Below, piece by piece: positions 1-55,642 of a stretch of DNA of 55,642 nucleotides. The stretch is from Gemmatimonadota bacterium (GTDB taxonomy: Bacteria > Gemmatimonadota > Gemmatimonadetes > Longimicrobiales > Gaopeijiaceae): contig DQPL01000037.1 of the NCBI GenBank assembly GCA_015664885.1, positions 1 through 55,642 of the forward strand. The letters are read 5' to 3'. The position numbers were made by a program, and so were the translations under genes. Positions within the stretch are counted from its first letter, which is position 1. Each line of letters starts with the position of its first letter. Under the pieces are notes generated by a model that worked only from the letters and a program-made list of their open reading frames with translations, did not search any database and was not told where the DNA came from.

Positions 1-93
1 ATCTCCAGGGTATCCATGGAAGCCCTACCAGCCGCTTCACATAGTTGCGATCGGGCTCGTGCGGAGGATTGAAGACCATCACGTCCCCGCGCC
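1..93 (-). pseudogene. lepB: signal peptidase I fragment, broken (contig edge)
   Basis: Read on the minus strand, this stretch encodes the signal peptidase I boxes around the catalytic lysine: RGDVMVF, NPPHEPDRN, then YVKRLVGLP, whose lysine is the general base of the family. Past VGLP the frame must shift by one base to continue as DTLE, and upstream the frame must shift again to read LKPARGD, so two single-base deletions are needed. A stop codon lies in frame just upstream of RGDV. Nothing resembling the rest of lepB follows, because matrixin sequence on the other strand begins at about position 90. It looks like a damaged contig end or a chimeric join rather than a working gene. Confidence 0.6.
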
Positions 94-506
94 GGCTTCA
101 AGTCGCGGCCACCGCGGGCGTTCGGCAGTGGAACGGTCAGCCTTTCCCGATCTCCGTGGACGAACGGGGGAACCGCGAGTCACACTTCGAGGTGCGGTGG
201 CGCCGTTCACTCGGCGGACGTCAGATCGGAGTGGCACGGACTCAGTGGTCTCCGGAGGAGGGCTTGCAGGTTCTCATGCTCGAGCTCGCCGCCCAGAGTC
301 CCTTCGGGACCGGCACCCTCGAGCCGCGTCAGGTTCGACTCATCGCAGCGCACGAGATGGGCCACGCTCTGGGCATTCTCATGCACAGTGACAACTCACG
401 CGACGTGATGTACCCGACCAATACCGCCACTTCGCTGAGCGCGCAGAACTATAAGACGATGGGGGCCTTGTATGCCTTGGAGGACGGCACCACCATCCTC
501 CGGTGA
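87..506 (+). CDS. matrixin-like (M10-type) zinc metalloprotease, N-terminus missing
   Basis: The C-terminal half carries a metzincin zinc site: the HEMGHALG segment followed by a third histidine (HExxHxxGxxH), then SRDVMYP, which supplies the Met-turn. About 100 residues upstream, AATAGVRQWNG resembles the start of a matrixin catalytic domain, in which a tryptophan-containing helix precedes the strands. No signal peptide or propeptide is present. The frame is open back to a stop at 42-44, but bases before about 90 read better as signal peptidase I on the other strand, so the true 5' end of the gene is missing. It ends at a normal stop 55 bases before the convergent receptor gene. It is probably an exported peptidase; its substrate cannot be told. 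Confidence 0.7.
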   Translation, partial: PRRLQVAATAGVRQWNGQPFPISVDERGNRESHFEVRWRRSLGGRQIGVARTQWSPEEGLQVLMLELAAQSPFGTGTLEPRQVRLIAAHEMGHALGILMHSDNSRDVMYPTNTATSLSAQNYKTMGALYALEDGTTILR

Positions 507-561
507 GCTATCTCGCCGACCGAACGCCGGCTGTACGTACCGCGTTAGGTCATGCGCCCCA

Positions 562-2529
562 TCACCGCTCACCGCCGAACCTCAGGACGCCCTTCACGTA
601 GAGCGCGCGGCCGGGCCCCCGGAAGCTGAAGACCTCCTCGAAATCCCGATCGAGCAGGTTCTGCGCGCGAAGCTCCAGAACGAACCCTGGCCTGCCGGCG
701 TCGGCAGTGACGACCTCGATGGATCCACCCAAGGCGAGATTGCTGTATCGAGCCAGTTGTACGGGCACGGCGGGGAACTGCGTAAAGTCCCTGTCGGCCC
801 GCGAGCCGACGACGGAGACGTCCGCAAACAGCTGCACTCGGCTGCCTGCGTCGGCAGCCACGCGCGCGTTGAAGGTGTGCTTGGGCCGCCTCAATAGTGA
901 CTCCCCGACAACGAAGGCCGCACCGGGACCCTCTTGGAATCCGGAGTCGGTGACCTCGGTATCGAGTCGCGTCCATGAAGCCGATCCCCGAAACGAACCG
1001 ACTACTCCGTCGATCTCGAGCTCCAGACCCCGGCTGTTGGCAGCCGCCACATTGAAGAAATTCGACCCGTCCGGAGTCGAGGTGACGAATGTGTACTGGA
1101 TCAGGTCTTCGAACGACTGGTCGAACCAGGTGACGCGAACGTGCGCGTCGCCCGCGAAGAGGACCTGATCGACACCGAACTCCCATGAGCGAGAGCACTC
1201 GGGCTCGAGGTTCTCGTTCCCTACGGCGAACCCAGTCGCAAAATTCTCGAAGAACGTCGGCTCCTTGAGTGACGTACCGGCGGAGCCGCGGAGTCGCGTG
1301 CCGAGGCGCTGCGAAGCCAGCCAGGACGCTCCCATTTGCCAGGTCCCAAACGTCCCGAACCTCTCGTTGTCCTCCAGTCTCCCGCCGACGTTCAACGCAA
1401 GACGGCTCAGCTCACCGGTGACATGTGCATAGTACGCCTTGTTCTCACGCGCGTACTCGCTGCGTCCCGACGACGCACCATACTGACTCAGGGACTCGGT
1501 TAACGATCGCTGGCGCTCCTGCTCGATCTCCCACCCGCCGGTAGCTACAAAATCGCCCGTGCGTAAGTTGGCACGCAGGTCGACGGTCGCGCGTCTGATG
1601 TGATCGAGGCTTGTGAAACCGAAGAAGCCCAGCGTGTCCGAAGCGGCGTCGGGCGCGTCGTCCGCACCCCCATCCGTATCCGCCACGCCTACGCGCGCCT
1701 GTACGTCGAACCCGGAGGAGAACTCCCGACGGAGGGACGCGCTCAAGACGGTCTCGTCTCCGTACGTGAAAGCATTCCGATCCACCGCGTTGCCGGCGTC
1801 GTCCGTCGGGTAGTGGTACTCCCGGTCACCGACGCGAAACGAGATGTCGGCGCGCGTGCGATCGTCCGGCAAAAAGCTCAAGCGACCGCTGGCGACCGTA
1901 TTGTCATGGCGATTGTTGAACGCCAGGATTCCATCGGTCCTGGAGCGGGACAGCGAGATGCTGTATCCCGTCCGCTCCGTCCCACCAGCGGCTCCCGCGG
2001 ACCAGTCACGCCGGCCAAAAGAGCCGAGACGCGTCGACAGGGTTGCCGTCATGGGTCCGTGCCCCGCCCGAGTGATGATGTGGATCACGCCGGCCATGGC
2101 ATCCGATCCATGTAGCGCGCTGGAAGGACCGCGGACGATCTCGATTCTTTCCACGTTCCAAAGCGTGAGTGCCGCGAAGTCGAACCCACCGCCCGGCTGG
2201 TTTATCTGGACATCGTCCAGCAGCACCAGCACGTAGTCGCTCTCGCCTCCCCGTAGGAAGACGGAGGTCGCCGCGCCGAACGAGCCACTCTGCACAACCG
2301 CCAGCCCGGATACGGTTCGCAGCGCGTCTGCAACGGTGGAGAGACCTGCAGCCCGGAGGTCTTCGCCCTCGAGCACGGTCACATTGGAAGAGATCGCGTC
2401 GGCGGAGCGAGGCGTCGGGCTCGTCGTGACGACAAGGCCGTCGAGCGAAAAAGCACTCTCCTGCGCGACGAGTGCGGACGTGCTCGAAAGAGCAGCGAGT
2501 GCCAGGACGGCCAGAGTTCTGCGGGCCAT
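562..2529 (-). CDS. btuB: TonB-dependent outer-membrane receptor, BtuB-type (cobalamin uptake)
   Basis: This is a protein of about 655 residues starting MARRTLAVLALAAL, a signal peptide ending near ALVAQ. A TonB box (DGLVVTT) follows, then a plug domain with the typical LEGEDL, VFLRGGESDYVLVLLDD and RGPSSALHGSDAMAGVI segments at about residues 60-170. The rest is a 22-strand-type beta-barrel. The start is the ATG at 2529, preceded by a GAGGGGGGG ribosome-binding site; an in-frame start 28 codons upstream lies inside the riboswitch and is unlikely. Cobalamin is inferred as substrate because the leader is a cobalamin riboswitch. No BtuCDF transporter genes are adjacent. Confidence 0.9.
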   Translation of the reverse strand: MARRTLAVLALAALSSTSALVAQESAFSLDGLVVTTSPTPRSADAISSNVTVLEGEDLRAAGLSTVADALRTVSGLAVVQSGSFGAATSVFLRGGESDYVLVLLDDVQINQPGGGFDFAALTLWNVERIEIVRGPSSALHGSDAMAGVIHIITRAGHGPMTATLSTRLGSFGRRDWSAGAAGGTERTGYSISLSRSRTDGILAFNNRHDNTVASGRLSFLPDDRTRADISFRVGDREYHYPTDDAGNAVDRNAFTYGDETVLSASLRREFSSGFDVQARVGVADTDGGADDAPDAASDTLGFFGFTSLDHIRRATVDLRANLRTGDFVATGGWEIEQERQRSLTESLSQYGASSGRSEYARENKAYYAHVTGELSRLALNVGGRLEDNERFGTFGTWQMGASWLASQRLGTRLRGSAGTSLKEPTFFENFATGFAVGNENLEPECSRSWEFGVDQVLFAGDAHVRVTWFDQSFEDLIQYTFVTSTPDGSNFFNVAAANSRGLELEIDGVVGSFRGSASWTRLDTEVTDSGFQEGPGAAFVVGESLLRRPKHTFNARVAADAGSRVQLFADVSVVGSRADRDFTQFPAVPVQLARYSNLALGGSIEVVTADAGRPGFVLELRAQNLLDRDFEEVFSFRGPGRALYVKGVLRFGGER

Positions 2530-2549
2530 ACCCCCCCCTCGGAGATATT

Positions 2550-2724
2550 GGGCTTGGACGGGTGGTCCAGGTCTCCTGGCTCGAGGTCGACTGTCCGCCT
2601 TCCCAGGGATCAACCCCAGTGGCGCTCGTGGACAGACGTTCCGACTACGTCGGGCCTCTCACAGTGGCGGGGCCGCGCCGGAATCTCACCGGCTTCCGAT
2701 ATGGCCCACCCGCATGATCGATTG
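2550..2724 (-). promoter_or_regulatory. cobalamin (B12) riboswitch upstream of the btuB-type receptor
   Basis: On the minus strand the leader shows the family's hallmarks in order. First comes GAAGCCGGTGAGATTCCGGC, then the CCCCGCCACTG core, CCACTGGGG pairing with CCTGGGAAGGCGGAC, and finally the B12 box AGCCAGGAGACCTGG at 2581-2567. The start codon of the receptor lies 37 bases after the B12 box, with the ribosome-binding site at about 2533-2540. The likely mode is translational occlusion, since no T-run terminator separates the aptamer from the gene. Outer boundaries are approximate. Confidence 0.92.
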
Positions 2725-2731
2725 TGGGAAG

Positions 2732-2760
2732 AACATACGTCCGCCGGGGCCCCGAGGCAA
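2732..2760 (-). promoter_or_regulatory. candidate sigma-70-type promoter for the B12 riboswitch/receptor
   Basis: Minus-strand hexamers TTGCCT (2760-2755) and TATGTT (2737-2732) are separated by 17 bases. Transcription would start near 2724, exactly where the riboswitch begins. It lies just downstream of the stop codon of the regulator gene, so the receptor would have its own transcript. The call rests on hexamer match and spacing only. Confidence 0.4.
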
Positions 2761-2789
2761 AGACACGCCGAGGGAGCGCAGACTATTCG

Positions 2790-4151
<1,362 letters not shown>

Positions 4152-4826
4152 CTACCGCGTCCCCTCATTCGCTTCATCAGCCGCGGCGGTCACGTCGGCG
4201 AGCATCACCAAGCTGTCTCTTTGCACGAACACCGAGCTCAGGCCATCGGGCATTGGCACCTCGAGCGCGTCGTCCGGCAAACTCGGGGGTCGCGACTGTC
4301 CGAAGGCCCTGAGCACATCGGCGACCAGGCGCGCCGGAATAGGAATCTTCATGGCCTGTAGCCTGTCGACGACCAGCGCCATATGACGCTGGTCCAGAGG
4401 CACGAGGGAACCCCGAATCTCCAAGAGGATCGTGTCTGGAAGGAGGCCGATGATGTGATCGAGCCGAGGCAGCTTGGGGAAAGACTCGACCGCGACCCTC
4501 GCCGACACATGCACACGTCCCTTTTCCAACTCGATGGTCGGCGCAGTAATCCCGCGAGGGACGAGGCCCGGCAACGAATACCGTACCACGGCCGACAATT
4601 CGGTGCCTCCCAGCATCAACCGGTCGCCAGCTTCGCCGGCTCTAAACTGCTCGAAGAGGTCCAATGTGTGCGCGGCGAGTTCCGGCGTCGGCTGCGGTTG
4701 CTCCAGCGTTGGCGCCGCAGGAGCGATGCCCAGCGCGCGCTCGATACTCGGAAAAACTGCCGGGCCCCATCGGAAGCCGGCGTACGCGACCAGGATCAGG
4801 ACGACAGCAATGACGCTCTTCTTCAT
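4152..4826 (-). CDS. membrane-anchored hypothetical protein
   Basis: This 224-residue protein starts with an uncleaved-looking hydrophobic anchor (MKKSVIAVVLILVAYAGF), followed by a Pro-rich spacer and a soluble domain facing the periplasm. The domain alternates short hydrophobic strands (LSAVVRYSLPGLVP, RVHVSARVAVESFP, TILLEIRGSLVPL), suggesting a beta-rich lipid-binding-like fold; I cannot name a family. It sits between thpR (15 bases upstream) and the sigma-54 regulator (immediately downstream) in one leftward run. It may be an envelope protein linked to that regulator, but that is only positional inference. Confidence 0.7.
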   Translation of the reverse strand: MKKSVIAVVLILVAYAGFRWGPAVFPSIERALGIAPAAPTLEQPQPTPELAAHTLDLFEQFRAGEAGDRLMLGGTELSAVVRYSLPGLVPRGITAPTIELEKGRVHVSARVAVESFPKLPRLDHIIGLLPDTILLEIRGSLVPLDQRHMALVVDRLQAMKIPIPARLVADVLRAFGQSRPPSLPDDALEVPMPDGLSSVFVQRDSLVMLADVTAAADEANEGTR

Positions 4827-4841
4827 ACCGAGACCGATCCT

Positions 4842-5402
4842 CTAGGTAGCTAGCCTGACGCTGGACACGACGCTGTAGCGCGCGCCTTCCTTCGACAGGC
4901 GGCTGCGAATGAGGTCGATGGTTCTGACCTTTAGCTCCGACGAGAACTCCATTGCCGCGACCAGGTCATCGAGCCCTCGAAACGCGCCGGCGCCGCCGCG
5001 GTCGTCCGCCCTGCCCAGCGTGACATGCGGATGGAACGCCCTGGTTTCCGCCTCGAAGCCGCAGCGGCCCATGGCCCACTCCAGGTCCTGCTTGAGGCAT
5101 CTTAGCGCCGCGGTCGCGCCTATTCCCAACCAAAGCGTGCGAGGCCGCCGAATGGTCGGGAACGCCCCAAAGCCGCTGAAGTCCGTCGAGAAACTCTCGG
5201 TCGAACTCGCCACCTTCTCCATCGCCGCCTCGATAGCCGGAAGGGCATCGGGCCGCACCTCGCCGAGGAACTTGAGCGTGAGGTGATAGTTCTCGAGATC
5301 GACCCAGCGCACCGGCATCTCTTCTTCCCGTAGCACGCGTGCCGCACGATGGATTCGCTCGCGCTGCTTCTTCGGGAACGTGATACCAATAAAGAGCCGC
5401 AT
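4842..5402 (-). CDS. thpR: RNA 2',3'-cyclic phosphodiesterase (2H family, ThpR/LigT)
   Basis: This protein of about 186 residues, starting MRLFIGITFP, has the two catalytic H-x-T-L motifs of the 2H phosphoesterase superfamily, HLTL (about residue 40) and HVTL (about residue 125), spaced as in the family. The enzyme opens 2',3'-cyclic phosphates on RNA ends. The ATG at 5402 is chosen because the family begins with (M)RLFIAI-type sequence; an in-frame start 26 codons upstream adds an unconserved tail. The 122 bases before it, after the MscS-type gene, contain one weak hairpin (GCGTGG pairing with CCACGC) and no clear promoter. Confidence 0.9.
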   Translation of the reverse strand: MRLFIGITFPKKQRERIHRAARVLREEEMPVRWVDLENYHLTLKFLGEVRPDALPAIEAAMEKVASSTESFSTDFSGFGAFPTIRRPRTLWLGIGATAALRCLKQDLEWAMGRCGFEAETRAFHPHVTLGRADDRGGAGAFRGLDDLVAAMEFSSELKVRTIDLIRSRLSKEGARYSVVSSVRLAT

Positions 5403-5524
5403 CCTGTCTCGATTCCTAGAGTGAACGCCCGAGTGCTGACCTACACATGACACCCCACTCATGGTCCAGTCGATCCGCAAGACGCCGTAGACCGCGTGGC
5501 GAAGGGTGATTTACCACGCGTCGC

Positions 5525-6472
5525 TCACTCCGGGCCGTCCAACAGCACCCTCTGGGTCGGATACGCGAATTCTATGTCTGGCGACTCCGCGAACGCCTCA
5601 AGAATCCTCTCCCAGAATACCTCCGCCGTCCCTCTGCGCTGCCGCGGCCGGCACAGGTAGCGGATCGTGAGCAGGACGCCCGCTTCTTCTTTCGATGTGT
5701 ACACGGCGGGCGTCAGCCTCCCGCGGTTGATAAGCAGCCGTCGGTCGGCATGGGCTCGCGGCCCCTGTGCCTCAGCCACCACGCCGGTGGTGAGCTCCGT
5801 CGCAAGCGCCGAGAGCAACTGCTTGGCTCGCTTCCAGTCGCTTTCGAAGGTCACGAGGACCGGCAGCTCGTTCCAAAGGTAGGGGAATCCCGCAGTGTAG
5901 TTGGCCAACGGCTCGGTGAAGACCTGCGCGTTGGGGACGTGGATCACGCGCCCGGTGCTCTGGTCCGCCTCCACCCAGTTGCCGATCTCCATTATCGCGA
6001 ACTGGAAGATCCCCCGATCGACCACGTCGCCGCGGTGCGGCCCGATCTGAATGCGATCCCCCAGGTCGAAGGGCCGCCGAGCTACGATGAACACCCACCC
6101 GGCGAAGTCCGCCACAAGGTCCTTGAGCGCAATCGCCAGGCCCGCGGAGAGCAGTCCGAGGAACGTGCCGAGAGAGTTGATCGCGGCGGACCAGACGAGG
6201 ACCAGTGCCAGCAGAGCCAATACCAGCGCCCCGTACCGGGTGTTCTTGGTCCACCGGTATTGAACGGCTGCGTCGTCGATGCGCTTGCGGACCAACCCCA
6301 GTAGTGCCCGGCGCAAGAGGACGATCAGCGCGATGCCGAGAAAGGAAAGCAGGATCTTCATCTGCGTCCCGGACGCGAGCCCCAACAGCCCGCCCCCTAA
6401 TGCGGAAGCCGCCGCCGAGTCCTGTTGGATCATTTCAGCTGCACGGGCCAAGGCGCGTATTCCGAGACTCAT
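5525..6472 (-). CDS. MscS-family mechanosensitive ion channel protein
   Basis: This 315-residue membrane protein has three to four N-terminal transmembrane segments (LLSFLGIALIVLLRRALLGL; GALVLALLALVLVWSAAINSL; FLGLLSAGLAIALKDLVADF). The last matches the pore-lining TM3 of MscS with its Ala/Gly pattern, followed by the beta domain (RRPFDLGDRIQIG, RGIFQFAIMEIGNW, VIHVPNAQVF) and an alpha/beta C-terminal domain. The beta domain's PF.(I/L)GD.I and IPN-like signatures are clear. The ATG at 6472 overlaps the stop of the upstream exporter gene as ATGA, showing translational coupling. It probably protects cells from osmotic downshock. Confidence 0.9.
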   Translation of the reverse strand: MSLGIRALARAAEMIQQDSAAASALGGGLLGLASGTQMKILLSFLGIALIVLLRRALLGLVRKRIDDAAVQYRWTKNTRYGALVLALLALVLVWSAAINSLGTFLGLLSAGLAIALKDLVADFAGWVFIVARRPFDLGDRIQIGPHRGDVVDRGIFQFAIMEIGNWVEADQSTGRVIHVPNAQVFTEPLANYTAGFPYLWNELPVLVTFESDWKRAKQLLSALATELTTGVVAEAQGPRAHADRRLLINRGRLTPAVYTSKEEAGVLLTIRYLCRPRQRRGTAEVFWERILEAFAESPDIEFAYPTQRVLLDGPE

Positions 6473-7464
6473 GGCTTGTTCTCCGCCTGATGCGTCCTTG
6501 CTTCCGTCGTAATCAAGACGACCGCCCCGAGGATGATGGCTGCTGCCCCGAGTGAACGGAAGGTCAACGGTTCGTCCGCAAGAGCCCACCCCAAGAACAT
6601 GGCGACCACCGGATTCACATAGGCGTACGTAGTGGCCTTCGCCGGGGAGACAACGGTCAGGAGCCAGATATAGGCCGCGTAGGCGACCATCGCTCCGAAT
6701 GTGATGAGATAGATCAAGGCAAGTGCCGACTTCAACGATACTGCACTGGCGTCGAACGAGAACGGCTCACCAGCCGCGAGGGACATGAAAAGTAGAATGC
6801 CTCCACCTGCCAACATCTGCATGCTCACCAGCGGACCAGGCCGCGGCAGACCCGTCGCGTACTTGGAGTAGATGGACCCTGCCGCCCAGGAGAGGGAGCC
6901 CGCCAGCACCAACACGGCGCCGAACGCCTCCCCTGCTCCGCCCCCACCGACACCGGGTGAACCAGCAAGTAGTGCGATCCCCGCGAAGCCCACAACAACC
7001 CCAATAGCGGATCTCGTGGTGGGGCGCACCCGGGCCCCTGCGAGCCAATCGACCAAGACGATCCACAGAGGCACCGTCCCCACCAGCAACGCAGCGAGAC
7101 CCGAGGGCACCCACTGCACCGCGACAACGACCGCCCCGTTGCCACCTCCGAGCAGGAGACCACCTGAAATCGCGGCGGCCTTCCACTGCTTCGTTCGGGG
7201 TCGGGCCATTCCTCGCGCATGAAACCACGCGTACAGAAAGGTACCCGCCGTGAGGAAACGCACCGCCCCCATCAGCAGCGGCGGTATCGTCTCGACCGAC
7301 CATCTCATCGCCAGGTAGGTAGAACCCCAGATGACGTAGACCACCGCGAAGGCGAGTCCAACCGCAAGTGGAGGAGGCGAGGGTCGGGGGCTGGACGCAG
7401 ACATGGCGAGAAACCTCACCGAAGCGCGGAGGGCTTTCAACGCGTTACCAGCGCGTCGGGCCAA
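6469..7464 (-). CDS. EamA/DMT-superfamily exporter (YedA-like)
   Basis: This 331-residue integral membrane protein has ten predicted helices in two EamA repeats. The first repeat begins VVYVIWGSTYLAMRW, the WGS-Y signature of the YedA/RhaT-like branch. The second includes YAAYIWLLTVVSPAKATTYAYVNPVVA and the terminal LGAAAIILGAVVLI. It probably effluxes a metabolite or amino acid; the substrate cannot be told. A second possible start lies 20 codons in (ATG at 7404), which gives a more typical N-terminus. It follows comM by 12 bases and overlaps the MscS gene by 4, so the run is probably one operon. Confidence 0.9.
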   Translation of the reverse strand: MARRAGNALKALRASVRFLAMSASSPRPSPPPLAVGLAFAVVYVIWGSTYLAMRWSVETIPPLLMGAVRFLTAGTFLYAWFHARGMARPRTKQWKAAAISGGLLLGGGNGAVVVAVQWVPSGLAALLVGTVPLWIVLVDWLAGARVRPTTRSAIGVVVGFAGIALLAGSPGVGGGGAGEAFGAVLVLAGSLSWAAGSIYSKYATGLPRPGPLVSMQMLAGGGILLFMSLAAGEPFSFDASAVSLKSALALIYLITFGAMVAYAAYIWLLTVVSPAKATTYAYVNPVVAMFLGWALADEPLTFRSLGAAAIILGAVVLITTEARTHQAENKP

Positions 7465-7476
7465 CTCCCAGCCCCA

Positions 7477-9009
7477 TCAGCCGCGTACGTGATCCAGGTA
7501 ACGGTACTGAAGAGCCTCGGCTGCGTCGCGGCTGCGGATCTGCTCGGCGCCGTCCAGGTCGGCGATGGTACGAGCCACCTTCAATATCCGATGGCAGGAG
7601 CGCGCGGATAGGCCCATCCGGTCAACGGCGCGCTGAAGCAGCCGTGACACGGCTCGACTCGGACGGCACCACTGACGCAGCTCCATAGCACGCATCTGCC
7701 CGTTCGCGTGCACAGCCGCTACCGACCTGAAGCGGGCCTGCTGGATACGGCGGGCCGTTGAGACGTGTTCCCTGACCTGGGCAGTGCTCGAGCCCTGCCC
7801 ATCTCCCGAGAGATGCTCGAACGGCACCGGCGGGACGTGTAGGTGAAGATCGATTCGGTCGATGAGCGGCCCTGAAACCCGCCCCATGTAGCGGTCCACG
7901 ACCGAGGGATCGCAGAGACACCGGTCGCTGCCATCTCCCCAAAAGCCACACGGACATGGGTTCATTGCCGCCACGAACAGGATCCTCGCTGGGAAGCAGA
8001 CCGCTGAATGGGCTCGGGAAAGATGGATAACCCCGGCCTCCAGTGGCTGCCGAAGTACATCCAGCACGTTGCGACGAAACTCGGCCAACTCGTCGAGGAA
8101 AAGGACTCCGTTGTGCGCCAAGCTCACCTCCCCCGGACGAATCGGGGACCCACCGCCAACCAGCCCGGCGTCGCTAACGGCGTGATGCGGCGCGCGGAAA
8201 GAGCGGCGAGACACCAGCGGCGCTCCTCCTCCCAACATGCCCGCAACCGAGTGAACGCGGGTGGACTCGAGCGCCTCGTCCAAAGTGAGAGGGGGCAGGA
8301 TCCCCGCGAGTCTGCGCGCCAGCATGGTCTTGCCGGACCCGGGCGGCCCCAGGAAGAGTAGGTTGTGCGAGCCGGCGGCTGCGCTCTCCAGTACACGCTT
8401 GGCTACCGCTTGACCCCGTACATCGCGTAAGTCCAGGCCGTCCGATACGCTTGCCTGCAACAGGCCGCGGGGATCGAAGGCGCCCGTCTCCAACGATCGT
8501 CCGCCCGTAAAGTGTGCAATGACGTCACCCAGGGTTGCCGCACTGAGAACGGTTACACCGGGTACGACACTCGCTTCTCCGGCGTTCGCCGAAGGCACCA
8601 CCAGAGTGCTGATGCCCGCCGCAGCACACGCGGCGGCTATGGGCAACGCGCCGCGGATGGGTCGAAGTGAGCCATCGAGCCCCAACTCTCCCAAGAACGC
8701 GCACTCGGGCAACAACGAGTCGTCCAGGTGTCCGCCTGCCGCGAGCAGGCCTACGGCGATGGGTAGATCGAAAGCGGTTCCTTCTTTGCGCACGTCCCCG
8801 GGAGCGAGATTCACGGTGATGCGCCGATTTGGAAGCGGGAAGCCGGAGTTGCGAAGTGCCGCCGTGACTCGGTCACGGCTTTCGCGCACCGCGCCATGCG
8901 GCAGCCCCACGACAGTGAAGGCCGGGAGGCCGGAACTCAGGTTCACTTCGACCCTCACGAAAAAGGATTCGACGCCGCGCAGCGCCGCGGTATGGACATG
9001 AGCGAGCGT
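7477..9009 (-). CDS. comM: ComM/YifB family Mg-chelatase-like AAA+ ATPase, odd start
   Basis: It has the typical ComM layout. An N-terminal domain (VEVNLSSGLPAFTVVGLPHGAVRESRDRV) is followed by an AAA+ core with Walker A (LGPPGSGKTMLARRLAGILP), Walker B (NGVLFLDELAEF) and the CxCGxxGD segment. The Mg-chelatase C-terminal domain includes RMGLSARSCHRILKVARTIADL. Known relatives are hexameric branch-migration helicases acting in natural transformation. Conserved sequence (LAHVHTAALRGVESFF) continues upstream of the first usable start, GTG at 8958, back to an ACG at 9009 where relatives have ATG; a stop lies two codons before it. Either the start is ACG, or it was ATG and has been mutated or misread, or the protein is 17 residues short. 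Confidence 0.9.
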   Translation of the reverse strand, partial: TLAHVHTAALRGVESFFVRVEVNLSSGLPAFTVVGLPHGAVRESRDRVTAALRNSGFPLPNRRITVNLAPGDVRKEGTAFDLPIAVGLLAAGGHLDDSLLPECAFLGELGLDGSLRPIRGALPIAAACAAAGISTLVVPSANAGEASVVPGVTVLSAATLGDVIAHFTGGRSLETGAFDPRGLLQASVSDGLDLRDVRGQAVAKRVLESAAAGSHNLLFLGPPGSGKTMLARRLAGILPPLTLDEALESTRVHSVAGMLGGGAPLVSRRSFRAPHHAVSDAGLVGGGSPIRPGEVSLAHNGVLFLDELAEFRRNVLDVLRQPLEAGVIHLSRAHSAVCFPARILFVAAMNPCPCGFWGDGSDRCLCDPSVVDRYMGRVSGPLIDRIDLHLHVPPVPFEHLSGDGQGSSTAQVREHVSTARRIQQARFRSVAAVHANGQMRAMELRQWCRPSRAVSRLLQRAVDRMGLSARSCHRILKVARTIADLDGAEQIRSRDAAEALQYRYLDHVRG

Positions 9010-9029
9010 GCCTCACGCTCGTCGAGCGT
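9004..9029. repeat. nested inverted repeats at the comM start
   Basis: GAGCGTG (9004-9010) is complementary to CACGCTC (9014-9020), and ACGCTC (9015-9020) is also complementary to GAGCGT (9024-9029). The two hairpins share their middle arm and so exclude each other. On the comM transcript the ACG start and the GTGAGG upstream of it lie inside the 9004-9020 hairpin. No T-run follows, so this is not a terminator. Confidence 0.6.
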
Positions 9030-9078
9030 CCGGGAAACAGGTATGGCGGAATCGGACCCGATACGCGTGATTTCCGGC

Positions 9079-9107
9079 TTGTGCGGCCCCACACGGCCCT
9101 GTACGAT
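9079..9107 (+). promoter_or_regulatory. candidate promoter for the pnt operon
   Basis: TTGTGC (9079-9084) and TACGAT (9102-9107) are 17 bases apart in the divergent comM-pntAA intergenic region. They would start transcription about 45 bases before the pntAA ATG. Hexamer matches are partial, so confidence is low. Confidence 0.3.
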
Positions 9108-9158
9108 GTGGGCGCTCCGACCCCGAAAAACGATCCTGAACCCACACGGAGAGTGTGC

Positions 9159-10292
9159 ATGAAGGTTGCCGTACTGAAAGAAACACGTGCTGGAGAGCGC
9201 AGGGTCGCCCTAGTCCCCCAAGGCGTGAAGGCGTTGCTCAAGGCGGGACTCGAGGTGACCATCCAGACCGGCGCGGGTTTGGCCTCGAGTGTCTCCGACA
9301 CTGAATACAAAGAGGCTGGGGCGACCATCGCCGCTTCCGCCCCAGAGGCTCTCCGAGACGCGGGCATGGTGCTCGCGGTGAATGCACCTCCCCCTACGGA
9401 CGTGGCGGCGATGTCCGAGGGCACCATCCTGGTCTCGTTCTTGAGCCCCCTCACGAACCCGGACCTCGTTCGCGCGCTGGCGGCATCGAAGATCACCGGG
9501 ATCGCCATGGAGATGATCCCCCGCATTACGCGAGCGCAGTCCATGGACGCGCTCTCCTCCCAGGCGACGGTCGCCGGGTACAAAGCGGTGCTGATCGCCG
9601 CCGACCACCTCCCGAAGTTCCTGCCCATGTTCACCACCGCCGCGGGCACGATCCGGCCCGCCAAGGCCCTCATTCTCGGCGCGGGCGTGGCGGGACTCCA
9701 GGCGATCGCAACGGCTCGACGCCTCGGCGCAGTGGTGCTGGCGTTCGACGTGCGGCCCGCCGTGAAAGAACAGGTGGAGAGCCTCGGCGCCAGCTTCTTG
9801 GAGGCCGACGAGGAGGTCGCCGCCGAAGGCGAGGGCGGCTACGCCAAGGAACTCTCCGAGGACCAGCACAAAAAGGAGCTGGACCTTATCGCCGGCGCCA
9901 TCGTCGACTGCGACATCGTGATCACCACGGCCCAGATCCCGGGTCGTGACGCACCCCTGTTGATCACGGAGGACATGGTCCGGTCCATGCGTCCCGGGTC
10001 GGTCATCATCGACCTCGCTTCGGAGAGCGGCGGCAATTGCGCCCTCACCCAGAGTGGCGAAACCGTCGTGGAGCACGGCGTGCACATCCTCGGGCCGGTG
10101 AATCTACCCGCCGGCATCCCGGTCCACGCGAGCCAGATGTACTCGAAGAACATCGTGACGCTGGTCGGCGAGTTCGTGGGAGAAGAAGGCCAAGTCGAGC
10201 TCGACATGGAGAACGACGTCGTGGGGCCTTCTACCGTCACGCACGAGGGCCAGGTCACGAATGAGCGCGTACGGAACGCGCTGTCTACCTAA
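9159..10292 (+). CDS. pntAA: NAD(P) transhydrogenase subunit alpha part 1
   Basis: This 377-residue soluble dI subunit starts MKVAVLKETRAGERRVALVP, the AlaDH/PNT N-terminal signature. The NAD-binding domain contains KALILGAGVAGLQAIATARRLGA, and the QDK-type region and C-terminal half are intact (PGRDAPLLITEDMV, VDLASE-like IIDLASESGGN). It binds NAD(H) and passes hydride to the NADP-binding subunit, driven by the proton gradient, mainly to make NADPH. The ATG at 9159 has GGAGAG upstream; an in-frame start 26 codons earlier lies over the candidate promoter. It is the first gene of a three-gene operon of the split (AA/AB/B) type. Confidence 0.95.
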   Translation: MKVAVLKETRAGERRVALVPQGVKALLKAGLEVTIQTGAGLASSVSDTEYKEAGATIAASAPEALRDAGMVLAVNAPPPTDVAAMSEGTILVSFLSPLTNPDLVRALAASKITGIAMEMIPRITRAQSMDALSSQATVAGYKAVLIAADHLPKFLPMFTTAAGTIRPAKALILGAGVAGLQAIATARRLGAVVLAFDVRPAVKEQVESLGASFLEADEEVAAEGEGGYAKELSEDQHKKELDLIAGAIVDCDIVITTAQIPGRDAPLLITEDMVRSMRPGSVIIDLASESGGNCALTQSGETVVEHGVHILGPVNLPAGIPVHASQMYSKNIVTLVGEFVGEEGQVELDMENDVVGPSTVTHEGQVTNERVRNALST

Positions 10293-10325
10293 CGCACCCT
10301 CGCAAAAAATCCGACTGGAGAACCG

Positions 10326-10604
10326 ATGGGCGAGTTGATGATCGGACTGTACGTGTTCGTGCTTGCGGCACTAGCCGGTCGCGAGGTGATCACCAAGGTG
10401 CCTCCCACTTTGCACACCCCGCTCATGTCGGGCGCGAACGCGATATCGGGCATTGCGATCGTGGGTGCGATCGTGGTCGCCGGGCGCGCAGAAGGCACCA
10501 CGCAGATGGTGCTCGGCGTCGCCGCGATCACGATGGCCACGGTCAACGTGATCGGTGGATTCATGGTGACGGATCGCATGCTCAGCATGTTCCGAAAGAG
10601 GTAG
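10326..10604 (+). CDS. pntAB: NAD(P) transhydrogenase subunit alpha part 2 (membrane)
   Basis: This 92-residue membrane segment with three helices has the expected dII-alpha signatures: KVPPTLHTPLMSGANAISGI and VNVIGGFMVTDRML near the end. Length and sequence match the short PntAB subunit of split transhydrogenases. It lies 33 bases after pntAA and 6 bases before pntB with a GGAG-type site before the ATG. It forms the proton channel together with the membrane half of PntB. Confidence 0.95.
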   Translation: MGELMIGLYVFVLAALAGREVITKVPPTLHTPLMSGANAISGIAIVGAIVVAGRAEGTTQMVLGVAAITMATVNVIGGFMVTDRMLSMFRKR

Positions 10605-10610
10605 GCCGAC

Positions 10611-11995
<1,385 letters not shown>

Positions 11996-11999
<4 letters not shown>

Positions 12000-13444
12000 C
12001 GTTCTCGGGACGCCATCTCGCCCTCTGCGGCCTCGCGCAGCAGTTGCCAGGCGCGCTCCACATGAGCAGGTGTCGTCCTCAGGTTCCCGATCGAGAGCCG
12101 CAGCGCGATATGGCCGTCGAGCTGGGTGTGTGTCAGAAGCACCTCTCCTGACCGATTCACGCGCTCGACGATGCGCAGGTTGGCTCGATCCAGTTCGTGG
12201 GCATCGGCCCCTGCGGTGACGAACCGAAAGGCGACCGTGGACAGCGGCGTCGGGGCTACGCGGTGCCACTGCGCCGAATCATCGATCCAAGTTGTGAACT
12301 CTTTGGCCATCGCCACATGTGCGCGCAGACGCTCGATGATGCCCTCGCGTCCGAACGCGCGCAGAACGAACCAAAGCTTGAGTGATCGAAAGCGACGGCC
12401 CAGAGAGACGCCGTAGTCCATGAGGTTGCGCCCGCTCTCCCCATCTGGCTCATGGGGGGCCGAGAGATACTCCGGAACGATCGAGAAGGCTCGCACGAGT
12501 CGCTCGGGACGCCGGCAATACAGCACCGAACAGTCGACCGGAGTGAACAACCACTTGTGCGGGTTGACGACGATGGAGTCGGCTTGCTGCCAGCCTGCCA
12601 GTAAGGGCCTCAGCTCGGGTACGATGGCCGCAGGGCCCGCGTACGCCGCGTCGACGTGCAACCAAACGCCGAACTCACGGGCGACTTCGGCGATCTCGCT
12701 CACCGGATCGATCGAGCTACTCGAGGTCGTGCCTAACGTTGCGACGATCGCCACGGGTCGCACGCCGGCGGCGATATCCGCCTCGATCGCTGCGTGGAGC
12801 GCGTCCGGCCGCATGCGAAACTCGGCATCACTGGGGATCGCGCGGTATCCGTCCTGGCCGAAGCCTAGGGTCAGGACCCCCTTCTCGATCGAAGAGTGGG
12901 CCTGGTCCGAAGCGTAGACCCGTCCGGTGCTTTGCCCGAACAGCCCCTTCTCATGGGCGTCGGGAAACGCCGCGTCGCGGGCCGCGGCCAGCGCATACAG
13001 TGAGGACGAGGAGGCCGTATCGTTGATGACGCCATCGAATTCAGCCGGCAGTCCCAGAAGCTGACGCAGCCAGTCCGTGGTCACCTCTTCGAGCTCAGTG
13101 GCCGCTGGCGAACTGTGCCACACCATGGCATTCACGTTGAGCGCCGCCGCGAGCATCTCACCGAGAATGCCTGGCGCGGAGCCGGTGATCGCGTAGTAGC
13201 CGAAGAATCCGGGGTGATTCCAGTGGGTGAGGCCGGGGACGATGATGTCTCGAAAGTCGGCGAGCACATCCTCGAGGGACTCGGCGACCTCGGGAGGCTG
13301 GGCAGGCAATGCCCTGCGCACGTCACCGGGGCGCACGGCGGGAGAGACAGGTAGGGCTCCGACGCCGGCAAGGTAGTCGGCCATCCAGTCGGCCAACTCG
13401 TGTGCCAGAACTCGGAACTCTTCCGGGGGCAGATCTCGGCTCAT
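11996..13444 (-). CDS. PLP-dependent amino acid decarboxylase (aromatic-L-amino-acid decarboxylase family)
   Basis: This 482-residue group II decarboxylase has an N-terminal THWNHPGFFGYYA segment, where the family has HP.F, and the SSPAATELE motif. A PLP-phosphate-binding stretch (NDTASSSSLYAL), the aspartate in HVDAAYAG and the PLP lysine in NPHKWLF follow. Substrates in the family are Trp, Tyr, Phe or DOPA; the exact one cannot be told. It lies 23 bases after the RsbRD-like gene and probably shares its transcript with the histidine kinase upstream. Its 3' end overlaps pntB by four bases. Confidence 0.93.
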
Positions 13445-13467
13445 GGAAGGGCGATCGGAAAGGGGGT

Positions 13468-14205
13468 CTAGTGGGCCTTCGTACTCTCCTGCCCGGCCGT
13501 CACGAGCACCCTCACCACCGCTTCGAACTCGGCACGAATAACACCGAGCTGCGTGCGGACCTCTTCCGCCAAGGCCTCCGGCGGCACGGGGTCTTGGTGC
13601 TCACCCTGCTCGAAGAGCTCGAAAAAGAGCGCGTCGGTGTGGCCAACACTGCCGTGCGTGACCGCGCGATCGATGGCGCGGTTGAGCTGCAGGATTTCTC
13701 TCAATGAGAGCGGCACCTGGCCGCCCATCGGCGGATCGCGATACAGTTCGCGAATCACCAATTCGCGAAGCACCTGCAACTCCTCGATGACTTCCCCGGC
13801 GGCTAGTCCTCTTTGGGCCGCGGTGGCGCCGAAAAGCTCCGCGCAGCGATCCCAAATCGGTCTTACCTCCCCGCGCAGCGGACCCAATAGTGGTGGTAGA
13901 AACGCCACCAGCAAGTAGGTGAACTCGTCGATGATCCGGTCCCACGGGTCGCTCCGCCCCAGTCCGTTCTCGTGGATTCGGCGTGCCCATTGCTCGCGAA
14001 CCGCTGGCAGCTTCTGCTGGAGCCACTCGGCGAGCTCGAGCGGCGCCACTCGACGGTGCCCGGCACCAGGCGTTCGGGTTACGGACCCCGGCCGCTTTGT
14101 GCGTTCTCGATCTGTGGAGTAGTTCGGCATCCGGTAGAGATGCTCCGGGCTTACCGCTGCAGGGTGCCTCGCGCGGAGCCGAAACAGGGGCGGCTCCGAG
14201 GGCAT
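13468..14205 (-). CDS. RsbRD N-terminal-domain-like sensor protein, no output domain
   Basis: Up to 245 residues, all-helical. The core from about residue 55 (LELAEWLQQKLPAVREQWARRI) through VIEELQVLRELVIREL to AIDRAVTHGSV resembles the globin-like N-terminal domain of RsbRD co-antagonists and of some histidine kinases. No STAS, kinase or DNA-binding domain follows; the protein ends about 70 residues later. An alternative ATG at 14130 removes a Pro/Arg-rich tail and may be the real start. It sits 75 bases after the giant kinase gene and 23 bases before the decarboxylase, so it could be a separate sensory module of that system. The family call is by pattern, not by search. Confidence 0.6.
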   Translation of the reverse strand: MPSEPPLFRLRARHPAAVSPEHLYRMPNYSTDRERTKRPGSVTRTPGAGHRRVAPLELAEWLQQKLPAVREQWARRIHENGLGRSDPWDRIIDEFTYLLVAFLPPLLGPLRGEVRPIWDRCAELFGATAAQRGLAAGEVIEELQVLRELVIRELYRDPPMGGQVPLSLREILQLNRAIDRAVTHGSVGHTDALFFELFEQGEHQDPVPPEALAEEVRTQLGVIRAEFEAVVRVLVTAGQESTKAH

Positions 14206-14280
14206 GCAAGATGCGGGAAGCCGACCACTCTGACCAGAGCATCAAGCGGAGAAAAAAAGTATCCCAGCAGCCGCGGTGGA

Positions 14281-17200
14281 CTAACGGGGAGAATCCGATC
14301 GCTTCAACCGGATCGACACCGTGGTCCCTTCACCAGGCACGCTGGTCACGTCAACGGACCCTCCCCACGCGTTCACGAGCCTCTGCACGATCGGGAGGCC
14401 CAGCCCAGCGCCGGTGGAGCGCGTGGAGAAACGCGGTTCGAAGATTCGAGGCAGCAACGCCTCATCGATGCCTGAGCCGTCGTCCACGACCTCGACTATC
14501 ACGGTATCGTCCCCGTCCACACGTCCACAGATGCGAACAAACCCTCGATCGCCGATCGCGTCGCGGGCGTTCTCCATCAGGTTGACGAGGACCTCCTTGA
14601 GCTCCGAGGCCCGCGAGACCACGGTCGGCAGATCGTCTGGCACGTCTTCCTCGAAGCTCACCAGCGGAGAGGACCCACCGCCGTAGAGCGCCATCACGTC
14701 GTCGACCACAGCCGAAATCGAGACCGTGGACAGCGGCGTCTCCCCTTCTCCGCTGGGAGCGCCGAAGCGAGAGAAACTCTGCGCGATCATGGCCAGTCGA
14801 TCGATTTCGGCAAGCATCGCGTCGGCGTTCCTCACGAGGATCTCGTTGAAGTCCGTGGCCTCGTCCTCCCAAGCCCGACGGATGTGTTGAATACTCAGCT
14901 TGATCGGTGTCAGTGGGTTCTTGACCTCGTGGGCCACCTGCTGTGCCATCTCGCCCCACGCCAGCACTCGCTCCGCGCGTAGCTTATCGGTCACATCGTC
15001 CAAAGAGAGCACCACGCCGCGGTGGCTACCAAGGCTACCGAGCCGGCTGGCGCGCACGCGCACGCGACGATTGTTCGCATGCAACTCCACGTCCGCCTGG
15101 TCGGCGGACCCCGCCAGGAAGTGGGCCAGCCAACCGGAGAGCGCTTCACCAAGCGGGCCTTCACCAGGCACACTCCTCCCCACGAACACCTCCGAGCCCA
15201 GCATGTCCTCGGCGCGGGGATTCACCTGAATGACCCGCCCCGCCGGATCGAGCGCGATCATGCCGACGGCGGCCTCGTCCATTATGGCCTGCGTGCGCCG
15301 AGACGTGCGTACGAGCTGTCGGCGAGCTCTGCGGACCCGGCTGACCATTCGGTTGAAGGCTCGAAATACCGCACCGAACTCGTCCGCGCGCGTGCTGGGA
15401 AGCTGGAGCTGGAGGTTTCCGGCGCCCACGGCCTCGGAGGCAACTTGGAGCGCTCGGATCGGGCTGGTCAGCGCACGACCGGCCATCGATGCCAATACGA
15501 GCGACAGCGCGCCTCCGACCAGGATCGCAAAGCCCATCAGCTCGATGAGATCGGACGTCTGGATGGCTGCGGCGCCAGCTTGAAGCGGGATCTGCACACC
15601 GAGGATGTCACCGTCGGGGAGGCGCCGGTACGCCGTGATGTACTGCCAGCGTCCCATGCTGGTTGCGGTGTACACTCGGATTCCCTCGCGTCCGTCGAGC
15701 AAGCGATGCTGCGCGAGCGGCATCCAGCCTTCATAGAGGCCAAGCTCCACCAGCTCCTCGACCGAGCCCTCCCGCAACTCGCCGTCGACATACTCGAGCA
15801 GCTCGAATCCCACCTGCTGCGCGAGGCGCTCCATTCGGGTTTCACCGGTCGCGCCCGCAAGCGACAGGTACAAGTCCGCGGCGTCCTCAACGACTCGCTC
15901 AGCGATCGCTTCAGCCGCGCGCTCCGAGGCCTGCGCCAGGGTTCGATACGCAATGGTTCCAAAGAGAGCGTTGGCGAGCACGAAAAAGCCGAAGAGCGCG
16001 AGCGTTACCCTGGCGCGGAACGAGATCACCCAACCGGAGACTCTCATCTCTTCAGGCTTCACCTCCCGCAACAATGCCCGCCCTCCGAGCCAAAACGAGA
16101 AGAACACGAGCAGGTCGAGCGCCAGCAGCAAGGAGCCGCGAGCCGACGCGAGCAGCCAACCCGGCAGCTCGACCAGGTAATGGACGTGGTAGGTACTGTT
16201 GTCGAACTCGATCTCGAGGTCCCCTTGCCAACCTCTACTGGTACGCACCCAGTCGATGGGCCCGGAGTCGTGTGGGTCGTCCTCGAGCAGGCGGATGAAT
16301 GTGATCGGATCCTCCACCGACCCAGAACCGCCCCGCATGAGAGCCGCAAGCGCCGAACGGAAACTCGCGAACGTGGAGATCGCGGGCCCTACCGCTGTTA
16401 GCACGCGCCCCCTCGAGAGCGGTACTCCGATCACGTAGCGGGCGTCGTCCCACCGCAGATGGAAGAGCTCCGAGCTACCTCGCTCGTGTGTATCGCGAGC
16501 GATGTCGGCGATGCGCCCGGGGCGGTCGGTACCCACTCCGATGCGGAGCTCATCAGCGGCTTCGAGCCCCTCAGCGGAGTCGCCCCCCTCCCGCCAGATC
16601 GTAATCCGCAACGGTACGGCGTCGTCGGCAAGACCGCTTCCACGCCAAGCGCCGTACATGACGTCGAGGTCCCTCTTGCCCGCCCGCTCGAGAGAGTCCG
16701 CGACTTCGCCCAACCGTAAGAGCCCCCGACGAAGCGCCAAGTCCTCTGGTGCGGCGATCGCCGTGAGCTGCGCGGTCCCCCGCGCGACCTCGGCCGCGAT
16801 CTGCTGCTGCCATGCAGCCGGAAGCGCAGCGGTCCCTGCCAGGACTCCGGCCATGAGCCAACCAACGAGCGGTCGCTGCCAACCAGCCCAGCCCCCGATC
16901 GAGGCCGCGGCCAATGAAGTGGGAACGCACCAGAGCGCAGTCCACCAGATCGGGAGCGTTCGGTCGAGGCCCACGTACGTGGCACCGGCTGCGGCCAGGG
17001 CGATGGCGACTACCATCGCGGCAGCACCAAGGCCTTGGTTGCCCTCAGGCCGGGCGCGGGTGAAGGCGAGGGCGGAGCCCACGATGAGCGTGAGCACGGC
17101 CGCCAGCGTTCCCTGGTACGCAATCCACTCGAGCCTCCCCCCAGCGAGCGACTCTGCGTGGAGGCCGCCCTGCGTAACCAGAATGGCCAGCGGAAAGAGC

Positions 17201-18375
17201 AGGCCCGAGATGAAACCGGCCGCCCAGAACGGTATCTCGAGCTTCGGTCGCGGCAGCACGGCGATTACCGTGAATCCCGCCAACGCGAGCAGGCCAAACC
17301 TCCCGAGAGATACGGGAAGTGGACCCGGCAGCTCGAAGACACCAGCGCCGAAGAGCGCTGTCAGGCGGTCGACCTGATCCAGAGGGAGGAAGGCCGCGAG
17401 GAAGAGAAGGCTCCCCGCCGCTACGGTACCAGCGGCAAGCCTGGGTGGTCCGCCAACCGCGAGCAGAAGCCATGAGAGCAACAAGCTCATCGATACGAGC
17501 GCCTGCCAGCGCCCCATGACCGTCGATACGCGCTCAGCGAGTTCGGGGCGCTCTATCACGACGCTGAGCAAACGCTCGCCGCCGGGCACGGTGAATTCCC
17601 GAACTACCTCCGAGACGTTAGGCGACTCGGCGCTGATACGGATCGTCTCACCGGTCTCCCGCAAGAACTCGGAGCGGAAGTCGCCCACATCTGCCCCCAC
17701 CTCCAGAGGCAGATCCGTGCGCAGGAGGTGCGCCGCCACGGCGACGCTTCCGTTGGGCGCCGCCGCGGTAACGTATAGGTATCCGAAGAGCGGGAGATCA
17801 TTGTATATGTACCGCTGCTCGCCCGACTGTGCGGCCTCGGGCACTTTCCCGCGGTGCTCACCGTCCCAAAGGATGAGCTGTCCCTGGCGGTCGTAGAGTG
17901 CCAGCGCCGAAGCACCGTACCTGACCCTCAATCGTTGCAGCGCCGATGCGTCTTGCTCCTGCGACCCAACCAACGCCGCAGCCATGCCTGCAAGCGAGTC
18001 GGCCGCGACCTCGCCGGCCGCAAGCAGCCCCTGCAGCGCGGCATCCAGCCGAATCCGACCGACCTCGTCTTCCCGCTCTGCCCAGTATTCGTCCCACCCC
18101 GACGTGAGCTCGCCGACCTGGCGTTGGGCTCCGAATGCCGCGAGGATGGCAAGCACCAGGATCGCCGAACCAGCACCCCAGGCTATTCCTCGTCGTCGAG
18201 GGCCCCATAGGAGGGCCGCCGTCGCGCCACTAGCCGCAAGGACGAGGGCCGCTGGCCCGGGCGACGCCGCCCAAAGCGAGAGCGACGCCAATGCGATCCA
18301 GGGGCCGAGCCACCCGGCAGCTCGCGCAGCTCTATGCCACTTCAAGGACATTCGTGAACGTGACATCATTCGCAA
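14281..18375 (-). CDS. very large NtrY-like multi-membrane sensor histidine kinase
   Basis: This 1,364-residue protein has an N-terminal membrane block (about 20-90), an extracytoplasmic domain (about 90-290) and a second block of roughly eight to ten helices (about 290-510). A second extracytoplasmic region (about 520-760), two more helices, a third sensor-like domain (about 830-960), one helix and a HAMP domain follow (SPIRALQVASEAVGAGN). Then come a PAS domain (MDEAAVGMIALDPAGRVIQ), the H-box HEVKNPLTPIKLS typical of NtrY, and a HATPase_c domain (NLMENARDAI, DDGSGIDEALLPRIFEPRFS, GAGLGL). Ordinary NtrY proteins are about 700-750 residues. A likelier start is ATG at 18351, which abuts the divergent creatininase-like gene. 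The signal is unknown. Confidence 0.9.
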   Translation of the reverse strand: MRMMSRSRMSLKWHRAARAAGWLGPWIALASLSLWAASPGPAALVLAASGATAALLWGPRRRGIAWGAGSAILVLAILAAFGAQRQVGELTSGWDEYWAEREDEVGRIRLDAALQGLLAAGEVAADSLAGMAAALVGSQEQDASALQRLRVRYGASALALYDRQGQLILWDGEHRGKVPEAAQSGEQRYIYNDLPLFGYLYVTAAAPNGSVAVAAHLLRTDLPLEVGADVGDFRSEFLRETGETIRISAESPNVSEVVREFTVPGGERLLSVVIERPELAERVSTVMGRWQALVSMSLLLSWLLLAVGGPPRLAAGTVAAGSLLFLAAFLPLDQVDRLTALFGAGVFELPGPLPVSLGRFGLLALAGFTVIAVLPRPKLEIPFWAAGFISGLLFPLAILVTQGGLHAESLAGGRLEWIAYQGTLAAVLTLIVGSALAFTRARPEGNQGLGAAAMVVAIALAAAGATYVGLDRTLPIWWTALWCVPTSLAAASIGGWAGWQRPLVGWLMAGVLAGTAALPAAWQQQIAAEVARGTAQLTAIAAPEDLALRRGLLRLGEVADSLERAGKRDLDVMYGAWRGSGLADDAVPLRITIWREGGDSAEGLEAADELRIGVGTDRPGRIADIARDTHERGSSELFHLRWDDARYVIGVPLSRGRVLTAVGPAISTFASFRSALAALMRGGSGSVEDPITFIRLLEDDPHDSGPIDWVRTSRGWQGDLEIEFDNSTYHVHYLVELPGWLLASARGSLLLALDLLVFFSFWLGGRALLREVKPEEMRVSGWVISFRARVTLALFGFFVLANALFGTIAYRTLAQASERAAEAIAERVVEDAADLYLSLAGATGETRMERLAQQVGFELLEYVDGELREGSVEELVELGLYEGWMPLAQHRLLDGREGIRVYTATSMGRWQYITAYRRLPDGDILGVQIPLQAGAAAIQTSDLIELMGFAILVGGALSLVLASMAGRALTSPIRALQVASEAVGAGNLQLQLPSTRADEFGAVFRAFNRMVSRVRRARRQLVRTSRRTQAIMDEAAVGMIALDPAGRVIQVNPRAEDMLGSEVFVGRSVPGEGPLGEALSGWLAHFLAGSADQADVELHANNRRVRVRASRLGSLGSHRGVVLSLDDVTDKLRAERVLAWGEMAQQVAHEVKNPLTPIKLSIQHIRRAWEDEATDFNEILVRNADAMLAEIDRLAMIAQSFSRFGAPSGEGETPLSTVSISAVVDDVMALYGGGSSPLVSFEEDVPDDLPTVVSRASELKEVLVNLMENARDAIGDRGFVRICGRVDGDDTVIVEVVDDGSGIDEALLPRIFEPRFSTRSTGAGLGLPIVQRLVNAWGGSVDVTSVPGEGTTVSIRLKRSDSPR

Positions 18376-19085
18376 TCGACCAACTGGGCTGGCCGGCGAT
18401 CGGGCGGGCGATCGCCAGAGATCCTCGATTCATTCTCGCGGTCGGCGCTATGGACCAACACGGTCCTCACCTCCCTTTGGGAGCCAATGTCCTCATCGCG
18501 GACCGCGTCGCCCAAGCCGTTTCTCAACGAGTAGGAATTTTGCGCGCTCCGACCTTCTCCTACGGGGTTCCGATCAGCGGAGATCCCTTTGCCGGTACCA
18601 CCGGGCTTCGCCGCAAGACGCTCCACCGCGCGATCAACGAGCTGTTCGCCTCCTGGGAGGACCACGGCATCTCCGAGTTCGTCATCATCACGGCGCATCG
18701 GTACGAACCCCACTTGGAGGCACTGCTGATGGCGTCGACGGACGCGTCGACCAACAGCGTATATGACCTTTACCAGATCGACGTCCGCGACGTCCTCGAG
18801 TCCGACCCGGAGAGCGAGCACGGTGGTGAACTGGAAACGTCACTCTTGCTGCACCTCGCGCCCGAACTCGTGCACATGGACGAAGTCGAGGATTTCGTAC
18901 CGGATGCCAAGGCGCTGCGAAAGTACACGCGAGGCAGAGTGCCGGCACCCCCGCCCGAATCTCGTGGCGTGGTCGGGCGCGCGACGCGAGGTACCCGTGA
19001 GAAGGGAGAGATCGTCTTCGAGCGCTACGTGCGGGAAATCGCGGCCACCCTAGGAGAGACTTCGACGCACCAAGCGAACGACTGA
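18354..19085 (+). CDS. creatininase-family amidohydrolase-like protein with altered metal ligands
   Basis: This protein of about 243 residues has the creatininase-family core AVGAMDQHGPHLPLGANVLIADRVA, FSYGVPISGDP and a late HGGELETSLLLHLAPELV segment. Family enzymes are two-metal amidohydrolases. The usual E-x-H...D ligands (as in TEQHGPHLPLGTD) read DQHGPHLPLGAN here, and the usual NGHxxN segment reads TAHRYEPH. A standard metal site is therefore doubtful. The GTG at 18354 is preferred because AAGGA precedes it at good spacing; longer starts overlap the divergent kinase gene. It is followed by a secreted protein 22 bases on. The substrate is unknown. Confidence 0.8.
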   Translation: MNVTSFAIDQLGWPAIGRAIARDPRFILAVGAMDQHGPHLPLGANVLIADRVAQAVSQRVGILRAPTFSYGVPISGDPFAGTTGLRRKTLHRAINELFASWEDHGISEFVIITAHRYEPHLEALLMASTDASTNSVYDLYQIDVRDVLESDPESEHGGELETSLLLHLAPELVHMDEVEDFVPDAKALRKYTRGRVPAPPPESRGVVGRATRGTREKGEIVFERYVREIAATLGETSTHQAND

Positions 19086-19107
19086 ACAGGGCTCGGGTAG
19101 GACGGTC

Positions 19108-19806
19108 ATGATGCGACTCGGACAATGCCTCTGCGGCTCACTATTGCTCACGATCTGCACCGCGCTTGCGCTCGGCGCACAGAGTGTGGTCGTGGATCAA
19201 GGCACGTTCTCCGTAAGCATTGGTGGCGAGATCATCGGCAGCGAGGAGTTCTCGATTCGGCGGGCAGGCATTGGACGGACTGCGTCGTACTTCGCGAGCG
19301 GTGCGGTAACGCTGTCGCACAATGGCGAGTCGCAGGAACTGCGTCCCATGCTCAGCGCCCACGCCCCTAACGGCGCGGCGGACGGCTATCAAATGAAGGT
19401 CACCGGGATCGACGCTTCCGAAATCGTGCTGAATCTGGACGGTCCTCGTTTCGTTTCCAGCTTTCGCTCGGCGGCCGGACAAGAGGAGCGCGAGTTCAGC
19501 GCGAGCGCCCGCACCCGCATCCTCGAGCAGTTCGTGGCGCATCACTACTACTTCCTCGGGGACGTGACCGATGGCATGACGGTCCCGATCATCGAGCCGC
19601 TCTCCCGCCTGTCGATCAATCTGGTCGCGGGCGCGTGGGTGGACGAAGAGGTGCGCTTGGGGCCCAATCGAGTGGACGCCAGGAAGGTCGTGTTCCGGGA
19701 TGGTGAGCAAGAACGGGTGGTTTGGTTCGACCGCCAGGGGCGCGTACTGCGTGTCGATATCCCCGCGCTGCAGTACGTCGCCGAACGCTCAGACCTAGTC
19801 GGCTAG
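19108..19806 (+). CDS. secreted hypothetical protein
   Basis: This 232-residue protein has a signal peptide (QCLCGSLLLTICTALALGAQ). The mature part starts with SVVVDQGTFSVSIGGEIIGSEEFSIRR, an alternating-strand pattern like periplasmic proteins of the DUF3108/DUF6134 kind, and ends with VWFDRQGRVLRVDIPA. These are usually lipid- or cell-envelope-associated beta proteins without known activity; the match is by general shape only. It lies downstream of the creatininase-like gene, and 210 bases separate it from the export operon. That gap (19807-20016) shows no convincing hairpin or promoter. Confidence 0.7.
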   Translation: MMRLGQCLCGSLLLTICTALALGAQSVVVDQGTFSVSIGGEIIGSEEFSIRRAGIGRTASYFASGAVTLSHNGESQELRPMLSAHAPNGAADGYQMKVTGIDASEIVLNLDGPRFVSSFRSAAGQEEREFSASARTRILEQFVAHHYYFLGDVTDGMTVPIIEPLSRLSINLVAGAWVDEEVRLGPNRVDARKVVFRDGEQERVVWFDRQGRVLRVDIPALQYVAERSDLVG

Positions 19807-20016
19807 AACGCCACGCTTCTTGGTGGCCACGGCCCCCCGGTTACCTTTCAACCCGATCGTGAAGCGGCATGTCATTGAAGACGTGCTCCGTTCGCCGCGT
19901 AGAGGCTGTCATGAACAGCGTCCCGGCCGGGTTCACGACTCGAAACCGCCCGCTCCGACCAGGCGTACGGGGCTGTAGATGGGCTCACCAATGACCGAGC
20001 AAGGGAGATTATCAGG

Positions 20017-21510
20017 ATGAGGACAAGCGCGCGCGCGATCCTATTGATCGCTGCGGTAGTAACAGCACCTCTAGCGGCCCAAGAGGCGGTCCCAAGCAGA
20101 TTGTCTTTGGAAGACGCGCTAGAGATCGCACGTGGCAACAACCCGGGTTTCCTGCAGACACGCAACGACGAAGCGCTGGCCGATTGGGACGTGCGTCAGG
20201 CTTACGGCGCACTGCTACCGACCGCGTCCGCGGGCTCGGGCGTCTCGTGGCAAGGAGCCGGTGAGCAGCGGTTCGGAAGCCTGACGCTCGGAGACTTGGG
20301 CTTCGGCGGCCAGCCGTCGTACTACTTCTCGAACTACAACCTCGGCCTGAACTTCTCGCTCGATTGGGCGAAGCTGAAGCGACCCTCGCAAGCGCGGGCG
20401 CAGCGCGGAGCCACCGTCGCACAGATCAGGGTGGCTGGTACGAATCTCGCTTCGGGAGTGACGAACGCCTATCTCGATGTACTTCGACAGCAGGAAGGAC
20501 TGCGACTCGCCGAACAGCAACTCGAGAATAGCCGTTTCAACCTCCGGCTGGCGCAGGGCCAGCTGGAAGTCGGTCAGGTGACCCCGATCGATGTCGGACA
20601 GGCGGAGGTTCAAGTGGGGCGCTCAGAGGTCACCGAGCTGCAGGCGCGGAACGCCCTCTCAACGAGTCGCATCCGTGTGCTTCAGCAGCTCGGCCTGCCT
20701 GTGAACCAAGACTTCGAGCTTTCCACCGTGTTCGAAATCTCGGAGCCGATGTGGACCCTCGAGGAGCTCACCGACTTGGCCCTGCGGCAGAATCCGACGC
20801 TGGAGGCCACTCGCCGCTCTAAGGAATCTGCCGACATCGGCGTAAGCTCGGCGCGCTCATCGTACATGCCCTCACTCTCCATCTCGACCGGATGGAGCGG
20901 ATTCACGCGCCAGGCGAGCTCGACGGATTTCCAGGTTGCCCAGGCCGAGGCTCAGGTGGCGGGAGCCGTCGCGCAATGTGTGCAGACGAACAACCTGTAC
21001 TTGCGGCTCGCCGACCCTCTGCCCTCGCTCGATTGCTCGCGCTTCGTGTTCACGGATTCGCAGCGGCGGTCGATCACCGATCAGAACAGCGCCTTTCCGT
21101 TCAATTTCGAAGGGTCTCCTCCCAGCGTGAGCCTCGGCATCAGCATTCCAATCTTCCAGGGTCTGAGCCGGGAGAGGAACCTCGAAGCCGCCCGACTGCA
21201 ACGCGATGATCTGGGCTATCAGGTGCTCGAGCAGGAATTGGCGCTCGATGCCGACCTCTCCGTCGGCATAGCGGACGTGCGCACGGCGTATCAGAGCGCC
21301 CTGTTGGAGGAGCGAAACCGTGCGCTGGCGGACCAGCAATTGAACCTCGCACGGGAACGGTATCGGTTAAACGCCATCACCTTCGTCGAGCTCGTCGACG
21401 CACAGACCGTATTGGCTCAGGCGGACCAAGCCCGCCTGTTCGCGGTCTACGCCTATCACGACACTGTAACCAGCCTGGAGGCGCTCGTGGGCTCCTCCCT
21501 GAGAAATTAG
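20017..21510 (+). CDS. TolC-family outer-membrane efflux protein
   Basis: This 497-residue protein has a signal peptide cut after PLAAQ. The two outer-membrane efflux repeats follow: LSLEDALEIARGNNPGFLQTRNDEALADWDV at the start and the mirrored LEELTDLALRQNPTLEATRRSKESA in the middle. Long helices contain the QLENSRFNLRLAQGQLEVGQVTPIDVGQAE repeat-type coiled coil, repeated near the C-terminus as LNLARERYRLNAITFVELVDAQ. It forms the outer-membrane channel for the adaptor and permeases encoded next. GGGAG and AGG precede the ATG. It is the first gene of a four-gene operon. Confidence 0.93.
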   Translation: MRTSARAILLIAAVVTAPLAAQEAVPSRLSLEDALEIARGNNPGFLQTRNDEALADWDVRQAYGALLPTASAGSGVSWQGAGEQRFGSLTLGDLGFGGQPSYYFSNYNLGLNFSLDWAKLKRPSQARAQRGATVAQIRVAGTNLASGVTNAYLDVLRQQEGLRLAEQQLENSRFNLRLAQGQLEVGQVTPIDVGQAEVQVGRSEVTELQARNALSTSRIRVLQQLGLPVNQDFELSTVFEISEPMWTLEELTDLALRQNPTLEATRRSKESADIGVSSARSSYMPSLSISTGWSGFTRQASSTDFQVAQAEAQVAGAVAQCVQTNNLYLRLADPLPSLDCSRFVFTDSQRRSITDQNSAFPFNFEGSPPSVSLGISIPIFQGLSRERNLEAARLQRDDLGYQVLEQELALDADLSVGIADVRTAYQSALLEERNRALADQQLNLARERYRLNAITFVELVDAQTVLAQADQARLFAVYAYHDTVTSLEALVGSSLRN

Positions 21511-21515
21511 AAGCC

Positions 21516-22757
21516 ATGAAACAGAAGACGAAAATCATTATCAGCGTGATCGCCTTGCTCGTGCTCGGCACCGCCGCGTCGATCCAGGCGAGCCGTGGGC
21601 GCACGAGCGGCGTAGAGGTTCGAACCGAAGAGATCGAGCTCAGAGACCTCGTCGAGGTCGTGACAGCAAGTGGCAACATCCGCGCGCTGCGCACGGTCGA
21701 CGTCAGCTCCGAGGTCTCCGCAAAGGTGTCCGAGCTGCTCGTCGACGAGGGCGAGGACGTCCTGCGTGGGCAGATTATGCTCAGGCTCGAGCCCGATCAG
21801 TACCGGGCTGCGGTCGCTCGTACCGAGGCTTCATTGGCTCAGGCCAGAGCGGGGCAAACGCAGCAGGAGGCCAACCTCCTGCAGGCTGAGCGAGACCTCA
21901 ATCGGCTGCTCGCTCTCAGGGCTCGCGACACGGTGCTCGTCAGCGGCCTGCAGGTCGACGATGCGCGCACGAGGGTCGATGTCGCCGTGGCGACGCTCAC
22001 CTCTTCGCAACACGGCGTTTCCCAATGGCAAGCGTCCGTCGACGAGGCCATGGAGCAGCTCTCCAAGACGATCTTCCGTGCCCCGATGGACGGCAAGGTC
22101 ACGCGTCTGAACGTCGAGGAGGGCCAGACGGTCATCATCGGGACGATGAACAACGCCGGAAGCCTAGTGCTCACGATCTCGGACCTCTCGGTCATCGAGG
22201 TGGTTGTGCAGGTCGATGAGACCGACGTGCCGGCGATCTCTATCGGCGACAGCGCAAGCATCCGTATCGACGCGTTCGGCGATCGCGAGTTCACGGGGCA
22301 CGTCACGGAGATCGGTAACTCGGCCATCAACCCGCCGTCGCGGCAGGCGGCAGGTCAGCAGGCCGCGATCGACTTCGAGGTGGTGCTCACGCTCGAACTG
22401 AACGATGCCGTTCTTAGACCAGACCTTTCGGCGACCGCCGACATCGTTACGGAATCGCGCGCGAAGGCGCTTGGGGTGCCGATTATCGCTCTAACCGTGC
22501 GAGAGGAGGAGCCGGATACGAGCGCTGCCGACTACTCCGAAGACGACGAGCTCGACGACATCGAAGGAGTCTTCGTGGTGAGCGATGGCACGGTGACGTT
22601 CACCGCCGTGGAGGTCGGCATCGCCGGCCAGGAGTATTTCGAGATTCTCTCAGGCATCAGCGTTGGGGACACGGTGGTAGCCGGACCGTACCAGAGGATC
22701 CGACAACTCCGCAACGGGGACGCGGTGCGTAGCACCGACGAACCGGTCATCAATTGA
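21516..22757 (+). CDS. MacA/HlyD-type periplasmic adaptor subunit
   Basis: This 413-residue protein has an N-terminal membrane anchor (KIIISVIALLVLGTAASIQA). Adaptor domains follow: a barrel-sandwich half (VVTASGNIRALRTVDVSSEVSAKVSELLVDEGEDV), a helical hairpin (about 85-180), the second lipoyl half (FRAPMDGKVTRLNVEEGQTV) and a beta-barrel domain (VVVQVDETDVPAISIGDSASIRIDAF). An acidic insertion (EEEPDTSAADYSEDDELDD) precedes the membrane-proximal domain. It bridges the inner-membrane permeases to the TolC-family channel. It begins 5 bases after the preceding stop codon. Confidence 0.93.
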   Translation: MKQKTKIIISVIALLVLGTAASIQASRGRTSGVEVRTEEIELRDLVEVVTASGNIRALRTVDVSSEVSAKVSELLVDEGEDVLRGQIMLRLEPDQYRAAVARTEASLAQARAGQTQQEANLLQAERDLNRLLALRARDTVLVSGLQVDDARTRVDVAVATLTSSQHGVSQWQASVDEAMEQLSKTIFRAPMDGKVTRLNVEEGQTVIIGTMNNAGSLVLTISDLSVIEVVVQVDETDVPAISIGDSASIRIDAFGDREFTGHVTEIGNSAINPPSRQAAGQQAAIDFEVVLTLELNDAVLRPDLSATADIVTESRAKALGVPIIALTVREEEPDTSAADYSEDDELDDIEGVFVVSDGTVTFTAVEVGIAGQEYFEILSGISVGDTVVAGPYQRIRQLRNGDAVRSTDEPVIN

Positions 22758-22792
22758 CGGACAAGGTCTAAGGCGCCGGGAGGCGACGGACT

Positions 22793-24034
22793 GTGCAGAT
22801 CTGGGAAGGCATCACGCTCGCGATGAACCAGCTCCGCAGCGAGAAGCTGAAGACGCTCTTCAGCCTGCTCGGGGTCATCATGGGCGTCATGTTCCTCATC
22901 GTGGTGGTGACGGTGGTTGAGGGACTCGACCGTTACGTTCGCGAAGAGGTCACGTCGCAGGTGTTCGGCATCAACACGGTCACGGTGCGGCGTTGGCCCG
23001 AGTCCGACGTAAATTCCGACGACGAGTTCTGGCGGGAGCGTCTGCGAAGCCCACGGCTCCGCTACGAGGACGGTGACGCCATCCGCGAACAACTCACGAT
23101 TCCGGCGCTCGTCGCGGTGGAGAGCAGTAGAAGTACCGACGCGGTCGGCGACAACGGACGCACGGCGACAGGGGTTCGAGTCACGGGCGCATCACCTGAG
23201 ATCTTTCCAGTGCGCAGCTTGGGTATCGCTCGAGGCCGGGCCTTCACCCAACAGGAGGCCGACCGGGGACTCCCCGTCCTGGTACTCGGCAAGGAGACCG
23301 CGGAGGTCATATTCGAGGACCTGGACCCGATCGGGCGGACCGTTCGACTGCGCGGCTTCCCCTACCGCGTCATCGGAGTTTTGGAAGAACGCGGTTCCAT
23401 TTTCGGCCAGTCGCTCGACAACTTCGCGGTGGCTCCAGCGCGATCGCCGATTCAGTCGATCACGAACCCCCACGGAGTCATCGACGAAGTCATCATCCAG
23501 GCGCGCAACCCCGACCAGGTCCGCGACATCCAGCTCGAGACCGAAGGAATCATGCGGGCGCGCCGCCAACTGAGGCCGCGGCAAGCGAACAACTTCGGCG
23601 CGGAGACAGCCGAAGACGCGATCAGCTTCTGGGACACCATTTCGCGGGTGCTCTTCACCGCTCTTCCAGGCCTGGTGGCGATTTCGCTCGTGGTGGGAGG
23701 CATCGTCATCATGAACATCATGCTGGTCTCCGTCATGGAGCGCACCAGGGAGATCGGCGTCCGTAAAGCACTTGGAGCGCGCAGGCGCGACATTCTGACT
23801 CAGGTGCTGATCGAGTCAATCACGCTCTCCACGGTCGGTGCCATGTTCGGCGTCGCCGCCGGACTCGGGATCGCGACGCTCATCGCCGCCGTTTCGCCGA
23901 TGCCGGCCGCTGTGAGCCTGAAATGGATCATCGTGGGCGTCGGCCTGGGTACTTCGGTGGGCATCACCGCCGGTGTGTACCCGGCGACGCAGGCATCGAA
24001 ACTCAACCCTGTCGACGCGCTTCGCTATGAGTGA
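22793..24034 (+). CDS. MacB-type ABC transporter permease (first)
   Basis: This 413-residue protein has one N-terminal helix (KTLFSLLGVIMGVMFLIVVVTVV), a MacB periplasmic core domain (about 50-270) and three C-terminal FtsX-type helices starting GLVAISLVVGGIVIMNIMLVSVMERTREIGVRKALGA. That last segment is the family signature. No ATP-binding domain is present, unlike fused MacB. The start is GTG at 22793, with a GGGAGG site upstream. Its end overlaps the next gene by 8 bases. Function is inferred as export or mechanotransmission of an unknown substrate. Confidence 0.92.
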   Translation: MQIWEGITLAMNQLRSEKLKTLFSLLGVIMGVMFLIVVVTVVEGLDRYVREEVTSQVFGINTVTVRRWPESDVNSDDEFWRERLRSPRLRYEDGDAIREQLTIPALVAVESSRSTDAVGDNGRTATGVRVTGASPEIFPVRSLGIARGRAFTQQEADRGLPVLVLGKETAEVIFEDLDPIGRTVRLRGFPYRVIGVLEERGSIFGQSLDNFAVAPARSPIQSITNPHGVIDEVIIQARNPDQVRDIQLETEGIMRARRQLRPRQANNFGAETAEDAISFWDTISRVLFTALPGLVAISLVVGGIVIMNIMLVSVMERTREIGVRKALGARRRDILTQVLIESITLSTVGAMFGVAAGLGIATLIAAVSPMPAAVSLKWIIVGVGLGTSVGITAGVYPATQASKLNPVDALRYE

Positions 24035-25316
24035 AAAGGCCGCGCCGGAGGGCGCCTCTCTTCTGACTTCTCTGCAAGAGGGCTTGCTCATCGCGTTCGA
24101 CGCGATGCGCGCCAACGCGCTCCGCTCGAGTCTCACGATCCTGGGCGTGGCGGTGGGCGTATCGGTCGTGGTGGCGCTCGCGGCGCTCATCACAGGCATC
24201 CGCTCCACGGTAATGGAGGCGTTCGAGGCGGGCGGACCCAACAACTTCGTTGTGATGCGCTTCGACGTCACCGCGGTGCGCTTTTCGGACGCGGGCAACC
24301 GCCGCCCCCCGTGGTGGAACAAACCCGAGCTGCTGCCTGCCGAGGCCAAAGCGCTCGACCGTCTGCCGACCGTCGAGGCGGCCATGTTCACGTTTCCGTT
24401 CTCCATCGACATGGGCTTCGACGGCCACACCGTCCGCGACGTTTTTGCGAGCGCTTATTCGGCCGGTTGGCCGGCCTACACTCCCGGCGACTTCACTTCC
24501 GGTCGGGACTTCACGCCCGCCGAGGTCGAACAGAATCGTGCCGTCACGGTGATCTCGGCGGAGCTGGCGACCGAACTCTTCGGTGAGCGCGACCCGATCG
24601 GGCGGCGCGTGAGGATGCTCAACCGCTGGCGGGGGACTCAGGAGCCGTTCAGGGTGGTCGGTGTGTTTGCGCCGACGGACAACATCTTCTCAGGGGCGGG
24701 CCAACATTTTGCGATGGTCCCACATACGGCCGCGAGACGGCGGCTTCGCGAAAGGCCCGAAATGGCGCAGATCTTCATCGTGCCCAAGGACTCGGTCACG
24801 TTCGAGCGCGCGCAAGACGACGTCATCGCTGCGATGCGCGCGATGCGCGGCCTGGGACCGCGCGAGGAGAACGACTTCGCGACCATCGCGTCGGCCCAGA
24901 TTCTGGAGCTCTTCGAGCAGCTGACCGCGGTCTTTTTCCTCGTGATGATGGCGCTCTCCTCGACCGGCCTACTCGTGGGCGGCGTGGGCGTCATAGGCAT
25001 CATGCTCATCAGCGTTACAGAACGCACTCGAGAGATCGGTATTCGCAAGGCCGTGGGCGCCACGCGCAGAGAGATCTTGTGGCAGTTCCTGGTAGAGGCC
25101 TCCGCAATGACCGCTATGGGGGCGCTCGTGGGCATGCTCATGGGGTGGGGCCTGGCGTCCGGCGTGGCCGCGTGGACACCCATACCCGCCAAAATACCCA
25201 TCTGGGCCATCTTTACCGCGCTCGCTATGGCCTCATTAACGGGAATGCTCTTCGGGTTGCTGCCCGCGCTGCGCGCTAGCCGAATGGATCCGGTCGAGGC
25301 GCTGAGGCACGAGTGA
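24027..25316 (+). CDS. MacB-type ABC transporter permease (second)
   Basis: A paralogue of the preceding gene, about 429 residues: N-terminal helix (SSLTILGVAVGVSVVVALAALI), MacB core domain, then the FtsX block with LISVTERTREIGIRKAVGATRREIL. It begins at ATG 24027 inside the end of the previous gene (ATGAGTGA). An in-frame start 18 codons earlier would deepen the overlap. The two permeases probably form a heterodimer. No ATPase gene follows; the next gene is bshB1, whose start overlaps this stop by 4 bases. Confidence 0.92.
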   Translation: MSEKAAPEGASLLTSLQEGLLIAFDAMRANALRSSLTILGVAVGVSVVVALAALITGIRSTVMEAFEAGGPNNFVVMRFDVTAVRFSDAGNRRPPWWNKPELLPAEAKALDRLPTVEAAMFTFPFSIDMGFDGHTVRDVFASAYSAGWPAYTPGDFTSGRDFTPAEVEQNRAVTVISAELATELFGERDPIGRRVRMLNRWRGTQEPFRVVGVFAPTDNIFSGAGQHFAMVPHTAARRRLRERPEMAQIFIVPKDSVTFERAQDDVIAAMRAMRGLGPREENDFATIASAQILELFEQLTAVFFLVMMALSSTGLLVGGVGVIGIMLISVTERTREIGIRKAVGATRREILWQFLVEASAMTAMGALVGMLMGWGLASGVAAWTPIPAKIPIWAIFTALAMASLTGMLFGLLPALRASRMDPVEALRHE

Positions 25317-26029
25317 CTGGGGGACTCGATCTCCTGGTCATCATGGCCCACCCCGACGACGCGGAGCTGCTCTGCGGGGGAGCCATCATCAAGAGCGCAT
25401 CCGCCGGAAAGCGAGTACGTGTTCTCGACCTCACGGCTGGCGAGATGGGCAGTTCCGGATCGGTGAGCAGCGCGCCGGGGAAGCCGCTCAAGCGGGCGAG
25501 ATCATGGGGCTCGTGGAGCGACGGAATGCCGGGCTTCCCGATGCGGCGCTCGAGAACGACAACGAATCCCGTCACATCGTAGTAGAGCACCTCAGGGCGC
25601 TTCGCCCCAGAGTCGTCGTCACACACTGGAAGGTCGGCCGCCACAGGGACCACCGGGTCGCGAGCGAGCTGGTGCGCGATGCCTGCTTCTTGGGCGCGCT
25701 CAAGAAGCTCGACGTCCCAGGTGAGCCGTTCCGCCCCACGAAGCTCATCTACGCAACCGCGTTTCGCGAAGACGCCGTCCCTCCCGACTTCGTTGTCGAC
25801 ATCAGCGAGCACATTGAAGCGAAGCTCGAGGCGATCAACGCCTACGGATCTCAGTTCGCGGGCGTCAACCAGGCCGGGGAAGCCTTCCCCGGCGGGGACA
25901 GGCCGCTCATGGATCAGATCCGTGCCCAGCTGGCGCACTACGGGTCGCTGATTCGGGTCCCAGCCCTTCCGGGTCGACGAGGCACTCGAGGTCGGCGACC
26001 TCAGCGAGCTAGGGGTGTCGAGCTTCTAA
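25313..26029 (+). pseudogene. bshB1: bacillithiol biosynthesis deacetylase BshB1-like (PIG-L family), frameshifted twice
   Basis: PIG-L deacetylase hydrolyses GlcNAc-malate in bacillithiol synthesis. The N-terminal zinc site AHPDDAE and GEMGSSGS are read in one frame from 25313. The middle (EQRAGEAAQAGEIMGLVER, then LPDAALENDN, and the second metal site GRHRDH) is read one base off, with the shift near 25460-25475. The end (QPFRVDEALEVGDL, SELGVSSF, stop at 26027-26029) returns to the first frame after a second shift near 25960. Pieced together, the protein is near normal length (about 238 residues) with all motifs intact. This may be a very recent pseudogene or two consensus errors. Its start overlaps the upstream permease (ATGA-like). 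Confidence 0.85.
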
Positions 26030-26367
26030 CTCGTCCGGCAAACCACCTCGAGCAGCACTCGCCGCCAGGACGGTACCTCAGCGCCTCGCACGCGTATGGC
26101 GCGCGCTTCGGCGACTCCGCCCCGTAGCATCCAGGGCCAGAGCCATTGAGCGATTTCGGGCGGCAAGTGTCCGATGGGATCGCCCGACGTGAGGTGTACC
26201 CAGACTTCGGGGTTGTCCTGTACGGGCGGGTCCGCGACCAGGTGAAGCGTATCGCCGTCACGCACGGTATCCAGGTGACGGTCTCGACCCGCGAACACCG
26301 TCCCGTGTACCGTCGACCGGAAGCAGGTGGGCGGGTCGGCGGGAAGTGGCGGTGAGATTCGCGTCAT
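26026..26367 (-). CDS. small stand-alone HIRAN-domain protein
   Basis: This 113-residue protein fits a HIRAN domain along most of its length: HGTVFAGRDRHLDTVRDGDTLHLVADPP, then NPEVWVHLTSGDPIGHLPPEIAQWL. The pattern is the family's Gly-x-x-h...Gd-x-l-x-L-x-x-e-P...h-G-x-l-P. HIRAN domains bind DNA 3' ends in HLTF/Rad5-type remodellers; small bacterial stand-alone versions are uncharacterised. Conserved D-x-N-A is replaced by QDNPEV, which keeps the Asp. The gene converges on bshB1, the two stop codons overlapping by 3 bases. The start has no good ribosome-binding site. Confidence 0.6.
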   Translation of the reverse strand: MTRISPPLPADPPTCFRSTVHGTVFAGRDRHLDTVRDGDTLHLVADPPVQDNPEVWVHLTSGDPIGHLPPEIAQWLWPWMLRGGVAEARAIRVRGAEVPSWRRVLLEVVCRTS

Positions 26368-26511
26368 TCAGTCGGGGTCGACGTACGGTTCGAGGGAAAG
26401 CAGAACGCAGTTAACTTATGGTCCGCGCAACCGGCAGCAACTGGGGCGTGCTGGACGCGCGCTGCCGTCCTTGCCAATGACCCTTCTAGCTCTCTCGCGC
26501 AGCTGACACAG

Positions 26512-27672
26512 ATGCAACCCGTCTACCTCGACTACGCCGCGACCACCCCGATGCGCTCGGAGGTACGACAGGCGATGGACCCCTACCTCTCCGATACGTT
26601 CGGCAACCCCTCCAGCCGGCATCGGTGGGGGCGTAAGGCTTCGGCAGCCCTGGAGCACGCACGAGCCGTCGCGGCGGAAGCTCTGGGCGCGCAACCGCGT
26701 GAGATCTTCTTCACACGGGGCGGCACCGAGTCCGACAACCTCGCGGTGCTGGGTCGCTGCCGTGCGATCTCGCTCGAGGACGGCCTACCCACCCTTGCGA
26801 TCAGCGCCGTCGAACACCATGCAGTGTACGATACCGCTCGCTGGGCCGAGGAGAGGGGGGAGCTTCGACTGGTGGTCCTGGCTGTCGACACAGAGGGCAG
26901 CATTGATCTGGACCCTCTTCGCGTCGCGTTGAACGACGGCCCGACCGTGGTGTCGGTCATGTGGGTGAACAACGAGACCGGCTTGTTTCTCCCGGTTCCT
27001 GAGATCGCCACACTGGTAGAGGAGCTCGGAGGCACGCTGCATACGGACGCCGTACAGGCGATCGGGAAAGTACCGGTGTCCACGAAGCACTCCGGCATCC
27101 GCCTGCTCTCCGCCACGGCGCACAAGATCTATGGACCGAGGGGCACCGGGCTGCTCTTTGTTCGAGAGGGGACAGACGTGGCGCCCTTGCTCTATGGCGG
27201 TGGTCAGGAAGGCGCTCTGCGTCCGGGCACCGAGGACGTAGCGGGCGCCGTTGGCTTCGCGACCGCACTCCGCCTGGCAGTCGAAGAGCAGGCCGAGGAG
27301 TCGGTGCGCCTCGGGGCGCTGCGCGACGCATTCGAGGACCGCGTACTGGCCCAGATCGAGGGAGTGCGTATCAACGCCGGCGCCGCACGGCGCAGCCCGA
27401 GCATCTCCAGCCTAGGCATCGACGGAGCAGACGGCGAATTGCTACTCAGCGCACTCGACCTCGAAGGCGTTGCCACTTCGGGCGGCTCCGCGTGTGCGAG
27501 CGGCAGCAACGCGGCAAGCCACGTGATCAGCGCGTTATTCGGCCCGGACGATGCCAAGGCGACCGTTCGATTCTCTTTTGGTCGGCATTCGAGTGAAGCA
27601 GACGTGTCGCGGGCGGTAGCCGTGCTCGCTGATGTAGTCGGACGGGTACGCGAGCTCGAAGGCGTGTCATGA
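26512..27672 (+). CDS. cysteine desulfurase (NifS/IscS family)
   Basis: This 386-residue PLP enzyme starts YLDYAATTPMRSEV and continues with FGNPSSRHRWG and FFTRGGTESDN, the family N-terminus. The PLP lysine is in SATAHKIYGPRGTG, preceded by the aspartate of HTDAVQAIGKV. The active-site loop is TSGGSACASGSNAASHV, whose cysteine forms the persulfide. It mobilises sulfur from cysteine. Its stop overlaps the mnmA start by 4 bases (ATGA), so sulfur delivery to tRNA thiolation is the likely main job. The 144 bases before it, after the divergent HIRAN gene, hold only weak promoter-like hexamers (26386-26415). Confidence 0.95.
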   Translation: MQPVYLDYAATTPMRSEVRQAMDPYLSDTFGNPSSRHRWGRKASAALEHARAVAAEALGAQPREIFFTRGGTESDNLAVLGRCRAISLEDGLPTLAISAVEHHAVYDTARWAEERGELRLVVLAVDTEGSIDLDPLRVALNDGPTVVSVMWVNNETGLFLPVPEIATLVEELGGTLHTDAVQAIGKVPVSTKHSGIRLLSATAHKIYGPRGTGLLFVREGTDVAPLLYGGGQEGALRPGTEDVAGAVGFATALRLAVEEQAEESVRLGALRDAFEDRVLAQIEGVRINAGAARRSPSISSLGIDGADGELLLSALDLEGVATSGGSACASGSNAASHVISALFGPDDAKATVRFSFGRHSSEADVSRAVAVLADVVGRVRELEGVS

Positions 27673-28760
27673 GTCGTGTATTGGTCGCCATGTCCGGCGG
27701 CGTCGATTCCTCGGTGGCCGCCGCGCTGCTGGTAGACGCAGGGCACGAAGTCGTCGGCGTCACGATGAAGACGTTCTGCTACTCGGGTACGCCCGCACAC
27801 TCCAAAACGTGTTGCGGGCTCGACGGTATCATGGACGCGAAGCGTGTGGCGGACGCACTCGGGATTCCCCACTACGTCTTCGACGTGGAGGAGGACTTCA
27901 CTCGCGATGTGATCGACGACTTCGTGTCCGAGTACGCCCAGGGGCGTACACCGAATCCCTGCGTGAACTGCAACAGCAATACGAAGTTCAAGGATCTTCT
28001 GACCCGCGGTAGAGCGCTCGGTTGCGACCAGATCGCATCGGGGCACTACGTGCGGGTCGAGCACGCGCCCGAGGGCTCCTCCCTGCTTCGGGGCCTCGAT
28101 CCGGACAAGGACCAGTCCTACTTCCTCTGGGCGATGCCTCGGTCCTTGCTCCCCAAGTTGCTCTTTCCGGTCGGCGAGCTGACCAAGAGCGCAGTGCGGG
28201 CCCACGCGCGCGACCTCGCGCTCATCACTGCCGACAAGCCCGAGTCCCAAGAGATCTGCTTCGTGCCCAGCGGGAACTACCGAGATCTGCTGGAAAAACG
28301 TTTGAGCCCGGTACATCCGGCGCTCCAGCCGGGTCCGATTGTTCGGCGAAATGGAGAAGTCGTCGGTGAGCACAGTGGATACGCGAGCTTTACCGTCGGG
28401 CAACGAAAGGGCCTGCGCGGGGGCTTCCCTGAGCCGATGTTCGTTCTCCAGATTCGCCCACACACGCGCGAGGTCGTAGTAGGCAACCGCGACGAACTGT
28501 TCGAAGACGTTGTCGACATTGGCGGGCTGAATTGGTTGGCTGAGCCCCCGACGGTAGGCGACCGCGTGAACGCTCAGCTTCGGTACCGCGCTGCTGCCGT
28601 GCCAGCCGTCGTCACTCGAATCGACGAGTCTTTGACGCTCGAGTTGGCCGAGCCGCAGCTTGCGGTCTCTCCCGGGCAGTCGGCGGTGCTCTTCGACGAT
28701 CGCGAGCGCGTCCTGGGTGGAGGAAGAATCGTAAGCGCTTCAACGCGAGCGTTGGTGTAG
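27669..28760 (+). CDS. mnmA: tRNA-specific 2-thiouridylase
   Basis: This 363-residue protein has the N-type ATP pyrophosphatase P-loop AMSGGVDSSVAA. The first catalytic cysteine region is TPNPCVNCNSNTKF and the second cysteine is in SQEICFVPSGNY. DKDQSYFLW and the C-terminal beta domain (GYASFTVGQRKGL) are intact. It makes the 2-thio group of s2U34 in tRNA Lys, Glu and Gln. It is translationally coupled to the cysteine desulfurase gene. An extra pair of cysteines (KTCCGLDGIMDAKRVA) matches the family variant that lacks the TusE-style partners. It ends 9 bases before the convergent dnaJ. Confidence 0.96.
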   Translation: MSRVLVAMSGGVDSSVAAALLVDAGHEVVGVTMKTFCYSGTPAHSKTCCGLDGIMDAKRVADALGIPHYVFDVEEDFTRDVIDDFVSEYAQGRTPNPCVNCNSNTKFKDLLTRGRALGCDQIASGHYVRVEHAPEGSSLLRGLDPDKDQSYFLWAMPRSLLPKLLFPVGELTKSAVRAHARDLALITADKPESQEICFVPSGNYRDLLEKRLSPVHPALQPGPIVRRNGEVVGEHSGYASFTVGQRKGLRGGFPEPMFVLQIRPHTREVVVGNRDELFEDVVDIGGLNWLAEPPTVGDRVNAQLRYRAAAVPAVVTRIDESLTLELAEPQLAVSPGQSAVLFDDRERVLGGGRIVSASTRALV

Positions 28761-28769
28761 CGCTGGACC

Positions 28770-29894
28770 CTAGTGCCTTAGGCCGCTGGCCTCGGCAAAC
28801 TCCTCCATCGCCTTCTGCTCCTCATCGGACAGCTCGTCGGGGACCGAAACCTCCACCTCGACGAGCTGATCCCCCACGCGGTCGGCCTTCTTAATGCCCT
28901 GTCCCTTGATACGGAACTTGGTTCCAGACTGCGTCCCTTTCGGAATACGCAGCACGACCTTCTTCCCGCGTGCGGTCCGGACCTTGATCTTCGAGCCCAG
29001 CGTGGCCTGAACGATGTTGATAGGGACCGTGACATGGACGTCGAGTCCCTTCCGTGTGAAGAAGCGATCCAGCTTCACCTTGAAGGTGATGATCAAGTCG
29101 CCCGCCTTGCCGCCCGACTTGCCCCGCTCGCCCTGGCCCGACAGCCGGCGCTTGGCCCCCGTATCCACGCCTACCGGCACGTCGATGTGCAGCTTCCGCT
29201 GTTGGCGGACAGTTCCGCGTCCGCTGCACGAGGAGCATGGAGTATCAGGGATCATACCACGCCCGAAACACGCCGGGCATGGACGCTTGACCGCGAATCC
29301 ACCCTGACCGAATGAGACGTCACCCGTTCCTTTGCATTCCTTGCACGTGTGGAGGTCGGTGCCAGGCTTTGCGCCGACTCCACTGCACGTCGCGCAGTCC
29401 TCGGTGATCGAGACCTCGATCGAAACTTTGCCACCCCGCACCGCCGTGAGGAACGGGATCTCCACGACGTATTCGACGTTCTCCCCTTTCTGACGCCCCC
29501 CCTTCGTGGCGCTCGACGGCTCCTTCTTGCCGATGTTGTCGAAAAGGGTGCTGAATAGATCCGAGATGTTGCCGAAGCCGCCTTGAAGGTCCTCGAACGA
29601 GAACCCCGGATCGGCCCGTGTGCCTGTGCTCGGACCACGCCCCGGCGAGGTACCACCCAGACCGAACGCCCCCAGACGGCGCATCTGATCGTATTGCTTC
29701 CGCTTGGCAGGGTTGCTCAGAACCGCATACGCCTGACCAATCTGCTTGAAACGATTCGAGGCCTTGCGATCGCCTCCGTTGACGTCCGGGTGGTACTGCT
29801 TGGCGAGCTTTCGATAAGCCTTCTTCAGCTCATCTGAGGTCGCCTTCTCGCCCACTCCAAGGACCTGATAGTAGTCCTTCTTCGCAGCGGCCAT
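28770..29894 (-). CDS. dnaJ: chaperone protein DnaJ (type I)
   Basis: This 374-residue protein has a J domain (about 5-70) with the HPD motif in [13 protein letters not shown] Gly/Phe-rich linker, four CxxCxGxG zinc repeats ([32 protein letters not shown]) and the C-terminal client-binding domain follow. It activates DnaK ATPase and delivers clients. It starts 5 bases after grpE, so the two are cotranscribed; dnaK itself is not in the window. No CIRCE element is seen upstream of grpE. Confidence 0.97.
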
Positions 29895-29899
29895 AGCAC

Positions 29900-30658
29900 C
29901 TAGCCGTGCTTGTGAACGCTCACCCGGGCAGGCCGGACGAGAATGCCCTTAAGCGTATACCCCTTCTGAAACACCTGTGCGACGACGTCATCCTCTTCTT
30001 CGTTCTCCGTAGGAACACGCATCATCGCCTCCATGCGTTCCGGGTCGAATGCATCGCCGACCGGGTCGATCATCTCCATGCCCGTATCTGCAACGACCCG
30101 CACGAACTTCTTCTCCACCAGATCAATACCCTCCATGATGCCTTCAACCGTCGCATTGCTCAGGTCGAGATCCGCGACCCGATGGAGGTCATCCAGAACG
30201 TCTAGGAACTTCTCCACCAGATCAGCCTGCGCTCGGCTCCACAATTCCAGGCGTTGCTGCTCAGTCCGGCGGCGGAAGTTATTGAACTCTGCTGCCAGCC
30301 GGAGGTGTCGATCGTTCAGTTCGTCGAACTTCGTCTGTACCGCGAGCATGTCGGCAACGCCGTCTTCTTCGGGAGGCCCTTCGTCCTCCGTCCCTAGAAC
30401 CGGCCCGTCTGGCGACGCGTCGTCGTCCAAGGAACGGTCGGAGGTCATGTCTATGGAGTCGCCCGAGTCTTGGTCCGCGGCATCGCCCGAGTCCCGGTCC
30501 GCAGGGTTGGACGAGTTCTCACCCGCGTCGTCGTCCTCATCCGGCTCGGCCACCCCCTCGGGCGGATCCCGAAGACCGGGTTCGGCGGTTTCATTATCGG
30601 ATGTCTCATCGCCCTCGGTGGGCTCGAGGTCATCCGGGTTCGATACGGCATCCGTCAT
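29900..30658 (-). CDS. grpE: nucleotide exchange factor GrpE with long acidic N-terminus
   Basis: About 252 residues from ATG 30658. The conserved GrpE core occupies the C-terminal half: the coiled coil ([26 protein letters not shown]), the four-helix region and the beta-wing ([27 protein letters not shown]). The first 110 residues are disordered and highly acidic, with near-repeats of D-S-G-D-(A/S)-x-D; most GrpE proteins have 30-60 such residues. It releases ADP from DnaK. An in-frame start 12 codons earlier is possible. It is followed 5 bases later by dnaJ. Confidence 0.95.
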
Positions 30659-30725
30659 GATTTCGTCTTGTTTGGGAACTGTCCAAGCGTACAAGATACC
30701 ATGCCTGCGGCTCGCCGTTGAGGTG

Positions 30726-32012
30726 TCAGGGTCTCGGCTGCAAGCTTCGCAGCAGTAGCGCGAAGGCAGCCTGGGCCGCCCGCTCTCGCACCGCCTGGCG
30801 ATCTCCTACGAAACGAATGTGTTCGCTTGTCGGGCGACCGAGCCCGGAGACCGCGAGCCAAACAGTACCCACGGGCTTCTCATCGGTCCCACCGCCCGGT
30901 CCGGCGATTCCGGTGACGGCCACGCCTACGTCTGCTGCGAGCGAGCGAGCGACACCCGTCGCCATCTGTACCGCGACGGCCTCCGAAACAGCTCCGTGCC
31001 TCACCAGCATGTCCTCCGGAACCTCGAGCAGGGCTTGCTTGACGGCGTTCTCGTATGCGACGACGCCGCCGACGAAGATCTCTGACGCTCGGGGGAGGTC
31101 GGTAAGCCGCGTGGCGATCAGGCCCGCAGTGCAACTCTCGGCGGTGGCCAAGCGCATGCGTCGACTCCTCAGCGCCCCGGAGACCGACTCGACGATGTCG
31201 CCGCTCGTGGCGTGAAAACGCCAAGGCTCGACCACCGGCTCCAGGCGATCGAGCACGTGGCTCAGCTGGGCGTCGGCGGCGTCGGCTTGTAGCCCGCGGG
31301 TCGTAAGCCGCAGGTCGACGCCTCGCAAGTCCGGCAGGTAGGCGACCGACACATCCGGGGCGAGCTCTGAGATGGCGGGGGCGCGAGCAAAGGCGGCCTC
31401 GATCAACTCGGCGAGGCGGGACTCGGGCACGCCGGTCGTGTGCACCGTCCGGTGGGACACCGAGAGAGTTCGATCCCCGAATTCTAGTTCGAGAAACTCA
31501 CTCAGCTCCCCCCCGAAAATCGCTCGCAGCTCCCGAGGCACTCCCGGGAGCAGCACCAGCCAAGTGTCTGAAAACCGCATTGCGAGGCCCGGTGCGGTTC
31601 CCCGCGGGTTGTGTAGGATGCGCGCTCCGCGCGGGACCTCGGCCTGTGAAACGTTCAGAGCCGGAAGCTCCCCGTATCCACAAGCCTCGAACCGCTCGCG
31701 TAGACGCTGCAGCAACACCTCGTCCACTTCGAGCGGTGCACCGACCAACTCCGCCACGGACGGCCTCGTGATGTCGTCCGAGGTCGGGCCCAACCCTCCT
31801 GAGACAATCACGAGGTCCGCGAGGCCCGAGGCCTCCCGCACGGCATGCCGAATCTCCTCAGCGAGGTCCGCGACGGTATAGCGGCGCACGATCGTGATTC
31901 CCCGAGACGCTAGAGCGCGACCCATCCAGGCAGAGTTGGTGTCGACCGTTTCGCCGAAGAGCAGCTCGTTGCCGACCGAAACAACGCAGGCGTTCACGCC
32001 CGACGCGCTCAC
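30726..32012 (-). CDS. cinA: CinA-family protein (MoCF domain plus nicotinamide-nucleotide amidase)
   Basis: This 428-residue two-domain protein has an N-terminal MoCF/COG1058 domain starting VVSVGNELLFGETVDTNSAW and containing VSGGLGPTSDD. The C-terminal PncC amidase domain has LATAESCTAGLIA, VVAYENAVKQALL, SEAVAVQMATG and VAVTGIAGPGGGTDEKPVGTVW. The family deamidates NMN for NAD recycling and was named for competence induction. The start is GTG at 32012, 10 bases after the pgsA stop, with TGAGG upstream. It lies in the same leftward run as grpE. Confidence 0.95.
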   Translation of the reverse strand: MSASGVNACVVSVGNELLFGETVDTNSAWMGRALASRGITIVRRYTVADLAEEIRHAVREASGLADLVIVSGGLGPTSDDITRPSVAELVGAPLEVDEVLLQRLRERFEACGYGELPALNVSQAEVPRGARILHNPRGTAPGLAMRFSDTWLVLLPGVPRELRAIFGGELSEFLELEFGDRTLSVSHRTVHTTGVPESRLAELIEAAFARAPAISELAPDVSVAYLPDLRGVDLRLTTRGLQADAADAQLSHVLDRLEPVVEPWRFHATSGDIVESVSGALRSRRMRLATAESCTAGLIATRLTDLPRASEIFVGGVVAYENAVKQALLEVPEDMLVRHGAVSEAVAVQMATGVARSLAADVGVAVTGIAGPGGGTDEKPVGTVWLAVSGLGRPTSEHIRFVGDRQAVRERAAQAAFALLLRSLQPRP

Positions 32013-32022
32013 GCGGGCGGCC

Positions 32023-32688
32023 TCAGCTCCTGATTCCGACCAGAGACCTGTACGACCATAGGTAGTCCAGCATCGAGTAGATGGTCAGGATGAGAGCGAG
32101 CACGAGCGTGACGCCGACCCACCCCGTATGGAACGCGTGCCAAAAGCCCCAGAAGCCGTGGGGGTCCCACGACCGGGACTCCGCCAACATGCGCAGTGGA
32201 TACCAGAACAGCAGGCCGCCAATGAACAACGCTTGCAAGAGCGCTTTCTGTTTCCCCGACTTCCCTGCGGCGATTACGACCCCTCGGCCCACCGCATAGC
32301 TACGGAAGATCGTGATGAAGATTTCCCGCCCAAAAATGACCACCAGCACCCACACGGGCAGAGGCCCTGGCGTCAGACCCGGGCCCCACCAAGGGATCAA
32401 ATCACTTTCGAAGCCTCGATGGGAGATGATGTAGAAGGCGACGAAGCTGACAAAGAGCAGAAACTTGTCGGCTATTGGATCGAGTAGTTTCCCTATGTCC
32501 GTGATCTGGTCGTATCGGCGCGCCAGGTACCCGTCCCAGATGTCCGAAAGACCGGCCGCCACGAAGAGTGCGAACGCGCCGAAGCGAACTGACATCGTCG
32601 GTGACAAGGCCATGAGGAAGATCACCGGGCACGCTGCGATCCGGACCAACGTGACGGCGTTGGGGAGCGTGAGGCGTTTCTCGGACAA
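32023..32688 (-). CDS. pgsA: CDP-diacylglycerol--glycerol-3-phosphate 3-phosphatidyltransferase
   Basis: This 221-residue membrane protein has the CDP-alcohol phosphotransferase signature D-x2-D-G-x2-A-R-x8-G-x3-D-x3-D in the segment SDIWDGYLARRYDQITD and the following GKLLDPIADKFL. N-terminal LPNAVTLVRI is typical of PgsA. It commits CDP-DAG to phosphatidylglycerol synthesis. The only available start is TTG at 32688, 22 bases after the mglA remnant, with a poor ribosome-binding site. About five helices are predicted. Confidence 0.94.
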   Translation of the reverse strand: MSEKRLTLPNAVTLVRIAACPVIFLMALSPTMSVRFGAFALFVAAGLSDIWDGYLARRYDQITDIGKLLDPIADKFLLFVSFVAFYIISHRGFESDLIPWWGPGLTPGPLPVWVLVVIFGREIFITIFRSYAVGRGVVIAAGKSGKQKALLQALFIGGLLFWYPLRMLAESRSWDPHGFWGFWHAFHTGWVGVTLVLALILTIYSMLDYLWSYRSLVGIRS

Positions 32689-32710
32689 AAGGGGGGCCTG
32701 CCCCGCGTCT

Positions 32711-32969
32711 TCAGGCGAGCGCTTTGATGACCAACTTGCTCACGCACGACGGGGTCTTGAACCCACGAACCTCACCCAGGTCGATGGGGAGGAAGTCGAA
32801 GAAGAGCGTGCGTTCGGTCTCCGTTGCGAGGGAGATCATCTTTCCCTTGGTATCGGGATTCACTCGAGAGGATATGTACTCCAAGTTCGTCGTCTTGCCA
32901 CCGAGACCGGTGCCATAGTAGACGATCTTAACAGTTGGTCTCGTGCGAGGCGTAGTTGATCATCGACAT
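32711..32969 (-). pseudogene. mglA: mglA-like polarity GTPase, frameshifted and internally deleted
   Basis: Translation from ATG 32969 gives [13 protein letters not shown], then an extra T at 32930 creates an in-frame TAA. One base on, the frame continues [19 protein letters not shown] (P-loop), [32 protein letters not shown] and then [13 protein letters not shown], stop. MglA GTPases are about 195 residues with N-CKIVYYGPGL-GKTTNL and, after GFKT, RFHLYTVPGQ. Here the sequence jumps from GFKT straight to what matches the family C-terminus ((E)TLKxVSKLVL). About 100 residues, including the PGQ switch and the NKxD motif, are missing. An AGACC-type microhomology in FKT and FET codons could explain the join. 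A ribosome-binding site (GGGAGAGG) remains. Confidence 0.85.
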
Positions 32970-33056
32970 GGGTCGACGCTACCTCTCCCGCTGCACGGTT
33001 GTTGGGTCTGCCGGACCAAAGACACCGGCCGGCTCGAAGGGTCCGTAAACTCGGTA

Positions 33057-33073
33057 GCCCCGCCCTGCGGGGC
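33057..33073. repeat. perfect GC-rich hairpin between the small membrane-protein gene and mglA remnant
   Basis: GCCCCGC, three bases, GCGGGGC. It lies in the 116-base gap after the 104-residue protein. No T-run follows on the minus strand, so it may be a pausing or processing hairpin rather than a terminator. Confidence 0.4.
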
Positions 33074-33085
33074 AAGATGGACGCT

Positions 33086-33400
33086 TCACGATCCTTCAGC
33101 CGCTTCCAGTAAGCCCACCTCGGCCACTTCTTCCTCCATCCGGGAAACGACCGATTGCGCGCGTTCGCGCAACAATTTTCTGGGCTCCCATGCTATGAAG
33201 TCCCTCAGCATTCGAATAGTGTCGACCGAAGCGGTGGTCTTGTTTACGTGTCCGAGGGCAGCCAGACGCCGCAACGCGCGGGGGGAAAACAGATTTCGTC
33301 GGTGACGCGTGATTTGGTCGCGGATGATCAGCGCGACGAGTGCCCCGGCGGCGGCGGTTGCAAGTACCGTAATCCCCGCAGTGCGAAGTCGGTTGTTCAA
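33086..33400 (-). CDS. small single-pass membrane protein, unknown function
   Basis: 104 residues: one N-terminal membrane helix (TAGITVLATAAAGALVALII), then a charged cytoplasmic-type tail (RDQITRHRRNLFSPRALRRLAALGHV) and a helical end (SVVSRMEEEVAEVGLLEAAE). It begins at TTG 33400, overlapping the recR stop as TTGA, so it is coupled to recR. I do not recognise the family. The tail could form a protein-docking helix. Confidence 0.65.
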   Translation of the reverse strand: MNNRLRTAGITVLATAAAGALVALIIRDQITRHRRNLFSPRALRRLAALGHVNKTTASVDTIRMLRDFIAWEPRKLLRERAQSVVSRMEEEVAEVGLLEAAEGS

Positions 33401-33996
33401 ATCGACATCTCCTGCCGCCCGGCAAGAGCCTGGGCAATCGTGGAGCCGTCCACATACTCCAAGTCACTGCCAACAGGAATGCCACGCGCGAGCCTCGTCA
33501 CGCGCGGTCCCATCGGACGAATTTCTTGGTCCAGATACACGGCCGTTGCCTCTCCTTCCACCGAGGCGTTCGTAGCAATGATGATTTCTTCAATCTCTCC
33601 CTCAGATCGCCGAATGCGCTCGAGCAAAGCAGCCAGATTCAATTCCTCAGGCCCCACGCCGTCCAGCGGAGATAGGCGCCCACCGAGCACGTGGAACAGC
33701 CCGCGATACTGCCCGGTGCCCTCGATCGCGCCTACCTCGTAGGCCTCCTCCACCACACAGAGTACGGTGCCATCCCTCCTAGGATTCGAACACACCTCGC
33801 AGAGCTCATGCTCGGAGAAGTTGCCGCACACGTCGCAGGGGCGAATCCGTTCCGAGAGGTCGAGCAAGGACCGAGAAAGTCGTCGCGTGTCCTCCTTCGA
33901 GCCCTTCATGAGATGATGAACCAAACGTAGCGCCGTCTTGGGCCCAATCCCGGGCAGCCTCGCGAAGTCGCCGGTGAGCCGTTCGATCACCGACAT
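33397..33996 (-). CDS. recR: recombination mediator RecR
   Basis: This 199-residue protein has an N-terminal helix-hairpin-helix (ARLPGIGPKTALRLVHHLM). The C4 zinc finger has Cys pairs in PCDVCGNFSEHELCEVC. A TOPRIM domain follows (VLCVVEEAYEVGAIEGTGQYRGLFHVLGG...EIIIATNASVEGEATAVYL), then the C-terminal SDLEYVDGSTIAQAL. It works with RecO and RecF in loading RecA at gaps. It is part of the conserved dnaX-ybaB-recR cluster. Confidence 0.97.
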   Translation of the reverse strand: MSVIERLTGDFARLPGIGPKTALRLVHHLMKGSKEDTRRLSRSLLDLSERIRPCDVCGNFSEHELCEVCSNPRRDGTVLCVVEEAYEVGAIEGTGQYRGLFHVLGGRLSPLDGVGPEELNLAALLERIRRSEGEIEEIIIATNASVEGEATAVYLDQEIRPMGPRVTRLARGIPVGSDLEYVDGSTIAQALAGRQEMSI

Positions 33997-34021
33997 GGAC
34001 GTGGCCCTCCGGTCGCGGTGG

Positions 34022-34348
34022 TCAGAAGAGCTTCGGCAGGCCTGGGATATTCATGGGAAGCCCACCCGTGACCTTCGTCATCTCCCGCTCGTATTCGACC
34101 TGCGCCTTGCTTTGGGCCTCGCTCACCGCGGCCAGCACGAGGTCCTCGAGCATCTCCACATCACGCGCATCGACGCAGGTCGGATCAATCTGCACCTGCT
34201 TCACGGAGCCCTTACCGTCTACCGTGACGGTCACCATTCCACCGCCAGAGGACGCAGTGACCCTCGCCACCTCCAAGGACCCCTGAAGTTCCGCCATCTT
34301 GGCCTGCATTTGCTGGCCGAGTTGCATGAGCTGCTGAATGTTGTCCAT
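34022..34348 (-). CDS. YbaB/EbfC family nucleoid-associated protein
   Basis: This 108-residue protein starts MDNIQQLMQLGQQMQAKMAELQGSLE, the family's N-terminal helix. The strand region (GMVTVTVDGKGSVKQVQIDP) and a C-terminal helix (EDLVLAAVSEAQSKAQVEYEREM) follow. The family binds DNA as a dimer. It sits between dnaX (7 bases) and recR (25 bases), its usual place. Confidence 0.95.
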   Translation of the reverse strand: MDNIQQLMQLGQQMQAKMAELQGSLEVARVTASSGGGMVTVTVDGKGSVKQVQIDPTCVDARDVEMLEDLVLAAVSEAQSKAQVEYEREMTKVTGGLPMNIPGLPKLF

Positions 34349-34355
34349 AGGCCTT

Positions 34356-36068
34356 CTAGTCCATTAGCTCCAAATCGAGTTCTTCTACCGCCTCTCGCAA
34401 GCGGGGTTCCTGCCGGAAAAGGGCGCTCAGCGTGTTTCCGCGCACTTCCTCCTCCGTGACGCGCATAGCCTCCGGCGCAGTCTCCGCGGGGGAGCCGAGA
34501 ACCAGATCAGGGACCCGCCCCAAATAGGGTTCGAGTCCCCGACGGACTTCCGCCAGAACCGCCGAAGTGCGAAGCCGCTCCGTCGCCGGACCGGGCGGCG
34601 GGGTCACTTCGATCCGTCCGTCCGACAATTCGCACACGGTGGAGGACCGGAGGAAGGCGCTGAGTCCGCGCGGCACGGTCTTCGCAGCGTCGAGCCAGCT
34701 CAGCCACGCCTGCTCGATGTGCTGAGAGGGTACTGTGCCGTCCCCCCCCTCAGTGGCTGCTCGGGCAAGTCCGTTGCTTTCAGCGCCTTGTGATCGGACA
34801 TACACCTTCTTGGCTAAGTCCAACGTGTCCTGCGCTTTACTATCGTCTACATCAGGTTTAACATTATGTGATATAGTCGTGATGGAACCGCCGCCGCCTC
34901 CTGCCCCACCGGTGGGCGGCGGCGCACCGCCCAAAGCCGAGATCAGCTGTTCCAGGGCGATGGTTCGGTCCAGGTAACTGAGTCGAAGCAGGAGCATTTC
35001 GATGAGCACGCGGGGGTTCGGACTGCGCCTCAGGCTGCCCTGGCTCTCGAGATCGGCGGCCGCCGCGAGCATGCGTACCAGGTCGGCGGCCTCGAAGGCT
35101 TCCGCCCTCGAGGCAAAGTCGGAGCGAAGTTCGTCCGGTAGATCGAGAGGAGTCTCCGGAGTGAGGCGCAACCGCAACAGCATGCGCAGGACGTCCAGGA
35201 GGCCGTGGTAGAACTCCACCAGGTCGTATCCATCATCGGCGAGCCGCTCCACCAGCGTGAATACATCGGCATGGCGACCGTCAGCGAGGATGTCCAACAG
35301 CTCCAGGTAGCGCTGCTCCTCGACGAGGCCCAGCACGCGCCGGACAGAGTCGGCCTCGATGTCGCCTCCCGTCAAGGATATGACCTGGTCCAGCATGGAG
35401 AGGGCGTCGCGCATGCCGCCGTCCGCTTTTCGGGCGATCATGCGAAGTGCATCTTCGGGCCCAGCCGCCCCTTCTTGCGCAAGCACGGCGGCCAACCGCG
35501 AAACGATGTCCGAAACACCGATGCGTCGAAAGTCGAAGCGCTGGCAACGCGAAAGAATCGGCGCTGCCGATTGCTCGATCTTCTGAGGCTCGGTGGTCGC
35601 GAAGACGAAGATCACCCTCGGTGGTGGCTCCTCGAGGATCTTCAGCAAGGCGTTCCACGCCTCACGCGTAAGCATGTGAGCCTCGTCGACGATGTAGATC
35701 TTGTATCCGTCGCCGGAGGGTGCGTACATCGCGCGCTCGCGGAGATCCCTGGCATCATCGACACCCCGGTTGGAGGCAGCATCGATCTCGACAACATCCA
35801 GGGCGGTGTGGCCACCCCAAATGCGGGCACAGCTCTCGCAAACGCCGCAGGGCTCACCCTCTGCGCTACGCTCAGGACAGTTCAGCGCCATCGCGAGCAC
35901 ACGCGCGAGTGTGGTCTTGCCGACACCGCGCGGCCCGCAGAAGAGGTACGCGTGACCAACCCGCCCTCCAGACACCGCGCTGCGGAGCGTGTCGGAGACG
36001 TGCTCCTGCGTCGCCACTTCCGCGAACGAGCGAGGTCGGTACTTACGGGCTAAAGCAATGTGGGTCAA
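34356..36068 (-). CDS. dnaX: DNA polymerase III subunit gamma/tau
   Basis: This 570-residue protein has Walker A CGPRGVGKTTLARVLAMALNC, four zinc cysteines (CPERSAEGEPCGVCESC), EIDAASNRGVDD and YIVDEAHMLTREAWNALLKILEEPP. The SRC-sensor segment ILSRCQRFDFRRI completes the clamp-loader AAA+ core (about 1-220). Domain III and a tau-type C-terminal extension (about 370-570, with a Gly-rich linker GGAGGGGGS) follow. No slippery A-rich frameshift site is evident in the linker. Directly upstream is the SRP RNA, as in Bacillus. Confidence 0.97.
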   Translation of the reverse strand: MTHIALARKYRPRSFAEVATQEHVSDTLRSAVSGGRVGHAYLFCGPRGVGKTTLARVLAMALNCPERSAEGEPCGVCESCARIWGGHTALDVVEIDAASNRGVDDARDLRERAMYAPSGDGYKIYIVDEAHMLTREAWNALLKILEEPPPRVIFVFATTEPQKIEQSAAPILSRCQRFDFRRIGVSDIVSRLAAVLAQEGAAGPEDALRMIARKADGGMRDALSMLDQVISLTGGDIEADSVRRVLGLVEEQRYLELLDILADGRHADVFTLVERLADDGYDLVEFYHGLLDVLRMLLRLRLTPETPLDLPDELRSDFASRAEAFEAADLVRMLAAAADLESQGSLRRSPNPRVLIEMLLLRLSYLDRTIALEQLISALGGAPPPTGGAGGGGGSITTISHNVKPDVDDSKAQDTLDLAKKVYVRSQGAESNGLARAATEGGDGTVPSQHIEQAWLSWLDAAKTVPRGLSAFLRSSTVCELSDGRIEVTPPPGPATERLRTSAVLAEVRRGLEPYLGRVPDLVLGSPAETAPEAMRVTEEEVRGNTLSALFRQEPRLREAVEELDLELMD

Positions 36069-36157
36069 AACGTTACCGCGTTGGAAGTGCCGCCGCCGAG
36101 CCCGCTCCCAAGGCGAATACCAGGGTTCTTCGCCGGCTCCGCCATAGGGAACGGAAA

Positions 36158-36255
36158 TGCCCCAGGCGACCCGCAGCGACGATCACCGCACTTACCGCTG
36201 CTACCTGCGGGGTCCTGACGGGATTCGTGAGCTTTCGCCCTGCGGACCTGGGGCA
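36158..36255 (-). ncRNA. ffs: small signal recognition particle RNA (4.5S type)
   Basis: Read on the minus strand, TGCCCCAGG (36255-36247) pairs perfectly with CCTGGGGCA (36166-36158), and CCGCAG pairs with CTGCGG inside it. This gives a closed 98-base rod. The domain IV signature GTCAGG, ACC, loop, GGT, AGCAGCGGTAAG lies at 36219-36191. In the usual form, GTCAGGTCC, GGAA loop, GGAAGCAGC. The gene lies just before dnaX, a known neighbourhood for this RNA. The loop here reads as CCGCA rather than GGAA. Promoter elements would lie in the 3' end of yraN. Confidence 0.9.
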
Positions 36256-36264
36256 CGCATGAAG

Positions 36265-36702
36265 CTATTTCTGGGGGCTTTGGCGGTCAACGAGGCTTGG
36301 TCGCGGAACGTTATGGCCAGGGCCCTGCCTCCAGGCGTCTTCGAGGTGCTGCAAGCGCGTTACGCGGCCGTCTGCAGCGACTTCGATGGCGATGACGTCG
36401 AAGCGGACCTGATTGCCTGATCGAGCGTTGCGAACCAGATACTCCTCAGCGACGGCTTCGATTTCTCGGCGCTTCCCCCAGGTCACCGCCTCTTCAGGAT
36501 GACCGCACCCGCCGCCCGCGCGAGTCTTCACTTCGACGAACGCGAGAAGCGGGCCCTTCTGTACGATCAGATCGATCTCGCGGCGGCCGAAGCGGTAGTT
36601 TTTAGCAACGACGGTCCAACCCGCCGAGCGAAGGTGCTGGGTGGCAAGCCGTTCGCCGCGCCTGCTCAATGCGTGCGGCGGGTAGTCGGGAGGAGTGCCC
36701 AT
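36265..36702 (-). CDS. YraN/UPF0102 family nuclease-fold protein
   Basis: This 145-residue protein has the YraN core: RRGERLATQHLRSAGWTVVAKNYRFGRREIDLIVQ, FVEVKTR and QVRFDVIAIE. The E...D...ExK pattern is that of a restriction-endonuclease-like fold. The biological role of the family is not settled. Its stop lies 9 bases before the 5' end of the SRP RNA. Confidence 0.93.
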   Translation of the reverse strand: MGTPPDYPPHALSRRGERLATQHLRSAGWTVVAKNYRFGRREIDLIVQKGPLLAFVEVKTRAGGGCGHPEEAVTWGKRREIEAVAEEYLVRNARSGNQVRFDVIAIEVAADGRVTRLQHLEDAWRQGPGHNVPRPSLVDRQSPQK

Positions 36703-36769
36703 CCAGGACGATCGTGGAAGGCCTGGGACCGAGACATGAGCGGACGGGGGACCAGCCGCATCGACCAGG

Positions 36770-37801
36770 CTAACTGAGCGGAGCCGTCACGTCCCGAGCG
36801 ATCGCTTTCGCGATCACCTTGATTTCCACCATGAGGCTCGCGAACTGATCCGGATAGAGAGACTGCGCCCCGTCGGACAGTGCGCGCGGCGGATCCCCAT
36901 GCACCTCGACGATCAAACCATCGGCGCCCGCGGCCACGGCGGCCCGCCCCATCGCGGTGACCATCGACCGAATCCCTGTGCCGTGGCTCGGGTCGGCGAT
37001 CATCGGGAGATGTGAGAGCGATTGCACGACGGGGATGGCCGCGAGATCCAACACGTTTCTGGTATGGGTGTCGAAGCTGCGGACACCACGCTCGCACAGA
37101 ATCACATTGGGGTTGCCCTCGGCGAGAACGTACTCCGCAGCGAGCAGAAACTCCTCGATCGTGGCAGACATGCCCCGTTTGAGAAGCACGGGCTTCCCGG
37201 TGCGCCCGGCGCGGCGCAGCAGCGGATAATTCTGCATGTTGCGTGCGCCGATCTGGACGATGTCGGCGTACTCGGCCACCAAGTCCGCACCTTCTGGGTC
37301 CAGAGCCTCCGCGACGATGGCGAGTCCTGTCTGCTCGCGGGCCTTGGCAAGGAACTTTAGTCCCTCTAGGCCGAGGCCCTGGAAGGAATACGGTGAGGTT
37401 CGGGGCTTGAACGCGCCGCCACGCAACACGGTCGCGCCCATCTCCTTGAGCTGGTGCGCGATGTCGAGGATCGCGGGCTCGCTTTCAACCGCGCACGGGC
37501 CGGCAATCACCGCGATGTCGGACCCCCCGAACGACGTACCGTTCGCGAGTGACACGACCGTGTCCTCCTCCTGCCACTCCCTCGACACTTGCTTGTATGG
37601 GTGCGTGACGGGAATGACCTCGAGTACTCCCTCGAGACCCTGCAGCCGGCCAGCATCGATTCCGCCATCATTGCCGATGATACCCACGGCGGTCCGCTGC
37701 CCACCCGGAATGGGCCGGGCATCGTAACCCATCTCCTGGATGACTCCGACGACGGCTTCGATCTCTTCGGCCGAAGCCACGTTCTTCATGACAACGAGCA
37801 T
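36770..37801 (-). CDS. aroF: 3-deoxy-7-phosphoheptulonate synthase (class I, AroF/AroG-KDO8P type)
   Basis: This 343-residue protein has an N-terminal ferredoxin-like regulatory domain (about 1-85), then a TIM barrel. The barrel contains VIAGPCAVES, RGGAFKPRTSPYSFQGLG, GARNMQNYPLL, PVLLKRGMSATIEEFL, CERGVRSFD, DPSHGTG and EVHGDPPRALSDGAQSL. These are the metal and PEP-binding motifs of the Thermotoga-type enzyme. It condenses PEP with erythrose-4-phosphate, the first step of the shikimate pathway. No other aro genes are adjacent. Confidence 0.96.
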   Translation of the reverse strand: MLVVMKNVASAEEIEAVVGVIQEMGYDARPIPGGQRTAVGIIGNDGGIDAGRLQGLEGVLEVIPVTHPYKQVSREWQEEDTVVSLANGTSFGGSDIAVIAGPCAVESEPAILDIAHQLKEMGATVLRGGAFKPRTSPYSFQGLGLEGLKFLAKAREQTGLAIVAEALDPEGADLVAEYADIVQIGARNMQNYPLLRRAGRTGKPVLLKRGMSATIEEFLLAAEYVLAEGNPNVILCERGVRSFDTHTRNVLDLAAIPVVQSLSHLPMIADPSHGTGIRSMVTAMGRAAVAAGADGLIVEVHGDPPRALSDGAQSLYPDQFASLMVEIKVIAKAIARDVTAPLS

Positions 37802-37882
37802 CAGCAGCTCAGTTGGAGAGTAGGGGCAGCCCGCTCTAGCGGGACAGCGCGCCGCTAAGTCTATACGTGCGCTATGGCGTGC

Positions 37883-38692
37883 TCAACGACCCCCGCCCGG
37901 AACCTCGACGACGGGGCCGTCCTCGTGCAAGTGCACGGTCAAACCGTCCTCGCCGGCTACGATGTGCCCACCGAATCCGTGTTGTTCGACTAACAGCGCC
38001 GCGTCGGCTGGGCGAGTATGCGGGTACACGTGCGTGACGATGAGCAGATCTGGGTCGGCGAGGGTCGCAATACGCGCCAGACCCGATGGAGCGAGATGGA
38101 ACTCCATGCTGGGAGGGTCGGCGAGCGAGCACTCCGCGATGAGCACGCTACATCCCGCCAAGAACTCCCCCACGGCGTCCGAGGGCCCTGTGTCACCCGT
38201 ATAGCCCACGACGCCGCTCGCGGTCTCGACTCGATAGGCCACCGACTCGTCGGTGTGGGGCGTGGGGTAGGCACGAATGCGAAGCCCCAATTTCTGAGCC
38301 TCGAACACATCGAGGGGTCCCAGCTCGCAGACGTCTAGCGGACAGCCCGGGTCCAGGACATGGTCCCCCAGCGCCGAGTCGAGACGGCTCAAGAAGCCGA
38401 CGAAGCCCGGCGGACCAATCAACGTGAGCGGCTCTTCCCTCGCCACCGCCAACCCGTGCTTGAGGGCGAGCAGTATCGCAGAGAGGTCCCCCACGTGGTC
38501 GTTGTGATAGTGGCTTATCGCTACGTGGCTCAGCCCTGTCCAGTCGACAGCGTGTCGAGCCAGGCCGTGCAGCGTCCCGGATCCACAATCGAGGAGCAAG
38601 CGAAACCCTTCTCCGTCGATCAGGTGCGCGGCGGAGCTTCGAGACGCATCAGGAATCAACGTCCCGGATCCCAGAATCGTTACGACAGTCAC
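37883..38692 (-). CDS. metallo-beta-lactamase-fold hydrolase (RNase Z-like)
   Basis: About 269 residues from GTG 38692 (VTVVTILGSGTLIPDASRSS). The zinc motif HxHxDH appears as SHYHNDHVGDLSAIL. Later ligands are TPHTDESVAYRVE, GDTGPSD, ECSL and a final THVYPHTRP, as in the RNase Z / ElaC branch. The substrate cannot be told from sequence; tRNA 3' processing is possible but the exosite arm is not evident. An upstream extension in this frame lies inside smc and is not credible. It lies 13 bases after smc. Confidence 0.9.
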   Translation of the reverse strand: MTVVTILGSGTLIPDASRSSAAHLIDGEGFRLLLDCGSGTLHGLARHAVDWTGLSHVAISHYHNDHVGDLSAILLALKHGLAVAREEPLTLIGPPGFVGFLSRLDSALGDHVLDPGCPLDVCELGPLDVFEAQKLGLRIRAYPTPHTDESVAYRVETASGVVGYTGDTGPSDAVGEFLAGCSVLIAECSLADPPSMEFHLAPSGLARIATLADPDLLIVTHVYPHTRPADAALLVEQHGFGGHIVAGEDGLTVHLHEDGPVVEVPGGGR

Positions 38693-38705
38693 AGCGGACG
38701 TCGGA

Positions 38706-41700
38706 TCAGGCTGCGCCGGCCGCCTCGAGTGCCTCTTCGAGCTTGACCCCGACGATCGTACTGATCCCCGCTTCTTCCATGGTGACCCCGTAGATCCAGT
38801 CGGCCGCCTCGATCGTGCGAGGGTTGTGGGTGATGACCACAAACTGGCTCTCAGCCTTGAAGTCCTGCAGGAGCTTGATGAAGCGACCGATGTTGTTCTC
38901 GTCGAGCGGCGCATCGACCTCGTCGAGCACGCAAAACGGGCTCGGCTTCACGAGGTAGATGCCGAAGAGAAGCGACAGCGCCGTGAGCGCACGCTCCCCA
39001 CCAGAGAGCAGATCGATACGCTGCGTCCTCTTGCCACGAGGAGACGCATGTATCTCGATGGGAGACTCCAGGGGATCGTTTTCGTCTTGGAGCCAGATGT
39101 CCGCCTCACCACCCTCGAAGAGCCTCTGGAACGTTTTCCTGAAGTTTTCCCGAATGTCCTCGAACGTCCCCATGAAGAGATCCGTTGCCGTCTTGTTGAT
39201 CTCCCGGATCGCGGACCGCAAGTCGTTGCGTGCCTCCACCAGGTCGTGTCGCTGCTCGGTCAGGAACTCGAGACGCTGGCTCTCCTCCTCGTGCTCTTCG
39301 AGAGCCAGCATGTTAACGGGCCCAATCTTGTCGAGGGCTAGTACTAGCTCACGGAGTTCGCTCTGCAGCGCCTCCGGCTCTCCTTCGACCGGTGCAGCCT
39401 CCTGCAGCAGCGTCTCCAGCGGGCGCCCCCACTCCCCTTCAAGGCGTTCGCGGATGCGCTCAATGCGTCCACTTAGCTCCTGGCGCTCCAACTCGAGCTG
39501 GTGCCGCCGGTCGGAAGCCGCCCGCTCCTCAGTGCGAGCTTCACGGACACGCTTCTCGGCAACACCTAACGCGTCACCGACTTCCTGGAGTGCCTGACTC
39601 TTTTCGCGGACCTTCTGCTCAGAGGCGGTGCGCTCACCGAAGAGTCGCTCCGTCGCTGCGTCACCTTCGGCCCGAATCCGTTGCGCTTCCGCGCGCTCCT
39701 CAAGCAAGCCGGTCTCCTCGACGTCGAGCGCCGTCATGCGTTCGCTGGCTTGCGTGCGGGCCTTCACGATCGTGTCCACACGCTCACTGAGGCGCACTAC
39801 GTCTCCTTCGAGATGGGCGACGTCCACTGCGAGCCGGGCCTCCTCCGCACGTGCAATCTCGTACTCCTCCTGAACAGCCTCGACAGCCTGGCGGGCCTCA
39901 GACCTCTCACTGTTCAAACCCTCTTCCTGCTGGAGAAGGACCTCGCGGTCGTCTCGCGCCTCACGCGCCCGCTCCGCGGCGCGAGCTTGAGCGACCTTGG
40001 TGCCCTCTGCCTGTCGGGAAAGCTCGTCCCGCAGCCGGTCCATCCGGCCCTGCTTGTCGGACCTGGTGTCGACCTCAGAGCGGACCTTTCGTAGCTCGTC
40101 CTCGGCCGCATGAAGCGATGCTCGGCTCTGCTCGAGCCCCCGGTCGGCGCCTCCGAGCGCCTCCTGTGCGGTCTCGCGCCGCGCGCGCGCGGCTGCCTCC
40201 GAAGCGGTAGCCTCCGCGAGGTCCGACGAGCACTCTCGCAGTTGCTCCTTCCGCTCGAGTATGCCCGAGGCACCAGCCGGGTTGCCCACACGCACGATGC
40301 CCCGCACCTCGGTGACGGCGACACCGCTCACCTCAGCCGCTTCGACTCCCTCCAGAAGTGCGCGCACCCACGCTTCTCCGTCGCCATGCGCGCCAACCTC
40401 TCGGAGGACGCCACCGTCGCCCCCAGACGGGGCAGGAACAGCATCGAGAGGCAACAACACGAGCCCACCGCCACCGTCCCAGCTGTCAGCGAACCAGGAC
40501 GTAATTCGTTCGACGCCCGCACGGTCGCGTAGAACTAGTGCGCGTGTGAGGAAGCCGAGGTGCGACTCCAGCGCCGCGGTCACCTCCGGTGCCGCTTCTA
40601 TGAAGTCGGCCAGGGTGCCCAATACGGCGCCGTCACCGAGTGCCAGCGCTGCCTTTACGACTGGCTCCAAGCCCTCCTGGTCTCGCTCCAGCTTTTCGAT
40701 CGCGGCCTTGCGGGCCTCGCATGCCGCCGCGCGCGCGACGCCCTCCCGCTCCGTGACGAGCGCAGCGTCCAGTTCCTCACGCGCCGTGGTCTCCGCAGAA
40801 AGGCACGCCTCTACGTCCTCCTCAGCTGCCCCAAGGGCTGCTGATAGCTCGTCCAGACGGTCAGAAAAGAGGTCGCCCTGGGATTCCATCTCGGACAGCG
40901 CATCCGCTGCCGACTCGAGTTCGCCGGCCACACGGCCGAGGCGATGCCCGAGCTCCTCCGCTTGAGCGTCGGAGGCTTGGGCATCTCCCTCAAGCTGAGC
41001 GCCTCGACGTGCCAGATCTCGCTCGCGGGTCTCGACCTCATCCAGGCGCTCCCGTGCGACCCGCAGTCGCCCTCGCACCTCCTGCACCGCGGTCGCCCGT
41101 GTCGCAGCCACGGCCTGAAGCTGCTCCAGCTCGTCTGCGACTCGGTCACGGTCCGAGACGAGGACCTGCTCGTCCTGCTCGAGCGTCTCAGATTGTTGCA
41201 GCCCCTGGCCCCGTTCTTCGTCTATCTGCGCCAAGCGACGTGAAGCGTACGCGGCGCGCTCGTCGGCTACCGCGAGATCGCGCTCCCAGCGGACGAGCTC
41301 CGACCGGACCGCCTCCAGCGCCTTCGCGACCTCCGCGCGATCCTTTTCCGCTCCGACTTCTTTCAGGCGCAGCGACTCGAACTGAGCCTCGGCAGCGCCC
41401 AGCTCTGCGACCTTCCCTTCCCCGCTCTGGATGTCGCCGGCGAGCTCCTTTTCGACGCCGTCCAGCCGTGTACGGAGGGCCTCGAGCTGATGACGCACGA
41501 CCTCAACTTCCACATCGAGGCGGCGCTGGCGGTATTCGATGTACCGCTGAGCTTTCCCTTTCTGGCGCGCAAGCGAGCGGACTTTGGTATGCACTTCGGA
41601 AATGACGTCTTCGAGACGCTGTAGATCCATCTCCGCGCGCTCGAGCCTGCGGGTCGCGGCCTTGCGTCGGTCCTTGTACTTGCCGATCCCGGCGGCTTCC

Positions 41701-42185
41701 TCGAAGAGCCCGCGTCGCTCCTCGGCACGATCGGAGAGGATCGTGTCGATCATGCGGTTTTCGATGATCGAGTAGGCGTTGGCGCCCAATCCGGTGTCGC
41801 GACAAAGGTCGAGCACGTCGCGTAAGCGGCACGCGGATCGATTGATGGAATACTCGCTGCCGCCATCTCTGAAGATCTGCCGGCCGAGCTCCACCTCTTC
41901 GAACGGAACGGGTAGTGCTCCATCCTCGTTGCTGACCGTGAGCGACACCGAACCGCGATTCACAGGCCTCCTGTTCATGGTGCCCTGGAAGATCGCCTCC
42001 TCCATCTTGGCGCCTCGGATCGTGCTGGGGCGCTGCTCGCCCAGCACCCAGCGAATCGCGTCACTGATATTGGACTTGCCGCATCCGTTGGGTCCGACCA
42101 CCGCGGTGATGCCGTCGTGAAACTCGATTGTGGTAGCGTCCGCGAAGGACTTGAATCCATGCAGTTTGAGTGAGCGAAGCTTCAT
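38706..42185 (-). CDS. smc: chromosome partition protein SMC
   Basis: This 1,159-residue protein starts MKLRSLKLHGFKSFADATTI, with Walker A GPNGCGKSNISDAIRWVLGEQ, and ends with the ABC signature LSGGERALTALSLLFGIYLV, Walker B FCVLDEVDAPLDENN and the D-loop. Two long coiled coils (about 170-500 and 660-1000) flank a hinge (about 510-640, from DQEGLEPVVKAALALGDGAVLG to GNPAGASGILERK). It organises and segregates chromosomes with ScpAB, which are not in the window. It follows the SPOR-domain protein by 16 bases and probably shares its transcript. Confidence 0.97.
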   Translation of the reverse strand: MKLRSLKLHGFKSFADATTIEFHDGITAVVGPNGCGKSNISDAIRWVLGEQRPSTIRGAKMEEAIFQGTMNRRPVNRGSVSLTVSNEDGALPVPFEEVELGRQIFRDGGSEYSINRSACRLRDVLDLCRDTGLGANAYSIIENRMIDTILSDRAEERRGLFEEAAGIGKYKDRRKAATRRLERAEMDLQRLEDVISEVHTKVRSLARQKGKAQRYIEYRQRRLDVEVEVVRHQLEALRTRLDGVEKELAGDIQSGEGKVAELGAAEAQFESLRLKEVGAEKDRAEVAKALEAVRSELVRWERDLAVADERAAYASRRLAQIDEERGQGLQQSETLEQDEQVLVSDRDRVADELEQLQAVAATRATAVQEVRGRLRVARERLDEVETRERDLARRGAQLEGDAQASDAQAEELGHRLGRVAGELESAADALSEMESQGDLFSDRLDELSAALGAAEEDVEACLSAETTAREELDAALVTEREGVARAAACEARKAAIEKLERDQEGLEPVVKAALALGDGAVLGTLADFIEAAPEVTAALESHLGFLTRALVLRDRAGVERITSWFADSWDGGGGLVLLPLDAVPAPSGGDGGVLREVGAHGDGEAWVRALLEGVEAAEVSGVAVTEVRGIVRVGNPAGASGILERKEQLRECSSDLAEATASEAAARARRETAQEALGGADRGLEQSRASLHAAEDELRKVRSEVDTRSDKQGRMDRLRDELSRQAEGTKVAQARAAERAREARDDREVLLQQEEGLNSERSEARQAVEAVQEEYEIARAEEARLAVDVAHLEGDVVRLSERVDTIVKARTQASERMTALDVEETGLLEERAEAQRIRAEGDAATERLFGERTASEQKVREKSQALQEVGDALGVAEKRVREARTEERAASDRRHQLELERQELSGRIERIRERLEGEWGRPLETLLQEAAPVEGEPEALQSELRELVLALDKIGPVNMLALEEHEEESQRLEFLTEQRHDLVEARNDLRSAIREINKTATDLFMGTFEDIRENFRKTFQRLFEGGEADIWLQDENDPLESPIEIHASPRGKRTQRIDLLSGGERALTALSLLFGIYLVKPSPFCVLDEVDAPLDENNIGRFIKLLQDFKAESQFVVITHNPRTIEAADWIYGVTMEEAGISTIVGVKLEEALEAAGAA

Positions 42186-42201
42186 GGAATCTGGATCGTC
42201 G

Positions 42202-43614
42202 TCACGGAAGGCGACCTCGGCGCGGTGAGAGCGTGGCGTTGTCGAGACCCTGAGTCTCGAGATGGGTCAGGAGGTAGGAAGCTTCCCGCTCGTCGGCGTA
42301 TGCGCCGGCGTACACCCGATACGCAGTACCCCCGTCCGAGAAGTCGACCGCGAGAAGATAGGCGGGCACGTCGAGTCCACGCAGCTCGTCGATACGGGCC
42401 GTCGCAGACCCGATGTCCGCCGTCTGCTCCAAGAGGAACGCTAGCCGTGTCTCCCTCACGAGCCATCCCGTGCGATCCGCGCCCGTCTCAGCAGCGATGC
42501 GATCCGCGAGCTCCTCAGCCGACGCAGAGTCAACCGCCGGACCAGCGAGGAGCCGGTAGAAGACGGTGCCATCGATCATCACAGGAACCACTGACAGGAC
42601 GATGCCCGGCATACCCGAGATCGCGGCCGCCCGAGTCGCAGCGACGTCCGGGTCTTGGAATGAGCCGATCGCGACCGAATAAGCGAGCGTAGTAGTCGTC
42701 ACAGTAGGCAGCGTCGACCGCGGCGCGGGCGTGAGACCCTGTTCGACCGGAGGCGAAGTCCGCTCCGGTGAGATGCCAGGGATCTGAACCCAACCCAAGG
42801 AGGCCGCGCCTACGATGCCGAGCGAGAGGAGGATCAGGACAAGCAATGCGGATCGTCGCGACCCGTGTGCGGCAGGAGCACCCCCAGCTCGGGACGCACC
42901 GATGATCGTTGCTTCCGGAGCGGGATGCACAGGCTCGGCAAAGTCATCGTCCACCTCTTCCTCTTCGACTGCCTCGAGCGGGTCGAGGGCCCCGGCCATG
43001 TCGTCCAGGGGAGGCATATCGCTTGAGGTGGTCGCCGCTGGACCCATCACCGCCCGGATCGGCGCGGGCGTCCCATCCAAGGCCGACCAGGCATCCTCTG
43101 TTGATCGCACCAGCAGAACCACGTCGGTCGCCATGTCTAAGAGCACGGACTTGCCATCCGACTTCGACCCGATGTACGTGACCAACGTGACGCCGGCCTC
43201 CACGAAACCACGCGACAGACGCGCCCATCGCTCGCTCGCGAGCACCGCGGCCGGATCGGCCGCCGCCGTGCCCGCGGTAATGAAGAAGAAACCACCCAGG
43301 TCGGTCTGCTTGGCCACGTGCCGCACCGAGGAGCCGAAGAGGACGGTGTCGGTTACGCCCTCCGTATTGTCCGTCTGAAGGCATTCATGAAGCGTCGGGG
43401 CCCCGAGCACTGTGTCGGCGAGTACGACCCTCCGACCGGCCTCGCTCCACGACTTGGCGATGTCGACGGTGGCGTTTATCGCCCAGCTGTCCTCCTGTGC
43501 CTTTGTGGTCGCGACCACAACGACCAGCCTTCCCGGACGGTCCGCATGCTCCGGCAGAACCGGAGCGGCGTTCGCGTCGAAAACGCTCCACTCGGGGAGT
43601 TCTGCCATAGGCAC
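42202..43614 (-). CDS. SPOR-domain membrane protein with a degenerate MinD/CpsD-like N-terminal domain
   Basis: 470 residues. The N-terminal 160 residues follow the CpsD/MinD P-loop fold (RLVVVVATTKAQEDSWAIN, ATVDIAKSWSEAGRRVVLAD, APTLHECL). The Walker A glycines and lysine are replaced by TTKAQEDSWA, so ATP binding is unlikely. An acidic linker (EAVEEEEVDDDFAEP), one membrane helix (SALLVLILLSLGIVGAASLGW, about 250-275) and two SPOR-like domains follow: LAYSVAIGSFQDPDVAATRA at about 305-380 and a weaker one to the end, with YRVYAGAYADEREASYLL. SPOR domains bind denuded septal glycan. Being upstream of smc suggests a division or segregation role. The 157 bases upstream of it show nothing clear. 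Confidence 0.8.
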   Translation of the reverse strand: MPMAELPEWSVFDANAAPVLPEHADRPGRLVVVVATTKAQEDSWAINATVDIAKSWSEAGRRVVLADTVLGAPTLHECLQTDNTEGVTDTVLFGSSVRHVAKQTDLGGFFFITAGTAAADPAAVLASERWARLSRGFVEAGVTLVTYIGSKSDGKSVLLDMATDVVLLVRSTEDAWSALDGTPAPIRAVMGPAATTSSDMPPLDDMAGALDPLEAVEEEEVDDDFAEPVHPAPEATIIGASRAGGAPAAHGSRRSALLVLILLSLGIVGAASLGWVQIPGISPERTSPPVEQGLTPAPRSTLPTVTTTTLAYSVAIGSFQDPDVAATRAAAISGMPGIVLSVVPVMIDGTVFYRLLAGPAVDSASAEELADRIAAETGADRTGWLVRETRLAFLLEQTADIGSATARIDELRGLDVPAYLLAVDFSDGGTAYRVYAGAYADEREASYLLTHLETQGLDNATLSPRRGRLP

Positions 43615-43772
43615 CGCGGACTCATGGTCGCTCCGCGACGGGCGCGGAGGTGTCGATTACGTGGTCAACCCGATCGGCCACGGCAAGCCTGCCCGCGCCG
43701 GCCATAAGTTAGGTCCGCGGCGCCGGCGTAGCAAACTCGTGGATCGTGCCGAAAACCCAAGCGCGCCGCGGC

Positions 43773-44150
43773 TTATTGAAGGGGCCAGGACTCCTGCTCA
43801 GGCTCCCACCGGGGGGCGTCCCCCCAGAGATTCTCCAGCTGGTAGAAGTCGCGTGACTGCGGATGGAATACGTGGACCACGAAGTCGATGTAGTCCAGCA
43901 ACACCCAGCGACCTCCGCTCAGCCCCTCGACGTGGGCGGGACGCACGTTCTCCTTCTTGAGCTCGTCCACCACGTGTTCTGCGATGGCTTTGACCTGGAC
44001 ATCCGAGGTCCCACTCGCCAGCACGAAATAGTCGGTGGCTGTCGAGATGCCACGCAAGTCCAGAATCAGGACGCCATGTCCTTTGCTTTCCAGCGCGAGA
44101 TCGGCCGCTTGCGTGACTTCGGCCGGGAAGTCCGCTGCATCCGGCTGCAC
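43773..44150 (-). CDS. rsfS: ribosomal silencing factor RsfS
   Basis: This 125-residue protein has the family core LALESKGHGVLILDLRGI, TATDYFVLASGTSDVQVKAIAEHV, HVEGLSGGRWVLLDYIDFVVHVFHPQSRDFYQLENLWGDAP. It binds L14 and blocks subunit joining in starvation. The start is GTG at 44150, 5 bases after the rplI stop, so it belongs to the ribosomal operon. Downstream, 43615-43772 holds a GC-rich stretch without a clear terminator. Confidence 0.96.
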   Translation of the reverse strand: MQPDAADFPAEVTQAADLALESKGHGVLILDLRGISTATDYFVLASGTSDVQVKAIAEHVVDELKKENVRPAHVEGLSGGRWVLLDYIDFVVHVFHPQSRDFYQLENLWGDAPRWEPEQESWPLQ

Positions 44151-44155
44151 GGCTG

Positions 44156-44611
44156 CTAGCCCTCTTCCCGCTCCACCCGCACCTCGATGCTCACCTCGAC
44201 CTCAGCGTGGAGCCGGATCGTGATGTCCTCGACACCCAGCGCCTTGATAGGCTCGTCGAGCAGAACCGTCTTCTTGTCGAGCTCGAAGTCCAGTTCGCCC
44301 TGGTTAGTGCGCTCGCTGATGTCAGCGACGGTCACCGAACCGAACAGCTTGCCGTCGTCTCCCGCGCGCTCCACGAACGTGAGCGACACGCCCTCGAGCT
44401 GTGAAGCCCGCCGACGCGCTTCGAGGTAGTCGCGGTGTGACCTCTCTTCGGCACGCGTCTGCTCCTCCTCCAGGCGTCGTATATTCGCATCGCTGGCAGT
44501 GAACGCGAGCCCCTGCGGGATGAGATAATTCCGGCCGTATCCAGCCCGGACCTGCACGACCTCGCCAACCTCTCCGAGGTGCTCGACTGCCTTCTTCAGG
44601 ATCAACTTCAT
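44156..44611 (-). CDS. rplI: 50S ribosomal protein bL9
   Basis: About 151 residues starting MKLILKKAVEHLGEVGEVVQVRAGYGRNYLIPQGLA, the N-terminal bL9 signature. A long helix and the C-terminal domain (GKLFGSVTVADI, LDEPIKALGVEDITIRLHAEVEVSIEVRV) follow. GGAGGAACG precedes the ATG at 44611. Genes for DUF2232 and the S6-S18 fusion lie upstream in the same operon. Confidence 0.96.
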   Translation of the reverse strand: MKLILKKAVEHLGEVGEVVQVRAGYGRNYLIPQGLAFTASDANIRRLEEEQTRAEERSHRDYLEARRRASQLEGVSLTFVERAGDDGKLFGSVTVADISERTNQGELDFELDKKTVLLDEPIKALGVEDITIRLHAEVEVSIEVRVEREEG

Positions 44612-44630
44612 CGTTCCTCCAAAGCGTCTT

Positions 44631-45572
44631 TCAAGCGGCGAGTTCCGCCACGCGTCCACGTACGTCCAGATAGACGTCACCTATTCCAATAACCAGAGCC
44701 CCACTGAGGACCAGGGCCGGCACGAGCACGAGCCCAACCGTCACCACCAAGAGTCCGACCAGCGACACACCGCCACTTATGAAGACGACGACGGCGGCGC
44801 CGCGCAAAGCGAACAGCACGCCCATGAAGACCATTGCGTTGGCCCCCACACGGCCAAGCGGTTCGCCCGCACGAGTGACGAGCAGCAGAAGCCCCCCAAC
44901 GAACACCCACACCAGCTGGTCGTTGAATCGAAACTCCTTGAGTGGGCCCAAGCCCGGTTGATCGCTGCTCGTCAAACGAGCATACAGCCACCACACTACG
45001 CACAGTGCCGCCATGGAGGTCAAGCCCGTAATCGCCGGGAATACCTCCATCTGGGCCTCTGCCACTTCGTACATCGACAAGACGAAAGCCGGGGCGAGCG
45101 CTTCACCCTGGCGCCAGTTCACGACCTGCTCCAGGGTCTGAGCGATCGTGAACTGAACTCGATCGTTAATCGCCCAATCCACCGCCCCCCACGCTCCTGC
45201 ACGCAGCGAGATGAAGGCCGCCGTGACGGCGCCGGCACCGAGAACGGCCAGCAAAGCCCTCGTGGACAGCTTCGACATCGGCCGCGCCAACGACAACGCC
45301 ACGAACAACCCGCCGACCAGGAGCGCCCATGCTCTGTCCATGAACCAAACTCCATCGGGAACCCCCGAAGCCGTCACCAGCATCGCCACCAGGACCGCTG
45401 CGAACATGCCCAAGCCCCGAATGCCCTTCATGCCGACCAACAGCAAGAAGGGGACGGCGAGTAGCACGCTGGCGCTGACGCCCAGGGCGAAGAAGACCAC
45501 TGCGATCAGCGCGGCGGCACCACGCCATCCGCTGCCTTCGCTCGCCGTGCCCTCCGGAAGGGTTTCCAACAC
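44631..45572 (-). CDS. DUF2232-type multi-pass membrane protein
   Basis: This 313-residue protein has about eight or nine hydrophobic helices. The C-terminal LKEFRFNDQLVWVFVGGLLLLV and VGANAMVFMGVLFALRGAAVVVF segments fit the DUF2232 family. This family is commonly encoded beside ribosomal genes rpsR and rplI. The function is not established. It starts at GTG 45572, 6 bases after the fusion gene's stop. Confidence 0.8.
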   Translation of the reverse strand: MLETLPEGTASEGSGWRGAAALIAVVFFALGVSASVLLAVPFLLLVGMKGIRGLGMFAAVLVAMLVTASGVPDGVWFMDRAWALLVGGLFVALSLARPMSKLSTRALLAVLGAGAVTAAFISLRAGAWGAVDWAINDRVQFTIAQTLEQVVNWRQGEALAPAFVLSMYEVAEAQMEVFPAITGLTSMAALCVVWWLYARLTSSDQPGLGPLKEFRFNDQLVWVFVGGLLLLVTRAGEPLGRVGANAMVFMGVLFALRGAAVVVFISGGVSLVGLLVVTVGLVLVPALVLSGALVIGIGDVYLDVRGRVAELAA

Positions 45573-45578
45573 GCTCGA

Positions 45579-46241
45579 TCAGCCTTCGGCGCGCCGAGTA
45601 TACGGGACCAAGGCCAGGTATCGCGCACGCTTCACGGCACGGCCAAGCTGGCGCTGAAAACCGGCGGAGACCTTCGTGGTACGCTTCGGCAAGATCTTGC
45701 CCTGCTCGGTCAAGAAATGCGACAGCGTGCCGACGTCCTTATAGTCGAGTACGAGGATTGGCGGACCCTCCATCCGACGGCGGCGGCCCCGCGGACCCGA
45801 GAACTCCGGGGGCCCGGGTCGGTTGTGAGCCTCCTCTCCGGCCTCTCCGGCCTGCTCGGGCTCGTCTTCGTCGCGATCGTCTTCGTCCCGGTCCTCGTCT
45901 TCGCTCGCCGACCGAGGTCGGGCCTCGCCCAGAACCGAGGCACCACTGGTGAGCTCACCCTCGCTGACGACCATCAGATACCGCATCACCTCGAGGTCGA
46001 GCTTGAGCAGCCGTTCGTACTCCGGGAGAGCCTCCGGCGCGGCGGTGAAATGCGCCACGACGTAATAGCCAGCCGAAAGCTTGTTGATCGGGTAGGCGAG
46101 CTGGCGAGTTCCCCAGTGATCGATCGCGGAGACCTCGCCGCCCTTCGAAGTAACCAACTCGTGGAGTTTCTCGAGCTTGGCAGTGACGGCGTCTTCTAAG
46201 AGCGCCGGGTCGAGAATGTAGACGACCTCGTAAAGCCGCAT
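45579..46241 (-). CDS. rpsF-rpsR: fused 30S ribosomal proteins bS6 and bS18
   Basis: One open frame of 220 residues from ATG 46241, preceded by GAGGGA. Residues 1-95 are a complete bS6 ([53 protein letters not shown]). Residues 96-149 are a linker rich in Asp/Glu ([18 protein letters not shown]). Residues 150-220 are bS18 ([51 protein letters not shown]). The genes are normally separate. The only internal Met (157) has no ribosome-binding site and would cut off the basic bS18 tail. bS6 and bS18 bind each other on the 30S platform, so a covalent link is structurally plausible. The bS18 part lacks the zinc cysteines, as in many lineages. Confidence 0.88.
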
Positions 46242-46327
46242 GATTCGTTCCCTCGGTCCGTGGGTTGGAACGGGCCCCGTCATATCGACCATCATGGCTG
46301 CGGCGCCAGTGGTAGGACGGAGCGGGA

Positions 46328-46365
46328 CAACTGTGGGTGCCGGTTCCGGCACGGCGGAAAAGTTA
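46328..46365 (-). promoter_or_regulatory. candidate S6:S18-binding autoregulatory leader motif
   Basis: On the minus strand TAACT (46365-46361) can pair with AGTTG (46332-46328), enclosing a bulge with CCG (46357-46355) and the hairpin GTGCCG-GAAC-CGGCAC (46352-46337). A following ACA lies on the other side. A CCG bulge between a stem and a hairpin is the described S6:S18 complex-binding motif found in 5' leaders of rpsF operons. It lies about 87 bases before the start of the fused gene. The folding was done by eye. Confidence 0.55.
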
Positions 46366-46433
46366 GTGGATCGGGCGCGGAGGAGGAAGCGCCGCTAGGC
46401 ACTTGCAGGCCACGCGGGAACTACAGCAGCGCC

Positions 46434-47633
46434 TTAGTTCAGTGCCGTTTGAACGGCCGCGATCAGGCCTGGGTAGCGCGCGTACCCCCAACGGGCTTCT
46501 TCGACATCCAGGCGCTCGCGGTTGGTGTGCGCGAAGCGCTCCTCACCCGGCGCGAAGCCCACTGTCGGAATTCCGTGTACTCCGCACGACCAACCACCGT
46601 CAGTGGCGAAGGTCCAAGGGCGCACTTCAGCCGCTTGGTCGGCAGCGCTGAGCCGGCCGACCGCGCGTGCGGCCGCGCCCACGACAGGATGCGCCGGATC
46701 CATGAGGAACCCGGGTGTGAAGAGGTCCCGGTCAGCCACGATTCCCGTGTAGGTGACCTGCCGCTCGGTCGCCATCCTAACCTCGTATCCGAGCGCGTCC
46801 GGGACCGACGCCATGCGCGCCTCAACAGCTTCTCTCACACGCCGGACGAGCGACTCGTGATCGTCGCCGGGAAGGATTCTCCAGTCCAGGGCCACGATCA
46901 CCTGGTCGGGAATCACGTTCCGAGTCTGTGGTAGCACGTCCACCATGGTGGCGATAATGCTCGCCGCGCCCAGCAGTTCGTCCGATTTCTGGTTTTCCGC
47001 GAGGTCCCGGACGGCGAGCAGCACGTCGCTCAGCAGGTCGAGCGCGTTGGCCGCGCGTTCCGGCGCGCTGGCGTGGCCGGCCACGCCTGTCAGAACGACC
47101 TCGAGCTCGGCTCGACCCCGGTGGCCGATACAGACGTCTCCATTGGTGGCTTCGCCGATGATCACCACGCCGGGCTCCACCGATCCGGATTCGAGCAGAT
47201 GCTTCATGCCGAGGCCGCCGCGCTCCTCGTATACCGTGTGAGCGACGATCACGTCGCCCGGCGCCTCGTCGATCATCGACGCCGCGGCATACGTCTGCAG
47301 AGCGAGCGGGCCCTTGATGTCCATGGCTCCCCGGCCGTGCAGAAACCCGTCCCGAAGCTCGCCACTGAAGGGCGGCACTTCCCACTCCGAGTGATCCCCC
47401 TCCGCCACCACGTCTAGGTGGCAGTTGAGCATGGCCGCGGGAGCGTCGCCGCGCCCCCTCGCGACTCCGATCACGTTGCCGGCGTCGTCCACGCGCACAT
47501 CCGCTAGTCCGAGCGCCTCCATCTCCTGGAATAGACGCCGGGCGACATCGTCCTCCTTGCCCGAAAGACCCGGGATGGCAATGAGATCAGCCGCAAAGGC
47601 CAGTGCGTTGTCAAAACTCGCTGCCTTGGTCAT
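46434..47633 (-). CDS. M20-family metallopeptidase (ArgE/DapE/ACY1-like)
   Basis: This 399-residue protein has M20 metal and catalytic motifs: LNCHLDVVAEGD (His and catalytic Asp), HGRGAMDIKGPLAL (bridging Asp), YEERGGLG (catalytic Glu pair) and GEATNGD. The dimerisation domain starts RGRAELEVVLTGVAGHASAPERAANAL, and the last zinc histidine is in RFAHTNRERLD. Substrate (N-acyl amino acid or dipeptide) cannot be told. Its stop is 192 bases before the ribosomal operon start; that gap holds the leader motif and a weak GGCGC/GCGCC hairpin. Confidence 0.9.
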   Translation of the reverse strand: MTKAASFDNALAFAADLIAIPGLSGKEDDVARRLFQEMEALGLADVRVDDAGNVIGVARGRGDAPAAMLNCHLDVVAEGDHSEWEVPPFSGELRDGFLHGRGAMDIKGPLALQTYAAASMIDEAPGDVIVAHTVYEERGGLGMKHLLESGSVEPGVVIIGEATNGDVCIGHRGRAELEVVLTGVAGHASAPERAANALDLLSDVLLAVRDLAENQKSDELLGAASIIATMVDVLPQTRNVIPDQVIVALDWRILPGDDHESLVRRVREAVEARMASVPDALGYEVRMATERQVTYTGIVADRDLFTPGFLMDPAHPVVGAAARAVGRLSAADQAAEVRPWTFATDGGWSCGVHGIPTVGFAPGEERFAHTNRERLDVEEARWGYARYPGLIAAVQTALN

Positions 47634-47652
47634 GGGCCTAACCTTGCTGTGC

Positions 47653-49779
47653 TCAGCCGAAGAGGCTTTGGATCACGTCCACGAGCCACGACGTGGACTG
47701 CGCGTCGACCTCAATGCCGTGGTGGGCCGCGAACCAGGGCGCGAGCACGAGGGAGACCACGGTCATGAGCTTAATGAGGATGTTCAGGGACGGCCCCGAG
47801 GTGTCCTTGAACGGATCACCGACAGTGTCACCGATGACCGCCGCCATGTGAGGCTCGGAGCCCTTGCCGCCATACGCGCCGGCCTCGATGTACTTCTTGG
47901 CATTGTCCCAGGCACCGCCGGAGTTGGCCATGAAAAGTGCCATGAGCACGCCCGTGACCATCGCGCCCGCAAGCATGCCGCCGAGCGCTGTCGGCCCCAT
48001 GAAGTAGCCCACCACGACTGGCGCGAGTACCGCAGTCAGGCCGGGCAAGATCATTTCGCGTAGAGCCGCCTGGGTCGAGATATCGATGCAGCGCGCGGAG
48101 TCCGGTTTGGCAGTGCCTTCCATGATGCCCGGGATCTCTCTGAACTGGCGGCGTACCTCGTCCACCATGCCTTGGGCCGCACGACCCACCGCGGTCATGG
48201 TGAGTGCGGCCACGAAGAACGGCAGCATGCCACCGAGGAACAGGCCGATCACCACGATCGGATCGATGATGTCGATGCCCGTCTCCTGCAGTCCCACCGC
48301 GGCTGAGTAGGCCGAAAAGAGCGCGAGTGACGTGAGCGCCGCGGAGCCAATAGCGAAGCCCTTACCAATGGCGGCGGTAGTATTCCCGATCGCGTCGAGC
48401 GAGTCGGTGATTTCCCGCGTCTCCGGCCCCAGGCCAGCCATCTCGCTGATGCCACCCGCGTTGTCGGCGATCGGCCCATACGCGTCGACGGTCATCGTGA
48501 CACCGACGGTCGCGAGCATGCCAACCGCTGCAATGCCGATCCCGTACAGCCCCGAGAACTCGTACGCGGTAAAGATCGTCACACAGATCAGGATGATCGG
48601 AACCACCGTCGACTCCATGCCGACCGCGAGGCCCTGGATGAGGTTGGTCGCCGCGCCCGTCTGACTCGCCTCCGCGATCTTCCGTACGGGGCCAGCTGCC
48701 GTGTAATACTGCGTCACCATCCCAATGAGGATGCCCGCCATAGTACCGGCCACAATCGCGATCCACGGTCCGGTCACGCCGTATGTGATGCCTGCGTCGG
48801 TCGTGTATGTGATGCCCATAGCCTGAACGACGAAGTACATAGCACCGAGAAACAAAGCGCCGGCGATCCAGGTGGTGCCGTGCAGGGCGTGGGAGGAGTC
48901 GCGCTTCTCCAAGACTTTCATGGCCGCAATACCCACCAGCGACGCGACCAGCCCCACCATGACGGTGATGAGCGGTAGCGCAACAGCGGCGGCCCTGTGC
49001 TCAGTCATCGCCGCCGCTGTAGCGCCGATGGCGATCGTCGCAACGATCGAGCCGACGTACGACTCGAAGATATCCGCACCCATTCCCGCCACGTCGCCAA
49101 CATTGTCACCGACGTTGTCCGCAATGGTCGCCGGGTTCCGCGGATCGTCTTCGGGGATGCCCGCCTCGAGCTTTCCGACGAGGTCGGCGCCGACGTCTGC
49201 GGCCTTGGTGAAAATGCCGCCTCCGACGCGCGCGAAGAGAGCGATCGAGCTCGCGCCCATCGCGAAGCCGGAGACGATTTGAGCGAAGTTCCCGAACTCA
49301 CCGGTTCCGGGCACCGCATCCGCGGCAAACGCCAGGTAGAGAGCGCCGAGGCCGAGCAAGCCGAGCGACGCCACCGCCAGACCCATGACGGCTCCCCCGA
49401 AAAAAGCGATACGCAACGCCTTGCCCTGACCCTCTTCATTGGCCGCGGCTGCGGTCCTGGTATTGGCTCGGGGCGCAGCCTTCATGCCCGCGAAACCCGC
49501 CGCAACCGAGCTCAGGGCGCCGAAGACGTATGCAAGCGCGGTGGTCGTGCTGATCGCCAGACTCAGCAGAATCGCCACGACGACGACGAAGACCGCCAAG
49601 TACGTGTACTCCCGTCGGAGGAACGTCATCGCGCCATCGTGGATTTGCTCTCCGAGGTCGATCATGACGTCGGTACCGGCCGGCTGCTTTTTGACGTAGC
49701 CGTAGGTAACGTACGCGATCGCGAGGCCCAGAACGCCGAGCACCCACGCGAATTCGGTGTATGCGACGAAGTCGGTCAT
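47653..49779 (-). CDS. hppA: membrane-bound pyrophosphatase, K+-dependent subclass
   Basis: This 708-residue, about 16-helix protein has the PPi-binding motif at about 195-240 ([20 protein letters not shown], then [20 protein letters not shown]) and the C-terminal [14 protein letters not shown] and [17 protein letters not shown] motifs. At 465-474 it reads [10 protein letters not shown]. Ala at 469, where K+-independent enzymes have Lys, marks the K+-dependent group, which includes Na+ pumps and some H+ pumps. It turns PPi hydrolysis into an ion gradient. It lies between pth and the M20 gene (19 bases). Confidence 0.95.
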
Positions 49780-49819
49780 CGATTCAGTCTTCCTGTTCCG
49801 TCATGTGAAAAAGTCTCTT

Positions 49820-50383
49820 CTATCGATTGAAGCGGTTCATCGCCGCCTCACTCCCCTCGTTGATCCATACCTCTACGGCTCCGGTCAGCTCAGGTAACAA
49901 GCCAACCACCACGTCCTCATCGTCCTCGGGCATCTGCGAAAGAACCCAGTCCGCGAGGTCCACGCCATCGGGCTTGAGCCCGACGCCGATGCGTAGTCGC
50001 GCGTAGTCGTTCGACTGCAACGCACCGGAGATAGACCTGAGCCCGTTGTGCCCGCCCGATCCACCTTCCGGACGAAATCGAACACGACCCACATCCAACG
50101 AGGCGTCGTCGAGCACAATCAGCAGGTCCTCAGCCGCGTCGAACGACTCCAGGGTCCGGAGCGGCCGTAACGACAACCCGCTTCGATTCATGTACGTCGT
50201 GGGCTTCATGAGGCGCACCGGCGTCTCACCCACTGTCCCTTCGGTGACGAAAGCCCGACCCTCACGCGCAAAGAAGTCGAAGCCCCAGTCGTAAGCAAGC
50301 CGGTCCGCGACCCACCATCCGACGTTGTGCCGCGTGGCATCGTGCTCGGGCCCGGGATTCCCGAGCCCGATCACGACTTTCAT
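49820..50383 (-). CDS. pth: peptidyl-tRNA hydrolase
   Basis: About 187 residues from ATG 50383. It starts MKVVIGLGNPGPEHDATRHNVGWWV, whose histidine is catalytic, with KPTTYMNRSG and VLDDASLDVGRVRFRPEGGSGGHNGLRSI in order. It frees tRNA from dropped-off peptides. A TTG three codons earlier is possible. It follows rplY by 21 bases, the common rplY-pth pairing. Confidence 0.96.
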   Translation of the reverse strand: MKVVIGLGNPGPEHDATRHNVGWWVADRLAYDWGFDFFAREGRAFVTEGTVGETPVRLMKPTTYMNRSGLSLRPLRTLESFDAAEDLLIVLDDASLDVGRVRFRPEGGSGGHNGLRSISGALQSNDYARLRIGVGLKPDGVDLADWVLSQMPEDDEDVVVGLLPELTGAVEVWINEGSEAAMNRFNR

Positions 50384-50404
50384 GTGCGCCAAAAGAACGA
50401 GGGA

Positions 50405-51103
50405 TCAGCCCTCGCCTTCCTTGGAGTCGCCTGATTCGTCCGCACCCTCGGCCGCTGGTGCGCCGTCCTCGGCCACCTCGCCCTCGACTTCCTCGCCCTC
50501 GAGCAGCTCCTCTTCTTCCTCTTCCGGCTCCTCGATGACCTTCGGAATCGCCACGGAGCAAATCGTACGCTTCTGCTCAATGGTGACCTCGACGCCCTCG
50601 CCGAACTCGATGTCGTAGATGTGCAGGGACTTGTTGATCTCCAGGTGTGTCACATCGATGTCGATGGACTGCGGGATCTTCGACGGGATGCAACGCACCG
50701 CCAGATCGTGAATGACCTGCTCGAGTACACCGCCGCTGTTTTTCACGCCCTCCGGAATACCGATGAGGTGCACGGGCACGTTGACGTCCACCGTGACACC
50801 CGCCTGAATCCGCAGGAAGTCGACATGAGTCAACGTCAGCCTCAACGGATGCACCTGGATTTCTCGAATGAGCGTCTCGTAGGGCTTCTTCTCCCCCTCG
50901 ACCTTGAGCTCCACGATCGTGTTCTCCACGCTGATCGAATAGAACAGCTGTTCCGCCTCTTTCACGTCCAGCGAAAGATGGACCGGGTCGAGTTCCCGGC
51001 CGTAGACCACTGCCGGAAGTCGTCCCGCGGCGCGGAGCTTACGCGCAACACCTTTTCCGGTGCCTTCCCGTTTCTGGGCTGGTAAAGTCGCTGTGTTCGC
51101 CAT
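50405..51103 (-). CDS. rplY: 50S ribosomal protein bL25 (CTC/TL5 form)
   Basis: This 232-residue protein has an N-terminal 5S rRNA-binding L25 domain (about 1-95, REGTGKGVARKLRAAGRLPAVVYGR), then the TL5 C-terminal beta domain (about 95-190). A disordered acidic tail follows (EEPEEEEEELLEGEEVEGE...). The ATG at 51103 follows GAGGGGAT. The 50-base gap from prs holds a GC-rich hairpin (GGCCCC pairing with GGGGCC, 51124-51146) without a T-run. Confidence 0.96.
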   Translation of the reverse strand: MANTATLPAQKREGTGKGVARKLRAAGRLPAVVYGRELDPVHLSLDVKEAEQLFYSISVENTIVELKVEGEKKPYETLIREIQVHPLRLTLTHVDFLRIQAGVTVDVNVPVHLIGIPEGVKNSGGVLEQVIHDLAVRCIPSKIPQSIDIDVTHLEINKSLHIYDIEFGEGVEVTIEQKRTICSVAIPKVIEEPEEEEEELLEGEEVEGEVAEDGAPAAEGADESGDSKEGEG

Positions 51104-51153
51104 TGGTATCCCCTCTGATTATCGGCCCCCAGGCTCTCCCGGGGCCCTTTCCC

Positions 51154-52155
51154 TCAGTCGTCCGGCGGAGTCTCGAAAAGCTGACTCACCGACTCGTTCG
51201 AATGCACGTAATCGATCGCTTTCGCGAGCAGGCCCGCTACCGAGAGCACCTTGAGCTTCTCGAAACGCTTTTCCTCGGCTATGCGGATCGTATTCGTCAC
51301 GATCACTTCCTCGACGGGTGCCTCCTGCAGGCGCTGCGCCGCTCCATCCGAGAGCAGCGCGTGCGTCGCGGCCGCGTACACGACCTTGGCGCCCCGGTCC
51401 TTCAAGGCCCGGATCCCGTTGGACAGCGATCCCCCCGTATCCACCATATCGTCGACAAGGAGGCACGTCTTGCCATCCACCTCACCGACCACGTTCATCA
51501 CTTCCGACATGTTCGCCTTCGGTCGCCGCTTGTCGATGATCGCGAACGCGGCACCCAGCCGTTTCGCGTATCCCCGGGCCATCTTCGCCGCACCCACGTC
51601 GGGCGAGATGACGACCAGGTCCTCCAGGCCCAGCTCCCTGAAATATTTCGTCAGCACCGGAGCCGCATACATGTGATCCACGGGGATGTCGAAGAACCCC
51701 TGAATCTGATGCTGATGGAAGTCGATCGAGATCACTCGATCGGCACCCGCTGCAACCACTAGGTTCGCCGCTAGCTTCGCGCCTATCGCGACGCGCGGCT
51801 GATCCTTTCTGTCTTGCCGACCGTAGCCGAAGTACGGGATCACCGCAGTGACCCGCGCCGCCGACGCCCGCTTCGCGGCATCGATCAGCAGACACAACTC
51901 CATGATGTTGTCGGCCGGCGCCGACGTGGGCTGGAGGATGAATACGTCCCGACCACGCACGTTGTGGTCGATGCGTACGAAGATCTCTCCGTCCGCGAAC
52001 TCCGTGATCGTGGCGCCATCTGGCGACATCCCGATCAGCTCACCGATCTCTGTGGACAGCGACGGATTAGCTCGGCCGCTGAGCAGGAGAAGGGGACCCC
52101 GCATGTAGGCGTCGTCCATCTGTGCCGGGGCTTGAAGTCCGATAATTCGAGACAC
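51154..52155 (-). CDS. prs: ribose-phosphate pyrophosphokinase
   Basis: This 333-residue protein has LLLLSGRANPSLSTEIGELIG, the flexible-loop DGEIFVRIDHNVRGRDVFILQ, PYFGYGRQDRKDQPRVAIGAKL, the PRPP loop LLVDDMVDTGGSLSNGI and DLVVISPDVGAAKMA. It makes PRPP for nucleotides, His, Trp and NAD. The start used is GTG 52155; ATGs at 52119 or 52104 would match the family's usual length better. The gene order prs-rplY-pth is conserved across many phyla. Confidence 0.96.
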   Translation of the reverse strand: MSRIIGLQAPAQMDDAYMRGPLLLLSGRANPSLSTEIGELIGMSPDGATITEFADGEIFVRIDHNVRGRDVFILQPTSAPADNIMELCLLIDAAKRASAARVTAVIPYFGYGRQDRKDQPRVAIGAKLAANLVVAAGADRVISIDFHQHQIQGFFDIPVDHMYAAPVLTKYFRELGLEDLVVISPDVGAAKMARGYAKRLGAAFAIIDKRRPKANMSEVMNVVGEVDGKTCLLVDDMVDTGGSLSNGIRALKDRGAKVVYAAATHALLSDGAAQRLQEAPVEEVIVTNTIRIAEEKRFEKLKVLSVAGLLAKAIDYVHSNESVSQLFETPPDD

Positions 52156-52172
52156 GATCTAGAGAGCCCGAA

Positions 52173-52201
52173 AAACTAGAAAAGACACGCGTAAGGGTCA
52201 A
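52173..52201 (-). promoter_or_regulatory. candidate promoter for prs-rplY-pth
   Basis: Minus-strand TTGACC (52201-52196) and TAGTTT (52178-52173) are 17 bases apart in the 63-base gap before prs. The -35 hexamer matches the sigma-70 consensus well, while the -10 is weak. Transcription would start near 52166, a few bases before the prs GTG. Confidence 0.4.
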
Positions 52202-52218
52202 CGCATCACTTTACGTTC

Positions 52219-54039
52219 TCATCCGTCTCGCACTCTGAACCGACGCACACTGGCGACCTCGGACCTGCCCGAGGTCCTGAGCGTGACCTCTACCTCGTAC
52301 ACACCTGGGGCCAGCGAGTCCAGATTGAGGTCGAGGTAGCGAAACAGCGGGCTCGGCTGCTCGGGCCCCGGCTCTTGCCACGCTAGCGAGACTCTCTGAG
52401 GTCCGTCGCTAAACCGTAGGAACTCCCCGATCCGCCGGAATAGGCCTCGGTCGACCCGGTTCACGGTGACTTCGAAAGAGAGCGTCTCGGGCCGAAATCC
52501 CAGTCCGGACACTTCCCAGCCGATGGCGAAGGTCTGACCACGCCGGACGTCGGTCCGCAGCAGCGCTAGCGGTATCGCGGCCTCGAGCAGCGTCGGAGGA
52601 TCCGCCGTGGACCTCAACATCAGGAGATCGGAGAGCGCGGCAATGTCTTCTGGTACAGGCCGAAACTCGACCCCTTCTCGGTACCGGCCTGCCCTTCGCT
52701 GAGAGGGACTCCACGCCTCGGTCCCGACGATGTACGAACCGACTGGCGCCTCCAGCGTCAGCACGCCTTCGGCACTCCCCAGGGAGCGGTTGGATCGCAG
52801 CGGCGCCTGGTCCGAGGAGACGAGAAAGAGACCGCCCCGGTCCCGCATGTCTTCCTGTTCGCCCGCCGCGAGCCAGGGTACGTCGTGATGGTGCTCGGCA
52901 TGGACGGTGGTGTCCTCCGGAAGGAAGTGTGTGCCCACGACGATCATGCGGTCCCCTCTCGGGAAGACCGCAAGCTGGCCTTCCATCGGAAGCAGCTGCG
53001 GAGCATACGCCGGCGCGTACAGGCTCGGGGGTCGCCGCTTGTCCGCGAGCAGGTCCTGGTGCGTCGCGCGGCCGGGGGACTCCAGAGCCGAGCCGGAGGG
53101 CATGTAGTCCCTGCGCTCAGGGTGCTTGCGACCGATGACGTTGCTGCCGTCCAGGATGCTGCGGCGGTCGATCGAGCGTTGCCAAGCGATCTCCCACCCG
53201 AAACGCACGGTCAACTGCTCGATGTCCTTCCCCCACCTGATGTGGAACGGGTTCCGAGCCCGCTCCTTGAGCGTCGTCACGGTCCAGCGAGCGTAGTGTT
53301 CGGTCTTGCGATCATTCCCGTCGACGAGGTACAGGGGATCGGACAGCATCCACAGGCGGTCGAGGACCGCACTGACGGAGTCGCTGGGCGCTCCCTCCAG
53401 TTGGTCGAGTATGCGGCGGGAATCTCCGTCTACCTCTCTGCGAGGAATTCGCCACTCCTGCGCTCGCTCCTTGTCCATGAGGAGGAGTGAGCGCTCGAAG
53501 GCCGTCTCCGCCTCCAGGTAGCGTTGCAACCCGTGTAGCGCGAAGCCCTGCAGCGCCGCGCACCACCAGGGCTCTACCGCGCCGCACGCCTGTCCGGCGC
53601 GCAACGCTTCTTCCCGTCGACCCGCCTCCGAGTGATACCAAACCCGCTGCCCGAGCACCCAGCCGTCGCCGGGCAGGTGGCGTTGCACGGAGTCCAGAAC
53701 CGTGAGCAAGGCCGATCTCAGCTCCTCGACCTCGGGGGGCTCGGGCTGCGGGTACCAGTCCCCCTCATCGTACCAGGAGCAGAAACGGCCGACACGCTCG
53801 TCGCACGCGTCGGTGAACGAGACGTTGGTAACGGGCAGGTAGCGAAGGCGACGTCGTTCGTACTGGGCCTGTGCGCTGCGGGCGCGCCCGCGAAGGTCGG
53901 ACGAATCGGGTGCGAGCGTCACGGTGTCGGGGACCCCGGACACGACTTGGGCTACTCCCGCGCTTGGCACCAGGAGCAGCGCGAGCGGGATGGCAAAGCC
54001 ACAACCGATACAGCGTATGAGTGGCCTGTCTGGGATCAT
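52219..54039 (-). CDS. secreted hypothetical protein with TPR-like and GWxTD-like regions
   Basis: About 606 residues from ATG 54039, with a signal peptide (IPLALLLVPSAGVAQ). The N-terminal half has helical repeat-like segments (VLGQRVWYHSEAGRREEALRAGQACGAVEPWWCAALQGFALHGLQRYLEAETAFERSLL, given as adjacent pieces of about 20). NPFHIRWGKDIEQLTVRFG follows, reminiscent of GWxTD proteins. The C-terminal half is beta-rich (GVYEVEVTLRTSGRSEVASVRRF). I cannot assign a function. It interrupts the common neighbourhood of tRNA-Gln with prs. A GTG six codons earlier is possible. Confidence 0.7.
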   Translation of the reverse strand: MIPDRPLIRCIGCGFAIPLALLLVPSAGVAQVVSGVPDTVTLAPDSSDLRGRARSAQAQYERRRLRYLPVTNVSFTDACDERVGRFCSWYDEGDWYPQPEPPEVEELRSALLTVLDSVQRHLPGDGWVLGQRVWYHSEAGRREEALRAGQACGAVEPWWCAALQGFALHGLQRYLEAETAFERSLLLMDKERAQEWRIPRREVDGDSRRILDQLEGAPSDSVSAVLDRLWMLSDPLYLVDGNDRKTEHYARWTVTTLKERARNPFHIRWGKDIEQLTVRFGWEIAWQRSIDRRSILDGSNVIGRKHPERRDYMPSGSALESPGRATHQDLLADKRRPPSLYAPAYAPQLLPMEGQLAVFPRGDRMIVVGTHFLPEDTTVHAEHHHDVPWLAAGEQEDMRDRGGLFLVSSDQAPLRSNRSLGSAEGVLTLEAPVGSYIVGTEAWSPSQRRAGRYREGVEFRPVPEDIAALSDLLMLRSTADPPTLLEAAIPLALLRTDVRRGQTFAIGWEVSGLGFRPETLSFEVTVNRVDRGLFRRIGEFLRFSDGPQRVSLAWQEPGPEQPSPLFRYLDLNLDSLAPGVYEVEVTLRTSGRSEVASVRRFRVRDG

Positions 54040-54073
54040 CCTAGTCGAGTCCACCACCGGAGGGATCGAGCAA

Positions 54074-54144
54074 TTGGCCCGGATGGATTCGAACCATCAC
54101 CGCCGGTGCCAAAGACCGGTGTCCTGCCATTAGACGACGGGCCA
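54074..54144 (-). tRNA. tRNA-Gln (anticodon UUG)
   Basis: The acceptor stem TGGCCCG pairs with CGGGCCA. The anticodon arm CCGGT-CTTTGGC-ACCGG gives anticodon TTG, and the T arm is GATGG-TTCGAAT-CCATC with the invariant TTCGA. The D arm contains GTCTAATGGCAGGAC. About 71 bases; the 3' CCA is not encoded. U1-A72 is a known glutamine identity element. Confidence 0.95.
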
Positions 54145-54194
54145 GCAGGGCACATCCTACCGAAGGCGGGGGGGGCGGTTCAAGGTCCCGCCCG

Positions 54195-55079
54195 TCAAGC
54201 AGTCTCGACCGCGGGCACTTCCTCCAACGTTCGAGTGGCCACAACCCTCCACCCGAACTCGTCGGAAAGGCGTTGCGCCGTCAATGAAGCCTCCGACGCG
54301 CTGCTTACGAGTCCGAAGCATGCGCCGCCGCTGCCCGATAGCATGGCCAAGCGCAGACCCGCGTCCCGCAGTGCGCCCAGAGCTCGCCGCACCTCCGGAT
54401 GTGCGTCCGCCACGCCCGGTTCGAAGTCGTTGGCAGCGATGTCTTCGACAGCGTCCCAGTCCGACGGCACGCGCTCCAACTGCGCATGTGCCTGCCGACC
54501 CCCCAACGCCCGACGCTCCGCCAGGGCAGCATATACGGGCCCCGTCGCGACGTGTACGGGCGGGCAGACGAGCACGACTGCCGCCGAGGGGAGTGAGGGC
54601 GCCGTGATGAGTTCGTCGCCTCGCCCGCGGGCAAGGGCCAAGGCGCTGCCGCACAGGAAGAACGGGACGTCGGATCCCAGGCCCGCGGCGATGGCGTGCA
54701 GCGCCTCGGTGGAGACGGCCCCCCCGGTTAGGTGGTCCAGCGCGCGCAGAGTGGCAGCTGCGTCTGAAGATCCGCCACCCAGCCCGGCGCCCGCCGGAAT
54801 GTTCTTGGCGAGACGGATGCGGACCCCGGGCTTCAAGTCAGCGACGTGGCGATACGCCTGCGCGGCCCGGAATGCGAGGTTGTCTCCGACCGGCCCCGTG
54901 TCTGCGCCCGTGACCTCGAGCGCAACCGAGTCCCCAGCCAATTCGACGGTCAGTTCGTCAGCAAGGTCGATCGTTTGAAAGAGCGTCTCGAGCTCGTGAA
55001 AGCCATCCGCTCTACGCTCGAGCACGCGCAGCAGGAGGTTCACCTTGGCAGGGGCACGAACCGAGACTGCCTGTCTCAC
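54195..55079 (-). CDS. ispE: 4-(cytidine 5'-diphospho)-2-C-methyl-D-erythritol kinase
   Basis: This 294-residue GHMP kinase starts VRAPAKVNLLLRVLERRADGFHELETLFQTIDLAD, has the ATP loop IPAGAGLGGGSSDAAATL and DVPFFLCGSALALARGRGDEL, and ends with the motif LSGSGGACFGLV. It phosphorylates CDP-ME in the MEP isoprenoid pathway. The GTG start at 55079 overlaps the stop of the upstream membrane gene by 4 bases. Confidence 0.96.
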   Translation of the reverse strand: MRQAVSVRAPAKVNLLLRVLERRADGFHELETLFQTIDLADELTVELAGDSVALEVTGADTGPVGDNLAFRAAQAYRHVADLKPGVRIRLAKNIPAGAGLGGGSSDAAATLRALDHLTGGAVSTEALHAIAAGLGSDVPFFLCGSALALARGRGDELITAPSLPSAAVVLVCPPVHVATGPVYAALAERRALGGRQAHAQLERVPSDWDAVEDIAANDFEPGVADAHPEVRRALGALRDAGLRLAMLSGSGGACFGLVSSASEASLTAQRLSDEFGWRVVATRTLEEVPAVETA

Positions 55080-55642
55080 GACGCCTTGGCGGTGCGCACC
55101 TCGCCGAGCGACAGCCCCATCTTCCAGGCGTAGTAAAAGCCGATCAGCGTGATGGGAAGCCAGCCACCGAAATGGTACCCGAACGCAAAGGCCAGGGACT
55201 GGTTGGCAGCTACACCGTATACCGCAGTCAGGGCGAAATTAGCGGCATAGTGGAACGTCCCGAAGAACCCCGGCGCCGACGGCAAGGCAACTCCCCAACC
55301 CACCGCTGCGGTGACGAAAATCGCGGATACGAAGCCGGTATCGATGCCGAAGGCCAGCATGCCCAGCCAGAACGACGAAGCGTGCCAGATCCAGAAGAAG
55401 ACCGTCCAGGCGAGTCCCAATGCCAGCAGCTTCGGGTCACGCATGATCGCGAGCGAGTCGAGGAACGAAGTCAGCGAGTCCAGGAGCGGCACAGAGATCT
55501 TCCTCGGCAGAAAACGTGCGAACCACTCGACCAATTGCGAGAAGTGTCGCGGCCATACCGCCATGCTCCCGAGAGCGAACAGTACCAAAGCGACGGTGAT
55601 CATCCCGCCGCGCAGAAGCAGAGAGCCAGCTTCCCCCGAAAA
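55076..55642 (-). CDS. UPF0104/lysylphosphatidylglycerol-synthase-TM family flippase-like protein, 5' truncated
   Basis: At least 188 residues, open to the window edge, so the start lies outside. At least four membrane helices are seen: MITVALVLFALGSMAVW, LLALGLAWTVFFWIWHASSFW, FVSAIFVTAAVGWGVALPSAPGFFGTFHYA and the last GGWLPITLIGFYYAWKMGLSL. The conserved LPSAPGFFGTFHYA segment matches the LPG synthase TM/flippase-like family (P-x-P-x-G-x-G/F). The role is unknown. It is translationally coupled to ispE. Confidence 0.85.
   Translation of the reverse strand, partial: FSGEAGSLLLRGGMITVALVLFALGSMAVWPRHFSQLVEWFARFLPRKISVPLLDSLTSFLDSLAIMRDPKLLALGLAWTVFFWIWHASSFWLGMLAFGIDTGFVSAIFVTAAVGWGVALPSAPGFFGTFHYAANFALTAVYGVAANQSLAFAFGYHFGGWLPITLIGFYYAWKMGLSLGEVRTAKAS

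Follow-up and report, generated by a model that had tools for sequence, protein, structure and literature searches.

A conserved, putatively autoregulatory RNA leader preceding the fused S6-S18 gene of a Gemmatimonadota family

The window (i.e., the whole 55,642-nucleotide stretch of DNA that was analyzed) carries on its minus strand an open reading frame (ORF) in which the ribosomal proteins S6 and S18 are joined (Table 1). Pfam located the S6 family (PF01250, E = 1.5e-28) and the S18 family (PF01084, E = 6.4e-20) in this one frame; the S6 domain (residues 4–91) is followed by an acidic linker and then by the S18 domain (residues 164–211). The assignment of the gene as an S6-S18 fusion, made in a preliminary description of the locus, was thus borne out. 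The ORF is the sole S6 and the sole S18 of the genome, which is 99% complete. Along with the domains, residues that contact RNA and the partner protein were conserved: K204, R205, and R207 of the fusion are the equivalents of K60, R61, and R63 of E. coli S18, and Y167 and K168 are those of Y23 and K24, which are found at the S6 interface (PMC4647458). An M20 peptidase gene is situated upstream, and genes for a membrane-like protein, L9, and RsfS follow downstream. Reading frames similar to that of the membrane-like protein, which lies between S18 and L9, were also observed after S18 in some genomes of sister families.

Table 1. Features of the fused S6-S18 locus and other RNA features of the window.
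Feature	Position	Strand	Basis or remark
CDS, fused S6-S18 protein, 220 aa	45579..46241	-	ATG at 46241; Pfam, one ORF
Membrane-like protein, 313 aa, next gene of putative operon	44631..45572	-	No Pfam family
rplI, ribosomal protein L9	44156..44611	-	Pfam PF03948 and PF01281
Putative -10 hexamer TAACTT (5' stem arm of the preliminary description)	46360..46365	-	Comparison of 90 leaders
Putative 5'-terminal hairpin GUGCCG-GAAC-CGGCAC (hairpin of the preliminary description)	46337..46352	-	Sub-clade only
Three-way junction (H1, Ha, and Hb) enclosing the Shine-Dalgarno sequence	46249..46327	-	Covariance model R1, covariation, fold
H1, 5' arm, UCCC	46324..46327	-	Pairs with 46252-46249
H1, 3' arm, GGGA within the Shine-Dalgarno GAGGGA (ATG 7 nt downstream)	46249..46252	-	Position of GGGR
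Helix Ha (GCUCCGUC.../...GACGGGGC), long apical extension	46274..46323	-	Two-sided changes
Helix Hb, CCGU-n8-ACGG, fused family only	46258..46273	-	Invariant CCG; minimum-energy fold
Unpaired CC, candidate S18 contact	46255..46256	-	113/113 and 66/66 leaders
Cobalamin riboswitch	2549-2750	-	Rfam
Small SRP RNA	36156-36254	-	Rfam
tRNA	54074-54144	-	Rfam

The search for the fusion covered 59 genomes, comprising the window's own and those of relatives. The fusion was present in 33 of the 35 genomes belonging to the window's family (designated f1). One of the two exceptions had the fusion split over contig ends; the other featured an unrelated short S6 on a 4-kb contig of a genome that is 60% complete. 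S6 is a separate protein of ca. 120 residues in two sister families of the same order. A scan of GTDB genomes yielded 80 loci, all of them fused, and nearly all of the source organisms were named Gemmatimonadota, Longimicrobiales, or BD2-11. The S6-S18 fusion is limited to one family of Gemmatimonadota and is general there. Contigs labelled Gammaproteobacteria (L108, L109, L110, L112, and L169) were found to carry a Gemmatimonadota-type S6-S18 fusion and leader, and they are probably mislabelled assemblies. Wherever S18 was seen outside f1, it had its own ORF, which directly abuts the S6 stop codon, and was mostly of the zinc-binding type (CPxC...CARH). The fused S18 of the window has no zinc-ribbon cysteines, whereas the separate S18 proteins of related families (L205–L227) mostly carry CPxC...CxRH; the fusion therefore coincides with loss of the zinc site.

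The leader of the fused gene contains a conserved element in the 5' untranslated region of rpsF, a location shared by 113/113 relatives; in the window, 7 nt separate the element from the S6 start codon. The minimum-energy fold calculated for the window sequence alone consists of exactly the helices H1, Ha, and Hb, and its energy is modestly below that of shuffled sequences (z = -1.36). All f1 leaders (113/113) conformed to NCCY-G-[Ha]-C-CCGY-n-NCGG-N-CC-R-N-GGGR-n3-13-ATG; as these leaders were extracted by this very pattern, part of the invariance in its columns follows from the extraction. What counts as evidence is that the 80 independently fetched loci all conform to it. GGGR was located 3–13 nt upstream of the S6 start in 33/33 leaders. 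The CCG and CGG of Hb were present in 113/113 fused-family leaders, and the columns of this helix are invariant except for those of the last pair, which is U-A or U-G in most leaders and only rarely C-G. The pairing in Hb is read mostly from invariant columns, and this helix is accordingly less firmly established than Ha and H1. Hb is absent from the sister families, where a short loop with an invariant closing C-G pair takes its place. The CC between H1 and Hb (or the short loop) is invariant and unpaired throughout the class. An alternative helix, formed by this CC and the GG of Ha, was considered and rejected; it exhibited no covariation, and the mismatch position pairs in only 5/66 sequences. 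Of the CCG motifs, that within Ha is paired and covaries; that downstream of Ha, which can pair in Hb, is constant in no group but the fused family. The Ha helices of f1 fell into two length classes: the stretch that begins with the element and runs through Ha comprises either ca. 21–30 nt or ca. 50–56 nt, and the window leader belongs to the longer class.

Base pairs were counted in a set of 52 sequences from three families and in a set of 66 sequences from eight families (the rows of the distant families were aligned by hand). The covariation score was reached by 0/500 shuffles in both sets; for the 66-sequence set, slid versions scored no higher than 0.125, compared to 0.429 observed. In the same set, the pairing of the H1 UCCC with the Shine-Dalgarno GGGA was evidenced by C-G/U-A covariation: the fourth pair was C-G in 31 sequences, U-A in 29, and U-G in 6. 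Eight of the nine pairs of Ha changed on both sides, and its basal pair was G-C in 56 sequences, A-U in 6, C-G in 3, and U-A in 1.

A covariance model (R1) was built from families f1–f3 only. Applied to the window's genome, it returned one clear match, which was this leader (55.4 bits, E = 8.7e-11; the next-best match had 24.1 bits). When 298 genomes of the phylum were scanned, 70 of the 73 f1 genomes were matched. R1 also placed the element 20–60 nt before S6 in families not used for training (f4, f5, f6, f7, and f10) with 20–39 bits, other matches there having ca. 15 bits or fewer. A match of 32.9 bits (G096 C183) was taken as a chance occurrence; it did not precede an r-protein gene and was devoid of GNCC. 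Because of this match, R1 matches below ca. 33 bits were considered to require evidence from position. The element, without Hb, also precedes separate S6 genes across the class. Judging from its presence in relatives whose S6 and S18 are separate, the element is older than the fusion. The leaders of related genomes had no plausible match among the Rfam families; the element is a covariation-supported RNA family absent from Rfam.

Upstream of the element, 90 f1 leaders were compared. A TA...T hexamer (TATACT, TATATT, or TATCTT in most) was located mostly 10–18 nt upstream of the conserved block, which starts with UCCCGCUCC. In the window's sub-clade, the -10-like hexamer lies ca. 32–45 nt upstream of the conserved element, a greater distance that is accounted for by a hairpin between the two. 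A consensus promoter scan gave no full sigma-70 match at the putative -10 hexamer of the window, from which the mRNA would start near 46354–46352. The hairpin that follows (46337–46352) folds independently of the downstream element and is most simply viewed as a 5'-terminal mRNA hairpin. We assign roughly even chances to its being a separate element, acquired in one sub-clade, with a role in protecting the 5' end of the mRNA or in aiding the junction; this would be compatible with an autoregulatory function of the leader. This reading is favored by the presence, in most of the 23 sub-clade leaders, of 5–9 bp hairpins at this position (i.e., at the putative 5' end) whose stem sequences are unrelated (mean z = -1.47), and by the spacing of only ca. 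10–18 nt between the -10 hexamer and H1 in most other members of the family, but a good hairpin is absent from several of the 23 (G024, L092–L094). After the sub-clade hairpin (window; L095–L107, L116, L120, L127, and L131) there is usually an ACA, which belongs to an A/C-rich spacer.

In E. coli, S6:S18 represses the translation of rpsF via a leader that holds the Shine-Dalgarno sequence in a stem; K60 and R63 of S18 contact the rRNA C pair C719 and C720, which the leader mimics, and the S18 residues contacting this pair matter for rpsF regulation (PMC4647458). The content of the published S6:S18 motif (Matelska 2013; Fu 2014) is taken here as it is cited in PMC4647458 and PMC10931766. The present leader resembles the rpsF leaders of E. 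coli and B. subtilis in its location before rpsF of an S6-S18-L9 operon, in the stem that holds the Shine-Dalgarno sequence, in the conserved C pair, and in the expected ligand, S6:S18. It differs from them in that a three-way junction with the extra helix Ha is present, there is no class-wide CCG bulge, and the ligand would be a fused chain. It probably works like the published leader. Its architecture appears to be specific to Gemmatimonadota, and any descent from the published motif would be conjectural. The Rfam model RF02893 (RpsF_leader), which recognizes the rpsF leader in its E. coli form, found no rpsF leader in the 59 genomes; this is weak evidence because the model looks narrow. Conversely, R1 did not match the E. 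coli leader. The Chlorobi S6:S18 r-leader, compared here by its published description, is likewise a lineage-restricted alternative located before rpsF with S6:S18 as its predicted ligand, and its authors report no resemblance to rRNA (PMC7247131).

No rRNA was found in the window's genome or in four relatives, and the E. coli 16S rRNA was therefore used for comparison. The S6:S18 site on the rRNA is the junction of h22, h23, and h23a. Like the leader, it is a three-way junction, and its CCG-N10-CGG-CC at positions 719–736 (E. coli) is similar to the CCG-N10-CGG-N-CC of the window leader; however, this resemblance is short and may be due to chance, and a paired CCG in Hb would be at odds with the location of C719/C720 in a loop. 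The common spacing is suggestive only.

We conclude that the element is probably the autoregulatory RNA of the S6-S18 operon, which in this organism would be read by the single-chain S6-S18 protein; the binding is a prediction. This reading is based on the constant position of the element right before S6 with the Shine-Dalgarno sequence inside H1, on the covariation, on the R1 matches in f1 and in the untrained families, on the fold of the window sequence alone, and on the conserved S18 contact residues viewed together with the rpsF precedent in E. coli (PMC4647458). Autoregulation by a single chain had been suggested in the preliminary description, and it stands as the most likely function, exerted via the conserved RNA that encloses the Shine-Dalgarno sequence and not via the structure drawn there. 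In the proposed mechanism, the mRNA would fold the 5' hairpin and then the three-way junction, in which H1 engages the Shine-Dalgarno sequence, as the covariation attests. When in excess over free 16S rRNA, the fusion would bind the junction through its S18 part (K204, R205, and R207); the likeliest contact sites are the unpaired, invariant CC, the CCG of Hb, or both. Binding would stabilize H1 and hide the Shine-Dalgarno sequence, and the fusion and the coupled downstream genes would be repressed; a single chain would thus act where the heterodimer did before. Some features speak against autoregulation. The 3' arm of H1 is constrained anyway as a Shine-Dalgarno sequence, and the sequences yielded neither a CCG bulge conserved over the class nor a cross-match with the E. 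coli leader via RF02893 or R1.

The leader might instead control translation or stability without any binding of S6-S18, i.e., as a constitutive Shine-Dalgarno hairpin or as the target of another factor. The case for binding is drawn from structure and position, and H1 is short (3–4 bp) and could merely tune initiation. We nevertheless consider this explanation unlikely: unpaired nucleotides outside the Shine-Dalgarno sequence (the CC, the C and G that precede it, and the CCG/CGG of f1) are constant in the family, as is typical of a protein-binding site, and the operon encodes S6:S18, a known autoregulator in other bacteria (PMC4647458).

Far less probable than either is a canonical S6:S18 motif at 46328–46365, which reads TAACT-TTTCCGCC-GTGCCGGAACCGGCAC-CCACAGTTG on the minus strand and in which the preliminary description had seen a TAACT/AGTTG stem, a CCG bulge, and a GC hairpin matching the published motif. 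The letters are present, but the hairpin (GUGCCG/CGGCAC) is the one part that folds by itself, and the stem lies outside the minimum-energy fold (z = -0.53). The stem can be drawn in the window genome and in its one same-genus relative (5 bp in G000 and G001); in 23 sub-clade leaders, however, the 5' arm and the ACAGTTG side formed a mean of 3.17 bp vs. 3.24 bp for shuffled sequences, and the CCG occurred in only 10/23. Moreover, if TAACTT (46365–46360) is the -10 hexamer, the 5' arm of the stem is the -10 box, and the CCG (46357–46355) precedes the expected start. A scan of the window leader with Rfam covariance models gave no match at E ≤ 10 (RF02893 finds the E. coli leader with 110 bits). 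Because the stem and CCG overlap the putative -10 region, are not conserved, and have no covariance-model match, the motif was rejected, and with it the claim of a match to the published one; this is the outcome that the preliminary description had itself named as refuting. The true element adjoins this segment, lies outside it, and has an architecture unlike that of the published motif.

A search of openly accessible papers found none on a fused S6-S18 or on a Gemmatimonadota rpsF leader. Autoregulation by S6:S18 normally requires a heterodimer of secondary rRNA binders. A tentative and rather doubtful history of the leader is that an r-leader of the whole Gemmatimonadota class arose independently of the known S6:S18 motif and gained an rRNA-like hairpin (CCG-N10-CGG-N-CC, cf. 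16S 719–736) when S6 and S18 became one regulatory chain, with loss of the zinc ribbon as well. The element would add a new RNA family, outside Rfam, in a poorly studied phylum. Set beside the sister families, which have separate proteins and the same leader RNA, the fused family would permit the contribution of the heterodimer to be tested cleanly.
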